A stretch of DNA of 64,000 nt from Marinactinospora thermotolerans DSM 45154 (GTDB lineage Bacteria; Actinomycetota; Actinomycetes; Streptosporangiales; Streptosporangiaceae), in the NCBI RefSeq assembly GCF_900167435.1, contig NZ_FUWS01000003.1, forward strand, positions 62,001-126,000. Direction: 5' to 3'. Below, one piece after another: positions 1-64,000 of this stretch. Position numbers and translations under genes: made by a program. The notes beneath the pieces are model-generated. The model saw nothing but the letters and a program-made list of their open reading frames with translations. It did not search any database and was not told where the DNA came from. Every line of letters begins with the position of its first letter. Within the stretch, counting starts at the first letter, position 1.

Positions 1-2
1 CG

Positions 3-773
3 ATGGCCAAGGGGCTGCGCCACGCGGTGAGCCAGGGCGTGCAGGTCATCGTGGTCCCCATCGGCGACGGCGCGGACGAGCCTGGAGAGGCCGAGCGACA
101 GGCCATCGAGTTCGCCCAGGACCACGGCGTACTGGTCGTCGCGGCCGGCGGGGTCGGCGGGGTCGCCGACTTCACCTCCTCCCCGGAGTCCTACGAGGGG
201 GTGCTCACCGTCGCCCCCGTCGGCCAGGACCAGGCCCCGGCGTCCCCCGCGCCGGAGGGCGTGGCGCTGACCGCGCCCGGCGCGCAGATCACGACGACCG
301 GACTGGACGGCGGCTACGCCGACGCCTCCGGCGGTGGCGCGGCCGCCGCCTTCACCGCCGGTGTGGCCGCCCTCGTCCGCGCCGAGCACCCGCAGCTACG
401 TCCCGAGCAGGTGGCGGAGGCCCTGGTCACGGGGGCCGACACGGCCCAGGGGGCGGGTGCGCCCCTGCTCAACGCTCCCGGCGCGCTGGAGGCCGCCGGG
501 CGGATCGCCCAGGACGTCCCCCCGTTCGATCCCGAACTCGCGCAGGAGGCGGACGAGGGGCTGCCGGTTCCCGCCTGGACGTTGTGGGCCGGCGGCGCGC
601 TCGTGGTCGTGGTCCTGGCCGTCGTGGGCGTCCTCACGCTGCGACGCCGGCTCGCCAACCCCTACGACCTGCCCGAGCGTGAGCCCGCGCAGGAAGCGCA
701 GGAGGAGCGGGAGGAACGGCCTCGGCGCGGTCGGCGCCGCAAGACACGTGGACGTGGGCGCGAAACGTCCTGA
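3..773 (+). CDS. Mycosin-like subtilisin-family protein, 3' part, catalytic serine lost
   Basis: The gene runs in from the left edge; only its last 256 codons are visible, so the Asp and His regions of the protease cannot be checked. The visible part has the S8 subtilisin layout: a VLVVAAGG strand-turn (residues 43-50) where active enzymes carry AAGN, a GVLTVAPV segment, and SGGGAAAAFTAG (109-120) where active enzymes carry GTSxAAPxVAG. Both the oxyanion Asn and the nucleophilic Ser are therefore replaced (Ser by Gly112). A membrane segment (about 193-214) and a highly basic Arg-rich tail follow, as in the membrane-anchored mycosins of type VII secretion. I infer a non-proteolytic pseudoenzyme. 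Link to type VII secretion is family-level inference; no other secretion gene is next to it here. The true start is unknown. Confidence 0.72.
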   Translation: MAKGLRHAVSQGVQVIVVPIGDGADEPGEAERQAIEFAQDHGVLVVAAGGVGGVADFTSSPESYEGVLTVAPVGQDQAPASPAPEGVALTAPGAQITTTGLDGGYADASGGGAAAAFTAGVAALVRAEHPQLRPEQVAEALVTGADTAQGAGAPLLNAPGALEAAGRIAQDVPPFDPELAQEADEGLPVPAWTLWAGGALVVVVLAVVGVLTLRRRLANPYDLPEREPAQEAQEEREERPRRGRRRKTRGRGRETS

Positions 774-783
774 TCCGACGTCT

Positions 784-820
784 CCCGCCCCGCTCGTCCC
801 TCCCGGCCGAACGGGGCGGG
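784..820. terminator. Bidirectional hairpin between convergent genes
   Basis: A perfect 9-bp inverted repeat (CCCGCCCCG / CGGGGCGGG) with a 19-nt loop lies between two genes that face each other. It probably terminates both. Confidence 0.55.
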
Positions 821-830
821 CCGGCGCTGT

Positions 831-1853
831 TCAGGCGACCAGGGAGGCCCGTACGGCGGCGCGGAGGTCGAACAGCCCGACACGGCGCCGTCCGTGGTAC
901 ACCGCGTTCGTCAGCAGCCCCACGTACCGTCCGGTCTCGGGATAGAGGTAGAGGCTGGTCCCGGTGTAGCCGTTGTGGTAGACGAGCCCGTCGTCGGTGA
1001 CCAACCAGGCCAGTCCGCGCGAGAACTCCTCCCCGACCGGCACGTGCGGGCGCCAGCTCTCCCGGACGAAGCCGGTGAGGGGCTGCGGCCCCCCTTCGCC
1101 GTCGTAGGTCCGCAACAGTTCGCGCGCGAACGCGCCCAGGTCGGTCGCCGTGGTGAACACGCCGGCGTGCCCGGCCACGCCGCCCATCAACGCGGCGGAC
1201 TCGTCATGGACGACCCCCCAGGTCGGCGCCGCCCCGGGAATGCGCCGTTCGGTCGGGGCGACAGAGGGCGTGCGGGGAAGCGGACCGTAGGTGGTCGCCG
1301 ACAGTCCCATGGATCGCCACGTCTCCTCGGCCAACCGGTCGAGGGGTGCGCCGAAGAGCCGCTCCAGCAACAGTCCCAGCAGGATGAACCCGCGGTCGAT
1401 GTAGCGGTAGCCCGTGTCGTCCAACGGTTCGCTCAGGATGGCCTCGGCGAGATCCTGTCCCGTTCCGACGTAGCGCTCCAGCCAGGTCACCGGGTTCAGC
1501 CGGGAGGTGTGGGTGAGGATCTGCCGGGCCGTGACCCCATCGCCCGGTCGGGGGCCTCCGGGAAAGTAGGACCCCATGGGCGCGTCCAGGTCGAGCGCCC
1601 CGTCGCCGACCGCCAGCCCCACGAGCGGCCAGGTCGCCATGACCTTGGTCAGGCTCGCCGTGTCGTAGTAGACGTCGGGCGCCGCGATCGCCTCGCCGCA
1701 CTCCCGGGCGATCCCGCCCACCGCGACGAACTCCCACATGCTGTCCGTTCCGACGACGGCCACCCCGCCCGGTAACCAGCCGGCGTCCACCATGACCTTC
1801 AGGACGCCCCGGATCTCCGTTCCCGTCTGCGCAACCCAGTCGCCGTCCCGCAC
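831..1853 (-). CDS. Beta-lactamase-fold serine hydrolase (class C / EstB type)
   Basis: A 340-residue member of the beta-lactamase/DD-peptidase-like serine hydrolases. The SxxK nucleophile motif is SLTK within YYDTASLTKVMAT, and the HxG motif is HNG in YHNGYTGTS. The second motif, normally YxN, reads Y-I-D (in GYRYIDRGFILLG), so the catalytic Tyr is kept but Asn is replaced by Asp. No signal peptide is evident, so the protein is probably cytoplasmic. The frame is open to 1967, but a GTG at 1853 is preceded at ideal distance by GAGGAGGACAG, so I place the start there. Substrate is unknown; esterase or peptidase activity on small molecules is typical of relatives. It converges with the gene at 3-773. 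Confidence 0.82.
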   Translation of the reverse strand: MRDGDWVAQTGTEIRGVLKVMVDAGWLPGGVAVVGTDSMWEFVAVGGIARECGEAIAAPDVYYDTASLTKVMATWPLVGLAVGDGALDLDAPMGSYFPGGPRPGDGVTARQILTHTSRLNPVTWLERYVGTGQDLAEAILSEPLDDTGYRYIDRGFILLGLLLERLFGAPLDRLAEETWRSMGLSATTYGPLPRTPSVAPTERRIPGAAPTWGVVHDESAALMGGVAGHAGVFTTATDLGAFARELLRTYDGEGGPQPLTGFVRESWRPHVPVGEEFSRGLAWLVTDDGLVYHNGYTGTSLYLYPETGRYVGLLTNAVYHGRRRVGLFDLRAAVRASLVA

Positions 1854-2090
1854 CTGTCCTCCTCGCCGCTCTCCCCCCACCGAGCGGATACCCGCCCGGA
1901 ATGGGAACGTCACCCGATTTCCGATCGTGCCGGGACCCGATGACCTCGAAAGGCCCATCCGAAACACGAATCAATGGTCGGATCCGTCCGCTGACGTCAC
2001 GGGACGCGGAATCGGCAGCCACCCCGTCCGAACGCGGAAAGGCGGGCCCGGACTCCCGGACACAGCGGGGAAGAAGGGGGCGAAGACGCC

Positions 2091-2121
2091 GATGGCCGGC
2101 CCCTGAGCGGGGCCGGCCATC
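2091..2121 (-). terminator. Hairpin downstream of tRNA-Thr
   Basis: A perfect 13-bp stem (GATGGCCGGCCCC / GGGGCCGGCCATC) with a TGAGC loop starts 9 nt past the 3' end of the tRNA on the minus strand. The remaining sequence up to the hydrolase start at 1853 shows no gene. Confidence 0.7.
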
Positions 2122-2129
2122 GCACCATG

Positions 2130-2202
2130 AGCCGGCGAGGGGACTTGAACCCCTAACCTGCCGCTTACAAGGCGGCTGCTCTGCCAATTGAGCCACGCCG
2201 GC
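2130..2202 (-). tRNA. tRNA-Thr (anticodon UGU)
   Basis: A 73-nt cloverleaf can be drawn on the minus strand. The acceptor stem pairs GCCGGCG with CGCCGGC and has discriminator U. The D arm is GCTC-AATTGGCA-GAGC. The anticodon arm is GCCGC-CTTGTAA-GCGGC, giving anticodon UGU (codon ACA). The T arm is AGGGG-TTCAAGT-CCCCT. CCA is not encoded. It sits alone 43 bp downstream of the rlmB stop and is followed by a strong hairpin. Confidence 0.95.
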
Positions 2203-2245
2203 CGGATGCCCGAAGGGCACCCAGACGAATGGTACCGGCTCGTGA

Positions 2246-3217
2246 CTACGCTTCGGACAACCTGCGCCGCGCCACCTCGTACAACGACACCCCGGCCGCG
2301 ACGGAGGCGTTCAGCGACTCCGCGCCGCTGATCGGGATGCTCGCCACCTCGTCGCACGTCTCGCGGACCAGGCGCGACAGTCCCCTGCCCTCGGAGCCGA
2401 CCACGATCACCAGCGGCCCCGTCGCCAGTTCCAGGCCGTCCAGCCGGACCTCTCCCTCGGCGTCCAGCCCCACGACGAACAGGCCGGCCTTCTTGTAGGC
2501 CTCCAGCGTCCGGGTGAGGTTCGTGGCCTGGGCGACGGGGAGCCGGGCCAGGGTGCCCGCCGACGTCTTCCAGGCCGCCATCGTCACCCCCGCGGCGCGG
2601 CGCTCGGGGATCAGCAGGCCATGCGCGCCGAACGCGGCCGCCGAGCGGGCGATCGCCCCCAGGTTGTGCGGGTCGGTGACACCGTCCAGGGCGACGATGA
2701 GCGCCGGCGTCTCGTCCTCCAGCACGCGGTCGAGCAGGTCCTCGGGCTCCCAGTAGCGGTAGGCGGGCACCAGCAGCGCCACCCCCTGGTGCGCGGCGCC
2801 CGGCTGCCCGTTGCTCTCGCAACGCCGGTCCAGCTCGGGGCGGGTGATCTCCGAGATCTCGATCCCGGCCTCCCCGGCGAGCCGGGCCGCCTCCGTGACC
2901 CGCTCGTCGCTGTCGAGGTTGGTGGCCAGGAACAGCCGGTTCGCCGGCATTCCGGCACGCAGCGCCTCGACCACCGGGTTACGGCCGACCAGCAGCTCCG
3001 CGCCGCCGGCGCGGCGAGCGCCACGCGGATCGCGGCGGGTCCCGCCGGAGGCGGGCGCGGCGGACTCGTTCTTGCGCTTGGCGGCGCGAGCCCGCTGCTT
3101 GTCGTCGTACCAGTGTCTCTTCTCGGCGGGCAGCGTCCCCTTCTTCCCTTCCAGGGAACGTCGCCCCTTGCCGCCACTGCCCTTGGTCGGGCCCTTCTTG
3201 CTGTGCTTCGCCGTCAT
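2246..3217 (-). CDS. rlmB: 23S rRNA (guanosine-2'-O-)-methyltransferase RlmB (TrmH/SpoU family)
   Basis: A 323-residue SpoU-class 2'-O-methyltransferase, probably modifying G2251 in the P loop of 23S rRNA. An unusually basic, low-complexity extension of about 85 residues precedes the substrate-binding domain (ELLVGRNPVVEALRAG). The C-terminal half carries the three trefoil-knot SpoU motifs: VTDPHNLGAIARSAAAFG, LVIVVGSEGRGLSRL, and IPISGAESLNASVAAGVSLYE. The ATG at 3217 has AAAGGA about 9 nt upstream. It lies directly downstream of cysS on the same strand, the arrangement seen in mycobacteria and Streptomyces, so cotranscription with cysS is likely. The extension is typical of actinobacterial homologues. 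Confidence 0.93.
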   Translation of the reverse strand: MTAKHSKKGPTKGSGGKGRRSLEGKKGTLPAEKRHWYDDKQRARAAKRKNESAAPASGGTRRDPRGARRAGGAELLVGRNPVVEALRAGMPANRLFLATNLDSDERVTEAARLAGEAGIEISEITRPELDRRCESNGQPGAAHQGVALLVPAYRYWEPEDLLDRVLEDETPALIVALDGVTDPHNLGAIARSAAAFGAHGLLIPERRAAGVTMAAWKTSAGTLARLPVAQATNLTRTLEAYKKAGLFVVGLDAEGEVRLDGLELATGPLVIVVGSEGRGLSRLVRETCDEVASIPISGAESLNASVAAGVSLYEVARRRLSEA

Positions 3218-3355
3218 GGGACGCGGTCCTTTCCGTTCGCTCGTGCAGCGCGGGTGCGCGATCGCCGCGCGTGCCTGCGTGCACGCGGCAGAGCCGCGGC
3301 CTCCCCGGCCGCGGCCCTCGCTGTCTCGTGATGTTCGTTCCTGGCGGCGCGGCGG

Positions 3356-4759
3356 CTACCCGCGCTTGAGTTCCCAACGCGGTCCGTGTGGCGTGTCCTC
3401 GACCAGGATCCCGGCCGCGCCGAGACGGTCGCGGATCTCGTCGGCCGCGGCGTAGTCCTTACGGGCCCGCGCGGCCTGGCGCTGTTCCAGCGCCACCGTG
3501 ACCAGGGCGTCGACGACCTCGCGCAGCCCCGTGTCCTCGGCTCCGGCCCACTGCTCCGACAGCGGGTCCAGGCCGAGCACGTCGAGCATGGTGCGCAGCC
3601 TCGCCGCGATGCCGGCGGCGCGTTCCTTGGCTCCCTCGGCCAGGGCGGAGTTGCCCTCGCGGACGTGGCCGTGGACCACGGCCAGCGCCTGGGACACCCC
3701 CAGGTCGTCGTCGAGGGCCAGGGCGAACTCGTCGGGCACCGTGGCGGCCGGCTGGATTCCCCCGGTGACCTCGGCCACCCGGGTGAGGAACCCCTCGATG
3801 CGCTGGTAGGCCGCCGCGGCCTCGGCGAGCGCCTCGTCGGAGTAGTCGATGATGGACCGGTAGTGGGCCTGGCCCAGGTAGTAGCGGAGCTCGACCGGGC
3901 GGACCTTGCGGACCATCTGCGGGATCAGGAGCGAGTTGCCCAGCGACTTGCTCATCTTCTCGCCGCCCATGGTGAGCAGGCCGTTGTGCAGCCAGTAGCG
4001 GGCGAACCCGTCTCCCGCGGCCCGGGACTGGGCGAGCTCGTTCTCGTGGTGGGGGAAGACCAGGTCGAGGCCGCCACCGTGGATGTCGAACGTGTCGCCG
4101 AGGTACTTGGTGGCCATGGCCGAGCATTCGAGGTGCCAACCGGGGCGGCCGGGTCCCCAGGGCGTCCGCCAGCTGGGCTCGCCGGGTCGGGCGCCCTTCC
4201 ACAACGCGAAGTCGCGGGGATCGCGCTTGTCGCGTTCGCCCTCGCTGTCGGCGGCGGCCCGCATCTGATCGATCCGCTGGTTGGAGAGGGAGCCGTAGTC
4301 GGGGAAGGAGCGCACGTCGAAGTAGACGTCGCCGGAGCCGTCGGCGGCGGGGTAGGCGTGACCGCGGTCGATCAGCCTGCGCATCAGCTCGATCATCTCG
4401 GGCACGTGCCCCGTGGCGCGCGGCTCGACCGTGGGCGGTAGGCAGCCGAGCGTGTCGTAGGCCCAGGTGAAGGCCCGCTGGTTACGTTCGCTGACCTGCC
4501 ACCACTGGATGTCCTCGGCCTTGGCGACGCGGATGATCTTGTCGTCGATGTCGGTGACGTTGCGGCAGAAGGTGACCTCGTAGCCGCGGTAGGTGAGCCA
4601 GCGCCGCAGGATGTCGAAGTTGACCCCCGAACGGATGTGTCCGATGTGCGGCGGCGCCTGCACCGTGGCACCACACAGGTACAGCGAGACACGTCCCTCG
4701 TGCAGGGGCGTGAAGTCGCGGACCGTGCGGGCTCGGGTGTCATAGAAGCGCAGACTCAC
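3356..4759 (-). CDS. cysS: Cysteine--tRNA ligase
   Basis: Class I aminoacyl-tRNA synthetase that charges tRNA-Cys. At 467 residues it matches the usual family length. The HIGH signature is in [11 protein letters not shown], the KMSKS loop in [12 protein letters not shown], and zinc-ligand candidates are the Cys in LYLCGATV, the Cys in HLECSAMA and the His/Glu of HHENE. The frame extends upstream to 5038, but that part has no family similarity. I chose GTG at 4759 because it gives the canonical N-terminus ([12 protein letters not shown]), and TACCCT lies 7 nt before it, the -10 spacing for a leaderless mRNA. It belongs to the carD-ispF-cysS-rlmB neighbourhood known from other actinobacteria, here interrupted by an opposing gene. 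Confidence 0.95.
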
Positions 4760-5085
4760 GGTCTCAAGGGTAGCCGTTTCCCCACCCCTCACGGAGGGGT
4801 TCGCGACCGACCTCTTCTCCCCGTTCCGCCATCGGCCTCCGTTCCGCCGCCCGGAGGCGGGGATCCTGCCCGGAAACCGGGCGTCCGTAACCAAAGGAGT
4901 GTTGTGCGGAAAATCCCGACGTCCTCCGTCCGGGCCTGTCCTCCCCGCCCTTCCCGGACGGTGCAGGCGTCCGCCACCTGCGGGAATCCCGGTCCCCGGT
5001 GCTCCGCCACGTCCCCGGGCGACCGTCTCGGCGCGCACCGGTCCCTCGTGCCACCGGGGCCTCCTGGGCTAACCTGCTGCGCACG

Positions 5086-6159
5086 ATGGCCGCTCATACC
5101 TCCTCGAAGCCCCCAGCCGACAGGCCCGCAGAGCGCGGGTCCCGCTCCGGCTCCCGCGTCGGCGCCATCGCGCTGGCCGGGATCGCCGTCCTGGTGATCG
5201 CCGCGAGCGCCATACTGCTCTCCTACAACGGCATCTACCAGATCGCGCTCCAGGGCAACATCGATCCGCCACTGGCCCACGTCTTCCCCGGTGTGTTCAC
5301 GCTGTTGCTGCTGGTGGCCTTCTGGACCACCTACCTCCTGCGGGACGCGCCCCGGGCCCAGCGCATCTGGGTCGACCTGTTGATCCTGCTGCTCATCCTG
5401 CTGGCGGCGGCCGCCAGCGCGCTGCGCTCGCTGGACTACCGCCTGCTGGAGCCGGTCGCCGTCGTGGTCGTCGCGGGCGCCCCGTGGCTGGCCCTGCTGA
5501 TCGCGTTCCGGCTGTGGCTGTGGATCATCGCGCACCTCCGCGGCGAGATCCCCGCGCGCGCCCGCGTCGAAGACCCCGTGGCGGAGGACCCCGGCCACCC
5601 GGTCAGCTGGGAGGAGGAACCCACCCGGTCCATGGCCCACCCCGGCCGGTCGGTGCGGGTGGCGCCTCCCCACGAGCACACGGGGCCGGCCGGGTCCGAT
5701 CCGCGCGACAACGACGACACCGTGCCGCTGCCCGTTGTGGAGGAGGGCCCGGAACGGGACACCGCCCCCTCGGTCGACGGGGACCGGACGCGCCCCGCCC
5801 CTGGCGGAGCGAGGGGGACGGACGACCTGCCCCGGCGCCGTCCCGGTGGCGACAACCCGATCAAGCGGGCGGCGGACCCGGTCCCCGCGCCCGTTCCCGC
5901 CCCGGCGCGCGACGCGGGGACGGCGCCGCCGGTGGACGGCGTGGACGACGGGTTCGTCCCCGACCCGCCGATCGACGATCCGGCGGGCGACGAGTCCTAC
6001 AGCGAGGGGTCCGACGCCCCGGCCCCCGCCCACCCCCCGACACCGGAGCTGCGCAAGCGGGCGATGGTGCTCAAGCCGCGGCGGACCGTCCCCGAGGGCG
6101 TTCCGCCGGAACCCCCGTCAGGGCGGGTGCGCAGCGAGCCCACGCCCCCGGGCGGGTGA
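5086..6159 (+). CDS. Putative membrane protein with long acidic Pro/Asp-rich tail
   Basis: A 357-residue protein of unknown function. The N-terminal half has four likely membrane helices (about residues 23-45, 60-80, 92-110 and 120-145), the first ending ASAILLSYNGIYQIA. This pattern resembles DUF2637/Spd-type membrane proteins of actinomycetes, but I cannot confirm the family. The C-terminal 200 residues are low-complexity, rich in Pro, Asp and Arg, and probably disordered in the cytoplasm. The start is ATG 5086: TAACCT lies 10 nt upstream and there is no Shine-Dalgarno, suggesting a leaderless or very short leader. It sits on the opposite strand between ispF and cysS, so it is probably an insertion into that conserved gene order. 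Confidence 0.7.
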   Translation: MAAHTSSKPPADRPAERGSRSGSRVGAIALAGIAVLVIAASAILLSYNGIYQIALQGNIDPPLAHVFPGVFTLLLLVAFWTTYLLRDAPRAQRIWVDLLILLLILLAAAASALRSLDYRLLEPVAVVVVAGAPWLALLIAFRLWLWIIAHLRGEIPARARVEDPVAEDPGHPVSWEEEPTRSMAHPGRSVRVAPPHEHTGPAGSDPRDNDDTVPLPVVEEGPERDTAPSVDGDRTRPAPGGARGTDDLPRRRPGGDNPIKRAADPVPAPVPAPARDAGTAPPVDGVDDGFVPDPPIDDPAGDESYSEGSDAPAPAHPPTPELRKRAMVLKPRRTVPEGVPPEPPSGRVRSEPTPPGG

Positions 6160-6170
6160 CGCACGGCGCG

Positions 6171-6196
6171 GCGGGCGGGGACGGTACCCCGCCCGC
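6171..6196. terminator. Bidirectional hairpin
   Basis: A perfect 10-bp stem (GCGGGCGGGG / CCCCGCCCGC) with a 6-nt loop lies between the convergent gene ending at 6159 and ispF ending at 6206. Confidence 0.7.
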
Positions 6197-6205
6197 GCGC
6201 CCGTC

Positions 6206-6685
6206 TCAGTTCGAATCGTCGGTCCGCACGCACAGCGCGGTGGCGATCGCGGCGATGCCCTCGCCCCGGCCCGTCAACCCCAGGCCGTCGGTCGTGGTGG
6301 CCGCCACCGTCACGGGCGCCCCCACCGCCTCGGACAGAACCTTCTCGGCCTCGGCCCTGCGCGGCGCGAACTTCGGCCGGTTGCTGACGATCTGGACGGC
6401 GACGTTGCCGATCTCGTAGCCGGCCGCCCGGACCCGCGCCGCGGTCTCGGTGAGCAGGGCGATCCCCGAGGCGCCGTGCCAGGCGGGGTCGGAGGTGCCG
6501 AACTGGGCACCGAGGTCGCCCAGCCCGCAGGCCGAGAACAGGGCGTCACAGGCCGCGTGGGCGGCGACATCGCCGTCGGAGTGGCCGCTCACGCCTTCTT
6601 CCCCCGGCCAATGCAGTCCGGCGAGGAAAAGGGGGCGACCCGATGTAAATGGGTGGACGTCGGTTCCGACGCCCACCCGTGGCAT
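6206..6685 (-). CDS. ispF: 2-C-methyl-D-erythritol 2,4-cyclodiphosphate synthase
   Basis: Fifth enzyme of the MEP isoprenoid pathway; it cyclises CDP-ME 2-phosphate to MEcPP with release of CMP. The 159-residue length fits the family. Metal-binding DxH is in GVGTDVHPF, the second metal His in [17 protein letters not shown], and the conserved [18 protein letters not shown] near the C-terminus is present. I chose ATG 6685; ATG 6694 and TTG 6697 are possible, and none has a clear ribosome-binding site. It follows carD on the same strand with a 23-bp gap, so the two are probably cotranscribed. In many actinobacteria ispD lies between carD and ispF; it is absent here. Confidence 0.95.
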
Positions 6686-6708
6686 ATTCCGCATCAAGAC
6701 ACTGGTTC

Positions 6709-7191
6709 TCAGTTGGTCAGAACCTCGTCGAGGAGCGCTTCGGCTTTGTCCTCGTTGGTCTTTTCGGCAAGAGCGAGTTCGCTCACGAGAATCTGTCGAG
6801 CCTTGGCCAGCATTCGCTTTTCACCCGCGGAAAGTCCGCGCTCCTTGTCACGCCGCCACAGGTCGCGAACCACCTCGGCGACCTTGTTGACGTCGCCGGA
6901 GGCGAGCTTCTCCAGATTGGCCTTGTAGCGCCGTGACCAGTTGGTGGGCTCTTCCGTGTGCGGCGCGCGCAGCACCTCGAAGACCCGGTCCAGGCCCTCT
7001 TGGCCAACCACGTCACGAACACCGACATCCTGGGCGTTCTCCGCCGGCACACGCACCGTCAGATCGCCCTTGTCGACCTTCAAAACGAGGTAGGTCTTTT
7101 CCTCGCCCTTAATGGTGCGAGTCTCGATAGCCTCAATGCGAGCAGCCCCATGATGGGGGTAGACAACGGTGTCGCCGACCTTGAAAGTCAT
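6709..7191 (-). CDS. carD: CarD-family RNA polymerase-binding transcription regulator
   Basis: A 160-residue CarD/CdnL protein. The N-terminal Tudor-like RNA polymerase-interaction domain begins [19 protein letters not shown]. The C-terminal helical DNA-binding domain includes [17 protein letters not shown] and a conserved [17 protein letters not shown] stretch. In mycobacteria CarD binds the beta subunit, stabilises open promoter complexes and is essential. The ATG at 7191 has AAGGGG about 10 nt upstream. The 247-bp upstream gap up to phoU is AT-richer than its surroundings. It contains TTGACC (7271-7276, minus strand) and TAGGTA (7246-7251), a possible promoter with a long 19-nt spacer; I rate that promoter weakly. 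ispF follows in the same operon. Confidence 0.95.
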
Positions 7192-7438
7192 GTGACAAGT
7201 ACCCCTTCCGCTACCACAAGGGTACCACGAATCTGTGACTTAACGTACCTATTTGGTTTACGAACGCGCAGGTCAACACCGCTTTCCGCCCCTTGACAAA
7301 GCCTACCGCAGGTGCTTGCACACAGACGGGAAAGCACACGCCACGCCCTGCCGGCCGTGGCCGTCGCGACCCGCCGGGACGGCCCGCGCACCCTTTCCCG
7401 GGGGCCCGGAACGGCCCGTCGAGGCACGCCGCGACGGA

Positions 7439-8101
7439 TCAGACCTCGGACTCGTAGTCCTTGGGCTTCTTTCCGGTCACCAGGTAGACCAGGTTGTCGG
7501 CGACGTGCACCGCGTGGTCGCCGAACCGCTCGTAGAACCGGCCGGCGAGGGTGACGTCCATCGTCGCCTCGACCCCGTGCGACCAGCCCTCGTTGAGGAT
7601 CCGCTCGAGGAGCTTGCGACGCAGCCGGTCCATCCGGTCGTCGTCCTTGTCGAGCTCCAGCGCCGTCTCCGCGTCGCGGTCCGCGACGACCTCGCCGGCC
7701 TTGATGACCAGCAGCTCGGCCTGGTGCCCCATTTCCAGCACGATGGAACGCAGCTCGGTCGGGATGGCGGAGTCGGGGTGGCGGCGGCGGGCGATCTTGG
7801 CGATGTGGACCGCGTGGTCCCCCATCCGCTCCAGGTCGCCGGCCATGTGCAGCGCGGTGATGATGGTCCGCAGGTCCTTGGCGACGGGCTGCTGGCGCGC
7901 CATCAGGTCGAACGCGCTCTGCTCGATCTCCTCGTCGAGCCGGTTGAGCTCCTCGTCTCCGGAGATCACCTCCTGCGCGGCTGCCAGATCGGCGTCGAGC
8001 AACGCGGTGGTCGCGCGGGCGATCGCGTGGCGCGCCAGTCGTGTCATCTCGATGAGCCGGTCGCTGAGGGCGTCGAGGTCCTCGTGGTATGTGTCGCGCA
8101 T
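7439..8101 (-). CDS. phoU: Phosphate signalling/transport regulator PhoU
   Basis: A 220-residue protein with two PhoU helical-bundle repeats. Each carries the metal-binding E/DxxxD-type motif, seen as AGDLERMGDHAVHIAKIARR and AGRFYERFGDHAVHVADNLVYL. PhoU links the Pst transporter to the phosphate sensor kinase and restrains it when phosphate is plentiful. I start at ATG 8101 (MRDTYHEDLDAL, the usual family N-terminus) rather than the upstream TTG. It is divergent from senX3 and shares a 122-bp intergenic region that holds a PHO-box-like repeat oriented toward phoU. The pst genes themselves lie 47 kb away in this window. Confidence 0.94.
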   Translation of the reverse strand: MRDTYHEDLDALSDRLIEMTRLARHAIARATTALLDADLAAAQEVISGDEELNRLDEEIEQSAFDLMARQQPVAKDLRTIITALHMAGDLERMGDHAVHIAKIARRRHPDSAIPTELRSIVLEMGHQAELLVIKAGEVVADRDAETALELDKDDDRMDRLRRKLLERILNEGWSHGVEATMDVTLAGRFYERFGDHAVHVADNLVYLVTGKKPKDYESEV

Positions 8102-8141
8102 GGTCAAATCGTCCCAGGTGGTAGTTGAATCATTTCAGAAT

Positions 8142-8163
8142 CGATGGTGAACACTGCGGGAAC
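8142..8163 (-). promoter_or_regulatory. PHO-box-like direct repeat upstream of phoU
   Basis: On the minus strand two 11-bp units follow each other exactly, starting GTTCCCG and GTTCACC. The second matches the 7-nt core of the Streptomyces PhoP direct-repeat unit (GTTCACC) perfectly; the first matches at 5 of 7. It begins about 40 bp before phoU. Binding by RegX3/PhoP is inferred. The senX3 side also holds AAAGGAGGT (8192-8200), oddly 23 nt before the senX3 start, and a TACGAT -10 candidate at 8212-8217. Confidence 0.55.
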
Positions 8164-8223
8164 CTCGGTTGTAACACATGGTCACACGGGTAAAGGAGGT
8201 CTTCTCCCGCTTACGATCGAAGT

Positions 8224-9402
8224 GTGCAAGGGGAGCTACTGGCCGCGCTAGCGGGGCTCGTCGGACTCGTGACAGGCGTCGCGGCCGGTCTGGCGTTTCG
8301 GATCAGTGAGGCGGGCCGTAACCGTACCCCGGTCCCGGCGCCGCAATCAGAACTTCCGTCGGGCATCGCCGAGGTGCTCGCCGCGCTCCCCTCCTCCGCT
8401 GTCGTCCTGGACTCCACCGACCGGGTCCTGCGGGCCAGTTCCGCGGCCCGCGCCTTCGGCATCGTCCGCGGTGAGGAACTCGTCATCGGCGACCTGCTCG
8501 CGCTCGCCCGGCAGGTGCGCCGCGACGGCGTCATCCGCGAGACCGAGATCGAGGTGGCGGTCCGCAAGTTCGGCCCCGACTCCACCTCCTTCGCGGTGCG
8601 CGTCGCCCCGCTCGGCGGCACGGGGCTCGTGCTGGTGCTGGCCGAGGACCAGACCGAACGCCGGCGGGTCGAGGCCGTGCGCCGCGACTTCGTCGCCAAC
8701 ATCAGCCATGAGCTCAAGACCCCGGTGGGCGCGCTGTCCCTGCTGGCCGAGACCGTGGCCGACGCCAGCGACGACCCCGAGGCCGTACGCCGCTTCACCG
8801 CGCGGATGCAGCAGGAGGCCGCCCGGCTGACCAGCGTCATCCAGGACCTCATCACCCTGTCGCGGATCCAGGGCGCCGAGCCCATGTCCGAACCCGACGA
8901 GGTCGAGATCGCGTCCGTGGTCGACGAGGCCCTGGACGCCGTTCGGATGGCGGCCGACGCCAAGAAGATCGAGCTGGTCTCCAGCGGCACCGAGGGCATC
9001 CGCGTCATGGGGGACGAGGGCCTGCTCGTCACCGCCATGCGCAACCTGGTCGCCAACGCGGTCGCCTACAGTCCTGAGCAGACCCGTGTCTCCGTCACGG
9101 CCGACGTCACCGACAAGACGGTGGACATCAGCGTCGCCGATCAGGGCATCGGGATCCCTCCGCAGGATCTCGAACGCATCTTCGAGCGCTTCTACCGTGT
9201 GGACGCCGCTCGAAGCCGGTCCACCGGTGGCACCGGTCTGGGCCTGGCCATCGTCAAGCACATCACCACCCACCACCGTGGGGAAGTGAGCGTGTGGAGC
9301 AAGGAGGGTTCGGGTTCGACGTTCACCCTGCGTCTGCCCCGGATCGAAACTCGGGAGCCGCAGCGCTCCGGTGAGAACACCTATCGGGAGGCACCACAGT
9401 GA
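8224..9402 (+). CDS. senX3: Phosphate-responsive sensor histidine kinase (SenX3/PhoR type)
   Basis: A 392-residue kinase. One N-terminal membrane helix (about 5-26) is followed by a PAS-like region (about 48-145). The dimerisation/phosphoacceptor H-box is NISHELKTPVG (His162), the N-box is NLVANAVAYSP, and the G-boxes are DQGIGIP and GGTGLGLAIVKHI. It has no extracellular sensing domain, as in SenX3/PhoR, which read phosphate through Pst and PhoU. The start is GTG 8224, with TACGAT ending 6 nt upstream, which fits a leaderless transcript. The stop overlaps the regX3 start by 4 bp, so translation is probably coupled. Confidence 0.93.
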   Translation: MQGELLAALAGLVGLVTGVAAGLAFRISEAGRNRTPVPAPQSELPSGIAEVLAALPSSAVVLDSTDRVLRASSAARAFGIVRGEELVIGDLLALARQVRRDGVIRETEIEVAVRKFGPDSTSFAVRVAPLGGTGLVLVLAEDQTERRRVEAVRRDFVANISHELKTPVGALSLLAETVADASDDPEAVRRFTARMQQEAARLTSVIQDLITLSRIQGAEPMSEPDEVEIASVVDEALDAVRMAADAKKIELVSSGTEGIRVMGDEGLLVTAMRNLVANAVAYSPEQTRVSVTADVTDKTVDISVADQGIGIPPQDLERIFERFYRVDAARSRSTGGTGLGLAIVKHITTHHRGEVSVWSKEGSGSTFTLRLPRIETREPQRSGENTYREAPQ

Positions 9403-10088
9403 CGCGTGTACTCGTCGTTGAGGACGAGGAATCCTACAGCGATGCCCTGTCGTACATGCTGCGCAAGGAAGGCTTCGAAGTCGCCGTGGCGCCCACCGGC
9501 ACGGTCGCCTTGGAGACCTTCGACCGCACCGGGGCCGACCTCGTGCTGCTGGACCTGATGCTTCCGGGGCTGTCGGGCACGGAGGTGTGCCGGACCCTGC
9601 GGCAGAAGTCCAACGTCCCGGTCATCATGCTGACGGCCAAGGACAGCGAGATCGACAAGGTCGTCGGCCTGGAGCTGGGCGCCGACGACTACGTGACCAA
9701 GCCCTTCTCCTCCCGTGAGCTCGTGGCCCGCATCCGCGCGGTGCTGCGTCGCCGCGGCGAGGACGAGACGCTGCTGCCCACGACCCTGGAGGCCGGTCCG
9801 GTCCGGATGGACGTGGAACGGCACGTGGTGACCGTGCGCGGCGAGAACGTCCAGCTCCCGCTCAAGGAGTTCGAGCTGCTGGAGGTGTTGCTGCGCAACG
9901 CCGGCCGGGTGCTGACCCGCATGCAGCTCATCGACCGGGTGTGGGGTGCCGACTACGTGGGCGACACCAAGACCCTCGACGTCCACATCAAGCGGCTGCG
10001 CGCCAAGATCGAGACCGATCCCGGCAACCCCCGCTTCATCGTGACCGTCCGGGGTCTGGGCTACAAGTTCGAGCCCGTCACCGACTGA
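9399..10088 (+). CDS. regX3: OmpR-family response regulator (RegX3/PhoP type)
   Basis: A 229-residue two-domain regulator. The receiver has the acidic pocket at Glu8/Asp9, the phosphorylation site Asp52 (LVLLDLMLPG) and the conserved Lys in DYVTKPF. The C-terminal winged helix (about 130-225) ends with the typical IKRLRAKIE and VRGLGYKF recognition and wing elements. It is paired with the sensor kinase and next to phoU, so it most likely activates phosphate-starvation genes such as pst through PHO boxes. GTG start at 9399 overlaps the senX3 TGA. A 13-bp-stem terminator follows 8 bp after the stop. Confidence 0.94.
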   Translation: MTRVLVVEDEESYSDALSYMLRKEGFEVAVAPTGTVALETFDRTGADLVLLDLMLPGLSGTEVCRTLRQKSNVPVIMLTAKDSEIDKVVGLELGADDYVTKPFSSRELVARIRAVLRRRGEDETLLPTTLEAGPVRMDVERHVVTVRGENVQLPLKEFELLEVLLRNAGRVLTRMQLIDRVWGADYVGDTKTLDVHIKRLRAKIETDPGNPRFIVTVRGLGYKFEPVTD

Positions 10089-10095
10089 GGCCCCC

Positions 10096-10124
10096 GCGGC
10101 CCGGCCGGCTCCCGGCCGGGCCGC
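10096..10124 (+). terminator. Terminator after senX3-regX3
   Basis: A perfect 13-bp stem (GCGGCCCGGCCGG / CCGGCCGGGCCGC) with a 3-nt loop directly follows regX3. Confidence 0.75.
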
Positions 10125-10619
10125 CCGCTCCCCGCCCCGAGGCCCCGGCGCTCCACAATCAGGGCCAGAGCCCACTGTTCCGACACGGGGCCACGGCCGC
10201 TGCTCTAGGAGCCTGTCCCGGTAGAGTTCACAGGCCGTTTCCCGGCATCACATCCACGGGCACGACCGCCAAGACCGTTTCGCCGACTGACCGCGCCCTC
10301 CTTTCCAGCGCCGTCTTGGCCGTCGGGAGGCGGCCAGGCACCATTTCCTCCCTGCGGTGAATATGAGGACCTACACGGGAGCAGGCGCTGTTCTCCACCT
10401 ACCGTCGAGAAGGCGGTCCCCGGCCGGGTCAGCGGCTTTGGTCAACGACGTGCTCCCCGTGGCCCCTTCGGCTGGCCCGCGCTCGGACACGCCCAGCCGT
10501 CAGCCCACCAACGTCACGATCAGGCACTGCCACGTGACGGTGAGGAGCCTCTCCCGAAGACGAGCAGAGGAACACGAAGGCGACCCGCCCGGCCCTGAGG
10601 GCTCGTCGACGCCGCGCAG
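10125..10619. other. 495-bp gap without recognisable gene
   Basis: This gap lies between the ends of regX3 (plus) and gpm (minus). Open frames here have no recognisable similarity and run into the gpm antisense. A segment GAGCCTGTCCCGGTAG (10209-10224) reminds me of termini of some actinomycete insertion sequences, but I found no matching second end or transposase, so I do not call a mobile element. Composition is somewhat less GC-rich than the flanking genes, consistent with non-coding or decayed DNA. Confidence 0.4.
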
Positions 10620-10654
10620 AGGCCCCGGCCCGTGGGAACCACGGACCGGGGCCT
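10620..10654 (-). terminator. Terminator of gpm
   Basis: A long hairpin with outer stem AGGCCCCGG / CCGGGGCCT and inner stem CCGTGG / CCACGG around a GAA loop begins 16 bp past the gpm stop on the minus strand. Confidence 0.75.
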
Positions 10655-10670
10655 TCCTCGTCGATGCCGG

Positions 10671-11417
10671 CTACTTCTTACCCTGGTTCTTGACGGCCTC
10701 GATGGCGGCCTTGGCGGCCTCGGGGTCGAGGTACTCGCCCCCTGCCTTGCGCGGCGTGAAGTCGTCGTTGAGCTCGTAGACCAACGGGATGCCCGTGGGG
10801 ATGTTCAGGCCCGCGATCGTCTCGTCGTCGATGCCGTCGAGGTGCTTGACCAGCGCGCGCAGCGAGTTGCCGTGCGCGGCGACCAGGACGGTGCGGCCCG
10901 CGGCCAGGTCCGGGACGATCGAGTCGTACCAGTAGGGCAGCATGCGGTGGACGACGTCGGCCAGGCACTCGGTACGCGGCATGAGCTCGGGCGGGAGGTC
11001 GGCGTAACGCGGGTCGCCGACCTGGGAGTACTCGGCGTCGTCGGCGAGCGGGGGCGGCGGGGTGTCGTAGGAGCGCCGCCAGATCATGAACTGCTCGTCG
11101 CCGTACTCCTCGCGCGTCTGGGCCTTGTTCTTGCCCTGGAGCGCGCCGTAGTGACGCTCGTTGAGCCGCCAGGAACGGCGGACCGGCAGCCACAGCAGGT
11201 CGGCCTCGTCGAGCGCGATGTTGGCGGTGCGGATGGCCCGCCGCAGCACCGAGGTGTGCACGACATCGGGGCGCAGGTCGGCGTCGAGCAGCAGCCGGCC
11301 GCCCTTACGCGCCTCCTCCTCGCCCTTGGTGGACAGGTCGACGTCGACCCAGCCGGTGAACAGACCTTCGGCGTTCCAGACGCTTTCGCCGTGACGCAGC
11401 AGAACAAGAGTGCCCAT
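10671..11417 (-). CDS. gpmA: 2,3-bisphosphoglycerate-dependent phosphoglycerate mutase
   Basis: Glycolytic/gluconeogenic enzyme interconverting 3- and 2-phosphoglycerate. The 248-residue length is normal. The phosphohistidine motif [10 protein letters not shown] opens the protein; [11 protein letters not shown] and [16 protein letters not shown] (second catalytic His) are the other family hallmarks. The frame is open further upstream, but the conserved N-terminus ([12 protein letters not shown]) begins at ATG 11417. A TAGGCT -10 element sits 7 nt before it, so the mRNA is probably leaderless. The gene therefore seems to have its own promoter, although it lies downstream of mshA-ybjN on the same strand. 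Confidence 0.96.
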
Positions 11418-11472
11418 GGGCATCAGCCTAGCGAGTCGGCCCCCGGAGGAGGGCACCGCCCCGAAGATTGGT

Positions 11473-12012
11473 CTACTCCAATGCGGGCGTCTGGTCGCCC
11501 GTCCGCTCCGAGACCGGTTCGCCGAGCAGGTGGCGGAACGCGCGGAGGTTGCGCGGGTTCTCGCCCCGCCGGGTCCGCCACTCCCACTCCTTGCGGATGG
11601 CCGAGGCGAAGCCGCGCTCCAGCGCCGGATTGAAGTTGTCGTCGGAGTAGGTCAGCACGCAGCCCAGCAGCCGGTCCACCTCCCGGGGCGTGACTCCCCC
11701 CAAGGGCAGGCGGCCGGTGATGTAGACGTCACCCACCTCGTCGGCCGCGAACGCGACTCCGTACATGTCGCTGTTCTTGCGCATCAACCACCGGTAGAAC
11801 TCCGCCTCGTTCTCGTCGGGGCGGCGGCAGAAGAACGTCTTGACCAGCAGGCTGTGCTCCCCGACCCCCAGCCATACCAGGGTCTTGAGCTTGCGCTCGC
11901 CCGGCAGCGTCACGACGAAGGCGTCGGGGTCCGGGCGTTCGAACTCCAGCCCCGCCTCGCGCAGCGCGGTCCGGATCGCCTCGATCGCCTGGCTCTGCTC
12001 CTGTGATGGCAT
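11473..12012 (-). CDS. YbjN domain-containing protein
   Basis: A 179-residue protein of the YbjN family, which has a fold like type III secretion chaperones. Visible hallmarks are [20 protein letters not shown] and [18 protein letters not shown]. Its biochemical role is not established. GGAG lies 4 nt before the ATG at 12012. It is 9 bp downstream of mshA and probably in the same operon; a YbjN gene next to mshA is common in actinobacteria, which suggests but does not prove a link to mycothiol metabolism. Confidence 0.85.
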
Positions 12013-12021
12013 ACGGCTCCG

Positions 12022-13344
12022 TTACTGGTTGGCGGCGGCGGGCAGCGGCTCGGTGGCCGAGGTGGCGCGGTAGACGTCGAGGAGGCCGTCCACGGTGGCC
12101 GACCAGCTCAGACCACGGGCGTGCCCCACCCCCGCGGCGCCGAACCGGTCCCGCCACGCGGGCTCGGTGATCATGCGGTGCAGCACCCGCGCGTAGTCGG
12201 CGGGGTCGTGGCCGTCGATCAGCACGCCGGAGACCCCGTCGCGGACGGCGGTGGGCAGGCCGCCGACACGGGCCGCGACGACCGGCGTCGCACACGCCTG
12301 CGACTCGACCGCGACGAGCCCGAACGACTCCGAGTGCGAGGGGACGACGGTGGCGGTGGCGGCCCGGTAGTAGTGGACCAGCTCGGCCCGGGTGCGCGGC
12401 GGCTCCATGCGGACCAGATCGGCGATGCCGAGCGTGCGGGCGAGTTCGGCCAGGCGGCGCGGCTGCTCCAGGTCGGCCCCCGACAGCCCGCCGACCACGG
12501 CGACGACCAGGCGCTCGCGCAGCGCCGGGTCGGCCTCGACCAGCCGCGCCGCCGCGCGCAGCAGCACGTCCGGGGCCTTCAGACGCTGTACCCGGCCCAC
12601 GAACAACAGCAGCGCGGTGTCGGACGGCAGCCCCAGGGTGCGCAGCGCGTCGGCGCGCGACCCGGGGGTGAAGACGTCGAGGTCCACGCCGGGCGGGACC
12701 GTGCTGACCCGGCCGGGATCGGCGTCGTAGTGGTGGATGAGCTGGGCGGCCTCGTCGGCGGTGTTGGCGACGAGGTGGTCGGCCTGGCGCACCAGCTGGT
12801 CCTCGCCCCGGACCCGGGCCTCGGGTTCGGGGACGTCGCCCTCGGCCAGCGCGCTGTTCTTGACCCTGGCCAGCGTGTGCATGGACTGCACGAGGGGGAC
12901 CCCCCAACGCTGCGCGGCGACGAGCCCGGCGCGGCCCGACAGCCAGTAGTGGCCGTGGACGAGATCGTAGTGCCCGGGGTCGTTGCGCGCCTCGGCGCGC
13001 AGCACGCCGAAGACGAAGGGGCACAGGTACCGGGCGAGCGTGTGCTTGTCCAGCGCGCCGAACGGGCCCGCCCCGATGTGGCGGACGGTGACCCCGGGAG
13101 CCATCTCGACCTCGGGCGGCTGCTCGGGTCCGGTGGCGCGGGTGAAGACGTCGACGGCCACCCCGCGTTCGGCGAGCCGTTTGGCGACCTCGACGATGTA
13201 GACGTTCATGCCGCCGGCGTCGCCGCTGCCGGGCTGGTCCAGCGGGGAGGTGTGCAGGCTGATCGTGGCGATCCTGCGTGGTGCCGCGCTTCCTCCGGGG
13301 CCGCCGGCTCCCGTGCCGGCCGCGCCGGGAATCTCTGACAGCAC
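12022..13344 (-). CDS. mshA: D-inositol-3-phosphate glycosyltransferase MshA
   Basis: First enzyme of mycothiol synthesis; it joins UDP-GlcNAc to 1L-myo-inositol-1-phosphate. It is a 440-residue GT-B/GT4 glycosyltransferase. The N-terminal Rossmann domain contains [13 protein letters not shown] and [10 protein letters not shown]. The C-terminal donor-binding domain has the E-x7-E signature in [20 protein letters not shown] and [15 protein letters not shown]. The start is GTG 13344, preceded by GAGGGCG about 8 nt upstream. The N-terminal 25 residues are Gly/Ala-rich and variable in the family. The last step of the pathway, mshD, is also in this window (53.8-54.8 kb). Confidence 0.95.
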
Positions 13345-13499
13345 TGGACTTCGCCCTCTTTTCCGTCAACGGTCGCTCACTGCGTGCCACAACGGTCAAC
13401 AGCCCCGGGTGGCCGCGGTGTTCCCATAATGGATGCGCGACCGTCCGCGCGAGGGCGCGGGGGTGAGGTAACGGGAGGACGCCGCCACCGGAACGGCAC

Positions 13500-13518
13500 G
13501 CCGGCGGGGCACGCCGGC
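13500..13518 (-). terminator. Possible terminator downstream of the esterase
   Basis: A 7-bp stem (GCCGGCG / CGCCGGC) with a 5-nt loop lies about 90 bp past the esterase stop in an otherwise featureless 264-bp gap. Weak support. Confidence 0.3.
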
Positions 13519-13608
13519 GCCGCCCTCCCTTGGGTGGGAGAGCGATCTCACGTCGCCGGTCCGGTCAGATGTCCCGTCCCCGGGCGCGGCGGCCCGGCGC
13601 CCAGGCGG

Positions 13609-14595
13609 TCAGGCGGGCTGCTCGGACCACCCTTCCACGAGGAAGTCGACGACCTGGGGATAGGTGGTGATCCAGGTCGAGTAGTCGTGGCCGCCCACGG
13701 GAAAGGCCGTCTCCACGGTCATGTCGCGCCGCTCCAGCAGTTTCGCGAAGCGCGCGGCCTCGCCGTGGATCGTGCCCTTCTGCAACGGCGTGTAGTCGTC
13801 GGTGCCCTCGACCAGGAAGAAGCGGATGTCACGTACCTCGGGGTCGTCCAGGAGCAGGTCGGGGGCGTGGGCCTCGGGGTCGTCACCGAAGGTGCCGGCG
13901 GGGTCGTCGACCTTGAAGTAGCCGCCCCAGCTGACCGACTGGGAGTACAGGTCGGGGTGGCGCAACGCGAGCGCGGCGGCACCGTACCCGCCCATCGAGT
14001 AGCCCGTGATGGCGCGCAGGCTCCGAGGACGGCGGTTGTCGCCCTCGACGGCCTCGATCGCCTTCCCCGTCACGAAGCTCTCGATGGCGAAGTCCCCGTT
14101 GACGGAGTCACCCCATTCGGTGTCGCTGCCGTTGACCTCCTGACCGAAGGGCGCCGCGATCACGAACTGGACGCCGACACGGCACATCTGCTCGTCCATC
14201 AGGGGGCCGACGTTGGTGTCGCGGACCGTCTGGTGGGTCCCGGTGGAGCCGTGCAGGAGGTACATCACCGGCAGGTCGGCGCTGTCCTCGCCGGGAGGAC
14301 GCCGGATCCAGATGGGCCGGCCCTGGCTGGGCGCCCCCTTGTCGGGGATGTGGACGATCTCGTCGCGGCCGGGTTCGTGGCAGACGGGGACGTCGCCGGG
14401 GCGTGGTTCGACGGTCGCCTCGCCGCCCCCGGGCTCGACGAAGGCGGTGGCGCGTGGAGGGGCCTCCTGGCGTGCCGCGGTGACCGGGACCGGCCCCGCC
14501 TCCTCGGCCCGGAAGGCGGCGAGCATTCCCGCCGCGGACACGACGAGTGACGATGCGACGAGCACCGTGGTCCTACGCGAGAGCGTCGCGAACAC
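13609..14595 (-). CDS. Secreted alpha/beta-hydrolase esterase (esterase D / antigen 85-like)
   Basis: A 328-residue exported hydrolase. The N-terminus has a short basic region and a hydrophobic stretch (about 8-28), read as a signal peptide or anchor. The nucleophile elbow is GYSMGGYGAAALALR, an upstream HGSTGTH fits the oxyanion loop, and the catalytic His is likely in VGGHDYSTW near the C-terminus. This pattern matches the esterase D/feruloyl-esterase/antigen 85 superfamily. The substrate is unknown; cell-envelope esters or external polymers are possible. The start is GTG 14595, with AGGA about 7 nt upstream. It ends 264 bp upstream of mshA and starts 15 bp downstream of the macro-domain gene. 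Confidence 0.85.
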   Translation of the reverse strand: MFATLSRRTTVLVASSLVVSAAGMLAAFRAEEAGPVPVTAARQEAPPRATAFVEPGGGEATVEPRPGDVPVCHEPGRDEIVHIPDKGAPSQGRPIWIRRPPGEDSADLPVMYLLHGSTGTHQTVRDTNVGPLMDEQMCRVGVQFVIAAPFGQEVNGSDTEWGDSVNGDFAIESFVTGKAIEAVEGDNRRPRSLRAITGYSMGGYGAAALALRHPDLYSQSVSWGGYFKVDDPAGTFGDDPEAHAPDLLLDDPEVRDIRFFLVEGTDDYTPLQKGTIHGEAARFAKLLERRDMTVETAFPVGGHDYSTWITTYPQVVDFLVEGWSEQPA

Positions 14596-14610
14596 AGCAG
14601 TTTCCTAAGG

Positions 14611-15138
14611 TCAGAGCTGGCGCGTCCCTGTTCCGGCGATCACGCGGGCGAACGCGGCATACACCGGGTCGGCGAAGAGGACGAAGCGAACCTCACCCAC
14701 TGTAGTCGAGGCGTCTCGCACGGCGTGGACCGCGACACGCGCCGCGTCCAACGGCGGCCAGCGGTAGGCCCCGGTCGAGACAGCGGGGAAGGCGACCGTG
14801 CGCGCCCCCAGTTCGTCGGCGACGCGCAGCGAGGAGAGGTAGCAGGAGGCGAGCAGCTGTGACCGGTCCTGCGTGGCGCTGTAGACCGGGCCGACCGTGT
14901 GGATCACCCATTCGGCGGCGAGGTCTCCGGCCGTGGTGGCCACCGCCTGCCCGACCGGCAGGCCCGCGCCGTAGCGGGAGGCCCGCAGCTCGCGGCAGGC
15001 GGCGAGGATGGCCGGCCCTCCTTTGCGGTGGATGGCGCCGTCCACGCCGCCCCCGCCCAGCAGGGAGGAGTTGGCGGCGTTGACCACCGCGTCGACACGC
15101 TGCTCGGTGATGTCGCCCTTGAGGATCTCGATTCGCAT
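14611..15138 (-). CDS. Macro-domain protein (O-acetyl-ADP-ribose deacetylase-like)
   Basis: A 175-residue single macro domain of the MacroD/YmdB type, which hydrolyses O-acetyl-ADP-ribose or removes ADP-ribose from proteins. Diagnostic segments are GDITEQRVDAVVNAANSSLL, GGGGVDGAIHRKGG (ribose/diphosphate loop) and VSTGAYRWP (substrate loop). The frame opens earlier, but the family N-terminus starts at ATG 15138 (MRIEILKGD). TACGTT lies 7 nt upstream, so I predict a leaderless mRNA. It is divergent from blaI. Confidence 0.92.
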   Translation of the reverse strand: MRIEILKGDITEQRVDAVVNAANSSLLGGGGVDGAIHRKGGPAILAACRELRASRYGAGLPVGQAVATTAGDLAAEWVIHTVGPVYSATQDRSQLLASCYLSSLRVADELGARTVAFPAVSTGAYRWPPLDAARVAVHAVRDASTTVGEVRFVLFADPVYAAFARVIAGTGTRQL

Positions 15139-15358
15139 GGCCGACAACGTAGCCGGGGCGTCGCCCTCCGTCACGACCACGGCGCGCGCGTCCCCCCGGG
15201 AGCCGTTCGCGAAAGGTCCGTGGAGGAGACCCCGGCACGTGAGGTATTGCACGGGGTGTTCGGCGCCCCCTCCGGCCCGTCCCGCACCATGCCGTCTTCG
15301 AGGCCCCATATCCCGCGCCCCAGGGGAATCCAGAACTCACCCGGGGGTGCGACAGTGC

Positions 15359-15380
15359 GTAGTACTACCCTCGGTAGACT
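15359..15380 (+). promoter_or_regulatory. BlaI promoter with overlapping palindrome
   Basis: The perfect palindrome GTAGTACTAC (15359-15368) lies just before TAGACT (15375-15380), a -10 element 7 nt ahead of the blaI ATG. Known BlaI/MecI operators are TAC/GTA-type dyads, so autorepression is likely; binding is inferred. Confidence 0.5.
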
Positions 15381-15387
15381 GTGACGC

Positions 15388-15750
15388 ATGAATCGGCTCG
15401 GTGACCTTGAACGCGCGGTGATGGATGTACTGTGGGAACGAATCGAGCCAATGACGGTTCGTGAGGTGGGGCGCGCGCTCTCCGACCGCGACCTCGCCCA
15501 CACGACCGTCATGACGGTGCTTGATCGGCTAGCCAAGAAGGGTGTGGTGGAACGCACCCGCGAAGGGCGCGCGTGGCGTTACCGTCCGGCCGCCAGCCGG
15601 GAGAACTACGTCTCCGAGCTCATGTTCGACGCACTGGGACAGACCGGTGACCCGGACGCAGCGCTGGCCGCATTCGTACGCTCGATGAGCGGGACGGAAG
15701 CCGAAGCGCTTCGCCGCGCGCTCGCGGAAATCGACCAGCCGAGGACGTAG
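15388..15750 (+). CDS. BlaI/MecI-family transcriptional repressor
   Basis: A 120-residue winged-helix repressor. The N-terminus MNRLGDLERAVMDVLW and the recognition helix region AHTTVMTVLDRLAKKGVVER are typical of the family, followed by a short dimerisation tail. In known systems a partner metalloprotease relieves repression. The gene lies 4 bp upstream of an M56 metallopeptidase gene, the usual pair. The ATG at 15388 has a -10 box 7 nt upstream with a palindrome overlapping the promoter, suggesting self-regulation and a leaderless transcript. No beta-lactamase lies beside it, so the target may be the protease pair itself or distant genes. Confidence 0.93.
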   Translation: MNRLGDLERAVMDVLWERIEPMTVREVGRALSDRDLAHTTVMTVLDRLAKKGVVERTREGRAWRYRPAASRENYVSELMFDALGQTGDPDAALAAFVRSMSGTEAEALRRALAEIDQPRT

Positions 15751-15754
15751 CCCT

Positions 15755-16705
15755 ATGGTCAGTGCCGCACTGCTCGCCACCATCGCCGTTGGCTGTCTGT
15801 TCGCGGCGGCACGCCTTCGCCGGGCCTCTTGGCCTCTACGCGGCCCCCACGTGGCCGTCGTCGCCTGGCAGGCCCTCGGGCTGGCCTGGGGCATCTCCAC
15901 CATCGGCGCGCTTCTCGCGTTCGGGCTCGCCCCCTACGAACAGGGGGTCTTCGGGGGGCTCTCCGCGCTGGCCGTCGACGCGGCCACCCACGGCCTGTAC
16001 CTGTCCGGGCTCGCCGAGACCCCGTTCGGTGCCACGCAGGTGGTCGCCATCGTGGCCGCCGTCGCCCTGACCCTGTTGCTGTTCTGGGGGCTGAGCACCT
16101 CCTTCCTGCACGTGCTGCGCACCCGCAGGCGCCACCGCGACCTGCTCAGCCTGGTCGCGCGCGACGACCCGGACGTTCCGGGCGCCCGCATCCTGGACCA
16201 CCCCGCGGCCGCGGCCTACTGCCTGCCCGGCGTGCTCAACTCCCAGATCGTCATCAGCGCGGGGGCGCTCGCCGTCCTGGACCGCAGCGAGCTCGCCGCC
16301 GTCCTCGCCCACGAGCACGCCCACCTGCGCCAGCGGCACGATCTGGTGCTGCTGCCGTTCTCGTCGCTGAAGCGCGCCTTCCCCCGGGTCGGCCTCATGG
16401 TCGGCTACTACAACGCCGTCGCCCTGCTCATCGAGATGTGCGCCGACGACGAGGCCCGGCGCGAGCACTCCCCCAAGGAGCTCGCGATGGCGCTGCTGCG
16501 GTTCGGGACCGCCGGCACCGCGCCGGTTCCCGCCGGCGCGTTGGCCGCGGCGGCGGCCCACACCGACCAGCCCGAGGTCGTCACCCGCGTGTCGCGGCTG
16601 CTCAACCCGGTCGCCCAGCTCTCGCGGGGGGCCACCGTGGCGGTGCTCGCCTCGGCCGTCACCCTGATGACCACGACCGTGGGGCTGTGGCACCTGCCGA
16701 TGTGA
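15755..16705 (+). CDS. M56-family membrane metallopeptidase (BlaR1-like, sensor domain absent)
   Basis: A 316-residue polytopic membrane protein. The zinc motif HEHAH (HExxH) is in AVLAHEHAHLRQRHD, on the cytoplasmic side by analogy with BlaR1. Hydrophobic helices lie at about 1-18, 28-60, 92-118 and the C-terminal end (about 285-316). Unlike BlaR1 there is no extracellular penicillin-binding sensor domain, so what triggers it is unknown. It starts 4 bp after blaI, so the two form an operon, and it probably cleaves BlaI. Confidence 0.9.
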   Translation: MVSAALLATIAVGCLFAAARLRRASWPLRGPHVAVVAWQALGLAWGISTIGALLAFGLAPYEQGVFGGLSALAVDAATHGLYLSGLAETPFGATQVVAIVAAVALTLLLFWGLSTSFLHVLRTRRRHRDLLSLVARDDPDVPGARILDHPAAAAYCLPGVLNSQIVISAGALAVLDRSELAAVLAHEHAHLRQRHDLVLLPFSSLKRAFPRVGLMVGYYNAVALLIEMCADDEARREHSPKELAMALLRFGTAGTAPVPAGALAAAAAHTDQPEVVTRVSRLLNPVAQLSRGATVAVLASAVTLMTTTVGLWHLPM

Positions 16706-16790
16706 CACCCCGCTCATCCGGGCACGTTCTGTGCCCCTCGGGCGTTTACTGTGGAGAACACCCACCCGTCCACGTACACGCAAAGGTTCG

Positions 16791-17111
16791 GTGCTCGCTG
16801 TGGTCGCCCTGTCGTTCTTCTCGCTGCTGTGGAAGGTCATCTACCTGGCGATCTTCGTGACCACCCTGTACGCCCTGGTCGAGGCCGTCCGGACCCCCGC
16901 TCAGGCCTTCCCCGCCATGGACAAGCAGACCAAGGGGCTGTGGGTGGGTCTGCTCGGCGCGGGAACGCTGCTGTCGCTGAGCGCGGTGCTCGGTTACGGC
17001 GCCTTCCTGACCATCCTCTCGTTGATCGTCTCGCTGATCTACCTGCTGGACGTGCGTCCGGCGGTGAAGAGCATCGGCCGTCCGGGCGACGGCCCCTACG
17101 GTCCCTGGTAG
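16791..17111 (+). CDS. DUF2516-family membrane protein
   Basis: A 106-residue protein with three or four membrane helices. The stretch WKVIYLAIFVTTLYALVEAV, the MDKQTKGLW loop and the C-terminal YLLDVRPAVK match the actinobacterial DUF2516 family. Function is unknown. I chose GTG 16791, which has AAAGG about 5 nt upstream and gives the usual length, over the frame opening at 16731. Its last 16 bp overlap the 3' end of the convergent large membrane gene. Confidence 0.78.
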   Translation: MLAVVALSFFSLLWKVIYLAIFVTTLYALVEAVRTPAQAFPAMDKQTKGLWVGLLGAGTLLSLSAVLGYGAFLTILSLIVSLIYLLDVRPAVKSIGRPGDGPYGPW

Positions 17112-19462
17112 GGCTCCAGCGTCTCCTCCCCCGTCGTGGCGTCCTCCTCGCCCACGTCCCTTTCCTCTCCCGCCCGCTCGGACGCGTCGGATCCCGGCCG
17201 CGTCCCGGCCAGCCGGCGCGCCGCGGCGGCGACCGCGTCCCGGTAGGCGGGGTCGCCGGTGTAGTCGGAGTGTCCGAGGACCCTCGGGTACAGCGCCTCG
17301 CCGCCGCGCCGCTCGTAGTGCCGCGGGTCGGGCAGCGGCTCGGCGAACCCCACGTCGCCCCGGTCGGTCGGGATCGGCCCGCCCACCGCGTCGGTGGCCC
17401 GCCACAGGTTGCGCCAGCCCGCCACCCTCCCGCGCAGCTCTCCCAGCGCCTCCGGACCGAAGTAGGCCGGGAAGTACCGTCCGTACAGGCGGTACAACGG
17501 GGAGCCGTGGGTGATCAGCACCACCCGGTCCCTGCACCGGCCGGGAAGCTGCCAGACGGCCGCCGCGGCGAGCACCGACCCCTGCGAGTGTCCCGAGACC
17601 ACCACCCCCGTGCCGTCGGCCGTCAGGCCGGCGATCCGGGTCGCGAGCTGGGGCACCGCGCGTTCGGCGTAGGAGGGCGGGGCGAGCGGGTGCGCGGCCC
17701 TGGGCCAGAAGGTCCCGATGTCCCACAGCACGCCGACCGCCTGCCGGGTGGGCCGGTCCCGGTAGGCGCTGCGCCCCAGCCACATCAACGCGAGAAGGAA
17801 GGCGCCGCCCAGCCACGCCCCGATCCCGACCATCGCCGCGACGGTGGCGTTGGCCCATCCGGGCGCGTCGACCACCGCCACCGGTGAGACGAACCCGCCC
17901 CACCCCCCGCCGGCCCCGTCACCGGTGAGCCGTCCGGTCATGGCCGCGTACAGCGCCAGGGCGGCCAACGCCACGACCGGCAGCAGGAGCGCCCCCAGAC
18001 AGGCCGGCAGCACCTCGGTGAGCGAACCGAGGGCACGGGCCCGCGCGATGTCGCGGGTCCGCGCCGCCGTGGTGGAGCGCTGGTAGCGTCCGGCGACGGC
18101 CTCCCGCTCGGCCCGCGCGCGCCCGCGCAACAGCAGCCACACGACGCCCGCCGTTCCCAGCGCGATGACCGCCTCCAGGGTGAACGCCATCTGCAACCAG
18201 GCGTAGACGTCCGGCGGGCGCAACGCCATGCAACCGGCCCTCTCGGCCCCCTGGTAGTGGCAGCCCCCCAGCCACCCGGCCGACTGGTGGACCAGCGCGG
18301 CGGAGAACACCCCGCCGAGGACGACCCCCGTGGCCGCGACCGAAGGGCCGGCCAGGCCCCCCATCGCGGTCTCGGCGTGGGCGCGCCCACGCCGGTACTG
18401 GATGACGGCGGTCACCGCGAGCAGCGCGCCCACCAGGCATTGCGCCGCGAGCAGGAGATCGAGCAGGACCGTGTGCCCGGGCAGCGTCCCCGTCGCCGTC
18501 CACCCGGGGCGGGGCCACAGCGCGTATCCCACGGCGAGCGCGAGCAGCAGGGTCGAGACGTTGCGCAACGCGCGGCAGAGGCGGGCGGTCACGTGGTTGA
18601 CCGTGCGGGCGGTGGTGGGGACGAACAGGCTCACCGTGGAGACCGCCGCGGTCGCGGCGATCAGGCCGACCAGGACGGTTCCGGCCGGCGCCGCCCCGGA
18701 CGCGCGGTCATGGGTCAACGGCGGAACGGCCAGCGACAGCGCGATCGTGGCGAGGGCGACCGCGATGTGCGCCGACCGCAGCCGCCCCACGGCGGCGCCG
18801 TTGTGCCAGAACCTCGGGTCGCTGAGGGGGGCGTCCGCGTCCCGGGACGTGCGCATCGTCGCCGAGACCACCTCGTATTCGACGCCGGTGCGCCGCGACA
18901 GCCTCCACAGCACCGCGACGACCAGCAGGGGAAGAAGCGCGCCCACCGTCAGCGAACGGCCCGGGGTCGCCAACGGCGCGCCCGGCTCGGACAGAAAGCC
19001 CAGCCAGGGACGTAGTCGGGCGCACGCGCTGCCGTGCCCGGCGCACTGCCAGCCGACCAGATCCATGCCGACGCCGGCGGCGGCGAGGGTGAGCAGGACG
19101 GTCAGGCTCAACGCGAGCAGCCGCACGAGCACGTCGTAACCGTGTTCCACGGCCCGATGCGTCAGGGCGCGGTCGTCCCCCGTGCCGCGCGGTCCCATCC
19201 AGTAGGCGACGTTGACGAGCATGAACGGCAGGAGCAGCAGCCACAGCGCGCGGGAGGAGCGGCCCGAGGTCAGGTTGCCCCACGCGAACGCCTCGCGGGT
19301 CACCCCCGGGACGGTCTCGGCGTCGGCCGCGCTACGTCGGCGGTAGAAGCCGGCGAGGTCGTCTCCCGATACCGGGCCCGCCGGCTGGACCTCCAGCAGC
19401 TCCTCGGCGGAGGCCCCGCTGACTCCGTGGATCCTCAGTTCCACCGTGCTTTCGTCGGGCAT
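17096..19462 (-). CDS. Large polytopic membrane protein with alpha/beta-hydrolase motif
   Basis: A 788-residue protein. The N-terminus TVELRIHGVSG followed by a cytoplasmic-looking stretch leads into about ten hydrophobic helices between residues 90 and 600. The C-terminal part (about 600-760) has a lipase-type nucleophile elbow, VVVSGHSQGSVLAAAA (around residue 620), and the strand RVVLITHGSPL, so it looks like a soluble hydrolase domain tethered to a membrane region. Function is not known; a membrane-lipid esterase is a guess. The start is ATG 19462 with GGAGG 8 nt upstream. It overlaps the DUF2516 gene by 16 bp at the 3' end. It is transcribed in the same direction as the two zinc peptidase genes upstream. 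Confidence 0.75.
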   Translation of the reverse strand: MPDESTVELRIHGVSGASAEELLEVQPAGPVSGDDLAGFYRRRSAADAETVPGVTREAFAWGNLTSGRSSRALWLLLLPFMLVNVAYWMGPRGTGDDRALTHRAVEHGYDVLVRLLALSLTVLLTLAAAGVGMDLVGWQCAGHGSACARLRPWLGFLSEPGAPLATPGRSLTVGALLPLLVVAVLWRLSRRTGVEYEVVSATMRTSRDADAPLSDPRFWHNGAAVGRLRSAHIAVALATIALSLAVPPLTHDRASGAAPAGTVLVGLIAATAAVSTVSLFVPTTARTVNHVTARLCRALRNVSTLLLALAVGYALWPRPGWTATGTLPGHTVLLDLLLAAQCLVGALLAVTAVIQYRRGRAHAETAMGGLAGPSVAATGVVLGGVFSAALVHQSAGWLGGCHYQGAERAGCMALRPPDVYAWLQMAFTLEAVIALGTAGVVWLLLRGRARAEREAVAGRYQRSTTAARTRDIARARALGSLTEVLPACLGALLLPVVALAALALYAAMTGRLTGDGAGGGWGGFVSPVAVVDAPGWANATVAAMVGIGAWLGGAFLLALMWLGRSAYRDRPTRQAVGVLWDIGTFWPRAAHPLAPPSYAERAVPQLATRIAGLTADGTGVVVSGHSQGSVLAAAAVWQLPGRCRDRVVLITHGSPLYRLYGRYFPAYFGPEALGELRGRVAGWRNLWRATDAVGGPIPTDRGDVGFAEPLPDPRHYERRGGEALYPRVLGHSDYTGDPAYRDAVAAAARRLAGTRPGSDASERAGEERDVGEEDATTGEETLEPYQGP

Positions 19463-19567
19463 GGCCGGATCCTCCCAGGACCGGCGACGCGGGCACAATG
19501 GGGAGTGACCCGGTTCCCGGGAGTCACCCCCGCGCACAGCGGCCGGGGACCTTCCTCCCTCCGGGCG

Positions 19568-20560
19568 CTACTGCACGGTCTCCTCGGCGGCCTCCCAGGT
19601 GTTGCACGCGCCGGGGTCCTGCTCCTCCAGACCGTGCTCCATCCACAGCACGCTGTTGTCGGCGGAACCGTGGGTGCGCTCTTCGGCTGAGCTGCCCTCG
19701 CGATCGGCGGTGGCCGCCGCGTCGGCGAGGATGACCTCGCGGTCGGCCGCGGAGATGGGGTAGGTGACGCTGACGGCGCCGAGGAAGGCTCCGGCCAGAC
19801 AGTTGGCCTGCAACTCACTGCGCCGGGTCCAGGCGTTCTGCCGGGCCCGGTCCGGCTCCAGCCTGCGCTGCTCGTGGTAGTACTCCAGCAGTCCGGACTC
19901 GCCCTGGACGTGGTGGGCGTACTCGTGCGCCAGCAGGGAGGCGTAGACGACGCTGTCGTCGGCTCCGTTCCACTTGGCGACGACGTCGGAGGTGCCGATG
20001 TAGATGCCCTTGCTGGCCCGGCAGTAGAAGGCGCCGGCCGTGGAGGGGTAGTCACGGCAGGGGCTGGTGCCCGGCGTCTCCCAGAACACGCGTGAGGGCG
20101 GTTCGAAGGAGATCCCCGCCTTGGCGAACTGGGTCTGCCACGTCTTGTCCAGGCAGTCGGCGACGACGTTCAAGAACCCCTCCATCGATTCGGGGTCGTC
20201 CACGTCGGGGACCGGGACGGGGCAGGGCAGGGGGGCGAGCCGGCCGGTCGCGTACAGCGGGTTGTCGACGAGCGCGGCCTTGCCAGAAGGGCGCTGGACG
20301 GCGGTCAGGCCCCCCGAGGGGGAGAGGCGTCCCTCTCCCGACGCGGCCGTCCGCGGCTCGGGTTCGCCGGGAGCCGGCGAGGCCGCGGCGACCCCCGCCG
20401 CCTCGTGCCGGGGAGGCTCACCGGTGGCCGTGCTCCACACGAGCACGACCAGGGCGGCCATGGCCGCCGCGACCGCCGACCACATGCCCGGACCGCCGAC
20501 ACGCGGGCGCGCGGAAGGGGGTGACCGTCGTCCCCCGTCATCCCGCAGATCCGGTTCCAC
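19568..20560 (-). CDS. Membrane-anchored neutral zinc metallopeptidase (YpfJ type), copy 2
   Basis: A 330-residue protein with one N-terminal membrane helix (about 26-44) and a predicted external domain. The zinc site HExxH appears as LLAHEYAHHVQGESG (around residue 208), and QANCLAGAFLGAV provides the conserved downstream segment. This fits the predicted neutral zinc metallopeptidase family; substrates are unknown. It is a tandem paralogue of the next gene upstream (44-bp gap): both share the order membrane helix, VFW/IYWxTxGxSPC, zinc motif, C-terminal CNTWEA. The Cys residues in SPC, ANCL and ACNTWE are conserved in both and may form disulfides. Confidence 0.85.
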   Translation of the reverse strand: MEPDLRDDGGRRSPPSARPRVGGPGMWSAVAAAMAALVVLVWSTATGEPPRHEAAGVAAASPAPGEPEPRTAASGEGRLSPSGGLTAVQRPSGKAALVDNPLYATGRLAPLPCPVPVPDVDDPESMEGFLNVVADCLDKTWQTQFAKAGISFEPPSRVFWETPGTSPCRDYPSTAGAFYCRASKGIYIGTSDVVAKWNGADDSVVYASLLAHEYAHHVQGESGLLEYYHEQRRLEPDRARQNAWTRRSELQANCLAGAFLGAVSVTYPISAADREVILADAAATADREGSSAEERTHGSADNSVLWMEHGLEEQDPGACNTWEAAEETVQ

Positions 20561-20604
20561 GCCCCTGTGCCCGCCCCTCGTCGGCTACTTCGGCGCCGAT
20601 CCGC

Positions 20605-21582
20605 TCACTGGACCAGCTCCTCTCCGGCCTCCCAGGTGTTACAGGCTGCCGGATCCCTGCGGTCCATCCCATGAGCCGTCCACATCCGGCCGTTGTCGGG
20701 GGAACCGTGGGTGCGCCCGGCTGCTCCGTAATCGCCCCGGAGTTCGGCGTCTTCGAGGATATGCGCCTGTTCCCGTGCTCCCAGGGGGAAGCTGTCGTCG
20801 ACCGTGCCGAGGAAGACGCCGCCCAGGCAGTTGGCCTGCAACTCGCTGCGCCGGGTCCAGGCGTCGCGTTCGGCCTCGGTGTCCGCGGCGCCGCGCACGG
20901 CGTGGAAGTGGTCGAGGATCCCGGCCTCGCCCTGGACGTGGTGGGCGTACTCGTGGCTGAGCAGGAAGGTGTAGGCCGCGGGACGCCTGCTGTCGGCCGA
21001 GTTGTCCACGATGTCCTCGACCCCCAGGTAGAGGCCCTTGTTGGCCTGGCAGTAGAACGCCGCGGCGCCCTCCACCGGGTAGGTGCCGCACGGACTCTGG
21101 CCGGAGGTGTACCAGTAGATCCGGTTGGGCGGTTCGAAGGGCATCCTCGAATCACCGAACTGCGCCGTCCAGGCCTCGTCGAGGCAGTCGGTCACGGTGT
21201 GCAGGAACGTCTCCATGGACGCGGCGTCGTCGGGGTCGAGCTCGGGTGCCGGGCACTCCACCTCGACCAGCTCACCCCCCTCGTAGAGACGGTTGTCGGT
21301 GAGGGCGTTTCGGCCCACACGCCTGACACCGTCCTCCTCCCGGCCGAGGTCCGCGCTGGTCCCCGGCAGACCCGCGGCCCCCTGCTCGGTCCCGTCCTCG
21401 TCGAAGAGCCCCGCGACGGTGACGAATCCGGCCAGCCCCACCGCGGCGAACCCGGTCAGGAGGACCCCCGTCACTCCGATGTCCAGCCGGCGTCGCGGCC
21501 GTCGCGCATAGGACGGCGGCCCGTACCCGGCGCCGGTGTCGTCGTCGGCCGTACCGGAAACGCGGCTACGCCATCGCGCCAT
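20605..21582 (-). CDS. Membrane-anchored neutral zinc metallopeptidase (YpfJ type), copy 1
   Basis: A 325-residue paralogue of the adjacent downstream gene. It has a basic cytoplasmic N-terminus, a membrane helix (about 38-60) and the zinc site LLSHEYAHHVQGEAG (around residue 208), with QANCLGGVFLGTV after it. I start at ATG 21582, with CGGAG 5 nt upstream, in preference to the earlier in-frame start at 21618. The pair arose by tandem duplication: sequences are clearly homologous but differ throughout, so the duplication is not recent. It is divergent from the DUF2207 gene. Confidence 0.85.
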   Translation of the reverse strand: MARWRSRVSGTADDDTGAGYGPPSYARRPRRRLDIGVTGVLLTGFAAVGLAGFVTVAGLFDEDGTEQGAAGLPGTSADLGREEDGVRRVGRNALTDNRLYEGGELVEVECPAPELDPDDAASMETFLHTVTDCLDEAWTAQFGDSRMPFEPPNRIYWYTSGQSPCGTYPVEGAAAFYCQANKGLYLGVEDIVDNSADSRRPAAYTFLLSHEYAHHVQGEAGILDHFHAVRGAADTEAERDAWTRRSELQANCLGGVFLGTVDDSFPLGAREQAHILEDAELRGDYGAAGRTHGSPDNGRMWTAHGMDRRDPAACNTWEAGEELVQ

Positions 21583-21734
21583 GGTCTCCGTCCCACCTCC
21601 TGGTTGCCTCTCCCCCACATCGGGGCAATCGTTTCAGGGCCGACCTTTCGATTATGACGGCTATGCCAGGTCCACCACGTCGCCGTTCCCCGTCGTCACC
21701 GGCCCCGCTCCGGCAACGGCTAAGCTCTCTCGCC

Positions 21735-23501
21735 ATGTGGTGGGATCGATTCGCGCGCCCGGCCGCCGCCACGGTGGCCGGCCTCGCGCTGTTGGGGTTG
21801 GCTCCCACCGGGGCATGGGCGCAGAGCGGCGACACCGCGCCGCAGACGCACGCGGGCGTCCCCGGCTCCGCCACGGGAAGTAGCAGGACCACCAACGAGA
21901 TCGACCTCCTCCTCGACGCCGAGGGGGTGCTCCACGCCGAGGAGCGCATCTCCTTCGGGGGCGCCGCGCCCGAGCGGTTCACCCGGACTTTCGTGACCCG
22001 GGAACCCTACGACACCGACCACGACCGGATCTACGAGGTCACCGGCCTCACCGCGACCAGCGCCGACGGCCGCGCCACCGAGGTGACGCTGGCCCACGGG
22101 GAGACGACGCTGGAAGCCACCGTCGAGCCCTCCGGCGCCGATGAGATCATCCTCTCCTACCAGGTCCGCGGTACGACCAGTGAGATCGGCGAGCGGGTCG
22201 AGATGGAGTGGGCGGCGGTCGGCGGTTACAGCCTCCCGGTGGAGGAGACCACGGTGACCGTGGACGCCGGTCTCCCCCCGCTCGCGCTGTCGTGCGCCGC
22301 CGGCGAACCGCGTAGTTCGATCTACTGCACCTCCTCCGACATGGGCGGGCACCAGGCGCTGATCGCCCGGTTCGTCCAGGCCGACCTCGACGTCGGTCAG
22401 ACGTTGAGCATCGTGGTGGGCTACCCGTCCGGCGTGGCCCCCGGCGAACCGATCCTGGACCGGACCTGGTCGCTCACCTCCGCGTTCTCGATCACGCCGG
22501 TGACCTCGGCGGTGTTCGGCGTGGTGCTGCTCGTGCTGGTGGGCGGGCTGATCGTGCTCATCCGGACCCGCGGGCGCGACGAACGGGCCCTGCGCACCGA
22601 GGCCGCCGCTGGTGACAACGCCCCCCTGCTGAGCGGCGACGAGGGGCCGATCGGCTTCCGGCCGCCCGACGGGGTCCACCCCGGTCAGATCGGGACGCTC
22701 ATCGACGAGCAGGCCGACGTCGTCGACATCACCGCGACCGTCGTGGACCTGGCGGTACGCGGCCACCTCGTCATCGAGGAGCTGCCGCACGAGCACTTCA
22801 CCTCGGTCGACTGGCGGCTGGTGCGCGCCCCGGAGCCGGAGGACGACGAGGAGCTGCTGCGCTACGAGCGGCTGCTGCTGGACGCGCTGTTCCACAACCG
22901 CGACGCGGTACGCCTGTCGGAGCTGGGGGACAGCTTCGCGACCCGGCTGGCCGGTGTGCGCGAGGAGCTGTACCGCGACATGGTCCGGTTGAAGTGGTTC
23001 GCCCGGCGTCCCAACCTGGAGCGCAACCGCTGGACCACCACCGGCATCGCGCTGACGGCGTTCGGTGTGATCCTGACGGTGCTGCTGGCGGTTTACACCC
23101 ATGCCGCGTTCACCGGGCTGGCCGTGGTCATCGCGGGCGCGGCCGTGACGGTGGGAGCGCAGTACATGCCGGCGAAGACGAAGCTGGGCAGCGCGGTGTT
23201 CGCGCACACCCTCGGTTTCCGCGCCTACCTGCACCGGGCCGACGCCGACGACGTCCCGCCCAGCCGGCGGGTCCCGTTGTTCTCGCGTTACCTGCCCTAC
23301 GCGATCATCTTCGACAACGTCGAACGCTGGGCGCAGATCCTGGCGACCGCGGGCTCGGCCGAACTGGACGGCGACCGGCTGCCCTGGTACCACGGTCCCG
23401 CGGAGTGGCAGCTCGACGACTTCGCCGACTCCATCAAGACCTTCACACTGACGCTGTCGGGGGTCATCTCCAACACCCGGCAGTTCCGGACTCTGAGTTA
23501 G
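21735..23501 (+). CDS. DUF2207-family membrane protein
   Basis: A 588-residue protein. A signal peptide (about 1-30, ending GAWAQS) precedes a beta-rich external domain with [20 protein letters not shown] near its start, typical of DUF2207. A membrane helix follows at about 255-278, then a cytoplasmic region with [27 protein letters not shown], two more helices (about 435-475) and a C-terminal domain. Function is unknown; some relatives are linked to envelope processes. ATG 21735 has TAAGCT 8 nt upstream, fitting a leaderless mRNA. dtd follows after 14 bp and is probably cotranscribed. Confidence 0.88.
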
Positions 23502-23515
23502 ACGGGGAACAGAGG

Positions 23516-23941
23516 ATGCGAGCGGTCGCACAACGGGTGAGCCACGCCTCGGTCACGGTCGGCGGTGAGGTGGTCGGTTCCATCACCGGGCCCGGCCTGC
23601 TGGCGTTGGTCGGGGTGACCCACGACGACACCCCGGCCCAGGCGGCCAAACTGGCGGCCAAGCTGTGGACGCTGCGGATCCTGCCGGAGGAGAAGTCGTG
23701 TTCCGACATCGGCGGACCGCTCCTCGTCGTCAGCCAGTTCACCCTCTACGGCAACGCGCGCAAAGGGCGCCGCCCCACCTGGCAGGACGCGGCTCCCGGT
23801 CCGGTCGCGGAGCCGTTGGTGGAGGCGGTCGTCAAGGAGCTGCGCGCCCTGGGCGCGCACGTCGAGACCGGTGTCTTCGGCGCCGACATGTCGGTCTCGC
23901 TGACCAACGAGGGGCCGTTCACCGTCATCGTGGACGTCTGA
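23516..23941 (+). CDS. dtd: D-aminoacyl-tRNA deacylase
   Basis: A 141-residue enzyme that hydrolyses D-aminoacyl-tRNAs (and Gly-tRNA-Ala), protecting translation. The N-terminus [18 protein letters not shown], the active-site [15 protein letters not shown] and the C-terminal loop [12 protein letters not shown] match the DTD family; the usual Gly-cisPro motif reads EGPF. Length is typical. The gene begins 14 bp after the DUF2207 gene with GAGG immediately before the ATG and GGGG further upstream. Confidence 0.96.
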
Positions 23942-24065
23942 CAGGCCCATCAGCGCCGATCCCTCGTCCGTCAACCCCGGATCCCCCCTTTCGCCCGTGG
24001 TGGCGGCGGCCTCCGCCTCCCTAGGCTCGGCCGCACCACGACGGACGACATCGCGAGGGAGTGGA

Positions 24066-25292
24066 ATGGGCGGATCATCGGGACGGCGCGGTTCACGGCA
24101 CAGGGTGCTGCGTCTCCTCCTGGCCGGCGGTGTCATGGCGTTGTCGCTGTCGGCGGGGACCGGCGCGGCCACCGCCTCCCCCCACGGGGGGCATCCCACC
24201 GTGGCGCTGCCGCCCGCCACCGGGCCGCATCCCATCGGCACCACGACCCTGCACCTGGTGGACGGGGACCGGACCGACCTGTGGGATCCGGACGCCGGGG
24301 TGCGGGAGATGATGGTGACCCTGTGGTACCCCGCGCGGGCCGAGACCGGCCGCAGGGCGCCCTACATGTCCCCGGAGGAGTCCGCCGCGGCGATCGGCGC
24401 GCAGGGGCTCGACATCCCCCTCGACACCCTCTCCTCCATCGGCACCAACGCGTTCGTGGACGCTCCCGTCGCCGGCGCGCCCCGCAGCGCGCCCCTGGTC
24501 GTCCTCTCCCCGGGCGCGGGGTTCGGGCGGGCCTGGCTGACGGTCCTCGCCGAGGGGCTGGCCGGTAACGGCTTCGTCGTCGCGGGCGTCGACCACGCCC
24601 ACGAGGCCACCGGCGTCGCCTTCCCCGGTGGACGTCTCCTGGACTGCCTGGCCTGCGGACAGGACCGCTGGGCCGAGGCCTCCCTCAACCGCGCCGCCGA
24701 CATCGGGCACGTCCTGGACTCGCTGACCGGCCGAGGGGCGCCGTGGTCGGGTTCCTATGTGATCGACCCTCGCAGGATCGGCGTGGCCGGGCACTCGGCC
24801 GGCGGGTCGGCCGTGGCCGAGGTGCTCCGTTCGGATCCCCGGGTGGACGCCGGGATCGGCTTTGACGCCCCCGTCTTCCCACCGGCCCTGGACGAGGGGA
24901 CCGATCGTCCACTGGCGATGGTGACCAGCGACCTGTCTCCCCCGTTGTTCCACGACTCCCAGGAACAGCTGTGGCCCCGCCTCGGCGGCTGGCGCCAGTG
25001 GCTGCGGCTGACGGACTCGGGGCACTCGTCCGTCACCGACCAGGGCTACCTGATCGACCGGCTCGGTCTGCGCGACCGGCTACCGGCCGAGACGATGGCG
25101 CGGCAGTTCGGCTCCCTGCCCACCGACCAGGGTCTGGGCGTCCTGCGGGACTACGCCACCGCGTACTTCACCCACCACCTGCGTGGCGAGCGGCAGGAGC
25201 TGGTCGTGGACCCGCCGTCGGTGCACCCCGGGCTCCAGGTGGTCGAGGCGGCGGATCCGGAGCCGACCGTGGCCGACGGCCGGCCTCAGTAG
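24066..25292 (+). CDS. Secreted alpha/beta-hydrolase, PAF-acetylhydrolase-like
   Basis: A 408-residue exported hydrolase. The Arg-rich N-terminus and hydrophobic segment (about 15-40, ending TATASPH) form a signal peptide. The core has LWYPAR and RAPYMSP near the start, LSPGAGFG (oxyanion region), nucleophile elbow GVAGHSAGGSAVAE, an Asp in GIGFDAPVF, and a His candidate in GHSSVTDQGYL. This resembles platelet-activating-factor acetylhydrolase/lipase proteins of actinomycetes; the substrate is unknown. ATG 24066 is preceded by GAGGGAG. Its 3' end overlaps the convergent DsrE gene by 7 bp. Confidence 0.85.
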   Translation: MGGSSGRRGSRHRVLRLLLAGGVMALSLSAGTGAATASPHGGHPTVALPPATGPHPIGTTTLHLVDGDRTDLWDPDAGVREMMVTLWYPARAETGRRAPYMSPEESAAAIGAQGLDIPLDTLSSIGTNAFVDAPVAGAPRSAPLVVLSPGAGFGRAWLTVLAEGLAGNGFVVAGVDHAHEATGVAFPGGRLLDCLACGQDRWAEASLNRAADIGHVLDSLTGRGAPWSGSYVIDPRRIGVAGHSAGGSAVAEVLRSDPRVDAGIGFDAPVFPPALDEGTDRPLAMVTSDLSPPLFHDSQEQLWPRLGGWRQWLRLTDSGHSSVTDQGYLIDRLGLRDRLPAETMARQFGSLPTDQGLGVLRDYATAYFTHHLRGERQELVVDPPSVHPGLQVVEAADPEPTVADGRPQ

Positions 25293-25648
25293 ACGAGCGC
25301 CTGGACCCCCTCGGCGGTGACCTCGGCGACGAACGTCGCCGCTCCCGAGATGCGCACCCCTTCCACCAGGTCGGCCTCGGTGAGGCCGCGCCGGGCCGCG
25401 CACTGGGTGCAGACCGTGACCCGCCCGGCCGCCAGGACGGCGTCGAGGAGGTCGTTCAACGGGGCGGCGTGGGGGAGCGAGAACTCCGCGGCCCGGCCAG
25501 GGACCGCCAACCAGCTCGCCTCTCCGGTCAACCACAGGGAGATCTCGACACCGCTCGCCGCCGCCGCGGCGGCGACGGTGAACGCCTGGTTGCAGCGTTC
25601 CGGGGCGTCCTCGCCGGAGGTGGCCTTGATCACCAGAGCGCGACTCAT
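25286..25648 (-). CDS. DsrE-family protein
   Basis: A 120-residue small protein of the DsrE/DsrF-like superfamily, a fold used in sulfur relay and other roles. Visible features are MSRALVIKATSGEDAPERCNQAF, then VTVCTQCAARRG with two Cys three apart that could be redox-active or sulfur-carrying, and a C-terminal strand. Physiological role is not known. TACCCT lies 7 nt before the ATG, fitting a leaderless mRNA. Confidence 0.78.
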   Translation of the reverse strand: MSRALVIKATSGEDAPERCNQAFTVAAAAAASGVEISLWLTGEASWLAVPGRAAEFSLPHAAPLNDLLDAVLAAGRVTVCTQCAARRGLTEADLVEGVRISGAATFVAEVTAEGVQALVY

Positions 25649-25693
25649 GCCGACCAGGGTAGTGCCCGCCCCCCCTCGGGTGCCCGTGGGGGC

Positions 25694-26470
25694 TCACACC
25701 CCGGCGAGGACCAACGCCAGCCCCACGAACGCCGAGGCGACCGTGCCGCCGCCGAGCAGCAGCGCGCCGGCGCCGCGGGCCTGCGGTCCCGCCTCTTCGG
25801 CCGCCCCCCACTCGATGCGCAGCCGGCCGTCCGGAGGCGCCACGATGACCGGTCGGCCGTCGCGCAGCACGACCCGGCCGCGCACGACGACGGGGTCGCC
25901 GGGGCGGATGACCCACTCGCGGTACTCGAACTCGATCGTCTCACCGCGGAAGATCCCGGAGACGCGCCCCTTGATACGGCCGAGGAGGTCGTCGGCGGGG
26001 GCCGGCACCCCGCGCTGCGGGCGCCCGACCAGCCGTTGCAGGCACATGTCCACGCCCACGACCTCGGCGTCCCCGGGGTCGACGAGGACGCCGGCCCTCG
26101 GCGGCCCGTCGCCGTTGGGCGCGGCCAGGCCGAACAGCTCCGGCGACCCGTACTCGGCGATGGGGTCGCAGCCGCGCACGCGCTCGCGCTCGCCCTCACC
26201 CCGCTCGGGAGAGCGCCACGTCCAGTAGTGGCGGAGCACCTCGTGGCCGTGCCACACGCAGTCGACCCGGGCGAGGCGGGACTCCACGAGACCGTCCGGT
26301 CCCGGCACCGCACGCCCCGGTATGGCCACGTCCCTGCCCGCGCGCGCGGCCAACGCCCGCGGTCGCACCTCGGCGAGGGCGCGCTGTCCGAGCCAACGAC
26401 GCAGGGCGAGAAAGGCCGGAGGTGCCAGGATCGCCGCGCCGATGAGGAGGGCTGTCCCGATCACCAGCAT
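25694..26470 (-). CDS. GIDE-domain-like membrane protein
   Basis: A 258-residue protein with a membrane helix at each end (about 1-22 and 234-256). The central region has the pattern of the bacterial GIDE domain related to the mitochondrial E3 ligase MUL1: a conserved stretch around CVWHGHEVLRHY, then EYREWVIRPGDPVVVRGRVVLRDG. There is no RING finger, so ubiquitin-ligase activity is not implied. Function in bacteria is unknown. AGAGGCGG lies upstream of the ATG. It is divergent from the nitrobindin gene. Confidence 0.65.
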   Translation of the reverse strand: MLVIGTALLIGAAILAPPAFLALRRWLGQRALAEVRPRALAARAGRDVAIPGRAVPGPDGLVESRLARVDCVWHGHEVLRHYWTWRSPERGEGERERVRGCDPIAEYGSPELFGLAAPNGDGPPRAGVLVDPGDAEVVGVDMCLQRLVGRPQRGVPAPADDLLGRIKGRVSGIFRGETIEFEYREWVIRPGDPVVVRGRVVLRDGRPVIVAPPDGRLRIEWGAAEEAGPQARGAGALLLGGGTVASAFVGLALVLAGV

Positions 26471-26572
26471 GTGGGCCGCCTCTTCTTCTCGTTGGTCGGT
26501 GGTCGTCGGCTAACCATGATCGTGCCTCGCCGCGACGTTTGAATCCTCTTTACCAGTTTCCGCGGTGATATC

Positions 26573-26597
26573 GATCATGGTCGCGATCGTCATGATC
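26573..26597. promoter_or_regulatory. Palindrome in divergent intergenic region
   Basis: GATCATG (26573-26579) and CATGATC (26591-26597) form an inverted repeat separated by 11 bp. A third CATGATC lies at 26515-26521. The region separates the divergent GIDE-like and nitrobindin-like genes, so an operator is possible. The rest of this 289-bp gap holds only the TAATCT -10 candidate of the next gene. Confidence 0.35.
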
Positions 26598-26759
26598 ACC
26601 CCCGGGCGTTGCGGCTTCACACCCGGCACCTACCCGGCGTGGGCGGACGCCGCGCGAATCGGAGGTTTCCGACAGTCGTTGAACCGGGGACAAACCACAC
26701 CGCGATCTGGACGGCCACCGGTACGGTCCGGTGCGCCCGCGCCGCTAATCTCGATCACT

Positions 26760-27290
26760 ATGCAGCAGCCTGAGGTGCACCCCGATCTGGAGAGACTGTC
26801 GTTCCTGCTCGGCCGTTGGGAGGGGGTCGGCGTCGCCGGTTATCCGGACATGGAGGAGTTCCAATTCGGCCAGCAGGTCGAGTTCACGCACGACGGAGGT
26901 CCGTATCTGAACTACCGTAGCCGCGTCTGGCGGGTGCTCGAGGACGGCTCCCTCGGTGATTTCGTGACCTCGGAATCCGGCTACTGGCGGGTGCGCCCGC
27001 AGACGTCGGAGGGCGGGGAGTCAGACGCTCCCAGCGTCCACGTCGAGGTGCTGCTCTCTCACCCCGAGGGCTTCACCGAGGTCTACGTCGGCACGATCTT
27101 CGCCAACCGCGTGGAGGTGTCCACCGACGTGGTGCTGCGCACCGAGACCGGCAAGGGTGTGACCGCCGGCCACCGCCTGTACGGCCTGTTCGGGGAGAAT
27201 CGCGAGATCCTGGGGTACGCCTGGGACCTCGCGGCCGACGGCCACGAACTCCAGTCCTACATGTCCGCCCAGCTCAAGCGCGCGGCCTAA
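26760..27290 (+). CDS. Nitrobindin-like heme-binding beta-barrel protein
   Basis: A 176-residue protein of the nitrobindin/THAP4-like family, a ten-stranded barrel that binds ferric heme and has been linked to nitric oxide and peroxynitrite chemistry. The hallmark GxWxGxG is in LLGRWEGVGVAGYP, and the C-terminal DGHELQSYMSAQLKR carries a candidate heme-ligating His. ATG 26760 is the start: TAATCT ends 8 nt upstream and no Shine-Dalgarno is present. The frame is open upstream, but that part is not conserved in character. Confidence 0.88.
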   Translation: MQQPEVHPDLERLSFLLGRWEGVGVAGYPDMEEFQFGQQVEFTHDGGPYLNYRSRVWRVLEDGSLGDFVTSESGYWRVRPQTSEGGESDAPSVHVEVLLSHPEGFTEVYVGTIFANRVEVSTDVVLRTETGKGVTAGHRLYGLFGENREILGYAWDLAADGHELQSYMSAQLKRAA

Positions 27291-27715
27291 GGCCCGCGCG
27301 CCAAGCGCGATGCGCGCCCGGCCATGGGGGCGGAACGCTCCAGGGGCGCGGCGGAGGGGCCGCGCCCGGACATGGACGGACCCCCGGGCTCGGAGCGCCG
27401 AGGCGCTCCGTGGCCGGTGGACAAGGCCGGCCACCCGGAGGTCTGGGTGTCCATCAGGGATTCGCCGGAGCGATCCCGTATACGGGTCGCCCTAGCGGAC
27501 GAACACCTCGCGAGTCCTAAAAGAATGCACTTTCGGACCACCTCCCTTCTTGCGTGCTTATGACGCTACGTCCCCTGGCGCGGGTGGGGCAAATGTTTTT
27601 CCGGCCCCACCCTCGGCCCACCCGGGTGAGCTCCGCCACCACCGTCCGCGCGGCGTGGGGACGGCCGTTGCCACCGCGGCGTCCAGACCTCCACCGGGGA
27701 CCGTAGACTCGGTTC
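27291..27715. other. 425-bp gap with a strong hairpin
   Basis: Between the nitrobindin gene and the Fur-family gene I see no convincing gene; short frames on both strands lack ribosome-binding sites at usable spacing. A perfect 9-bp hairpin, GGGTGGGGC / GCCCCACCC (27582-27590 and 27604-27612) around an A/T-rich 13-nt loop, stands in an AT-richer patch (about 27500-27600). It could be a terminator or part of a small RNA. TAGACT at 27704-27709 is the -10 candidate for the downstream regulator. Confidence 0.45.
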
Positions 27716-28135
27716 ATGTCGCACACCTGGCGTGAAGAGCTGCGCTCTCGCGGCTACCGCGTGACGCCGCAGCGACAGCTCGTCCTCGAAGCCGTCCGCG
27801 AACTTGAGCACGCCACTCCCGACGCGATCTGCGCCCGCGTCCAGCAGACCGCCTCGGGCGTGAACCTGTCGACCGTCTACCGGACACTCGACGTCTTGGA
27901 GAAGGTCGGCCTGATCACCCACACCCACCTCGGCCAGGGCTCGACGGCCTACCACCCCGCGGAGGAGGCCGACCACCTGCACGTGGTGTGCCGCGGGTGC
28001 GGCGAGGTCTCCGACATCTCCCTGGACGCGGCGGCGGGCCTGGTCGAAGCGCTCGACCGCGAGCTCGGCTTCGAGGCCGACCCCCACCACCTCACCGTGT
28101 TCGGCCGCTGCGCACACTGCCGCGCGCCGGCCTGA
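27716..28135 (+). CDS. Fur-family metal-dependent repressor
   Basis: A 139-residue Fur superfamily regulator. The DNA-binding domain has RGYRVTPQRQLVLEAV and NLSTVYRTLDVLEKVGLI. The metal-binding and dimer part has HLHVVCRGCGEVSDI and a second CxxC, CAHC, near the C-terminus, together a structural Zn site, plus regulatory His residues (DPHHLTVFG). Metal specificity (Fe, Zn or Ni) cannot be read from sequence by eye. In Streptomyces the nickel regulator Nur is, as I recall, beside a YgfZ-like gene as here, so Nur is one option. TAGACT lies 6 nt before the ATG: leaderless. Confidence 0.92.
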   Translation: MSHTWREELRSRGYRVTPQRQLVLEAVRELEHATPDAICARVQQTASGVNLSTVYRTLDVLEKVGLITHTHLGQGSTAYHPAEEADHLHVVCRGCGEVSDISLDAAAGLVEALDRELGFEADPHHLTVFGRCAHCRAPA

Positions 28136-28187
28136 AAGCGACGTCGGGCGGCCTTCGTCCCGGCGGCGGGGACATAGGCTCGGGGGT

Positions 28188-29216
28188 ATGACTTCGCCGC
28201 TGCTGAAGCGTCCTGGCGCCGTCGCCGCCGAGCCGCCGGACGCCGACATCGCCGCCCACTATGGTGAGCCCGCCCAGGAACAGCGCGCGCTGGACCGTTC
28301 CTGCGGCTGGGTGGACCGGAGCAACCGAGGCGTCGTCCGCGTCTCCGGTCCCGACCGGTTGGGCTGGCTGCACAGCCTCACCAGCCAGTTCCTCGACGGG
28401 ATCGCGCCGGGCACCGCGACCGAGGCCCTGGTCATGGACAGCAAGGGACACATCAAGCACCATCTGTCGCTGGTGGACGACGGCACCGCGGTCTGGGCGC
28501 ACGTCGAGCCGGGAACCGCCGAGGAGCTGGCCCGGTTCCTCGACTCCATGCGCTTCATGCTGCGCGTGGAGGTCGAGGACCTCGGCTCCACCCGCGGCGT
28601 CGTCACGCTCGCCGGGCCCGACCGCGAAGCCCGGCTGGCCGACGTGGCCGGACTTGTGGAGGACGTTCCGGTCCGGCGCGCCACCGACGAGATCGACCTG
28701 TTCGTTCCCGTCGAGAGGCTCGTCGAGGTGACCGACGCCCTCACCGAGGCCGGCGCCCGGCCGGCGGGCCTGTGGGCCTGCGAGGCGCGTCGCATCGCCG
28801 CGCACCGCCCCCGGCTCGGCTTCGACAGCGACCACCGCGCGATCCCGCACGAGATGGGTTGGGTCGGTTCGGCCGTCCACCTGGAAAAGGGGTGCTACCC
28901 GGGCCAGGAGACGGTGGCGCGCGTCCACAACCTGGGACGGCCGCCCCGCCGCCTGGTCATGTTGCACCTGGACGGCACCGCCGAGCGCCTGCCCGAGCGT
29001 GGCGCGGCCCTGGAGCTCGACGGCCGCGCCGTCGGCGTGGTGGGCTCCTCCGCCCGCCACCACGAACTCGGCCCCATCGCCCTGGGCCTGGTGAAGCGGA
29101 CCGTCCCGGTGGACGCGGACCTCACCGTGGACGGCATCGCCGCCGCCCAGGAGGTCATCGTCAGCCCCGACACCGGGGCCAACGCCAAGATCGAGCTGCG
29201 CCGCCGGCCCAACTGA
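28188..29216 (+). CDS. ygfZ: YgfZ/GcvT-type folate-binding Fe-S maintenance protein
   Basis: A 342-residue tetrahydrofolate-binding protein homologous to YgfZ/IBA57, which helps assemble or repair certain Fe-S proteins. The signature KGCYPGQETVARVHNLG is present with its conserved Cys. The GcvT-like N-terminal part includes VSGPDRLGWLHSLTSQ. TAGGCT lies 7 nt before the ATG, so the mRNA is probably leaderless. It follows the Fur-family gene in the same direction but has its own promoter candidate. A 12-bp-stem terminator follows. Confidence 0.93.
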   Translation: MTSPLLKRPGAVAAEPPDADIAAHYGEPAQEQRALDRSCGWVDRSNRGVVRVSGPDRLGWLHSLTSQFLDGIAPGTATEALVMDSKGHIKHHLSLVDDGTAVWAHVEPGTAEELARFLDSMRFMLRVEVEDLGSTRGVVTLAGPDREARLADVAGLVEDVPVRRATDEIDLFVPVERLVEVTDALTEAGARPAGLWACEARRIAAHRPRLGFDSDHRAIPHEMGWVGSAVHLEKGCYPGQETVARVHNLGRPPRRLVMLHLDGTAERLPERGAALELDGRAVGVVGSSARHHELGPIALGLVKRTVPVDADLTVDGIAAAQEVIVSPDTGANAKIELRRRPN

Positions 29217-29225
29217 CCCGCGGAA

Positions 29226-29256
29226 GGGGCGGCGGCCCAGTCCAGGCCGCCGCCCC
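29226..29256. terminator. Bidirectional hairpin between ygfZ and gatD
   Basis: A perfect 12-bp stem (GGGGCGGCGGCC / GGCCGCCGCCCC) with a 7-nt loop sits between convergent genes. Confidence 0.75.
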
Positions 29257-29277
29257 CGGAACGCGGGACGGGACGGC

Positions 29278-29988
29278 TCACAGCACCGCGGCCAGCCGCT
29301 CCTCGTGCAGGGCATCGCCCCAGGACCGCTGGAGCGGGGGGATGTCGCCCACGCGCATGCGCAGCAGGAGGTCGGCCAGCGCGGGGTTGCGCGGCAGCGC
29401 CGGGCCGTGCAGGTAGGTACCGATGACCTGCCCCTGGTAGGCCCCCTCCGTGGCGCCGTCGTTGCCGACACCGCGCACCGTGGTGGAGAAGGGACGGGCC
29501 GAGGGACCCAGCGCCGTGCGCCCCTGGTGGTTCTCGAACCCGGTGATGCGACCGACCCCCAGCCCGGGATCGACGTCGGCGACGATCTCGCCCACCGCGC
29601 GGGACGTGCCCCGGCCGCTGCGGATGTCGAGGATGCCCAGGCCCGGCAGGGGGTTGTCGGCGTCGTCACCGTAGGACTCGCCGATGATCTGGTAGCCGGC
29701 GCAGATGGCCAGGATCGCGGCCCCCCGCTCGGCCGCCCGCTTCAGGCCGCCGTCGGCGCGCAGTCGCTCCGCCGCGAGGATCTGCGGCCGGTCCTCGCCC
29801 CCGCCGATCAGGTAGATGTCGCCCTCGACCGGGACCCGGTCGCTGGAGTGGACGTGGATCGTCTCCGTGGGGATTCCGCGCAGTTCGGCGCGGCGGCGCA
29901 GGATGAGGACATTGCCCCGGTCCCCGTAGGTGCTGAGCAGATCGGGGTAGATCCACACGATCCGCAGCCTGCTGCTGGTGTCGCTCAT
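29278..29988 (-). CDS. gatD: Lipid II isoglutaminyl synthase, glutaminase subunit GatD
   Basis: A 236-residue class I glutamine amidotransferase. It supplies ammonia to MurT, which amidates D-Glu of the peptidoglycan stem peptide at the lipid II stage. The catalytic Cys is in ILAICAGYQIIG and the catalytic His in GTYLHGPALP, as in CobB/CobQ-type glutaminases. The N-terminus RIVWIYPDLLSTYGDRGNV is typical of GatD. GGAAAG precedes ATG 29988. It lies 11 bp downstream of murT on the same strand, the conserved operon. Confidence 0.94.
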   Translation of the reverse strand: MSDTSSRLRIVWIYPDLLSTYGDRGNVLILRRRAELRGIPTETIHVHSSDRVPVEGDIYLIGGGEDRPQILAAERLRADGGLKRAAERGAAILAICAGYQIIGESYGDDADNPLPGLGILDIRSGRGTSRAVGEIVADVDPGLGVGRITGFENHQGRTALGPSARPFSTTVRGVGNDGATEGAYQGQVIGTYLHGPALPRNPALADLLLRMRVGDIPPLQRSWGDALHEERLAAVL

Positions 29989-29999
29989 GTTGGTCTTTC

Positions 30000-31256
30000 C
30001 TACTGGACGCGGCCGTAGGCCGTGCGGATCTGCTGGAAGGCCGTGTAGTTGGCGATGACGTCGACCTTGGTGATGTCGGGCTGTTCGGCCTTCAGCTTGG
30101 CGACGACCTCGTCCACGCGGTCGGCGATCTCGAACGGAACCTCGTCGGTCTCCAGACGCAACGCGAGGTCGGTGCGCCGCTCCCCCATGCAGAACACGCG
30201 GCGCCCGCGCAGCACGGTGTAGTCGACGTCCCACAGCCAGGAGGTGTCCTTGCCGTCGGGGACCTGGGCGTTGATGGACAGGATCACCGGGACGTGCGGC
30301 GGGCTGAGCACCGCGAACGACTCCAGCCAGCCCGCGGGGTTCTTGGCGAGCAGCAGCCGCACCTCGACGCCGTTGGTGACGACCGAGGTGTAGCGGCCCG
30401 CGACGGAGCGGATCTCGCGCAACCGGGGCAGCGCCTGCTTGGGGTGGATGCCGTAGGCCGCGGCGGTGGCCAGCGCGATGACGGCGTTGGCGCGGTTGGC
30501 GTCACCCGGCAGGTTGAGCTGCAACGGGAGCCGCTGGCCGTTGGGGTCGATGACGCTGTCGGTCTGGTTGTCCACCGCCCAGCTGGTGTCGGGCCTGCGC
30601 AGGCCGCACTCGGGGCACTCCCAGTGCGGGTCGGGGTCGCGCTTGAGGTGACCGCCGCACTCGGGGCAGCACCAGGAGTCCTCCTTCCAACGCTGTCCCG
30701 CCGAGACCCAGGTGGCGTAGCGCGCGCCGAGGCCGGCCCAGGCCACGAGCGGGTCGTCGGCGTTGGCGATGACGTGGGTCTCGCTCTTGGCCAGCGCCTC
30801 GCGCCACTTCTTGGCGAGCAGGTTGATCTCGGAGGCGCGGTCCATCTGGTCGCGGCTGAGGTTCATCAGCACGACCACGGCGGCGTTGGTCTCGCGGAGC
30901 ACCTGGGGAAGGTACTTCTCGTCGACCTCCAAGACACCGTTGCGCGCGTCGGGGCTGTCGGCGAGCGCGGTGATGTGCCCGGTGGGCATGTTCGCGCCGT
31001 GCTCGTTCGTCGCGATGTCGCCGAGCTCGCGCAGCGCGGAGGCGATCAGCCGGGTCGTGGTGGTCTTGCCGTTGGTGGCGCTGACCAGCGACAACCGCCG
31101 GCCGCGGGCCAGCTTGGCGAGCAGGTCCGGTTCGACCTTGAGCGCGACGCGGCCTCCGATGACCGAGCCGTCGCCGCGCCCGGTGGCTCGGGACAACGTC
31201 GCCGCGCCCTTACCCAGTGCGGCGGCCAACTGGGCACGCAGGGGAAGTTCGCTCAT
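30000..31256 (-). CDS. murT: Lipid II isoglutaminyl synthase, Mur-ligase subunit MurT
   Basis: A 418-residue Mur-ligase-like ATPase that forms the complex with GatD. The P-loop is SATNGKTTTTRLIASAL. The inserted Cys4 zinc ribbon characteristic of MurT is clear: CPECGGHL and CPECGLR about 20 residues apart. The C-terminal DUF1727 region (RRVFCMGERRTDLALRL) is also present. GGAG stands about 4 nt before ATG 31256. A TAGGCT element at 31312-31317 (minus strand) may be the -10 of the murT-gatD promoter, leaving a leader of about 50 nt. Confidence 0.95.
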   Translation of the reverse strand: MSELPLRAQLAAALGKGAATLSRATGRGDGSVIGGRVALKVEPDLLAKLARGRRLSLVSATNGKTTTTRLIASALRELGDIATNEHGANMPTGHITALADSPDARNGVLEVDEKYLPQVLRETNAAVVVLMNLSRDQMDRASEINLLAKKWREALAKSETHVIANADDPLVAWAGLGARYATWVSAGQRWKEDSWCCPECGGHLKRDPDPHWECPECGLRRPDTSWAVDNQTDSVIDPNGQRLPLQLNLPGDANRANAVIALATAAAYGIHPKQALPRLREIRSVAGRYTSVVTNGVEVRLLLAKNPAGWLESFAVLSPPHVPVILSINAQVPDGKDTSWLWDVDYTVLRGRRVFCMGERRTDLALRLETDEVPFEIADRVDEVVAKLKAEQPDITKVDVIANYTAFQQIRTAYGRVQ

Positions 31257-31422
31257 GATCTCCACAATTCACTGGAATGACGAGACGCCTGAGTGATAGG
31301 CGATCGAACCCAGCCTATTGCCAACCGCAAAGGGCGGGCACGGGTGACACCTGCGCGGGAGGCCCGGCCCCGCCGGGGCGCGGTGGTGACGTCGCCTTCT
31401 CCACCGTCACCCCGGCCAACGA

Positions 31423-33357
31423 CTAGCCGGCTTCGCGCATTCCCCCCTCGTTACGCCAGTCGGGGCGCTCGGGAGGCGGCCCGAGGTTGGGGCGTGGGGC
31501 CTCGTCCTCCTCGGCCGCGGGGGCCGGGGCGGGGACGCCGCCCGGTCCGGCCGCGGTGGCGAGCGTCGCATCGGGCAGCGTGAGAATGCCGGGGTTGGCG
31601 TCGGCGAGCACCGGGGTGCCGCCGTCGAGGACCAGCATCGCGGTGGGCGGCAGCGCGCGCATCCCGGTGGCGTCGCAGCGCAGCGTCTCCCCCGGGGTGG
31701 CGGAACCGCTGACGTCGGCGGCCTGGGCGGTGACACGCCCCCAGGCGGTGGCGGAGCGGACGTGGCGGACGAGGTCGAGGGGAGGGATCGTCCGGCTCGC
31801 GTGCCGGACGGGGATACCGGTGGTGACGCTCTCGGCCGGGTCGGTGACGTAGCCGTCGGCGATGGAGTCGCCCAGCGCCTCGCCGACGACCTCGGTGAGC
31901 GGGTGCAGGGGGAGCCGGTGCCCCTCCCCCACGCGCGCGGCCGCCTCGGACGCGGCCCGCGCGTCCGGCTGGCGCATGAGGACCGGCAGGCACCCGTCCT
32001 CGCCGAGCATCGCCAGGGCGTCGCGACTGGCCCTTCGGTACAAAAGGACGACCCCGGCCCCCACCGCCCCGGCCGCGCGCAGCAGGTCCCGGACCCGCGC
32101 GTCCGGCAGCGCGTCGGCGCCGCAGACCACGATGGTGTGCGCCCAGGGGCGGGGGGCGTTGCCGCGGCGGGCGCGCATCCGCAGCAGCTCGCTCAGCGCC
32201 GCGAGGGCGTAGGTGCCGTAGGAGCGTCCGGCCCGCTCCCCTGAGGAGCGGTCCGTGGCGATGATCTTGATCTGGGCGTAGGGCTCCTCGACGGCTTGGG
32301 CGCCGAGCCCTTCGAAGGCCACGAGGCGGCGCTCCAGCTCGGCCGCGCGTAACCGGTCCGCCCGATCGGGGTGGGGCAGGTCGCGCAGCCGCCGGCGTTG
32401 TTCCGCGGTGAGCGGCGACAACGCGGGGTCGTCGTCCGCGCCGGAGCCGTCCGGCAGCGCGAGCGCGCGCAGGGCCGCCGTGAGATGGGTGAGGGGCGCG
32501 TCGGCGCCCAGGATCCCCAGCAGCGTCGTCAGGAACTCCCTGTCGGCCGCCACGTCGGCCGCGGGCTCCGAGGCGCGGGCGGTGACGGCGAGCAGGCCGG
32601 CCCGGCCGGCCGCGTCGAGGTTCGCGCCGAGGGTCATGTGCGGCAGGTCGGCGGGCAGCACCCAGATCCGGGGGAGGACGGCGCACCTTCGGGCGAGCGA
32701 GGCGAGGTCGCCGGCCACCGCCCGGCCGGACAGGTCCACGACCGTGAGGTCTCCCCCGTCGCGCAGCAGGGAGGCGCCGAGGTTGGCCAGCAGCGCCGAC
32801 CAGCCGGCCGGCGTCCCCCCGGCGACCGTAGCCAGGCGGGCCCACTCCGGGACGGCGACCCCGTACCAACGGGGCTGGGCCTCGTAAGCGCGACGGCGGG
32901 TCTCCCATTCGGCGTACTCGCGGGCGTGCTCCTCCTGGCGCTCGCGCAGCAACCGTTCGCGCTCCTGGTCCAGTTCCTCGACACGGCGCCGTTCCTCGAC
33001 GAGCCGCCGCCGGACCGCCTGACGGCCCTGGAGTACCGCGAGGGCGATCGGGGCGGCGACGATCAGGCAGGCCAGGGACGCCGAGACCGCGAACAGCCCC
33101 GGAAGGACGCCGAGCGGCCACAGCGCGACGGCGAGCAGGGCGATACCCGCCAGCGCGGCCAGGGCGAAGGAGAGCGGCCGGTCGCTCTGGGCCTCGGCGC
33201 GGCGTCGGGCGGCGGCCCACTCCTCGTCGAGCGTCTCGCGTTCCGAGGGGCTCGGCCGCCGCGGGGCCGGACCGGGGTCGGCGACGACGACCTCATAACG
33301 CCAGCCGAGGTAGACCGATCCCGGCCGCCTCCGGTCCCCTTCTCGCGTGCTCGCCAC
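31423..33357 (-). CDS. Membrane-anchored FtsK/HerA-like protein with degenerate P-loop
   Basis: A 644-residue protein of unknown function. Two membrane helices (about 62-83 and 86-108) are followed by a charged Arg/Glu-rich coiled coil (about 113-160). The next segment, TVAGGTPAGWSALLANLG (about 178-194), then LTVVDLSG, is placed like Walker A of FtsK/EccC-type ATPases, but the P-loop Lys is Trp. TIVVCGADAL stands where Walker B is expected and lacks its acidic pair. The layout resembles EccC-type secretion ATPases with a lost active site, or a family that never bound ATP; this is inference. The start is GTG 33357 with GGAGGT about 9 nt upstream. It is a single gene upstream of murT on the same strand. 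Confidence 0.62.
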   Translation of the reverse strand: MASTREGDRRRPGSVYLGWRYEVVVADPGPAPRRPSPSERETLDEEWAAARRRAEAQSDRPLSFALAALAGIALLAVALWPLGVLPGLFAVSASLACLIVAAPIALAVLQGRQAVRRRLVEERRRVEELDQERERLLRERQEEHAREYAEWETRRRAYEAQPRWYGVAVPEWARLATVAGGTPAGWSALLANLGASLLRDGGDLTVVDLSGRAVAGDLASLARRCAVLPRIWVLPADLPHMTLGANLDAAGRAGLLAVTARASEPAADVAADREFLTTLLGILGADAPLTHLTAALRALALPDGSGADDDPALSPLTAEQRRRLRDLPHPDRADRLRAAELERRLVAFEGLGAQAVEEPYAQIKIIATDRSSGERAGRSYGTYALAALSELLRMRARRGNAPRPWAHTIVVCGADALPDARVRDLLRAAGAVGAGVVLLYRRASRDALAMLGEDGCLPVLMRQPDARAASEAAARVGEGHRLPLHPLTEVVGEALGDSIADGYVTDPAESVTTGIPVRHASRTIPPLDLVRHVRSATAWGRVTAQAADVSGSATPGETLRCDATGMRALPPTAMLVLDGGTPVLADANPGILTLPDATLATAAGPGGVPAPAPAAEEDEAPRPNLGPPPERPDWRNEGGMREAG

Positions 33358-33497
33358 CGCGTCGCACCTCCCGCCCGGCCGCGGGTGTGGCCCCGGCGGC
33401 TCTCCGTTGGTACGTCGGCATGGTGTCAGGCCGTAGCCCTCTTGTCACCGGCTCCCGCAGATTCCCCGGGACGGTGCCGCGGCCGCCCGCAGACACC

Positions 33498-33542
33498 GGA
33501 CGCCGGCGGCACCGGGACCCGCTCCCGGTGCCGCCGGCGTCC
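33498..33542 (-). terminator. Terminator of sseA-DUF1416 operon
   Basis: A perfect 20-bp stem (GGACGCCGGCGGCACCGGGA and its complement) with a 5-nt loop begins 10 bp past the DUF1416 stop. Confidence 0.85.
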
Positions 33543-33552
33543 GATGGGCCGT

Positions 33553-33861
33553 CTACGCCTGAACGGCCAGGTCGACGATCCTGCCGGTCTCGGCCTTCAC
33601 CTCGTACTGGGCGGTGAACCCCTGGGAGGCCAGGACGCGCACCGTCCAGTCGCCGTCGGCGGCGAAGAAGCGGAACGTGCCCTCCTCGCCGGTGGCGACC
33701 TCGCCGACGAAGTCGCCCGAGGCGTTGAGCAGCCGCGCGTAGGCGCCGCTGAGCGGACGCCCGTCACGGGTGACCACCCCCTGGATGACCGCCTGGTCAC
33801 CGGCGTTCACGTCGGCGAGGGCGACCCCTCCGACGGGAGCGCCGCAGCCGTTGTCGCTCAC
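33553..33861 (-). CDS. DUF1416 (SseC-like) protein
   Basis: A 102-residue protein with a transthyretin/CNA-B-like beta-sandwich look: VIQGVVTRDGRPLSGAYARLL, then GTFRFFAADGDWTVRVL. This is the DUF1416/SseC family, which follows thiosulfate sulfurtransferase genes in actinobacteria. A Cys near the N-terminus (NGCGAP) is notable. Function is unknown, but the constant partnership suggests a role in sulfur transfer. The GTG start at 33861 overlaps the sseA stop (GTGA), so translation is coupled. Confidence 0.9.
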   Translation of the reverse strand: MSDNGCGAPVGGVALADVNAGDQAVIQGVVTRDGRPLSGAYARLLNASGDFVGEVATGEEGTFRFFAADGDWTVRVLASQGFTAQYEVKAETGRIVDLAVQA

Positions 33862-34697
33862 TTGGCCTCCCCCAACTCGACCGGGACGCCCACCAGCGAC
33901 CCGTACTCGGTCCAGGAACCGTCGTAGTTCTTGACGTTGGACAGGCCCAGCAGCTCGTGCAGAGCGAACCAGGTGTGCGAGGAGCGCTCGCCGATGCGGC
34001 AGTAGGCGATGATGTCCTTGTCGAGGTCGACGCCCGCCTCGGTGTAGAGGGCGCGCAGCTCCTCCTCCGACTTGAAGGTGCCGTCCTCGTTGGCGGTCTT
34101 GGCCCACGGGATGTTGCGCGCGGTGGGGATGTGCCCCGGCCGCTGCGAGGTCTCCTGCGGCAGGTGCGCCGGCGCCAGCAGCTTGCCGACGAACTCGTCG
34201 GGCGAGCGGACGTCGACGAGGTCCTTCTTGCCGATCGCGTCGACCACCTCGTCGCGGAAGGCCCGGATCGAGGTGTCCTGCTCCTTGGCGGTGTACTGGG
34301 TGGCCGGCCGCTCGGGGACCTCCTCGACCAGCTCGCGGGAGTCGAGCTCCCACTTCTTGCGGCCACCGTCGAGCAGCTTCACGTCCTGGTGGCCGTAGAG
34401 CTTGAAGTACCAGTAGGCGTAGGCCGCGAACCAGTTGTTGTTGCCCCCGTAGAGCACCACGGTGTGATCGTTGGCGATGCCACGCTCGGAGAGCAGCTTC
34501 TCGAAGCCGGTCTTGTCCACGAAGTCGCGGCGGACCGGGTCCTGGAGGTCCTTCTTCCAGTCGATCTTGATGGCGTTGCGGATGTGGCCCTTGTCGTAGG
34601 CCGACGTGTCCTCGTCCACCTCGACGAGGACGACGTTCGCGTCGTCCAGGTGAGCCTCCACCCAGTCGGCGTCGACCAGGACGTCGGAGCGGCTCAT
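33858..34697 (-). CDS. sseA: Thiosulfate sulfurtransferase (rhodanese, SseA/CysA type)
   Basis: A 279-residue two-domain rhodanese that moves sulfane sulfur from thiosulfate to acceptors such as cyanide or thiols. The active-site loop of the second domain is AYCRIGERSSHTWF, with the persulfide Cys. Conserved SDVLVDADWVEAHLDD starts the first domain, whose loop lacks Cys (VVLYGGNNNWFA), as expected for the family. AGGAGG sits just before ATG 34697. The gene is coupled to DUF1416 downstream. A cysteine leader peptide encoded about 480 bp upstream suggests regulation by cysteine supply. Confidence 0.94.
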   Translation of the reverse strand: MSRSDVLVDADWVEAHLDDANVVLVEVDEDTSAYDKGHIRNAIKIDWKKDLQDPVRRDFVDKTGFEKLLSERGIANDHTVVLYGGNNNWFAAYAYWYFKLYGHQDVKLLDGGRKKWELDSRELVEEVPERPATQYTAKEQDTSIRAFRDEVVDAIGKKDLVDVRSPDEFVGKLLAPAHLPQETSQRPGHIPTARNIPWAKTANEDGTFKSEEELRALYTEAGVDLDKDIIAYCRIGERSSHTWFALHELLGLSNVKNYDGSWTEYGSLVGVPVELGEAK

Positions 34698-35120
34698 GGG
34701 AACCTCCTTGTTTGGTTTGCGGGTCGTGCTACGTCACGGGGAAGCCGTCCGCCCACCCTCATCCGGTGTGCCTCGCGGAGGCGACGGCGCTCGGGGCGGG
34801 GGACGGCTCGCGCCGCCGGCGGGAACCGGAGGTCGCGAAGGCGGGAGGCAGAGCGGCCGGGCGACCGGCGGAAGCAGCCCACGGGGGACACGGCACGCGG
34901 GCGGGGAACGCCGCCCCAGCGGACGGCGCCCGCCTGGCGTGGGGAAGGAGGGCGAGGACCGGCGCCCCGGCCGTGTTCCCGCCGACCGGCCGCGCGGTCC
35001 TGCCGGTGGGCAGGGCTGTGGCCGGGAGGGTGGTGACGACGGCTGCGGGGGGACGCTGACCTCTGGGGTCGACCTTCATCGTGGTTCCCAGGTGCGTGAG
35101 CGGTGCTGAGGGATGTGGAG
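34698..35120. other. 423-bp region between attenuator and sseA
   Basis: This region is very GC-rich and frames are open on both strands. The best minus-strand candidate runs 34759-35079 (106 residues, ATG start, weak upstream GGGA). Its Pro/Ala/Arg composition is what non-coding high-GC DNA yields, and I recognise nothing in it. I treat the stretch as untranslated leader of the sseA transcript or DNA inserted between leader and gene. The sseA ribosome-binding site lies at its left end. Confidence 0.35.
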
Positions 35121-35168
35121 CGCACCCGTTGCGGGGTGCGGTCGCTTCCGTGGGGCGCGTACGGCGCC
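35121..35168 (-). promoter_or_regulatory. Candidate attenuator hairpins after the leader peptide
   Basis: Two hairpins follow the leader-peptide stop on the minus strand: GGCGC / GCGCC (35154-35168) and CGCACCC / GGGTGCG (35121-35140). They could serve attenuation coupled to leader translation. No U-run follows, so Rho-dependent control is equally possible. Confidence 0.35.
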
Positions 35169-35179
35169 GTGGGCTCGCT

Positions 35180-35269
35180 CTACAGGGCAGCGCGACAGAG
35201 CGCGGTGGCGACGCGGCAGAAATCGACCGCGCGTCGCTTCGTCAAAAGCGCGTCTGTCAGGAAGGTCAC
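35180..35269 (-). CDS. Cysteine-containing leader peptide upstream of sseA
   Basis: A 29-codon frame starting GTG 35269 encodes a peptide ending in LLTKRRAVDFCRVATALC plus four residues. The segment RRxVDxCRVxxxxC is the hallmark of short actinobacterial leader peptides found upstream of sulfur-metabolism genes, so I am confident in the family although it is tiny. TACGAT lies 7 nt before the GTG, giving a leaderless mRNA. The two Cys codons (positions 18 and 25) would be slow when charged tRNA-Cys is scarce, changing downstream expression. The direct target is probably sseA, though 480 bp separate them. Confidence 0.8.
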   Translation of the reverse strand: MTFLTDALLTKRRAVDFCRVATALCRAAL

Positions 35270-35338
35270 GGTGACGATCGTACGGCGTGGGCCGCGGGAT
35301 GTCACGGGTGCGCTAATTCACAGTGGCCGGGACCGGGG

Positions 35339-35659
35339 TCAGGGGATCGCGGCACCGAGCGCGGCGATGACGTCGGCCTTGCGAGGGGTACCGCTCGCCT
35401 GGCGGACGATCCGGCCCCCGGCGTCCAGGACGAGGACCGTGGGGGTGCGATCGACGCCGAGACGCCGGACGAGCTCAAGGTGGGACTCGGCGTCGATCTC
35501 GACGTGGGCCACCCCCTGGACGAGGGCGGCGACATCGGCGAGGATCCGCCGGGTCGCCCGGCAGGGCTGGCAGAAGGCGGTGGAGAACTGGACGAGCGTG
35601 GCGCGCTCTCCGAGCGGCGCGCCGAGCTCCGCCGCGCCGAGGAGGCCTTCCCCGGTCAT
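35339..35659 (-). CDS. Thioredoxin-family protein
   Basis: A 106-residue thioredoxin fold. The active site is CQPC in LVQFSTAFCQPCRATRRIL, and the cis-Pro loop is RTPTVLVLD. The dipeptide between the Cys residues (Gln-Pro) differs from the Gly-Pro of classical thioredoxin, so redox potential and partners may differ. AGGGGA precedes ATG 35659. It has no signal peptide, hence cytoplasmic. It lies between LmeA and the leader-peptide/sseA unit on the same strand, a redox and sulfur neighbourhood. Confidence 0.88.
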   Translation of the reverse strand: MTGEGLLGAAELGAPLGERATLVQFSTAFCQPCRATRRILADVAALVQGVAHVEIDAESHLELVRRLGVDRTPTVLVLDAGGRIVRQASGTPRKADVIAALGAAIP

Positions 35660-35699
35660 GGCCGTCCCCTCCGATCGTGTCCACGCCGGCCGTCCGCCC

Positions 35700-35728
35700 G
35701 CCGTCCCCGCACAGACGGCGGGGACGGC
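35700..35728 (-). terminator. Terminator after LmeA
   Basis: A perfect 11-bp stem (GCCGTCCCCGC / GCGGGGACGGC) with a 7-nt loop lies between the LmeA and thioredoxin genes. Confidence 0.65.
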
Positions 35729-35765
35729 TCCCGCGGGCCCGCGGGGCCCGCGAACCGGGCCGGGG

Positions 35766-36455
35766 TCAGCCCTGTCCCCCGCCGCCGGTGATCGGGATGT
35801 CGCTGCCCTCGCCGGACAGTTCGACCCCGTTGGGCAGGGCCTCGACCCCGGTGATCTGGAAGTCGAAGGGCAACGGGGGAACGGCGACCGTCAGCGAGAG
35901 CCGCTCGGCGACGGAACCGAGGTCGATCTGGTTGCCGCCGGCGGAGACGTTGGTCGGGGTCATCGTCAGCGTGTCACCGTCGATGGTGATCTCGATGTCG
36001 CTCTCGATCGGGATGCTGAACCCTCCGACGGCGAGGTCGCCGGTGATGCGGGGGGTCCCGTTGTCGGTCTCGACGACGATGCCCTCGGGCAACCGCTTCT
36101 GCAGCTCGCTGTAGGGGAGCATGACCTTGGCCTGTCCCTGTTCCGCGGTCACCTGGGGGGTGGAGAGCAGGTCGGCCAATGGCGCCTGGACGCCGGTGAA
36201 GGTCGCGTCGACGCGCTCAAGCTGGACGTCGTTGACGGTCATCGCTCCGGTGACGATGTTGATCTCGGAGTACTCGCCACCGAAGAACTGGGTCAGGAAG
36301 GGGAAGCCACCGATGGTGACCTCGGGCTCCGAGGCCAGCTCGTACTGCTGGCTGACCCGCTTGGCGATCTCGCTCTGCGCGGCGTGGTGCAGGCCTCGAT
36401 CAGCGGCCACCAGGACGACCAGCAGAAAGATCAGGAAGACGAGGAACTTTCGCAT
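35766..36455 (-). CDS. LmeA-family phospholipid-binding protein (DUF2993)
   Basis: A 229-residue exported protein. A single hydrophobic segment (about 4-19) acts as signal or anchor, followed by the DUF2993 beta-rich domain with EPEVTIGGFPFLTQFFGGEYSEI near its start. In mycobacteria LmeA binds phosphoinositides in the periplasm and helps lipomannan elongation. Here a general envelope-lipid role is inferred. GGAAG precedes ATG 36455. The 201-bp gap upstream holds no gene I can recognise. Confidence 0.9.
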   Translation of the reverse strand: MRKFLVFLIFLLVVLVAADRGLHHAAQSEIAKRVSQQYELASEPEVTIGGFPFLTQFFGGEYSEINIVTGAMTVNDVQLERVDATFTGVQAPLADLLSTPQVTAEQGQAKVMLPYSELQKRLPEGIVVETDNGTPRITGDLAVGGFSIPIESDIEITIDGDTLTMTPTNVSAGGNQIDLGSVAERLSLTVAVPPLPFDFQITGVEALPNGVELSGEGSDIPITGGGGQG

Positions 36456-36656
36456 CGGGCTTCCAGCACACTCCGGTTGATTGCGGTGAACCGTCGGGGT
36501 CGTGTGTGACCTCGCGCCGGCGGCCCCGCCGGGACGGCGTCAGAACGGACGACCGGGTCGAACAACAGGAAGCGTACTTCAAACATCCGCTTTCGCTGTT
36601 TTCCGGTCTCTTTTCCCAGGGAACTCCGAGCGAACTCCCCGCAACGCCACGGAGAC

Positions 36657-37829
36657 TCAGCGCGGCATCAGCATGCCCGCCAGGTTGTCGGCCGCCGAAG
36701 CCCCGGACAGGGCGAGCTCGATCACGTTCGTCGCCACGACGTGGGGGGCCCGCCGGCGCTCGAACTCCAGGACGTGCGGCTGCTGCTCGTGCTCCTCGTA
36801 GGCGAGCTGATCGCGGTAGATCGCGTAGACGATGCGCTGTGACGGCGCGCTGGGCACCGTGTGGCAGGCGAACAGCAGGGTGTCCGGCTCGTGCCGCGCG
36901 ACCTCCTCGACGACCTCGTCCGCGCAGTCGTCGAAGGCGTCACCATGCCCCTCGGCCAGGGTGTAGATGGTGATGATCCCGCGGAGCCGGGAGGGACGCG
37001 GCGGCGGCGCGGGCTCGGGGTCGTCGTAGTCGGCGCCGCGGCGTTTGCGTCGCACGTCATCCTCCTCGGTGTCGAAAGGTTCGTCTTCTTCGTCGTCGAA
37101 TCCGTCGTCCTCGCGCGCGGCGCGGGACCCCGCGGAACGACGCCCCCGGCGGCGGCCGTGGTTCCGGTCGCGCGGCGGGGAGACCGCCCGGGTGAGCGTC
37201 CCCCACACACAGGCGACCGCGCCCACCAGCAGGAGCTGGCCGAGGATGTCCAGACCGAAGCGGCTGACGAGCACCTCGAGCAGCACCGCCGCGCCCGCCA
37301 ACCCCACCACCGACAGCCGGTGCCGGGCCGCGCGCGGGCGATCGCGCAGGTCCCGCGCCACCACGATCGCACAGGTGAGAACCGCGATGAGGGCGAACCC
37401 GTGAACCAGGGCCAGGGCCGTCATGGGGATGACGTCGTAGTGGTCCGACGCCGCGGGATAGCCGTTGTCGTACCGGCCGCGCAGCCGGTCCAGGATCAAG
37501 ATGACCAACGGCACGATCGTCAACGTCGTGACGACCAGCCGGACCCCGAACCTCGCGCGGGCGGACCCGATCGCGTACTCCACGGCCCCCCACCCCAGCA
37601 ACAGCGGGCCGAGCAGCCCCACACCGATCTGGAAGATGCGGAAGGTGACCTCGGAGAAGTCGAGCAGCGCGCCCGGGAAGGCCGCGCTCAACGCGATCGT
37701 GACGGCTAGAGCCGAGCCCGTCCACGCCCACGCATGCAGGCTCGGGTTTCGGTGACAACGCGCAGCCAGCGCCGCGGTGGCGCTCCAGGCCACCAGGGCG
37801 CAGACGAAAGCTAGTCCTACCTCGACCAT
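36657..37829 (-). CDS. Polytopic membrane protein fused to an ABM-type monooxygenase domain
   Basis: A 390-residue protein with an unusual layout. The first 235 residues hold six or seven membrane helices, starting VGLAFVCALVAWSATAALAAR. A linker of about 50 residues is strongly charged (EDDGFDDEEDEPFDTEEDD). The C-terminal domain (about 287-380) begins IITIYTLAEGHGDAFDD and ends VVATNVIELAL; it looks like a ferredoxin-like antibiotic-biosynthesis monooxygenase (ABM, quinol oxygenase) domain. I infer a membrane protein with a cytoplasmic ABM domain, perhaps sensing or oxidising a lipophilic substrate such as quinols. Start at ATG 37829 gives a hydrophobic N-terminus. It is divergent from the HAD gene. 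Confidence 0.68.
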   Translation of the reverse strand: MVEVGLAFVCALVAWSATAALAARCHRNPSLHAWAWTGSALAVTIALSAAFPGALLDFSEVTFRIFQIGVGLLGPLLLGWGAVEYAIGSARARFGVRLVVTTLTIVPLVILILDRLRGRYDNGYPAASDHYDVIPMTALALVHGFALIAVLTCAIVVARDLRDRPRAARHRLSVVGLAGAAVLLEVLVSRFGLDILGQLLLVGAVACVWGTLTRAVSPPRDRNHGRRRGRRSAGSRAAREDDGFDDEEDEPFDTEEDDVRRKRRGADYDDPEPAPPPRPSRLRGIITIYTLAEGHGDAFDDCADEVVEEVARHEPDTLLFACHTVPSAPSQRIVYAIYRDQLAYEEHEQQPHVLEFERRRAPHVVATNVIELALSGASAADNLAGMLMPR

Positions 37830-38013
37830 CCCGCTAATGATGCTGCACTTTCGGGCCACAATGCGCACGAACGGGGAGCCGAGCCTGACCGAACGGGCGA
37901 ATCCCGCTGGCACACGGCCCCCTACCCGGGAGAGGATGTGAGTTACCTCACGAGATGATCCGCCTCTTCGCGACCACGCCGTCGCCACCCCACGGGAGCC
38001 TTAGGCTCGGAGC

Positions 38014-38883
38014 ATGTGGGGCCATCTCCGACGCCGTGACAACGGCCGCGCCACTCTCGCTGGTCGAGCAGCCGCAGCGGCTGCTGAGGCGATGCTGGAC
38101 GATCCGCCCCTCCGGGCAGCCGGGGGATCCGCGGCGTTCTTCGACGTCGACAACACGCTCATGCGCGGTGCGTCCATCTACCACTTCGCCCGCGGCCTGG
38201 CCGCGCGGGACCTGTTCACAACACGCGACCTGCTGCGTTTCGCCTGGGGCCAGATGGTGTTCCGGGTCAGCGGGAACGAGCGGGCCGGGCACATCAACGC
38301 CGCGCGCGAGGCCGCGCTAGCCTTCGTCGCGGGCCACAAGGTCGACGACCTCGTCTCGCTGTGCGAGGAGATCTACGACGACACGATGGCCGACCGGATC
38401 TGGGAGGGCGCCCGCGCCCTGGTCCAACGGCACCTGCGGGCCGGCCGGCGGGTCTGGCTGGTCACGGCCACGCCCGTGGAACTCGCCGACATCATCAAAC
38501 GGCGCCTGGGGCTCACCGGCGCGCTCGGCACCGTCGCCGAATCGGTGGACGGGGTCTACACGGGCCGGCTGGTCGGCGACCTCCTGCACGGTCCGGCCAA
38601 GGCCGAAGCGGTGCGCGCCCTGGCCGAGCACGAGAAGCTCGACCTCGAATCGTGCACGGCCTACAGCGACTCCTACAACGACCTGCCGCTGCTGTCCCTG
38701 GTGGGCCACCCCAACGCCGTCAACCCCGACGACGACCTGCGCGGGCACGCCGCGCGCAACGGCTGGCCGGTACACGAGTTCCGCACGCACCGCAGGGCCC
38801 TGCGGGTGGGCGTGCCGGCGGCCTTCGCCGGCGCCGTGGCCGGCGGGGTCGCGGTCGGCATGGCCCGCCGCCGCCGCGTCTGA
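38014..38883 (+). CDS. HAD-IB family phosphatase (SerB-like)
   Basis: A 289-residue HAD hydrolase of subclass IB. Motif I is AAFFDVDNTLMRG (nucleophile and acid Asp), motif II is VWLVTATPVEL, and motifs III/IV include AYSDSYNDLPLL. Relatives include phosphoserine phosphatases and lysophosphatidate-type phosphatases; the exact substrate is not predictable. The C-terminal end has a hydrophobic stretch (FAGAVAGGVAVGMA), possibly membrane-associating. TAGGCT lies 6 nt before the ATG, so the mRNA is probably leaderless. A hairpin terminator follows. Confidence 0.9.
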   Translation: MWGHLRRRDNGRATLAGRAAAAAAEAMLDDPPLRAAGGSAAFFDVDNTLMRGASIYHFARGLAARDLFTTRDLLRFAWGQMVFRVSGNERAGHINAAREAALAFVAGHKVDDLVSLCEEIYDDTMADRIWEGARALVQRHLRAGRRVWLVTATPVELADIIKRRLGLTGALGTVAESVDGVYTGRLVGDLLHGPAKAEAVRALAEHEKLDLESCTAYSDSYNDLPLLSLVGHPNAVNPDDDLRGHAARNGWPVHEFRTHRRALRVGVPAAFAGAVAGGVAVGMARRRRV

Positions 38884-38885
38884 GC

Positions 38886-38909
38886 GCCGCCCCGCGGTCG
38901 CGGGGCGGC
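38886..38909. terminator. Bidirectional hairpin between HAD and SDR genes
   Basis: A perfect 10-bp stem (GCCGCCCCGC / GCGGGGCGGC) with a GGTC loop lies between convergent genes. Confidence 0.75.
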
Positions 38910-38923
38910 CCGTCTCCGCGGGG

Positions 38924-39934
38924 TCAGCGGCCGACGACGCCGCGGACGCGATGGGTCATCTGGCCGATGAGGCGGGTGGGGGTCCGGGCCGACGGCACCC
39001 GTTCGGCCACGAAGGAGTCGAACGCCTCCTGCGAGGAGTAGCTCGGCGACCACTCCAGGGCCCGTTCCAGCTTGCCCGAATCGAGCACCCGGCCCGAACA
39101 GAGCAGGCGCAGGTGGTCGGGGGAGTAGTCGAGCCGGGCCCGGCGGGCCAGGCTGTCGAACACCCGTAGCCCGCCCGCGGGAACCGGGAACTCCGGCCGG
39201 CCCGCGCGACGCAGACACTGCGACAGCGGAATCGCGCCGGGCGCGGCGACGTTGAAGGTGCCCTCGCCGTCGCTCGTCGCCATCCGGCGGAGGGCCTCGA
39301 CCCCGTCGTCCTCGTGGAGGAACTGCATGCGGGGATCGTGTCCTCGGAGCGTGGGAACGATCCGCAGGCCCAGGTAACGGGTGAGGGGGGTCTCGACGGA
39401 CGGCCCCATGAGGTTGGCGAACCGCAGCACCGCGACGGAGATGTCGGGGCGGCGCCGCACCAGGCCGCGCACGTGCCGTTCGAGTTCGACCGCGTCCTTG
39501 GCGTATCCGGGCCGCAGCACCTGCTGCGCCTCGGCCTCCTCGGTGCACACCTCGGGGCCGCACGAGGAGGGGCCGTAGACCGCCGCGCTGGAGCGGACCA
39601 CCAGACGGTCCACCTTCGCGGAGCGTTGGCAGGCGGCGAGCACCTGGAGGGAACCGAGGGCGTTGTTCTCACGGAACGGCCGGCCCGCCGTGTCGCGCGG
39701 CGCCGTCGCCAGGCCCAGGTGCAGGACCGTGTCGGCGCCCGAATCGCTCACCACCGCGTTGACACTGCCATCGTGCGGATCGGCCCGAACGAACTCGGCC
39801 CCTCCCAGGAGGGGATGGGGCCGGGCGGAATCCACACCGATCACCCGGTCGACACCGGGATCGGCCTGGAGGGCGTTCGCGACGCGGGCCCCCAAGTACC
39901 GGGAGACCCCGGTAACGAGTACGACGCGAGCCAT
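38924..39934 (-). CDS. NAD-dependent epimerase/dehydratase-like SDR protein
   Basis: A 336-residue extended short-chain dehydrogenase. The N-terminal nucleotide-binding motif is VTGVSRYLGARVANAL. The catalytic region has SSAAVYGPSSCGPE and GYAKDAVELE; the Tyr is present but the classical YxxxK spacing is not, so it is an atypical SDR and catalysis is uncertain. Relatives are annotated as sugar-nucleotide epimerases. AGGAGG with good spacing precedes ATG 39934. It lies upstream of and converges with the HAD gene. Confidence 0.83.
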   Translation of the reverse strand: MARVVLVTGVSRYLGARVANALQADPGVDRVIGVDSARPHPLLGGAEFVRADPHDGSVNAVVSDSGADTVLHLGLATAPRDTAGRPFRENNALGSLQVLAACQRSAKVDRLVVRSSAAVYGPSSCGPEVCTEEAEAQQVLRPGYAKDAVELERHVRGLVRRRPDISVAVLRFANLMGPSVETPLTRYLGLRIVPTLRGHDPRMQFLHEDDGVEALRRMATSDGEGTFNVAAPGAIPLSQCLRRAGRPEFPVPAGGLRVFDSLARRARLDYSPDHLRLLCSGRVLDSGKLERALEWSPSYSSQEAFDSFVAERVPSARTPTRLIGQMTHRVRGVVGR

Positions 39935-40136
39935 GTCGACTCGCCTCCTTAGGCGTTCTCACTGCGGGGAGGTAGGTGTCTCCGCCTCGGTCTCGGACAG
40001 GGCCGGCGCGGCGGGGACGGACCCGGGCGGCGCGTACCGCACCCCCATGGCCCGCGATCCCGGCGCGCCCCGCTGCCACGGGGCCCCTGCGCGCGGGCGC
40101 GGAGCGGGCCCACGGCACGTCGGCGGAGAGGGGCGC

Positions 40137-40235
40137 CTACTTCTTGTTGCGACGCGCGATGCGGGTCTTCTTCAGCAGCTTGCGGTGCTTCTTCTTCGCC
40201 ATGCGCTTGCGGCGCTTCTTGATGACGGAACCCAT
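40137..40235 (-). CDS. Small basic AURKAIP1/COX24-domain protein
   Basis: A 32-residue, Lys/Arg-rich peptide beginning [19 protein letters not shown]. This is the short AURKAIP1/COX24-domain protein (bS22-like) of actinobacteria, shown in mycobacterial ribosome structures to sit at the small-subunit/large-subunit interface. The match is almost unmistakable despite its size. AGAGGTGAT precedes the ATG. It stands alone between the SDR gene and the histidine phosphatase. Confidence 0.9.
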
Positions 40236-40455
40236 GGGATCACCTCTTGAACGCGATGAAAGAGACATGACGGCGGAGCGCGGGCGGGAAGGCCCGTCCA
40301 GCCGTCCTGTGACTGCGGCGGCACGTCACCGTAGGGGACATGGCGCGGCAGATGGGCGGACACGGCCGGAGGGGACGCGCCACCCAACGAGCTAGCCTAC
40401 CCTCTCGGGCAATCGGACGGACGCGCGTAGGGGAAACGTCACCCGCCCGGGCGGT

Positions 40456-41091
40456 CTAGGCGCCGGGGACGCTGGCCCGGCCGGTGTAGAGCTCGGCGGC
40501 CGGCTCGCTGTAGCCGACGCTGACCAGCCGGTAGTCCTCGAAGGTCAACGACGTGACGCTGGCGAGGTTGCACTGCCGGCGGTCGGGACGGTGCCACAGC
40601 CGCTGCCCCTCGGAGGCGCGGCGCGCCATCCAGATCGGCAGCTGGTGACTGACGCACACCGCCTCGCCGCCCCAGGCCTCGCGGCGGACCTGCTTGATGA
40701 CCTCGACCATGCGCGCCACGATCGTCGTGTAGGACTCGCCCCACGACGGCAGGAACGGGTTGTAAAGCCGCCGCCAGGTGCGCGGGTCCGCCATCGCGCG
40801 CGACGTGAACGGTTTGCCCTGGAAGCTGTTGCCGGCCTCGATCAGCCGGTCGTCGAGCTGGATCGGCAATCCGAACCCGTCGGCCAGGGGCTCCGCGGTC
40901 TCCTGGGCGCGCTCCAGCGGGGAGGAGTAGAGCACCTTCAGGTCACGGCCCGCAAACCACTTCGCGGCCAGCTCCGCCATGCGACGGCCTCGCTCGCTGA
41001 GGTGGAAGTCCGGAAGCCGGCCGTAGAGGACCCCCGCGGGGTTGTGCACTTCACCATGCCGCAGCAGGTGGACGACGGTGGTCGTGGACAT
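40456..41091 (-). CDS. Histidine phosphatase family protein
   Basis: A 211-residue phosphoglycerate-mutase-like phosphatase. The phosphohistidine motif is HLLRHGEVHN, and CVSHQLPIW carries the second catalytic His; LYSSPLERAQETA is also typical. The substrate is unknown; relatives act on small phosphates. The ATG at 41091 lies inside the last 41 bp of the upstream LysR gene, so the two genes overlap and are probably cotranscribed. No good ribosome-binding site is visible. Confidence 0.9.
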   Translation of the reverse strand: MSTTTVVHLLRHGEVHNPAGVLYGRLPDFHLSERGRRMAELAAKWFAGRDLKVLYSSPLERAQETAEPLADGFGLPIQLDDRLIEAGNSFQGKPFTSRAMADPRTWRRLYNPFLPSWGESYTTIVARMVEVIKQVRREAWGGEAVCVSHQLPIWMARRASEGQRLWHRPDRRQCNLASVTSLTFEDYRLVSVGYSEPAAELYTGRASVPGA

Positions 41092-42073
41092 CGTGCGGAA
41101 CCGTTTCCCTTTCGGTGTGCTTCACGCCCTCTGAGTGGGGTGGCGGCGGTCCGGCCGGAACCGGCCGCGCGCCCTCAACCGTACCGACCGCGGCGCGCAG
41201 TGCGGCAACCACGGCCTGGACCGCGGGGCGTCGCCCCGCCTCCGAACGCCATACCGCGTACAACCGTCGCACCAACGTGGGCCGCACCGGGACGGTGACG
41301 AGGCCGTCGGGCAGCCGGCCCCGGCCCAGCCGGGGCAGGACCGCGACGCCCAGGCCGGCCGCGACCAGTTCGAGCTGGGTCGGGTACTCCGTCGAGTAGT
41401 GGGCGATCTCGGGTTCGACGCCCGCCTCGCGCAGCATCCCGACGAGCCAGTCGTGGCATATGTCACCGCTGGGCGCCGCGATCCACTTCTCGGTGGCGAG
41501 CTCGGCGAAGGCCAACGACGGGCGTCCGGCCAGCGGATGGGAGGCGGGCAGCGCGATCTCGGCGGGATCGTCGAGGAGGTGGACGCGCTCCAGTCCCTCG
41601 GGGAGGGGCAGGGGGGAGTTACGCCAGTCGTGCACGATGGTGAGGTCGTACTCGCCGCGCAGCATCCGGGGCAGCGACGTCTTGGGAACGGTCTCGTGGA
41701 GTCTGACGGTGAGCCGGGGGTGATGGGTGGCGAGGTCGCGCACCACCCTCGGGAGCAGTCCCCGCGAGACCGTGGCGGGCGCGGCGATCCCGATCTGGCC
41801 GACCACGCTGCCGCGCTGGGCCTCCAGGTCGGCCTCGGCCTCGGTGACCAGTCTGAGGATGCGTTCGGCGTGGCCGACGAGCAGCCAGGCGGCGTCGGTG
41901 AGCCGCACGCCGCGTCCGTTGCGCTCCAGCAGGCACGAGGAGGTCTCGCGCTCCAGTTTCGCGATCTGCTGTGAGACCGCGGAGGCGGTGATGCCGAGGG
42001 CGTCGGCCGCCGCGCTCACCGAGCCGTACTCGGCGATGGTGGTGAGGGCGCGCAGCCGATCGAGATCAAGCAT
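41051..42073 (-). CDS. LysR-family transcriptional regulator
   Basis: A 340-residue LysR regulator. The N-terminal winged helix has LDRLRALTTIAEYGSVSAAADALGITASAVSQQIAKLE, split here over helix-turn-helix residues 4-40. The co-inducer-binding domain covers about 90-300, with PSGDICHDWLVGML containing a Cys that may be sensory. The C-terminal 40 residues are Pro/His-rich and unlike the family. TAGCAT lies 6 nt before the ATG, fitting a leaderless transcript. The gene overlaps the histidine phosphatase start. Its effector and targets are unknown; a neighbouring operon would be a usual target. Confidence 0.9.
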   Translation of the reverse strand: MLDLDRLRALTTIAEYGSVSAAADALGITASAVSQQIAKLERETSSCLLERNGRGVRLTDAAWLLVGHAERILRLVTEAEADLEAQRGSVVGQIGIAAPATVSRGLLPRVVRDLATHHPRLTVRLHETVPKTSLPRMLRGEYDLTIVHDWRNSPLPLPEGLERVHLLDDPAEIALPASHPLAGRPSLAFAELATEKWIAAPSGDICHDWLVGMLREAGVEPEIAHYSTEYPTQLELVAAGLGVAVLPRLGRGRLPDGLVTVPVRPTLVRRLYAVWRSEAGRRPAVQAVVAALRAAVGTVEGARPVPAGPPPPHSEGVKHTERETVPHDVHDHRRPPAAAW

Positions 42074-42191
42074 GTCTCAATGCTAAAGAGTCCGTTAACG
42101 GTGATCTAGCGGAATCCGTAGCGTTTCTGTTCCTCCGCGATCTTCCGGGGCGACGGCCGGACGGGTCCGCCGCCCCGAGCCCACCGGATCG

Positions 42192-43487
42192 TCAGTCAGC
42201 CACCTGGGCGGCGGCCTTGGCCGCCGCGGGCAGGGCCGAGACGACCCGATCGATGGCCTCATCGTCGTGCGCCGCCGAGAAGAACCACGCCTCGAACGCC
42301 GCCGGCGGCAGGTAGACGCCCTGCTCCAGCATCGCGGTGAAGAACGCCGCGAAACGGCGGGTGTTCTGCGCGCGGGCGTCGTCGAAGTCGACCACCTCGT
42401 CGGCGGTGAAGAACACGGTGAAGAGGTTGCCGCCGTGCTGGATACGGTGCGGCACGCCGGCCGCGCTCAGCTCCGCGGCCACGGCCGCCGAGACCTGCTC
42501 GGCCACCCGGTCGATGTGGGCGTAGACCTCGGGGGTGGCGTTGCGCAGCGTCGCCAGGCCGGCCGCGGTGGCCAGCGGGTTGCCCGAGAGCGTGCCCGCC
42601 TGGTAGACGGGGCCGCTCGGGCTGAGCTGGTCCATCAGGTCGGCGCGCCCGCCGAACGCGGCGGCGGGCAGTCCGCCCCCCATCACCTTGCCGAAGGTCA
42701 TCAGGTCGGGGGCGACCCCCTCAAGGCCGTACCACCCCGACGGGCTCACCCGGAAGCCGGTCAGCACCTCGTCGAGGACGAGGAGCGCGCCGTGCCGCGC
42801 GGTGATCTCCTTGAGCCTGGCGTTGAAACCGTCCTTGGGCGGCACGATGCCCATGTTCGCCGGGCACGCCTCGGCGATGACACAGGCGATCTCCTCGCCC
42901 GACTCGGCGAAGGCCCGCTCGACCGCCTCGATGTCGTTGTAGGGCAGCACGATCGTGTCGGCGGCGCTGGCGCCGGTGACACCCGGCGAGTCGGGCAGGG
43001 CGAACGTCGCGACACCCGAGCCCGCCGCGGCCAGCAGCGCGTCCACGTGTCCGTGGTAGTTGCCGGCGAACTTGACCACCTTGCTGCGCCCGGTCGCGCC
43101 GCGGGCCAGCCGGATCGCCGACATGGTGGCCTCGGTACCGGAGTTGACCAGCCGCACCTTCTCGACGGGGGTGCGGGAGACGATCTCCTCGGCCAGCTCG
43201 ACCTCGCCCTTGGTCGGCGCGCCGTAGGAGGTGCCCTTGGCCGCCGCGGTGGCGAGCGCCTCGACGACGGCCGGGTGCGCGTGGCCGAGGATCAGCGGCC
43301 CCCACGAGCAGATGAGGTCGACGTAGCGGTTGCCGTCGACGTCGGTGAGGTAGGCCCCCTCGCCCGACGCCATGAACGGCGGGGTCCCGCCCACCGCGCC
43401 GAAGGCCCGGACCGGGGAGTTCACCCCTCCCGGCACGACCGCGCTCGCGCGCTGGAACAGGTCGGTTGAAATCTGATGAGTACCCAC
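42192..43487 (-). CDS. hemL: Glutamate-1-semialdehyde 2,1-aminomutase
   Basis: PLP enzyme making 5-aminolevulinate in the C5 route of heme synthesis; it follows HemA in the pathway. At 431 residues it has the family length. The Schiff-base Lys267 is in [15 protein letters not shown]; the PLP-binding [15 protein letters not shown] and the substrate-gating SYGAPT segment are present. The start is GTG 43487 with GGAGG just upstream. It is separated from the rex-hemACDB genes by rraA and a prim-pol gene but is on the same strand as them. Confidence 0.96.
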
Positions 43488-43610
43488 CCCTCCAGTGTGG
43501 CAGTTACCTGCGAAAGCGCGCGCCCCGTCCCCAGGGGCCGGGGTCGCCGCGGCCGGTCACGCGGGCCCGGATAGGTTGGGGCCCCGTCGTCCCGACACGA
43601 GGGAGCCACC

Positions 43611-44099
43611 ATGGCCGAGGTGCCCGCGACCGCCGACCTGATCGACGCCCACGGCGACCTGCTCGCGAGCTGCGAGACGCAGCTCCGCCAGTTCGGCGCG
43701 CGCCGCGCCTTCCAGGGCACGATCGTCACCGTCACCTGCCGCGAGGACAACGCGCTGGTGAAGCGGCTACTGGGCACTCCCGGCCAGGGCCGGGTGCTGG
43801 TGGTGGACGGCGGGGGATCGCTGCGCAGCGCGCTCATGGGAGACCTCATCGCCGCGTCGGCCGCGCGCAACGGCTGGGCGGGGGTGGTCATCAACGGCGC
43901 CGTGCGGGACACCGCTCAACTGGCCCACATCGACCTGGGGATCAAGGCGCTGGGCAGCAACCCTCGCAAGTCGGCCAAGACCGGCGCCGGAGCGGTGGAC
44001 GTGCCGGTGGCGTTCGGCGGGGTCGTGTTCGACCCGGGGGCCTGGCTGTGCAGCGACGAGGACGGAATCGTCGTGGCCGCCGAGAAACCGGGCGCCTGA
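43611..44099 (+). CDS. rraA: RraA-family protein
   Basis: A 162-residue protein of the RraA family, named as an inhibitor of RNase E activity; many members are instead 4-hydroxy-4-methyl-2-oxoglutarate aldolase/oxaloacetate decarboxylases. The fold signatures [20 protein letters not shown] and [14 protein letters not shown] are present, as is the acidic C-terminus [10 protein letters not shown] that often binds metal. Which activity applies here is not decided by sequence alone. GGGAG precedes ATG 43611; TAGGTT at about 43572 may be the -10. It is divergent from hemL. Confidence 0.9.
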
Positions 44100-44108
44100 A
44101 CGCCCCGG

Positions 44109-44771
44109 TCAGGCGGTGAACTCCTCGCAGGCGTCGGCGAGGACGTCGAGGACGGGGATCGGGTCGGGCAGGGCGATGGCCGCGCCGTCGGCGACCGGTG
44201 AGCGGATCCAGGCGACCTGGCCGCCGGAGGGCAGCCGCGAGGGAGGCGCCGGCACGTAGCTGTCCCGGCAGTGCCACCGCAGGCCCGGCGTCTCCTCGAC
44301 GGTCTCGGGCACGCAGTCGAGGTGACAGGACCACCACTCGTCCTCGTCCACCGGCGACCGCGTGGCCACGAAGAAGAGATAGCGCCGGGCCTCGACCGCC
44401 GCCACCGGGCCGGCCGCCACACCGGCACGGTCCATCCGGGCCAGCGCCATGATCCCGGCGCCCGCGGGAACGTCGAAGACGTCGAAGACCCGTCCGGTGG
44501 GCAGGATGATGTTGGCGTCGGGGGTGGCGTTCCACCAGCGGGTGATGCGAGCGGGGTCGGTCGTCGCCTCCATGGCCCAGGCCGCCGACATCGGATGGGC
44601 GCCCGGGTCGGGGCAGCCCAGCCGGTCACAGGCACAGGCCCGACCGTTGTCCTGCGCCGGCCGCGCCCCACGGCACACCGGCCACCCCAGCGCGGCGTAC
44701 TCCAGCGCCGCGCCGAGCCCGCTGCTCGCGGTCTGCCTCCGGCGTTTGCGCCGGCTGAGCACGTCTACCAC
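44109..44771 (-). CDS. Stand-alone bifunctional primase/polymerase N-terminal domain protein
   Basis: A 220-residue protein matching the N-terminal prim-pol (AEP) domain of plasmid/phage-type primase-polymerases: GAALEYAALGWPV, then a Cys-rich loop (CACDRLGCPDPGAHP), the DPARITRWWNATPDANIILPTG motif and RVFDVFDV. In active enzymes the last strand carries a DxD pair; here it is D-V-F-D. No helicase or other replication domain follows. I infer a domesticated prim-pol-derived protein of unknown function. Similar short proteins occur near heme genes in streptomycetes, from memory. It converges with rraA (9-bp gap). Confidence 0.75.
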   Translation of the reverse strand: MVDVLSRRKRRRQTASSGLGAALEYAALGWPVCRGARPAQDNGRACACDRLGCPDPGAHPMSAAWAMEATTDPARITRWWNATPDANIILPTGRVFDVFDVPAGAGIMALARMDRAGVAAGPVAAVEARRYLFFVATRSPVDEDEWWSCHLDCVPETVEETPGLRWHCRDSYVPAPPSRLPSGGQVAWIRSPVADGAAIALPDPIPVLDVLADACEEFTA

Positions 44772-44865
44772 GTTTCCCCCTTGGTCCGGTTCGCGGTGCG
44801 GAGTCGATGGTGTTGCCTCCCCGCACCCGGCCCCGGCCCGATTGGGAGAACACCGTTGTCACGGA

Positions 44866-45849
44866 TCAGCGCAGAAGGCGCGCGGCCTCGGTGGCCCAAT
44901 AGGTGAGGATCTGGTGGGCGCCGGCCCTCCGATAGGAGGTGAGCGTCTCCAAGATGACCCGTTCGCGGTCCAGCCACCCGTTGGCCGCGGCGGCCTCGAC
45001 CATGGCGTACTCGCCGCTGACCTGGTAGGCCGAAACGGGCACGGTGACCGACTCGGCGACCTTGGCGACGATGTCGAGATAGGCCAGGCCCGGCTTCACC
45101 ATGACCATGTCGGCGCCCTCGGCGATGTCCAGCTCGACCTCGCGCAGCGCCTCGCGGGCGTTGGCCGGGTCCTGCTGGTAACGGGTGCGGTCGCCGAACT
45201 GGGGCGCCCCCTCGGCGGCCTCGCGGAAGGGCCCGTAGAAGGCCGAGGCGTACTTGGCGGCGTAGGCGAGGATCGGGACGTTGGTGTAGCCGGCCCTGTC
45301 CAGCGCGGTGCGGATGGCGGCGACCTGGCCGTCCATCATGCCGCTGGGCGCGACGACGTCCACCCCCGCGGCGGCCTGGGCCACCGCGATGGAGGCGTAA
45401 CGCTCCAGCGTCGCGTCGTTGTCGACATCGCCGGAGGGCGTGAGCAGGCCGCAATGGCCGTGCGAGGTGTACTCGTCCAGGCACAGGTCGGCCATGATCA
45501 CGATCTCACCGCCGAGGTCGGCCGACAGGTCGCGCAGCGCCTTTTGGACGATGCCCGCGGGGTCGTCGGCGGCCGAGCCGCGCTCGTCCTTCACCTCGGG
45601 GACACCGAACAGCATGAGGCCGCCGACCCCCGCCTCGGCCGCCTCGTGGGCGGCCTTGCGCAGGCTGTCGCGCGTGTGCTGGACGACGCCCGGCATCGAC
45701 GACACCGGGTTGGGCGTGTCGATGCCCTCCTTGACGAACATCGGCAGGATCAGGTCGGCCGGGGCGACCCGGGTCTCGGCCACGAGCCTGCGCAGCGCCG
45801 GCGTGCTGCGCAGCCGGCGGGGCCGGGCCGCGGGGAAGCGTGCGGTCAT
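44866..45849 (-). CDS. hemB: Delta-aminolevulinic acid dehydratase (porphobilinogen synthase)
   Basis: Condenses two 5-aminolevulinate molecules to porphobilinogen. The 327-residue length is normal. The active-site Lys residues lie in AAKYASAFYGPF and in MVMVKPGLAYLD; the DLCLDEYTSHGHCGL region is the metal-site stretch, with Asp residues typical of Mg-dependent forms rather than the three Cys of Zn enzymes. AGGGAG precedes ATG 45849 at about 9 nt. It is the last gene of the hemA-hemC-hemD-hemB set, 41 bp after hemD. Confidence 0.96.
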   Translation of the reverse strand: MTARFPAARPRRLRSTPALRRLVAETRVAPADLILPMFVKEGIDTPNPVSSMPGVVQHTRDSLRKAAHEAAEAGVGGLMLFGVPEVKDERGSAADDPAGIVQKALRDLSADLGGEIVIMADLCLDEYTSHGHCGLLTPSGDVDNDATLERYASIAVAQAAAGVDVVAPSGMMDGQVAAIRTALDRAGYTNVPILAYAAKYASAFYGPFREAAEGAPQFGDRTRYQQDPANAREALREVELDIAEGADMVMVKPGLAYLDIVAKVAESVTVPVSAYQVSGEYAMVEAAAANGWLDRERVILETLTSYRRAGAHQILTYWATEAARLLR

Positions 45850-45890
45850 GTCGGGCGACTCCCTGGTGGGCTGGTCGGTGGTGCGGCGGG

Positions 45891-47576
45891 TCAGGCGAGC
45901 TTGCGCCGACGGCCGCGCCGCTTCTGGCTGGGCCGGAGCACGGGCTTGCCGTCCCGGATCGCGGCTTCGCGCTGAGCCGCACCGTACTCCGAAAGGGCCG
46001 CGGCGAGGGCCGAAACCGAGGTCTTGGGGGCGACCACGTCGACACGCAGCCCGTACTCCTCGGCCGTCTTGGCGGTCTCGGGGCCGATGACGGCGATGAC
46101 CGTGGTCGCGTGCGGCTTGCCCGCGATGCCGACGAGGTTGCGCACCGTCGAGGAGGAGGTGAACAGCACCGCGTCGAAACCGCCCCCCTTGATGGCCTCG
46201 CGGATCGGCGCGGGCGGCGGCGCCGCGCGCACCGTCCGGTAGGCGGTGACGTCGTCCACCTCCCAGCCGAGGTCGGCCAGGCCGGCGGCGAGGGTCTCGG
46301 TGGCGATGTCGGCACGCGGCAGGAGCACGCGCTCGATCGGGTCGAGCTCGGCGTCGTAGGGCGGCCAGACCTCGACCAGTCCGGCGCCGGACTGACGGTC
46401 CTCCGGCGGCATGAGGTCGGGCTGGATGCCGAACGCGCGCAGCGCGGCGGCGGTCTGCTCACCCACGGCCGCGACCTTCACACCGGCAAACGCCCGCGCG
46501 TCCAGACCGTATTCCTCGAACCGCTCCCGGATCGCCTTGACCGCGTTGACCGAGGTGAACGCCACCCACTGGTAACGGCCGGTCACCAGGCCGCGGACGG
46601 CCCGCTCCATCTGCTGCGGGGTGCGCGGCGGCTCCACGGAGATGGTGGGGACCTCCTCGGGCACCGCGCCGTAGCCGCGCAGTTGCTCCGACAGGCTGGC
46701 GGCCTGCTCCTTGGTGCGGGGGACGAGCACCCGCCATCCGAACAGGGGGCGGGTCTCGAACCACGAGATGCGCTCCTGGCCGCGCACGCCCTCACCGACG
46801 ACCATCAGCGCCGGCTTGGTGATGTTGTTGCCCTTGGCGTCGGCGGCCTTGAGGTCGGCGGTGAGGCGGGCCAGCGTGGACACGACGGTGCTCTGCGCCG
46901 TGGTGGTCCCCATCCGGGTGACGGCGACCGGGGTGGTGTCGGGGCGGCCACCGGCGATGAGCGCCTTGCACACGCGGTCGAAGCCGGGCCCCGTGGCCTG
47001 CGGGTCCTCGTCATCGGGGGCGTCGGGGAACATCACCACGAGCGTGGCCTCCCCCTCGGCCGCCCTCTCCCAGTCGGGGCCGGGCTCCCGGGCGTCGAGG
47101 ACGCGCAGCTCGCCGACCCCGCGCGGCAGCAGCGGAACGCCGGCGTAGGTGGGGACGGCGGTGACCGAGGACAGGCCCGCGGCGATCTCGAACTCGACGC
47201 CGGCTTCGCGGCAGGCGTCGGCGAGCTCGGCGCCACGGCAGCCCAGCAGCGGATCGCCGCTGTAGAGGCGGACGACGCGACGGCCGTCGCGGGCGTGGGC
47301 GAGCGCGAGCGCGTTGGCGTCGCCCCCGCACTCGGCCGGCTCGATGACCTGGACGTCGGGACGGCAGTGCGCCAACAGCGGTGAACGGTAGGCGGCCATC
47401 CTGGGGCCCGGCTCACGGATGGTGAAGACGACGTCGGCCCGCGCGAGCAGCGCGGCGGCGCGCAGCGTCAGCAGCTCGGGGTCTCCGGGCCCGGCCCCCA
47501 CCAGGGCGACGTGCCCGGCGGCGGCCCCGGCGGGCGTCCCCGGGGTCTCTTCCGGGTTCTCGGTGTGCGGGTTCAT
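45891..47576 (-). CDS. hemD: Fused uroporphyrinogen-III C-methyltransferase / uroporphyrinogen-III synthase
   Basis: A 561-residue fusion. The N-terminal half (about 22-265) is a SUMT/CobA-type methyltransferase: HVALVGAGPGDPELLTLRAA, and the SAM-binding VVRLYSGDPLLGCRGAE. The C-terminal half (about 285-530) is HemD, which closes hydroxymethylbilane to uroporphyrinogen III (KEQAASLSEQLRGYG, YQWVAFTSVNAV, DAVLFTSSSTVRNL). Such fusions are common in actinobacteria and channel substrate to siroheme or cobalamin as well as heme. AGGAG precedes ATG 47576. It is in the operon between hemC and hemB. Confidence 0.95.
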   Translation of the reverse strand: MNPHTENPEETPGTPAGAAAGHVALVGAGPGDPELLTLRAAALLARADVVFTIREPGPRMAAYRSPLLAHCRPDVQVIEPAECGGDANALALAHARDGRRVVRLYSGDPLLGCRGAELADACREAGVEFEIAAGLSSVTAVPTYAGVPLLPRGVGELRVLDAREPGPDWERAAEGEATLVVMFPDAPDDEDPQATGPGFDRVCKALIAGGRPDTTPVAVTRMGTTTAQSTVVSTLARLTADLKAADAKGNNITKPALMVVGEGVRGQERISWFETRPLFGWRVLVPRTKEQAASLSEQLRGYGAVPEEVPTISVEPPRTPQQMERAVRGLVTGRYQWVAFTSVNAVKAIRERFEEYGLDARAFAGVKVAAVGEQTAAALRAFGIQPDLMPPEDRQSGAGLVEVWPPYDAELDPIERVLLPRADIATETLAAGLADLGWEVDDVTAYRTVRAAPPPAPIREAIKGGGFDAVLFTSSSTVRNLVGIAGKPHATTVIAVIGPETAKTAEEYGLRVDVVAPKTSVSALAAALSEYGAAQREAAIRDGKPVLRPSQKRRGRRRKLA

Positions 47577-47601
47577 CGCTCCTTGTTCCTCCTACCGACT
47601 C

Positions 47602-47620
47602 CCCCACCTGACGGGTGGGG
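47602..47620 (-). other. Intra-operon hairpin between hemC and hemD
   Basis: CCCCACC / GGTGGGG with a 5-nt loop lies just upstream of the hemD ribosome-binding site. It could modulate expression of downstream genes or mark an RNA processing site. Confidence 0.4.
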
Positions 47621-47635
47621 CTGCGCGGCCAGTCG

Positions 47636-48583
47636 TCAGCGCCCCGCGGCGTCGGCCACGATGCGGTCGGCTCCCTGCGCGATCATCTCGGCCGCCAGCG
47701 AGCGGCCGAGGTGGGCGGCCGCGGCCGCGGCGGTGGGGAAGTCGGCGAGGCTCGCCTGTCCCCGGCGGCGGATGGACTGGCTGCCGTCGACCGCGACCAC
47801 GGCGGCGTGCAGGACGATCTGGCCGTCGGCGCAGCGGGCGTAGGCCCCCACGGGGGCGGCGCAGCCGGCCTCCAGTTCGGCCAGGACGGTGCGCTCGGCG
47901 AGGACCGCGGCGCGGGTCTCGGCGTGGTCGACCGCGGTGAGGTAGGCCAGATCGCCGTCGATGTCGGCGGCCCGGCACTCCACGGCAAGCGCCCCCTGCC
48001 CGGGGGCGGGCAGCACCTGTCCGGGGTCGAACACGTCGGTGACGTCGTCGAGGCGGCCGACCCGGGTCAGGCCCGCGTAGGCCAGGACGACGGCGTCGAG
48101 CTCACCCGAGGCGACCTTGCCCAGACGGGTCTCGGCGTTCCCGCGGATGGGGACGTAGTCGAGGTCGGGGCGCAGCGCGGCGAGCTGGGCGACACGGCGC
48201 GGCGAACCCGTGCCCACCCGCGCTCCGGCGGGCAGGTCGGCGAACTTCAGGCCGTCCCGGGCGCACAGCGCGTCGCGGGGGTCGTCGCGCTCGGTGACGG
48301 CCGCGAGGGTGAGGCCGTCGGCGGGGGCGGTGGGCAGGTCCTTGAGGGAGTGCACCGCGAACTCGATGTTCCCGGCCAGCAGCTCGTCGCGCAGGGCGTT
48401 GACGAACACCCCGGTGCCGCCGAGCTGGGCCAGGTGGGCCTTGGTGACGTCACCGAAGCTGGTGATGAGCACGAGCTCGATCGAGACTCCGGTGCGCTCG
48501 GTGATGGTGTCGGCGACCATCTGCGACTGGGTGGTGGCCATGGTGCTGCGGCGGGTGCCGAGCCGGGCCGGTGCGGAGGTCAT
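47636..48583 (-). CDS. hemC: Hydroxymethylbilane synthase (porphobilinogen deaminase)
   Basis: Polymerises four porphobilinogen units. It is 315 residues from ATG 48583. The dipyrromethane cofactor attaches to Cys in LEAGCAAPVG. The N-terminal RLGTRRSTMATTQSQMV and DLPTAP segments are typical. GGAG stands 8 nt before ATG 48583; a GTG at 48589 overlapping the hemA stop is the alternative start. Close linkage with hemA means translational coupling is likely. Confidence 0.95.
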   Translation of the reverse strand: MTSAPARLGTRRSTMATTQSQMVADTITERTGVSIELVLITSFGDVTKAHLAQLGGTGVFVNALRDELLAGNIEFAVHSLKDLPTAPADGLTLAAVTERDDPRDALCARDGLKFADLPAGARVGTGSPRRVAQLAALRPDLDYVPIRGNAETRLGKVASGELDAVVLAYAGLTRVGRLDDVTDVFDPGQVLPAPGQGALAVECRAADIDGDLAYLTAVDHAETRAAVLAERTVLAELEAGCAAPVGAYARCADGQIVLHAAVVAVDGSQSIRRRGQASLADFPTAAAAAAHLGRSLAAEMIAQGADRIVADAAGR

Positions 48584-48585
48584 CT

Positions 48586-50034
48586 TCACTTCTCCTCGCC
48601 GACGGCGGGGTCGATCCGGGTGACCGCGTCGGGCGTTGCGGGGTCGAGGTCGAACAGTTCGCGCAGCGCCGCCTCATAGGAGTCGCCGTTGGGGCCGGCC
48701 GCGAGCTGCTTGACCCGGACGGTGGGCTGGTGCAGGAGCTTGTCGACGACGCGGCGCATGGCGTGGGTGATCTCGCCGCGGGCCTTGTCGTCGAGGTCGG
48801 GGAGGCGTCCCTGGAGGCGGGCCAGCTCGGTGTCGACGACGAGCCGGGCCTTGCTGCGCAGCGCGACGACCGTGGGCGCGACGAGCTCGGCGCGGCGGAC
48901 CGACTGGTACTCGGCGACCTCCTCCTCGACGATGTCGCGGACCAGGGAGAGGTCGTCGGAGCGCCCGGAGGTGTCGTCGGCGCCCTCGGCGGCGGCGCGG
49001 CGCAGGTCCTCGATGTCGACCAGTTCGACGCCGGGCAGCTCGCGCACCGCCTCGTCGACGTCGCGCGGCAGGGCCAGGTCCAGGAAGACCAGCGGGCGGG
49101 CGCCGCGCCCGGCCAGGGTGGCCTCGACCTCGTCGCGGGTGAGCACCAGCCCCTGCGCGCCGGTGCAGGAGATGACCAGGTCGACGTCGGCGATCTGGGC
49201 CGCGGCGTCCTCGAACGGGACCGCGCGGCTGGCGATCGGCTCATAGGCCTCGGTGAGGCACTCGGCCAGCCGGGCGGCCCGTTCGAAGGTGCGGTTGGCC
49301 ACCACCACGGAGCTCGCCCCCTGACGGGCGACGGTGTTGGCCGACAGCGCGCTCATCGAGCCGGCGCCCAGCACCAGGACGCGCCGGCCGGTGAGGGCCT
49401 GCGGCTGGGGAAGCGCGGCGGCGACGGCGTCGGCGGTGGAGGCGGCGTGGACCGGGCACCGCCCGCCGGTCGCGGCCGGGGCGGCGCCGGCGGCCGCGAC
49501 CGGAAGGTGGCGCATGGCGACGGTCAGGCCGAGGGAGACCATGTCGGCCCCGGCGTGGTCGAGGTGGGTCTCGGTGTGGGCGCGCTTGCCGACGCGCAGG
49601 GCCCGCTGGCCGAGGTCGTTGAGGACCCGGCCGAGGGTCCCGCCCTGCTGCGCCTCCTTCAGGGCGGTGCGGACCTGTCCGAGGATCTGCCCCTCGCCGA
49701 CGACCATGGAGTCCAGGCCGCAGGCGACGGAGAACAGGTGCTGGACGGCGCGCTCCTCGTAGTGGACGTAGAGGTGCTCGGTGAGTTCGCCCATGGACAC
49801 GCCGGTGTGCCAGGAGAGCAGCTCGGAGATCGCGGTGACACCGGGGTGGAACTTGTCGACGTCGGCGTAGACCTCCATGCGGTTGCACGTGGCGACGATC
49901 ATCACCTCGTTGACCGCGGAGGTGCCCACCATCTCGGACATGACCTTCAGGCGGGACTCCCCGCTCAACGCGACGCGCTCCAACAGCGCCACGGGCGAGC
50001 TGCGGTGGCTCAGCCCAACGGCGAGGACACTCAT
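48586..50034 (-). CDS. hemA: Glutamyl-tRNA reductase
   Basis: Reduces glutamyl-tRNA to glutamate-1-semialdehyde, the committed step of heme synthesis. It has 482 residues. The catalytic Cys50 is in IVATCNRMEVY, and the NADPH-binding domain contains RRVLVLGAGSMSALSANTVAR. An extra Gly/Ala-rich stretch (about 188-215) lies before the NADPH domain. I chose ATG 50034, with GGAG 5 nt upstream, over GTG 50040. It follows rex by about 85 bp, so it is probably in the Rex-controlled operon rex-hemA-hemC-hemD-hemB. Confidence 0.96.
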   Translation of the reverse strand: MSVLAVGLSHRSSPVALLERVALSGESRLKVMSEMVGTSAVNEVMIVATCNRMEVYADVDKFHPGVTAISELLSWHTGVSMGELTEHLYVHYEERAVQHLFSVACGLDSMVVGEGQILGQVRTALKEAQQGGTLGRVLNDLGQRALRVGKRAHTETHLDHAGADMVSLGLTVAMRHLPVAAAGAAPAATGGRCPVHAASTADAVAAALPQPQALTGRRVLVLGAGSMSALSANTVARQGASSVVVANRTFERAARLAECLTEAYEPIASRAVPFEDAAAQIADVDLVISCTGAQGLVLTRDEVEATLAGRGARPLVFLDLALPRDVDEAVRELPGVELVDIEDLRRAAAEGADDTSGRSDDLSLVRDIVEEEVAEYQSVRRAELVAPTVVALRSKARLVVDTELARLQGRLPDLDDKARGEITHAMRRVVDKLLHQPTVRVKQLAAGPNGDSYEAALRELFDLDPATPDAVTRIDPAVGEEK

Positions 50035-50121
50035 CTGCACTCCAAAGCAGGAACTACTGCTACGCTGCGCGCGGCGCGGCCGTGGTTGCCCGCGCGCGCG
50101 ACGCTACGGCCATCGGTCATG

Positions 50122-50868
50122 TCATGCCTCCAGGGCCTCGATCCATTCGGGCCCTCCCCGGCCGTCGGCCTTCCGTTGCTCGTGGAAGGCCAGGATCTGA
50201 AGCTCGATCGACAAATCGACCTTACGCACATCCACGCCGTCCGGCACATTGAGGACCACCGGCGCGAAGTTGAGGACGCTGGTCACTCCCGCGCCGACGA
50301 ATCGGTCGCAGACGCCCTGGGCGGCCGCCGCCGGCGTGGCGATGACCCCGATGGAGACGTGCTCACGCGCCACGACCTCCTCCAACGAGTCAATATGCCC
50401 TACGCGCAGGCCCGCGACGGCGTCTCCCACCACCGCGGGGTCGGCGTCGAGGAGGGCCGCGATGCGGAACCCGCGGGTCCCGAACCCCCCGTAGTTGGCC
50501 AGTGCGCGGCCGAGGTTGCCGACGCCGACGATCGCCACCGACCAGTCCTGGGTGAGACCAAGTTCACGGGAGATCTGGTAGATGAGGTACTCGACGTCGT
50601 AACCCACGCCACGGGTACCGTAGGAGCCGAGGTGCGACAGGTCCTTGCGGAGCTTGGCGGAGTTCACCCCCGCGACGGAGGCCAGCTCCTCGGACGAGAC
50701 CGTGGGCGTGCCACGTTCGTCGAGCGCCTGCAGTGCCCTCAGGTACAGCGGGAGCCTCGCGACGGTCGCCTCCGGGATTCCCCTTTCCCGGGGCCGTGGT
50801 GGACGGCGGGTCACAGGCGTGCGCTCCTGGGCAACTGTCGGCGGTGCGGATGGTGTTCGGGCCGACAT
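50122..50868 (-). CDS. rex: Redox-sensing transcriptional repressor Rex
   Basis: Senses the NADH/NAD+ ratio and represses respiratory and energy genes when NADH is low. It has 248 residues with an extra N-terminal tail of about 30. The winged helix contains VAGVNSAKLRKDLSHLGSYG; the Rossmann domain has VAIVGVGNLGRALANYGGF and VLNFAPVVLNVPDGV. GGGGAG precedes ATG 50868. A Rex operator overlaps its predicted promoter, indicating autoregulation. In Streptomyces rex heads the hemACD operon, the same arrangement as here. Confidence 0.96.
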   Translation of the reverse strand: MSARTPSAPPTVAQERTPVTRRPPRPRERGIPEATVARLPLYLRALQALDERGTPTVSSEELASVAGVNSAKLRKDLSHLGSYGTRGVGYDVEYLIYQISRELGLTQDWSVAIVGVGNLGRALANYGGFGTRGFRIAALLDADPAVVGDAVAGLRVGHIDSLEEVVAREHVSIGVIATPAAAAQGVCDRFVGAGVTSVLNFAPVVLNVPDGVDVRKVDLSIELQILAFHEQRKADGRGGPEWIEALEA

Positions 50869-50938
50869 GGGTTCGATGCTCCCCTATAAGCACGCGTTCG
50901 ACCCGTCGAGATCCCGGCCGGATGATGATTTGACCACC

Positions 50939-50967
50939 AGATTACGCCCTTGTGAATGTATGCACAA
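50939..50967 (-). promoter_or_regulatory. rex promoter with overlapping Rex operator (ROP)
   Basis: TTGTGAATGTATGCACAA (50950-50967) matches the Rex consensus TTGTGAA-N4-TTCACAA with a single mismatch. On the minus strand TTGTGC (50967-50962) and TAATCT (50944-50939) form -35 and -10 boxes with a 17-bp spacer. The operator covers the -35 and spacer, so Rex would block transcription directly. Confidence 0.85.
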
Positions 50968-51024
50968 AGTGGGGTGGCCGTAGGGCCACCCGCCGGCGTG
51001 TCCGTTATTCGGGGTGCTCTCGCG

Positions 51025-51276
51025 TCAGGACAGGGCCGCGCGCAGACGCTTCTCGCTGACCCTCCAGAAGTCGTGCTGAACGCCATCGACGAACGTGACG
51101 GGGATCTTGTCCCAGTACTCGTCGCGCTCCTCCTGCGAGGCGTGGGTGATGTCACGCACCTCGTAGCGGACGCCCAGGTCGGCGGCCACGGTCTCGATGA
51201 CCTTCAGCGCCTCGTCGCACAGATGACAGCCCGGCTTTCCGAGCATGGTGATCACCCGAGGTGATTCGTGTGACAT
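51025..51276 (-). CDS. Glutaredoxin-like protein
   Basis: An 83-residue thioredoxin-fold protein with CHLC active site in LGKPGCHLCDEALKVIE, and a cis-Pro loop KIPVTFVDG. It is related to the DUF836/glutaredoxin-like family common in actinobacteria, and in a mycothiol organism the partner could be a mycoredoxin-type system; the actual partner is unknown. It lies upstream of rex and downstream of the MoaD-like gene on the same strand. No clear ribosome-binding site. Confidence 0.88.
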   Translation of the reverse strand: MSHESPRVITMLGKPGCHLCDEALKVIETVAADLGVRYEVRDITHASQEERDEYWDKIPVTFVDGVQHDFWRVSEKRLRAALS

Positions 51277-51310
51277 ATCCGCAATCTCCCCATCTCTTTC
51301 TCGCGGCCGT

Positions 51311-51571
51311 TCACCCGCCGGCGAAAGGAGGCAGCACCTCGATGACGCCCCCTTCGCTCAGGCGCACCTCGGCATGGGGCCGCCGCCCCACGGGCGCCTC
51401 GTCGACCAGGAACGAGCAGCGCCGCAGGACCTCGATCAAACGGGGGCGGTCGGCGTGTCGCCGGCGCACCTCCTCCAACGCCGTGGCCAGCGTGTCGGCC
51501 TCGTAAGGCTCCTCCGCCACGCCCGCGGCTTCTTTCGCCGCGGCCCAGTACCGAATGGTTCCGCTCACCAT
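51311..51571 (-). CDS. MoaD/ThiS-family sulfur-carrier protein
   Basis: An 86-residue ubiquitin-like protein ending in PPFAGG; the C-terminal Gly-Gly is the site of adenylation and thiocarboxylation. It probably carries sulfur for molybdopterin, thiamine or another cofactor or amino acid; the target cannot be set. The N-terminus MVSGTIRYWAAAKEAAG is typical of MoaD. The frame is open upstream, but the family domain begins at ATG 51571, with AAGGA about 10 nt upstream. It is divergent from glnR. Confidence 0.9.
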   Translation of the reverse strand: MVSGTIRYWAAAKEAAGVAEEPYEADTLATALEEVRRRHADRPRLIEVLRRCSFLVDEAPVGRRPHAEVRLSEGGVIEVLPPFAGG

Positions 51572-51677
51572 CGATTGATTATCCTTGTATTTCTCGGAGG
51601 CAACATTCAGATATTTCCGACCGGGGGCAATGGCGCCTTCGACCAGCCGCTTCATGCGGGGTGACGGGAAGAGACGC

Positions 51678-52424
51678 ATGAGCCACCTGCTGTTACTGAC
51701 GAACTCCAACGAGCCGTCCGACCACGTTCTGCCCGCCCTCGGCCTGCTCCTGCACTCGGTGCGCGTGGCCCCGGCCGAGGCGAGCGCCCTTCTCACCCCG
51801 GGACACGACCGTACGGGGGGTGCCCCCGTCGACGCCATCCTGGTCGACGCGCGCACCGACCTCGTCAGCGTCCGCAACCTGTGCCGCCTGCTCGACACCA
51901 CGGGGCTCGACTGCCCGCTCATCGCGATCCTCACCGAGGGCGGTGTCGCCGCGCTCACGCCCGATTGGCAGGTCGACGACTTCATCCTGACCACCGCGGG
52001 CCCCGCCGAGGTCGAGGCCCGGCTGCGCCTGGCCATCGGCCAGTCCGAGGCCGCCGCCGACGATCCCGACGAGATCCGGCGTGGCGACCTCACCATCGAC
52101 GAGGCCACCTATATCGCGCGGCTGCGCGGACGCATCCTCGACCTCACCTTCAAGGAGTTCGAGCTCCTGAAGTTCCTGGCCCAGCATCCCGGACGGGTCT
52201 TCACCCGCGCCCAGCTGCTCCAGGAGGTGTGGGGCTACGACTACTTCGGCGGCACCCGGACGATCGACGTCCACGTGCGGCGGCTGCGCGCCAAGCTCGG
52301 CAGCGAGCACGAGTCGCTGATCGGCACCGTGCGCAACGTCGGCTACCGGTTCGTCCCCGACACTTCGGCAAAGGCCCCGGTCGGGGAGCCCGACCCCGTC
52401 GCCCACCAGGTCCACACCGGTTGA
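51678..52424 (+). CDS. glnR: Nitrogen-metabolism regulator GlnR (orphan OmpR-type)
   Basis: A 248-residue OmpR-type regulator. It matches GlnR closely in memory: [31 protein letters not shown]-type receiver core (Asp at about 53), and winged helix [21 protein letters not shown] with NVGYRFV. The receiver lacks the classical acidic pair near the N-terminus, so it is probably not phosphorylated in the usual way. GlnR controls ammonium assimilation and, in actinomycetes, cross-talks with PhoP. GGGAAGAG precedes ATG 51678. No cognate kinase is adjacent. A terminator follows. Confidence 0.93.
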
Positions 52425-52430
52425 CCCGTC

Positions 52431-52464
52431 GCCGGGCGCGTGGACGGTGCCGCACGCGCCCGGC
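52431..52464 (+). terminator. Terminator after glnR
   Basis: A perfect 11-bp stem (GCCGGGCGCGT / ACGCGCCCGGC) with a 12-nt loop starts 6 bp past the glnR stop. The rest of the gap to 52684 holds no gene that I recognise. Confidence 0.75.
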
Positions 52465-52684
52465 ATGAACGAAACGCCGGAAATAATGGTGGATCCTCGG
52501 ATTCAGGTCTCGTGATCATGGCACCCCAGCGCCTAGGATGCGGAACAGTCGACGTTCGCGGTCACCCCCGATCAGGAGACGAGCGCGCAGCGTCAACCTT
52601 CCGGTCGCGGTGTTCGTCATGTTCTCCGCGACCGGGGTCCACCGGCGCGAACGGAGAGTAAGGCGACCGAGGAGGTCATGGCCC

Positions 52685-53746
52685 ATGGCCGGCGGCAGGG
52701 ACCGAAACGCTTCCAGCAGATCGACGCGGATGGTCGCCTGGGCGCCCCTGGGGGCGCTGTTCGTCGGTGCCGCGCTGGCCGGACCGGCGTCCTCGGCCTG
52801 GGCCCAGCCCGATCCCTCCTCTCCTCCCCCACCTCCGACCCCTCCCCTGGTCACCCTCGCGCCGACCGCCAAGCAGTTCGAGCTCGCCGAGGCGACCGTC
52901 GAGGTCTCCTTCCTGCTCCAGGTGGTCGCCCGGGCCGAGACGGGGGTGTGCCTGTACGGCCCCACGGTCACCGCGGACGGCTTCACCGCCGCCCCGTTCG
53001 AGTCGCCCACCCTCCTCGCCCCCGGATCCTCCGCCCAGACCCGGGTGTCCGGCCCGGTCGGCGCCCCCGGACCGGTGTCCGCCACGGGCTCCCTCGACTA
53101 CGCCGTGCCCGGCGAGGCGGGCGCCTGCCCCGAGGCCGGCACGCACACGGTCTCCTTCACGGGGTCGGCCCAGGTCGTCCGCTCCAAGCCCGACCCCTCG
53201 CCCACCCCCGACCCGACGCCTCCTCCCGAGACCACGCCTCCCCCTTCCTCCCCGCCTCCCTCGTCGCCTCCGCCCGACAACGATGACGGGGAGGACGGTG
53301 ACCAGACCGGCGCCCCCTCTTCGACCCCCACTTCCTCGGCCTCTCCCACGCGCCGGCCCGATCGCGCGAGCGGACAGGACCGCCCCCCGCGCCCCACTCG
53401 CAGCGCGGCGCCGCACAGTCCCGTGTCGACCACCACGCGCGGCGGCGCCGACGACGGGGCACTGCGTCCCGCCCTGCCGACGGGCGAGGCCACGCTTCCC
53501 TCGGTGGGCTCCTCGGGCGGCGAGGGCATCGGCGAGGAGTACGCGGAACTGCCGATGGTGACCCCCGGCGAGGACGAGTCGGCCACCACCGTCGCGACCG
53601 AGGCCGCGCAGGTGCGCGGCGGGATCACGCCGAGTGTCCTGCTGCTCTTTCTGATGCTGCTGTTGCTGCTGTCGGCGCCGCTGGCGCCGGTCCGCCGGGT
53701 ACGCACCGGTTCGGTCGGCTACCGGGGACGTCGCCGCAAGGGCTGA
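52685..53746 (+). CDS. Proline-rich cell-surface protein with C-terminal membrane anchor
   Basis: A 353-residue protein of unknown function. A signal peptide (about 12-41, ending SAWAQP) is followed by a folded domain (about 55-175) containing two Cys (TGVCLYG and GACPEAG) likely to form a disulfide. Then come about 130 residues of Pro/Ser/Thr/Asp-rich low-complexity sequence, a typical wall-spanning stalk, and a C-terminal membrane helix (SVLLLFLMLLLLLSAPL) with basic tail RRVRTGSVGYRGRRRKG. There is no LPxTG motif, so anchoring is by the helix. GGAGG precedes ATG 52685. Confidence 0.75.
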   Translation: MAGGRDRNASSRSTRMVAWAPLGALFVGAALAGPASSAWAQPDPSSPPPPPTPPLVTLAPTAKQFELAEATVEVSFLLQVVARAETGVCLYGPTVTADGFTAAPFESPTLLAPGSSAQTRVSGPVGAPGPVSATGSLDYAVPGEAGACPEAGTHTVSFTGSAQVVRSKPDPSPTPDPTPPPETTPPPSSPPPSSPPPDNDDGEDGDQTGAPSSTPTSSASPTRRPDRASGQDRPPRPTRSAAPHSPVSTTTRGGADDGALRPALPTGEATLPSVGSSGGEGIGEEYAELPMVTPGEDESATTVATEAAQVRGGITPSVLLLFLMLLLLLSAPLAPVRRVRTGSVGYRGRRRKG

Positions 53747-53793
53747 GCCCGGCACGCCGCACGCCTCCCCGGTCGAACCGTAGGCTCGCCACC

Positions 53794-54783
53794 ATGAGCC
53801 ACATCGACATCACCGACGCCCTCACCGGGGAGCAGGCCCGGGCCGTGGGCGAGCTCGCCGCCGCCGCCCGCGCCCACGACGGCATCGCCCCCCTGTCGGA
53901 ACAGACCCTGTTGCGCGTACGCCATGGCGCCCCCGGCGGGGGCGCCCGGTTCCACCTGCTCTACGCGGACGACGGTGAGGACACGTCCCGGCTCGTCGGA
54001 TTCGGTTTCGTCGAGCGTTCGGGGGAGGAGCCCGACTCCGGCGAGCTCGTCATCGTCCCCGACCACCGGCTGCGCGGGTTGGGACGGCGCCTGCTGACCT
54101 CCCTGGCCGAGGACGCCTCGCCGCGCGGCCTGCGCGTGTGGGCGCACGGCCGGCTTCCCGGAGCCGTCGCGCTCGCCCGCTCGGCCGGCTGGCGCCAGGC
54201 GCGCGGCCTGTGGAAGATGCGCCTTCGGCTGCGCGCCGAAGAGGGCGCGTCGGACTCCGCGGTCGCGAACCTCCCGGAACCTCACCTACCGGGCGGCCTG
54301 GGGGAACGGGTCGTCATCCGCGCGTTCGAGGTGGGCCGGGACGAGGAGGCGTGGCTGCACGCCAACGCGCGGGCCTTCGCCGACCACCCCGAGCAGGGCG
54401 CGGTGACCCTGGAGGACCTGCGCCAGCGCGAGGCCGAGGAGTGGTTCGACGCCGGCGGGTTCTTCGTGGCCGAGGATCGGGCCAGCGGACGGATCGCGGG
54501 GTACCACTGGACGAAGGTCCACGCCGACGGGGCGGGGCTGACCGACGGCGAGGCCGTGGGCGAGGTCTACGTCGTGGGCGTGGACCCCGACTGGCAGGGG
54601 ACGGGGCTGGGCCGCGCGCTGACGTTGGCCGGGCTGCGGCACCTGCGCGACCGGGGTCTGCCCTGGGTGCTGCTGTACGTGGACGAGGAGAACCGGCCCG
54701 CGGTCCGCCTGTACGAGTCGCTGGGCTTTACCCTGTGGGACGCCGATGTGATGTATGCGGCACCGCAGGGACCGTCGGCCTGA
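53794..54783 (+). CDS. mshD: Mycothiol synthase
   Basis: Last step of mycothiol synthesis; transfers acetyl from acetyl-CoA to Cys-GlcN-Ins. It has 329 residues and two GNAT domains: the first has ELVIVPDHRLRGLGRRLL, the second VVGVDPDWQGTGLGRALTLAGL, each with the R/Q-x-x-G-x-G/A acetyl-CoA loop. TAGGCT lies 7 nt before the ATG, fitting a leaderless mRNA. mshA, the first pathway gene, is 40 kb away in this window; mshB and mshC are not here. A 13-bp inverted repeat follows the gene. Confidence 0.95.
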   Translation: MSHIDITDALTGEQARAVGELAAAARAHDGIAPLSEQTLLRVRHGAPGGGARFHLLYADDGEDTSRLVGFGFVERSGEEPDSGELVIVPDHRLRGLGRRLLTSLAEDASPRGLRVWAHGRLPGAVALARSAGWRQARGLWKMRLRLRAEEGASDSAVANLPEPHLPGGLGERVVIRAFEVGRDEEAWLHANARAFADHPEQGAVTLEDLRQREAEEWFDAGGFFVAEDRASGRIAGYHWTKVHADGAGLTDGEAVGEVYVVGVDPDWQGTGLGRALTLAGLRHLRDRGLPWVLLYVDEENRPAVRLYESLGFTLWDADVMYAAPQGPSA

Positions 54784-54789
54784 CCCTCC

Positions 54790-54840
54790 AGGGGTGATGA
54801 CGCAACGTGACAGACTACCGGATAAGCCGTCATCACCCCT
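54790..54840. terminator. 13-bp inverted repeat between mshD and pstS
   Basis: AGGGGTGATGACG (54790-54802) and CGTCATCACCCCT (54828-54840) are perfect inverted repeats separated by 25 nt. They begin 7 nt past the mshD stop. The long loop and lack of T-run make this an imperfect terminator; an operator is also possible. Confidence 0.5.
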
Positions 54841-54931
54841 GTTCAAGACCGGACATTACCCCCCAAAAAGGACGTGGTTCATCCGACATACACCTGTGAT
54901 CCAACCCCTTTTCCAGCACTTTCGCTCCGCC

Positions 54932-54971
54932 GTTCACCCTTCGTTCACCCTGCCTGGTACATCTGGTCACC
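54932..54971 (+). promoter_or_regulatory. PHO box upstream of pstS
   Basis: GTTCACC occurs at 54932 and 54943, exactly 11 bp apart, and GGTCACC at 54965, again in the same 11-bp register. This matches the PhoP direct-repeat operator of Streptomyces. Farther upstream GTTCATC (54877) and ATACACC (54888) also fall in this register. RegX3/PhoP activation of pst under phosphate starvation is inferred. Confidence 0.85.
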
Positions 54972-55054
54972 TCTCCTCCCTACCTTCGCATTTGGCGAGG
55001 TCGTACGGCGTCTCGCCCAAACATGACGAAGTCCAGAGGAAGGACACCGGGGCT

Positions 55055-56170
55055 GTGAAGCTCTCAAGGTTTGGCCAGTTCGCGGGAGCGGCCCTCGCCG
55101 GCGCCCTTGCACTCACCGCCTGTGGCAGTGACCAGGCGGTCGCCCCCTCCGAAGGCGGCAGCACGGCCGCGGGCAGCGCCGAGTGCGTCGAGGGCGGTGG
55201 CACCCTCGCCGGCGCGGGCGCCAGCTCCCAGGAGAACGCCATGGCTGCCTGGGTCGCCGCCTACAGCGGTACCTGCGAGGGCACCACGGTCAACTACGAC
55301 GCGGTCGGCTCCGGCGCGGGCGTGTCGCAGTTCCTCGACGGCGCCGTCGCGTTCGCCGGCTCCGACTCCGCGGTCGCGGGCGAGGAGCTGGAGCAGGCGA
55401 CCGAGCGTTGCAACGGCTCCGACGCCGTGAACCTGCCCGCCTACATCAGCCCGATCGCCGTCATCTTCAACCTCGAAGGCGTCGACTCCCTCAACCTCAA
55501 GCCCGAGGTCATCGCCGAGATCTTCAGCGGCGAGATCACGAAGTGGAACGACGAGAAGATCGCCGCGGACAACCCCGACGTCGAGCTTCCCGACTCCGAG
55601 ATCACGCCGGTCAACCGTTCCGACGAGTCCGGCACCACCGAGAACTTCACCGCCTACCTCGCCGCCGCCGCGGGTGACGCCTGGCCGCACGAGCCCGAGA
55701 AGACCTGGCCCGTCGAGCCCAAGGAGGCCGCTCAGGGCTCCTCCGGTGTCGTCTCCGCCGTCGAGGGCGGCCAGGGCACCATCGGCTACGTCGACGCCTC
55801 GCACGCCGGTGAGCTCGGCACCGTGGCCGTCGGCGTGGGCGACGGGTTCGTCGAGTACAGCCCCGAGGCCGCCGCCGCGATCGTCGACACCGCCGAGTCC
55901 GCCGCGAGCAACGACAACGACCACGCCATCGCGCTGGACTACACCACCGACGACACCAGCGTCTACCCGATCGTCCTGGTCAGCTACCACGTCGCCTGCA
56001 TGGAGTACGCCGAGCAGGCCGAGGCCGACCTGGTGAAGAGCTTCCTCGGCTACGTCATCAGCGAGGAGGGCCAGCAGGCCGCCGCCGACGAGGCCGGCTC
56101 CGCGCCGATCTCCGACGAGGTCCGCGAGCGGATCCAGGGGACCCTCGACCAGATCACGGCAGCAGCCTGA
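55055..56170 (+). CDS. pstS: Phosphate ABC transporter substrate-binding lipoprotein PstS
   Basis: A 371-residue secreted lipoprotein. The signal peptide ends in the lipobox LTAC with Cys23 as lipidation site. The phosphate-binding protein fold is shown by AGASSQENAMAAW near the mature N-terminus and NRSDESGTTENFTAYL. It captures phosphate outside the membrane for PstCAB. I start at GTG 55055 because it gives the signal peptide directly and AGAGGAAGGA lies about 10 nt upstream; the frame opens 300 nt earlier without similarity. A strong PHO box lies upstream and a hairpin follows the gene. Confidence 0.96.
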   Translation: MKLSRFGQFAGAALAGALALTACGSDQAVAPSEGGSTAAGSAECVEGGGTLAGAGASSQENAMAAWVAAYSGTCEGTTVNYDAVGSGAGVSQFLDGAVAFAGSDSAVAGEELEQATERCNGSDAVNLPAYISPIAVIFNLEGVDSLNLKPEVIAEIFSGEITKWNDEKIAADNPDVELPDSEITPVNRSDESGTTENFTAYLAAAAGDAWPHEPEKTWPVEPKEAAQGSSGVVSAVEGGQGTIGYVDASHAGELGTVAVGVGDGFVEYSPEAAAAIVDTAESAASNDNDHAIALDYTTDDTSVYPIVLVSYHVACMEYAEQAEADLVKSFLGYVISEEGQQAAADEAGSAPISDEVRERIQGTLDQITAAA

Positions 56171-56199
56171 TCACCACAACCCACACCGTGAACCGGGGT

Positions 56200-56227
56200 G
56201 GGGCTCACACCGCCCGGTGCGAGCCCC
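56200..56227 (+). terminator. Hairpin between pstS and pstC; remaining gap to 56491
   Basis: GGGGCTCACACC pairs with GGTGCGAGCCCC around a CGCC loop, leaving one A/C mismatch. This probably reduces read-through so that pstS is made in excess of the membrane subunits. The rest of the 321-bp gap (to 56491) shows no gene or clear promoter; the pstC ribosome-binding site (GGAG) is at its end. Confidence 0.6.
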
Positions 56228-56491
56228 GCCCTTCACGGCGTTTCGGGGAACCGGGCGCCGAAGGCCCCGGCCGACGGCCACACAGCCCCGGAGCCCCGAT
56301 TCCACACCGGGGGACACGGCTCCCCCGAGCCGGCGACAGGCGGTCCGATCCCGCCCGCGGTACCCCGGTGCGGTCAGAGCTCCACCGGGCAAGCTTCAGA
56401 ATGTAACAGGCCCCGTCAACGCCTGTCAGGGATACGCACAAGTTGCTCTGTCCGGGGGGCGGACCTTGAACCATTTCGACCGGAGTCTCAC

Positions 56492-57478
56492 ATGATCAGC
56501 AAAGAAGACTCGCCCACGACGACCCGGGCGCCCGAGGGGGGAGCCCGGGTGCCCAAAGGCAAGCGTCGTGCCGGTGACGTCATCTTCGCCGGCGGCGCGC
56601 AGGGGTCGGGGATCCTGATCCTCGCGATCTTGGCGGGCGTCGCGGCCTTCCTCGTCATCCAGTCGTTCGACTCGCTGATGGCGAACACCGCGAACTTCTT
56701 CACCACCAGCGAATGGGACCCCAACGTCCGCGAGGAACCGGCCTTCGGTGTCGCGGCGCTGGCCTTCGGCACCGTCCTCGCCGCCGCCATCGCGTTGCTG
56801 ATCGCGACTCCCGTCGCCATCGGCATCGCGCTGTTCATCGTCTACTACGCGCCGCGCCGCGTCGCGGCCGTCCTGGGCTACGTCGTGGACCTGCTGGCGG
56901 CCATCCCCAGCGTCGTCTACGGCCTGTGGGGCATCGGCTGGCTGGTCGTCGAGCTCGGCCCCTTCTACCAGATCCTTGAGGAGTACCTCGGGTTCATCCC
57001 GCTGTTCGCCGGGCCGATCTCCACGACCGGGCGCACCATGCTGAGCGCCGGGATCGTGCTGGCCGTCATGATCCTGCCGATCATCACGGCCATGTCGCGC
57101 GACGTGTTCCAGCAGGTCCCCCAGGCGCACCGGGAGGCCGCGCTGGCGCTCGGCGCGACCCGCTGGGAGATGATCCGCATGGCGGTCATCCCGTTCGGCC
57201 GCCCCGGCATCATCGGTGGCGCCATGCTGGGTCTGGGCCGCGCGCTCGGCGAGACGATGGCCGTGGCGATGATCCTGTCGCCCTCCCTGGTCATCTCTTG
57301 GTTCCTGCTCCAAAGCGGCAACCAGACCATCGCCGCGCACATCGCCCTCCAGTACCCCGAGGCCACCGGCTACGGCGTCTCGGCCCTCATCGCGGCAGGT
57401 CTCGTGCTCTTCGCGATCACGCTGGTCGTCAACATGGCAGCGCGCTTCGTCGTCTCGCGCCGCAAGGAGTTCTCCTAA
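56492..57478 (+). CDS. pstC: Phosphate ABC transporter permease PstC
   Basis: A 328-residue permease subunit with six expected membrane helices. The EAA-type loop that contacts PstB reads EAALALGATRWEMIRMAVIP, and the conserved GLGRALGETMAVAMI follows. The N-terminus is a charged 30-residue extension. GGAG lies 6 nt before ATG 56492; the upstream open frame is not conserved. It directly adjoins pstA (the start codon abuts its stop). Confidence 0.96.
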   Translation: MISKEDSPTTTRAPEGGARVPKGKRRAGDVIFAGGAQGSGILILAILAGVAAFLVIQSFDSLMANTANFFTTSEWDPNVREEPAFGVAALAFGTVLAAAIALLIATPVAIGIALFIVYYAPRRVAAVLGYVVDLLAAIPSVVYGLWGIGWLVVELGPFYQILEEYLGFIPLFAGPISTTGRTMLSAGIVLAVMILPIITAMSRDVFQQVPQAHREAALALGATRWEMIRMAVIPFGRPGIIGGAMLGLGRALGETMAVAMILSPSLVISWFLLQSGNQTIAAHIALQYPEATGYGVSALIAAGLVLFAITLVVNMAARFVVSRRKEFS

Positions 57479-58579
57479 ATGACCACCCCGACCCGTCAGA
57501 CCTCCGCCGGCGCTCCTGGCGGCGGAGCCACCCCCAGCCCTACCGGCGGCCTGCTGCTCAGCAGGAGCCTGCCCCGGTTCTTCGAACCGGCCCTGCTCCT
57601 CGTCCTGGCCGCGGTGGTCGGCGGCGCGCTGTTCCTCACCGGTCTGTTCAACGTGCCGCTGCTCGCGGTGGTGACACTGCTGGCCTACATGGTGACCATC
57701 ACCATCGCCTCGGCCGTCGTCGAGAACGGCCGCAAGGCCAAGGACCGGCTCGTCACCGCGGTCGTCTACGCCTGCTTCGCCCTGGCGATGGTGCCGCTGG
57801 TGTCGCTGCTGTGGACGGTGATCGTCAACGGTCTCCAGCGGCTCGACGGCTACTTCCTCACCGTGTCCATGAACGGTGTCACCCCGAGCATGGACGCCGG
57901 CGGCGTCTACCACGCCATCATCGGCACGCTGATGATCACCGGCCTCGCCGCGGTGATCTCCATCCCGATCGGCCTGATGACCGCCATCTACCTGGTGGAG
58001 TACGGCCGTGGCCGGCTCAAGCAGGCCATCACCTTCTTCGTCGACGTCATGACCGGCATCCCCTCCATCGTCGCCGGCCTCTTCGTCGTCGCGCTGTGGA
58101 TGATGGTGTTCGGTCCGGGCAAGACCAACGGCGCCGCCGGCGCGATCGCGCTGTCGGTGCTGATGATCCCCGTTGTGGTCCGCTCCTGCGAGGAGATGCT
58201 GCGGCTGGTGCCCAACGAGCTGCGCGAGGCCTCCTACGCGCTGGGCGTGCCGAAGTGGCTGACGATCCTCAAGGTCGTGCTGCCGACCGCGATCGCCGGG
58301 ATCACCACCGGAATCATGTTGGCCCTCGCGCGCGTTATCGGGGAGACGGCACCTCTCATCCTCACCGCGGGCTCCTCCGCGGTGGCGATCAACTGGAATC
58401 TCTTCAACGGCCAGATGATGAGCCTCCCCGTGTTCATCTACTCGCAGGTCCGGATGGGGAACGCGATCAACTACGAGCGGGCCTGGGCCGCGGCGCTGAC
58501 GCTGATCGTCATCGTCATGCTGCTGTTCTTCGTCGCCCGGCTGGTCTCGCGCTTCTTCGCCCCCAAGCTCGGGCGCTGA
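57479..58579 (+). CDS. pstA: Phosphate ABC transporter permease PstA
   Basis: A 366-residue second permease subunit. The EAA loop is LREASYALGVPKWLTILKVVLP, followed by ALARVIGETAPLIL; both are hallmarks of PstA. The ATG begins immediately after the pstC stop, so translational coupling is likely. The N-terminal 30 residues are variable and longer than in the enterobacterial protein, with an extra helix pair (about 40-90) before the core. Confidence 0.96.
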   Translation: MTTPTRQTSAGAPGGGATPSPTGGLLLSRSLPRFFEPALLLVLAAVVGGALFLTGLFNVPLLAVVTLLAYMVTITIASAVVENGRKAKDRLVTAVVYACFALAMVPLVSLLWTVIVNGLQRLDGYFLTVSMNGVTPSMDAGGVYHAIIGTLMITGLAAVISIPIGLMTAIYLVEYGRGRLKQAITFFVDVMTGIPSIVAGLFVVALWMMVFGPGKTNGAAGAIALSVLMIPVVVRSCEEMLRLVPNELREASYALGVPKWLTILKVVLPTAIAGITTGIMLALARVIGETAPLILTAGSSAVAINWNLFNGQMMSLPVFIYSQVRMGNAINYERAWAAALTLIVIVMLLFFVARLVSRFFAPKLGR

Positions 58580-58626
58580 CCACCCGCGGACCGTCGCACA
58601 AGCTTTGAGAACCTGAGGAAAAGACA

Positions 58627-59406
<780 letters not shown>

Positions 59407-59422
59407 ACCCTCTCCCCTCCGC

Positions 59423-59466
59423 ACGACGGCGGCGGGCGGCTCATTCGAGCCGTCCGCCGCCGTCGT
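59423..59466. terminator. Terminator of pst operon
   Basis: A 19-bp stem (ACGACGGCGGCGGGCGGCT and its near-complement, one mismatch) with a CATTCG loop lies 16 bp past pstB and faces the end of the pit gene, so it may serve both. Confidence 0.85.
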
Positions 59467-59520
59467 TTCCGGGCGCCCCGGTGGCCCCGCCGAGGCCACG
59501 GCGCCCCGGCCCGGACGGGA

Positions 59521-60522
59521 TCAGAGCAGGGCGAGGTCGAGGAGGAGATAGGCCGCGACGGCCACCAGGGCGGCCCCCGGAAGCGTCAGCAGCCACATCA
59601 AGACGATGTCGCCGGCGACGCCCCAGCGGACCGCCGAGAGCCTTCGGGTGGCCCCCACCCCGATGATCGCCGAGGTGATCGTGTGGGTGCTGGAGATCGG
59701 CACCTGCCAGACGAACGAGGTGGCGTAGGTGATGGCCGAGACCGTGGCCTCCGCCGCGAACCCCTTCGGCGGGTCGAGCTGGATGACCCGGTGGCCGAGG
59801 GTGCGCATGATGCGCCACCCGCCGCTGGCGGTGCCCAGCGACATCGCCAGCGCGGCGGCGACGACGGTCCAGGTGGGCACGTCGTAGTCGCTCTGGTAGC
59901 CGGTGGTGACGAGCGCGAGCACGACCACGCCCATCGTCTTCTGGGCGTCTTGAAGCCCGTTGCCCAGCGCCATGGCCGCCGCCGACACGCTCTGCGCCAG
60001 TTTGAACCTGCGTCCCACCCCGCGGGGTGCCGCGTCGCGGAAGGTCCACAGGATGGCGAGCATCACGAGGTAGCCGAGGACCCCGCCGATGAGCGGGGAC
60101 AGCAGCATCGGCAGCGCGAAGCTCGTCACGACCCCGCCCCAGTCGACCGTCGTCGCCGAGACGAGTCCGGCCCCGATCATGCCCCCGACGAGGGCGTGCG
60201 ACGCCGAGGAGGGGATCCCCCGGTACCAGGTGAACACGTTCCACACGATCGCGCCGATGAGCGCCGCCAGCAGCACGAGGAGCCCGTGGGTTCCCGTGGG
60301 GGGAGCGATGATCTGGCTGCCGATCGTGCGCGCGACCCCTTCGCCGAGGAAGGCCCCCACCATGTTCATGACGGCGGCCATGACGACCGCGACACGAGGG
60401 GTGAGGGCGCGGGTGGAGATCGAGGTCGCGATGGAGTTGGCCGCGTCGTGGAAGCCGTTGGTGTAGGCGAAGACCAGCGCGACCGCGACGACCGCGACCA
60501 GGGTGGCTGTTTCGGGGGACAC
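59521..60522 (-). CDS. pit: Low-affinity inorganic phosphate transporter (PiT family)
   Basis: A 333-residue membrane protein with about ten helices. Both PiT signature repeats are present: TNGFHDAANSIATSIST near the N-terminus and LGNGLQDAQKTMGVV in the middle. PiT carriers move metal-phosphate with protons and work when phosphate is plentiful, complementing Pst. The start is GTG 60522, with AGGA about 10 nt upstream. It follows the DUF47 gene by 98 bp on the same strand, the usual pair. It faces the pst operon. Confidence 0.94.
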   Translation of the reverse strand: MSPETATLVAVVAVALVFAYTNGFHDAANSIATSISTRALTPRVAVVMAAVMNMVGAFLGEGVARTIGSQIIAPPTGTHGLLVLLAALIGAIVWNVFTWYRGIPSSASHALVGGMIGAGLVSATTVDWGGVVTSFALPMLLSPLIGGVLGYLVMLAILWTFRDAAPRGVGRRFKLAQSVSAAAMALGNGLQDAQKTMGVVVLALVTTGYQSDYDVPTWTVVAAALAMSLGTASGGWRIMRTLGHRVIQLDPPKGFAAEATVSAITYATSFVWQVPISSTHTITSAIIGVGATRRLSAVRWGVAGDIVLMWLLTLPGAALVAVAAYLLLDLALL

Positions 60523-60620
60523 GGGATCGGATTCCTGTGAGGGTCAGGGACGCCGGGGAGCAGGGCGGGTGGCCGATGCGGGCGGGTTCGGCACCCCTCG
60601 GTCGTGTCGCCTCGGCACGG

Positions 60621-61238
60621 TCAGGATTCCTTGACCGCGATGCTCTCGACGGTGTTGGCGACGTGTTCGAAGGCGTCGGCCGCGGTCTCCAGTTCCTCGA
60701 TGACGTCCTTGAGCTTGAGCACGGTCAGCGCGTCGTACTCGCCGCTGAACAGGTGCGCCAGCAGCCGGCGGTAGATCTGGTCGGCCTGGTTCTCCAGCTG
60801 GTTGATCTCGATCCAGTAGCTGGTGAGGTCCTTCATGGATCGCAGCCGGGGCATGGCCTCGGAGGTGAGCTCGGCCGCGCGCTCCAGGACCTCGACCTGG
60901 TCGATGATGCCCTTGGGCAGGCGGTCGAGCTGGTAGAGCCCGATCAGGTCGACGGCGGCCTCCATGGAGTCCATGACGTCGTCCAGGCAGGAGGCGAGGC
61001 GGTAGATGTCCTCGCGGTCGAAGGGGGTCACGAAGCTCTCGTTGAGCCGCCGCATGATGGCGTGGGTCCGCTCGTCACCGGCGTGCTCGCAGGCGCGCAT
61101 CTTCTCGGTGATGGCGTCGCGGTCGGCGTCGTCGCTGATCAGCTCCACCAGCAGGCGGGCGGCTATGACCAGGTTGTTCGCGGAGTCCGCGAACATCTCG
61201 TAGTAGCTGTCATCGCGCGGAGTCAGGCGCAGACGCAC
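60621..61238 (-). CDS. DUF47 (PhoU-like) Pit-accessory protein
   Basis: A 205-residue helical protein of the DUF47 family, related to PhoU, that is typically cotranscribed with pit genes and regulates Pit activity. Visible hallmarks are DSYYEMFADSANNLVIAARLL at the N-terminus and ILVEL-type helices with EHAGDERTHAIMRRL. The GTG at 61238 has GGGAGAG just upstream; the frame opens to 61289. With phoU elsewhere in the window, this locus has two PhoU-type regulators. Confidence 0.9.
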   Translation of the reverse strand: MRLRLTPRDDSYYEMFADSANNLVIAARLLVELISDDADRDAITEKMRACEHAGDERTHAIMRRLNESFVTPFDREDIYRLASCLDDVMDSMEAAVDLIGLYQLDRLPKGIIDQVEVLERAAELTSEAMPRLRSMKDLTSYWIEINQLENQADQIYRRLLAHLFSGEYDALTVLKLKDVIEELETAADAFEHVANTVESIAVKES

Positions 61239-61729
61239 ATCTCTCTCCCGAAGTGCGGTTTTCGTCCGTGAGGATGTTATGGGCACCAATCGGGCAAATG
61301 GGTCACTTCATGTCCATGTTGCGACCGCATGACACCCCCTGCTGAATCCGGCGGCGCGTCACTCCTTGTTTGCCGCGGCACGACGGCCTTCCAAAAGCCG
61401 ACGTAGTGGAGCATTCATCCTAACCACCCCACTCCGTCACGCGGTTGTCGGCGAACCTCTCCCCCTCCGCCCGAACCCACCGGGCGACGTGCGCGAACAG
61501 GACGGAAATCACAGTAGAACACACGGTTTCCAGCCCTCTCCGCATCGAGTCCACCGACGCGACGCCGCTCGTTCACCCCAGGGCCGCAGACCGTTCCCTT
61601 CGATGCCAGTTTCAGCGCTTTGGCCGTCCGGGGCAACCGCCGTCCACCGACCTTCCGCCCTCCGCCGCGCCCCGCCGATCGTTTCAAGATCGTGACGCAA
61701 AGGTCCCGCCAGCGCCTAGGCTCACTCCC
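61239..61729. other. 491-bp divergent gap
   Basis: Between the DUF47 gene and the SCP-like gene I see no gene, RNA or repeat. TAACAT (61279-61274, minus strand) may be part of the DUF47 promoter. One GTTCACC (61569-61575) lacks an 11-bp partner. TAGGCT at 61717-61722 is the -10 candidate for the downstream gene. Confidence 0.45.
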
Positions 61730-62203
61730 GTGCCATCTCGACCCACCGTCGCCCAGCGCCGGCACGCGGCACTGCGCGCGGCACTCGACGACCAGCTCCG
61801 CCACCTCGGCGAACCTCCCTACTCCGGCCCCGACCGCCCCTCCCTCGTCCTGGAGGCGTGCGCCAGCGCGGTACTGCGTGCCCACGCGGCCGGCCTGGAC
61901 CCCGACCGCGCCGCCGTCCGGGCCGCCGTGCGGGGCACGTTGGCCGAGCTCGCCGAACGGGCCCCGGGGCACGCCCTGGAGGTGCGGGTCCCCCCGTTCG
62001 GGGCCGTCCAGTGCCTCGAAGGACCCCGGCACACCCGGGGGACGCCGCCCGGCGTCGTGGAGACCGACTCCCTCACCTGGCTGGCCCTGGCCGCGGGCAC
62101 GCTCGTCTGGGAGGAGGCCGTGGCCGGCGGCCGGGTGACGGCGAGCGGGGTCCGCGCCGACATCGGCCCGCTCCTCCCCCTGTGGGGACCGCCCTCCCGC
62201 TGA
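61730..62203 (+). CDS. Sterol-carrier-like protein upstream of purF
   Basis: A 157-residue protein. Segments such as AVRAAVRGTLAELAERAPGHALEVRVPPFGAVQC and LTWLALAAGTLVWEEAVAGGRV fit the actinobacterial sterol-carrier-family protein that commonly sits just before purF; function is unknown. The start is GTG 61730: TAGGCT lies 7 nt upstream, giving a leaderless mRNA. The frame opens upstream but without similarity. purF follows after 64 bp. Confidence 0.8.
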   Translation: MPSRPTVAQRRHAALRAALDDQLRHLGEPPYSGPDRPSLVLEACASAVLRAHAAGLDPDRAAVRAAVRGTLAELAERAPGHALEVRVPPFGAVQCLEGPRHTRGTPPGVVETDSLTWLALAAGTLVWEEAVAGGRVTASGVRADIGPLLPLWGPPSR

Positions 62204-62267
62204 CCCTCACGGGTCCGCGGGAGACCCGCTTGACACGGCCCGGGCCATCAACCACTAAGCTGAAGGC

Positions 62268-63746
62268 GTGTCGCATCCCGACGGCCGGCTCAGCATGGAC
62301 ATCGATCCACTCGAACGCGGACCGCAGGACGCCTGTGGAGTGTTCGGGGTCTGGGCTCCCGGCGAAGAAGTCAGCAAGCTCACCTACTTCGGTCTTTACG
62401 CCCTGCAGCACCGCGGACAGGAGTCCGCAGGCATCGCCTTGAGCGATGGCGAGCGCATCGTCGTCTACAAGGACATGGGACTGGTCTCCCAGGTCTTCAA
62501 CGAAGCGACGCTCGACTCGCTGCGGGGTTACCTGGCCATCGGCCACTGCCGCTACTCCACGACCGGCTCCCCGGTGTGGGAGAACGCACAGCCGACCTTC
62601 TACACCGCCCGCGACGGGGGACTGGCCCTCGGCCACAACGGCAACCTCATCAACACCCCCGAACTCGCGGCGATGCTGCCCTCCGACAGGCTCACCGCGA
62701 CGACCGACACCGAGGTCCTGACCAGCCTGCTCGCCGCGCAGTCCGACCGCACCACCGAGGAAGCGGCCCTGGAGCTGCTGCCCCGGGTCAAGGGGGCGTT
62801 CTCCCTCGTCTTCATGGACGAGCACACCCTCTACGCGGCCCGCGATCCGCAGGGCATCCGCCCGCTCGTCCTGGGACGGCTCGAGGGTGGCGGCTGGGTC
62901 GTGGCCAGCGAGACCGCCGCCCTCGACATCGTGGGCGCCACCGTGGTCCGCGAGGTCGAGCCCGGTGAGATGTTGACCGTGGACGACCGCGGGGTCCGCT
63001 CGCTGCGCTTCGCCCCGGCGGCGCCCAAGGGCTGCCTGTTCGAGTACGTCTACCTCGCACGCCCCGACACCACGATCGCCGGGCGCAACGTCAACTCCAC
63101 CCGCGTGGAGGTGGGACGCCGTCTCGCCCGCCAGCACCCGGCCGAGGCCGACATCGTCATCCCGGTGCCCGAGTCCGGCACCCCGGCCGCCGTCGGCTAC
63201 GCCGAGGGAAGCGGCATCCCGTTCGCCCAGGGCCTGGTCAAGAACTCCTACGTGGGCCGGACCTTCATCCAGCCCAGCCAGACACTGCGCCAGCTGGGCA
63301 TCCGGCTGAAGCTCAACCCGCTGCGCGACGTCATCGCCGGCAAGCGCCTGGTCGTCGTGGACGACTCGATCGTGCGGGGCAACACCCAGCGCGCCCTCGT
63401 GCGGATGCTGCGCGAGGCCGGCGCCGCGGAGGTCCACGTGCGGATCTCCAGCCCGCCGGTGATGTGGCCCTGCTACTACGGCATCGACTTCGCCACGAAG
63501 GCCGAGCTGATCGCGGGGAACCTGTCCAACGAGGAGATCCGCACCTCGATCGACGCGGACTCCCTGGGCTACATCTCCCTGGACGAGCTCATCGCGGCCA
63601 CCGAGGTGCCCAAGGACCGGCTGTGCCGCGCCTGTTTCGACGGCGTCTACCCGATCGAGGTCGACGAGGACTCCCGGGGCAAGTACCTGCTGGAGAAGTC
63701 CTGCGGCGTCCCCGGAAGCGCGGCGCCCTCCCCCGCTTCCCGGTAG
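62268..63746 (+). CDS. purF: Amidophosphoribosyltransferase
   Basis: First committed step of purine synthesis: PRPP + glutamine to phosphoribosylamine. At 492 residues it is a class II glutamine amidotransferase. The nucleophile is Cys23 in DACGVFGVW, implying a 22-residue propeptide removed on maturation. The PRPP-binding motif is [17 protein letters not shown] in the C-terminal half. Cys residues [10 protein letters not shown] and LEKSCG suggest the Fe-S cluster of the Bacillus-type enzyme. The start is GTG 62268; TAAGCT is 6 nt upstream and TTGACA at 62230-62235 is a plausible -35 although spaced 20 bp. Confidence 0.96.
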
Positions 63747-63755
63747 TCCCGTCCT

Positions 63756-63775
63756 CCCCGGGAATCGTCCCGGGG
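63756..63775 (+). other. Hairpin between purF and purM
   Basis: CCCCGGGA / TCCCGGGG with a 4-nt ATCG loop lies 9 bp past purF. It could reduce read-through into purM or be an RNA stability element. Confidence 0.45.
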
Positions 63776-63831
63776 TCGTGTCCCGTGGGCCGCTCCCGTG
63801 GGACGATCGCCGATCGACTGAGAGGTTTCGC

Positions 63832-64000
63832 GTGGCAGAGGGTGCCAACACCACTCCGGCGTACGCCGCCGCCGGCGTCGACATCGCCGCGGGTGAGCGC
63901 GCCGTCGACCTGATGAAGAAGCACGTGTCGCGGACCACGCGGCCCGAGCTCGTCACCGACGCCAGCGGGTTCGCCGGGCTGTTCCGGCTCGACGTGGGAC
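63832..64000 (+). CDS. purM: Phosphoribosylformylglycinamidine cyclo-ligase, N-terminus (cut by window end)
   Basis: Only the first 56 codons are visible. They read [21 protein letters not shown], then [12 protein letters not shown], the characteristic opening of PurM (AIR synthetase). GTG 63832 is preceded by GAGAGG about 6 nt upstream. It is downstream of purF in the same direction, the usual actinobacterial order. The rest of the gene lies beyond the window. Confidence 0.9.

Follow-up and report, generated by a model that had tools for sequence, protein, structure and literature searches.

The closest published case to the locus described here is the cysteine-rich, leaderless upstream open reading frame (uORF) that precedes cysA2/Msmeg_5788 of mycobacteria, which is occupied by ribosomes in M. 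smegmatis (PMC4633059). In addition, cysteine-dependent attenuation in M. smegmatis is credited to Canestrari 2020 in two works that cite it (PMC9031893, PMC13236596). A literature search on the motif strings and on the names Ms5788A and cis_reg_atten returned no paper within the collection covered. The leader type is already recognised as an annotated family, and the present locus adds one more member to it.

Here, we analyzed a window of 64,000 nucleotides from Marinactinospora thermotolerans DSM 45154, focusing on a short ORF upstream of the rhodanese gene sseA. We regard it as fairly likely that this ORF encodes a regulatory leader peptide without a 5' untranslated leader, of the Ms5788A/cis_reg_atten type known from actinobacteria, which heads a (DUF4395)-sseA-DUF1416 sulfur operon and senses cysteine through sequestration of a ribosome-binding site (RBS).

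A probable leaderless leader peptide upstream of sseA

The original prediction had described a 29-codon ORF carrying an actinobacterial motif, and had read it as a cysteine leader peptide. The ORF is indeed present, and it is GTG-started (Table 1). It scores 32.5 bits (E = 5e-8) against NF042934 (cis_reg_atten), passing the curated cut-off of 27, and 41.6 bits (E = 7e-11) against NF042933 (Ms5788A), just under the curated cut-off of 45. These two curated NCBIfam models, together with family-wide synteny, support the cysteine leader reading. Within the GTDB family, 145 of 150 genomes contain a match to NF042933; among 296 genomes sampled throughout the phylum there are 17 with a match, all belonging to the class of the window. 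As the cut-off was exceeded in only nine of the 150 family genomes, the model fits mycobacterial members best. Moreover, the peptide is conserved in relatives, where a leader was found upstream of sseA at every one of the 127 loci read.

Regarding transcription, the -10 hexamer ends 7 nt upstream of the leader GTG, and its placement relative to the -35 hexamer puts the predicted transcript start on the GTG itself. The same geometry recurs in relatives: a TANNNT box lies 6-8 nt upstream of an in-frame ATG or GTG in 125 of the 127 sseA loci, as compared to a chance rate of 0.9% at random positions, and a TGACA -35 element is spaced 16-18 nt from the -10 box in 114 of them. The leaderless -10 element proposed earlier is confirmed at the sequence level. 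No second promoter-like site was detected by the promoter scan in 34680..35345, and shuffled sequences gave none at all. The leader contains two Cys codons, non-adjacent and seven codons apart, both of which are intact. Downstream, sseA has a strong Shine-Dalgarno (SD) sequence of its own, AAGGAGG, while a thioredoxin-like and an LmeA-like gene are found upstream on the strand of the leader. Elsewhere in the window, the Rfam model of Ms_IGR-5, an actinobacterial sRNA, matches over its full length at 27372-27555 on the minus strand (RF02471; 74.3 bits, gathering threshold 45), and the only tRNA gene is a tRNA-Thr (TGT anticodon) at 2129-2202, also on the minus strand.

Table 1. Features of the leader locus, in window coordinates.
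Feature	Position	Strand	Basis
Promoter: -35 GTGACA, 17-bp spacer, -10 TACGAT (35282..35277)	35277..35305	minus	Promoter scan; geometry repeated in relatives
Leader-peptide ORF, leaderless, 29 aa, GTG start, VTFLTDALLTKRRAVDFCRVATALCRAAL then stop	35180..35269	minus	ORF reading, NCBIfam matches, conservation at sseA loci
Hairpin A within the leader ORF: outer arms ACAGACGCG (35257..35249) / CGCGCTCTGT (35204..35195), inner arms GCGACGCGCGG / GCCGCGTCGC	35195..35257	minus	Folding and codon-permutation test
Second Cys codon UGU (Asp+9), proposed sensing codon	35195..35197	minus	TGT in 111/111 sseA leaders and in class-wide leaders
End of the leader ORF with its stop codon, proposed as the 5' arm of hairpin B (block of the next RBS)	35176..35191	minus	Evident in relatives but weak in the window
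Proposed 3' arm of hairpin B, CGCTC (35102..35098) to GGGAA (35089..35085, SD-like), ahead of the DUF4395 start	35085..35102	minus	Duplex comparison
Remnant of a decayed DUF4395 gene, 106-aa open frame that retains the start MKVDPRGQR	34759..35079	minus	Position, start, alignment to nearest relative (L126)
sseA, two-domain rhodanese (sulfurtransferase)	33858..34697	minus	Profile matches
DUF1416 gene after sseA	33553..33861	minus	PF07210, E = 5e-34; read in frame, exact start inferred

The interval between the leader and sseA

We then focused on the interval separating the leader stop from the sseA ATG, which measures 482 nt, in agreement with the approximately 480 bp first given. In 84 of the 127 loci this gap is filled by a DUF4395 gene, indicating that the leader heads a DUF4395-sseA-DUF1416 operon; in the nearest relative (locus L126), the gene in the gap matches PF14340 at 1e-44. 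The DUF4395 start lies some 40-175 nt past the leader stop in nearly all loci with a located start, and in another family of the same class, which is without DUF4395, sseA itself follows 124-226 nt after the leader. The distance had been judged unusual for an attenuator, and either a very long leader or an unrecognised short gene had been offered to account for it. As the gap corresponds to the DUF4395 gene of relatives, the distance is not odd; the very long leader can be set aside, and a gene does belong in between, namely DUF4395, but in the window genome it has decayed.

The ORF in the gap has no Pfam or NCBIfam match. It was nevertheless assigned as a DUF4395 remnant, because its position, its start and its alignment to the intact gene of L126 agree. 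As compared to that gene, it shows Leu/Phe to Pro changes and deletions, and the gene body is gone. A second working gene in the gap was accordingly rejected, since the unmatched ORF aligns as decayed DUF4395. Decaying DUF4395 copies, both in the window and at three other loci (L133, L104 and L109), drift mostly towards C/G, a trend that turns Leu and Phe codons into Pro and leaves reading frames uninterrupted over long stretches, so that an open frame is no sign of a working gene.

Mapped on an sseA tree with 110 loci, losses of DUF4395 number approximately 18 (Fitch) to 22 (Dollo), and the leader was retained through every one of them. Moreover, a DUF4395-like start persists in about three quarters of the clades that lost the gene. 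In codons 2-9 of the remnants, differences to the nearest intact relatives amount to 12, 23 and 42 at codon positions 1, 2 and 3, the same third-position bias as in intact genes, whereas in codons 18-25 they are spread evenly (55, 63 and 52; p = 0.0004 for the contrast). The start of the dead gene thus appears to be still under selection, and the simplest reading of these sequence comparisons suggests that it is part of a regulated initiation site. For an open remnant frame and for ATGA coupling to sseA, signs of selection did not clearly exceed chance. Altogether, these results explain the recurring puzzle of leaders distant from sseA: DUF4395 has been lost repeatedly, with its start, presumably a regulated one, usually kept.

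A cysteine codon of constant spelling

The two Cys codons of the leader differ sharply in their conservation. Among 111 sseA leaders of the GTDB family, the second is TGT in all 111 and the first is TGC in 109, while within the sseA genes themselves, at the loci read, cysteine is encoded by TGC in 129 cases and by TGT in a single one. When 104 leaders were read automatically class-wide, a set overlapping partly with the sseA leaders just counted, TGT was seen at Asp+9 in 101, that is, in 101 of the 101 correctly registered leaders; the remaining three (L143, L198 and L204) were misregistered, and codon-level reading of two of them gave TGT in L143 and TGT one codon off in L204. Other motif Cys codons in the same read were TGC in 67 cases and TGT in 11. 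Likewise, TGT was found in 76 of 76 distinct paralogues, though the search pattern asked only for a Cys residue. Leaders matching NF042934 before other genes, in the same genome and in relatives, also have TGT at Asp+9, the genes being KorA-like, sulfite-reductase-like and symporter-like, as judged by eye from protein starts. On other contigs of the same genome, leaders with UGU at Asp+9 were seen before a KorA-like (L004), a symporter-like (L006) and a sulfite-reductase-like gene (L009), again named by eye, as well as at L008. The first Cys is often replaced by L, V, Q, R or A; one sseA leader (L117, genome G007) has Leu in its place (RRAVDLLRVASAIC), and its second Cys remains UGU.

The peptide itself is also constrained. 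Residues L-7, R-4, H-2, D0, L+1 and R+3 are nearly invariant among the 76 distinct paralogues through varying codons, including changes from CGN to AGG, noting that the search pattern fixed D0 and favoured R+3. In sseA leaders, third codon positions vary within KRRAVD. As residues stay constant while codons vary, selection seems to act on the peptide itself, and an invariant UGU together with an often missing first Cys points to a nascent peptide under selection in which one UGU codon is the sensor. A requirement for UGU imposed by hairpin A was rejected as a general cause, as 27 of the 111 sseA leaders are without the ACAG partner and paralogous leaders have no such stem, while UGU is kept in all of them.

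Tentatively, leaders of the R[RL][HA]VDxxRVxSxLC type might work as one-codon sulfur sensors, in which the selected nascent peptide would stall the ribosome at one Cys codon that must be UGU, owing either to slow wobble decoding when charged tRNA-Cys falls, or to a tRNA modification requiring sulfur. Several sulfur and iron-sulfur genes per genome could be placed under the same device, and the first Cys would not be essential. Slow wobble decoding by tRNA-Cys is our preferred guess for the UGU requirement. A UGU that does not change between many genera and gene contexts, although the genomes otherwise spell Cys as UGC, marks the likely sensing point and makes this leader family amenable to testing.

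Predicted RNA structures and mode of control

The original prediction had placed two hairpins after the leader, at 35179..35121, and had proposed a possible attenuator. The segment does fold, at -24.5 kcal/mol, but at chance level (z = -1.2, with 24 of 200 shuffled sequences as good). No terminator-like site was found in 34680..35345, and a trp-type transcription attenuator is not supported, as an intrinsic terminator between the leader and the first gene was not found. No Rfam element was detected in 34640..35345 at E values up to 1. The structures recurring in relatives are different ones, namely hairpin A, inside the leader ORF, and hairpin B, formed between the next RBS and the end of the leader, including its stop codon. 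Transcription attenuation from the two hairpins first named is therefore unsupported, and the comparison favours RBS sequestration instead.

For hairpin A, the mean folding energy over 107 distinct leaders is -30.4 kcal/mol, as compared to -27.7 (sd 0.22) after within-column permutation of codons and -21.2 when synonymous codons are drawn at random, and the ACAG partner of CTGT is found in 84 of 111 sseA leaders, against 0.8% per scanned segment in sseA; both tests are inflated by the relatedness of the leaders. For hairpin B, tail/SD duplexes in the clade of the window (clade A) average -21.1 kcal/mol within loci, -19.0 between loci and -14.5 when shuffled. Compensated arms were found, among them GCUUCCC/GGGAAGC in L082 and GUUUCCC/GGGAAAC in L117, and in clade B the pairing of CCUGAGGG with CCCUUCAGG includes some bases of the SD. 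When the footprint of a ribosome at Cys2 is masked in clade B, the SD is predicted to become more accessible (0.34 instead of 0.23, p = 2e-5), whereas at Cys1 there is almost no change. In the window, the predicted change at the RBS is small (0.48 to 0.51), clade C gave no clear effect of ribosome masking on SD accessibility, and RNAalifold found no common structure in the clade A alignment. Pairing of the leader tail and stop with the next RBS in relatives favours translational attenuation; computation supports RBS sequestration in relatives, by ribosome masking in clade B and by duplex comparison in clade A, whereas the predicted effect is weak in the window and absent in clade C. Separately, the leader mRNA is complementary at its 5' end (GUGACCUUC, 35269-35261) to the remnant start (GAAGGUC, 35079-35065) on the minus strand, an observation that also concerns L126; pairing of the mRNA 5' end with the DUF4395 start was rejected, being no better within loci than between loci across the clade.

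In the mechanism we propose, transcription would begin on the GTG and the ribosome would translate the leaderless uORF. With plentiful charged tRNA-Cys, it would reach the stop and leave, and the tail/stop segment could then pair with the RBS of the next cistron and shut it. When charged tRNA-Cys is short, the ribosome would wait at the UGU and cover the tail/stop segment, leaving the next RBS free. The leader would, in this way, probably serve as a sensor of cysteine shortage. The first controlled cistron would be DUF4395 in most relatives, of which the window keeps the start region. We infer the response to cysteine, the direction of control and the effect on sseA. Against this model, DUF4395 is dead and sseA has its own AGGAGG, which leaves transmission of control to sseA unexplained, and the leader has only two non-adjacent Cys codons.

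Alternative explanations

Part of this evidence can be arranged otherwise. The conserved nascent chain (L..R[RL][HA]VD[LF].RV.S.[LI]) may prime the ribosome for a strong stall at the single UGU, in which case the peptide, rather than a run of Cys codons, would be the sensor. This overlaps with RBS sequestration and specifies the stalling; the near invariance of residues under changing codons speaks for it, together with the free third positions of KRRAVD, and one Cys codon is enough in many leaders. Yet the stall and its ligand are hypothetical, hairpin A also shapes codon choice in sseA leaders, and an effect of the peptide alone would not explain the constant UGU spelling, so that we see arrest as a real prospect that falls somewhat short of an even chance. 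The difficulty of passing control on to sseA could instead be met by Rho, which would terminate the transcript within the long, GC-rich interval ahead of sseA whenever the post-leader cistron is untranslated, stalling in the leader setting that translation. The kept start of a dead DUF4395 and the action of a distant leader on sseA would both be accounted for, no intrinsic terminator was found in 34680..35345, and the title of a work cited in PMC13236596 links Rho and translated uORFs to premature termination in M. tuberculosis. The action of Rho at this locus is hypothetical and selection for an open remnant frame is not clearly above chance, and we consider it rather unlikely.

It could also be that decay of DUF4395 left the rhodanese expressed independently and the leader uncoupled in the window genome, as the weak hairpin B and the strong SD before sseA would allow. 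The leader has, though, kept its residues, its two Cys codons and an undamaged promoter, with no further promoter-like site in 34680..35345, and the leader was kept through all DUF4395 losses, which makes a vestigial leader improbable. Least probable by far is a trans-acting small protein in place of a cis-acting leader: strong amino-acid conservation with free third positions would suit it, but the ORF immediately precedes genes, many of them with roles in sulfur metabolism, and a fixed UGU and an ORF-internal hairpin are RNA and decoding constraints for which such a protein has no need. A cis-acting leader working through RBS sequestration remains our preferred reading.

Comparison with known systems

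TnaC and ErmBL are short arrest leaders with amino-acid conservation a tunnel-length before the critical codon, and ErmBL contains R-x-V-D. They differ from the present leader type, in which a Cys codon with a single spelling occupies the critical position, and the stall and ligand are hypothetical. With NF042934 (cis_reg_atten), the window leader shares the R..VD..R......C motif, a score above the cut-off and UGU at the last Cys, whereas most other members have RHVD instead of RRAVD and precede different genes, which frequently belong to sulfur or iron-sulfur metabolism. With NF042933 (Ms5788A), it shares a leaderless short ORF, the LTKRRAVD[LF]CRV motif and the same sulfurtransferase operon downstream; it differs in having two separated Cys and no polycysteine tail, in scoring 41.6 against the cut-off of 45, and in its decayed DUF4395. 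Finally, a leaderless Cys uORF and proposed translational attenuation are common to this locus and to the polycysteine attenuators of M. smegmatis (Canestrari 2020, as represented in the works citing it). According to the same citations, adjacent Cys codons do the sensing there, whereas here, in a leader with no Cys run, a single UGU seems decisive.
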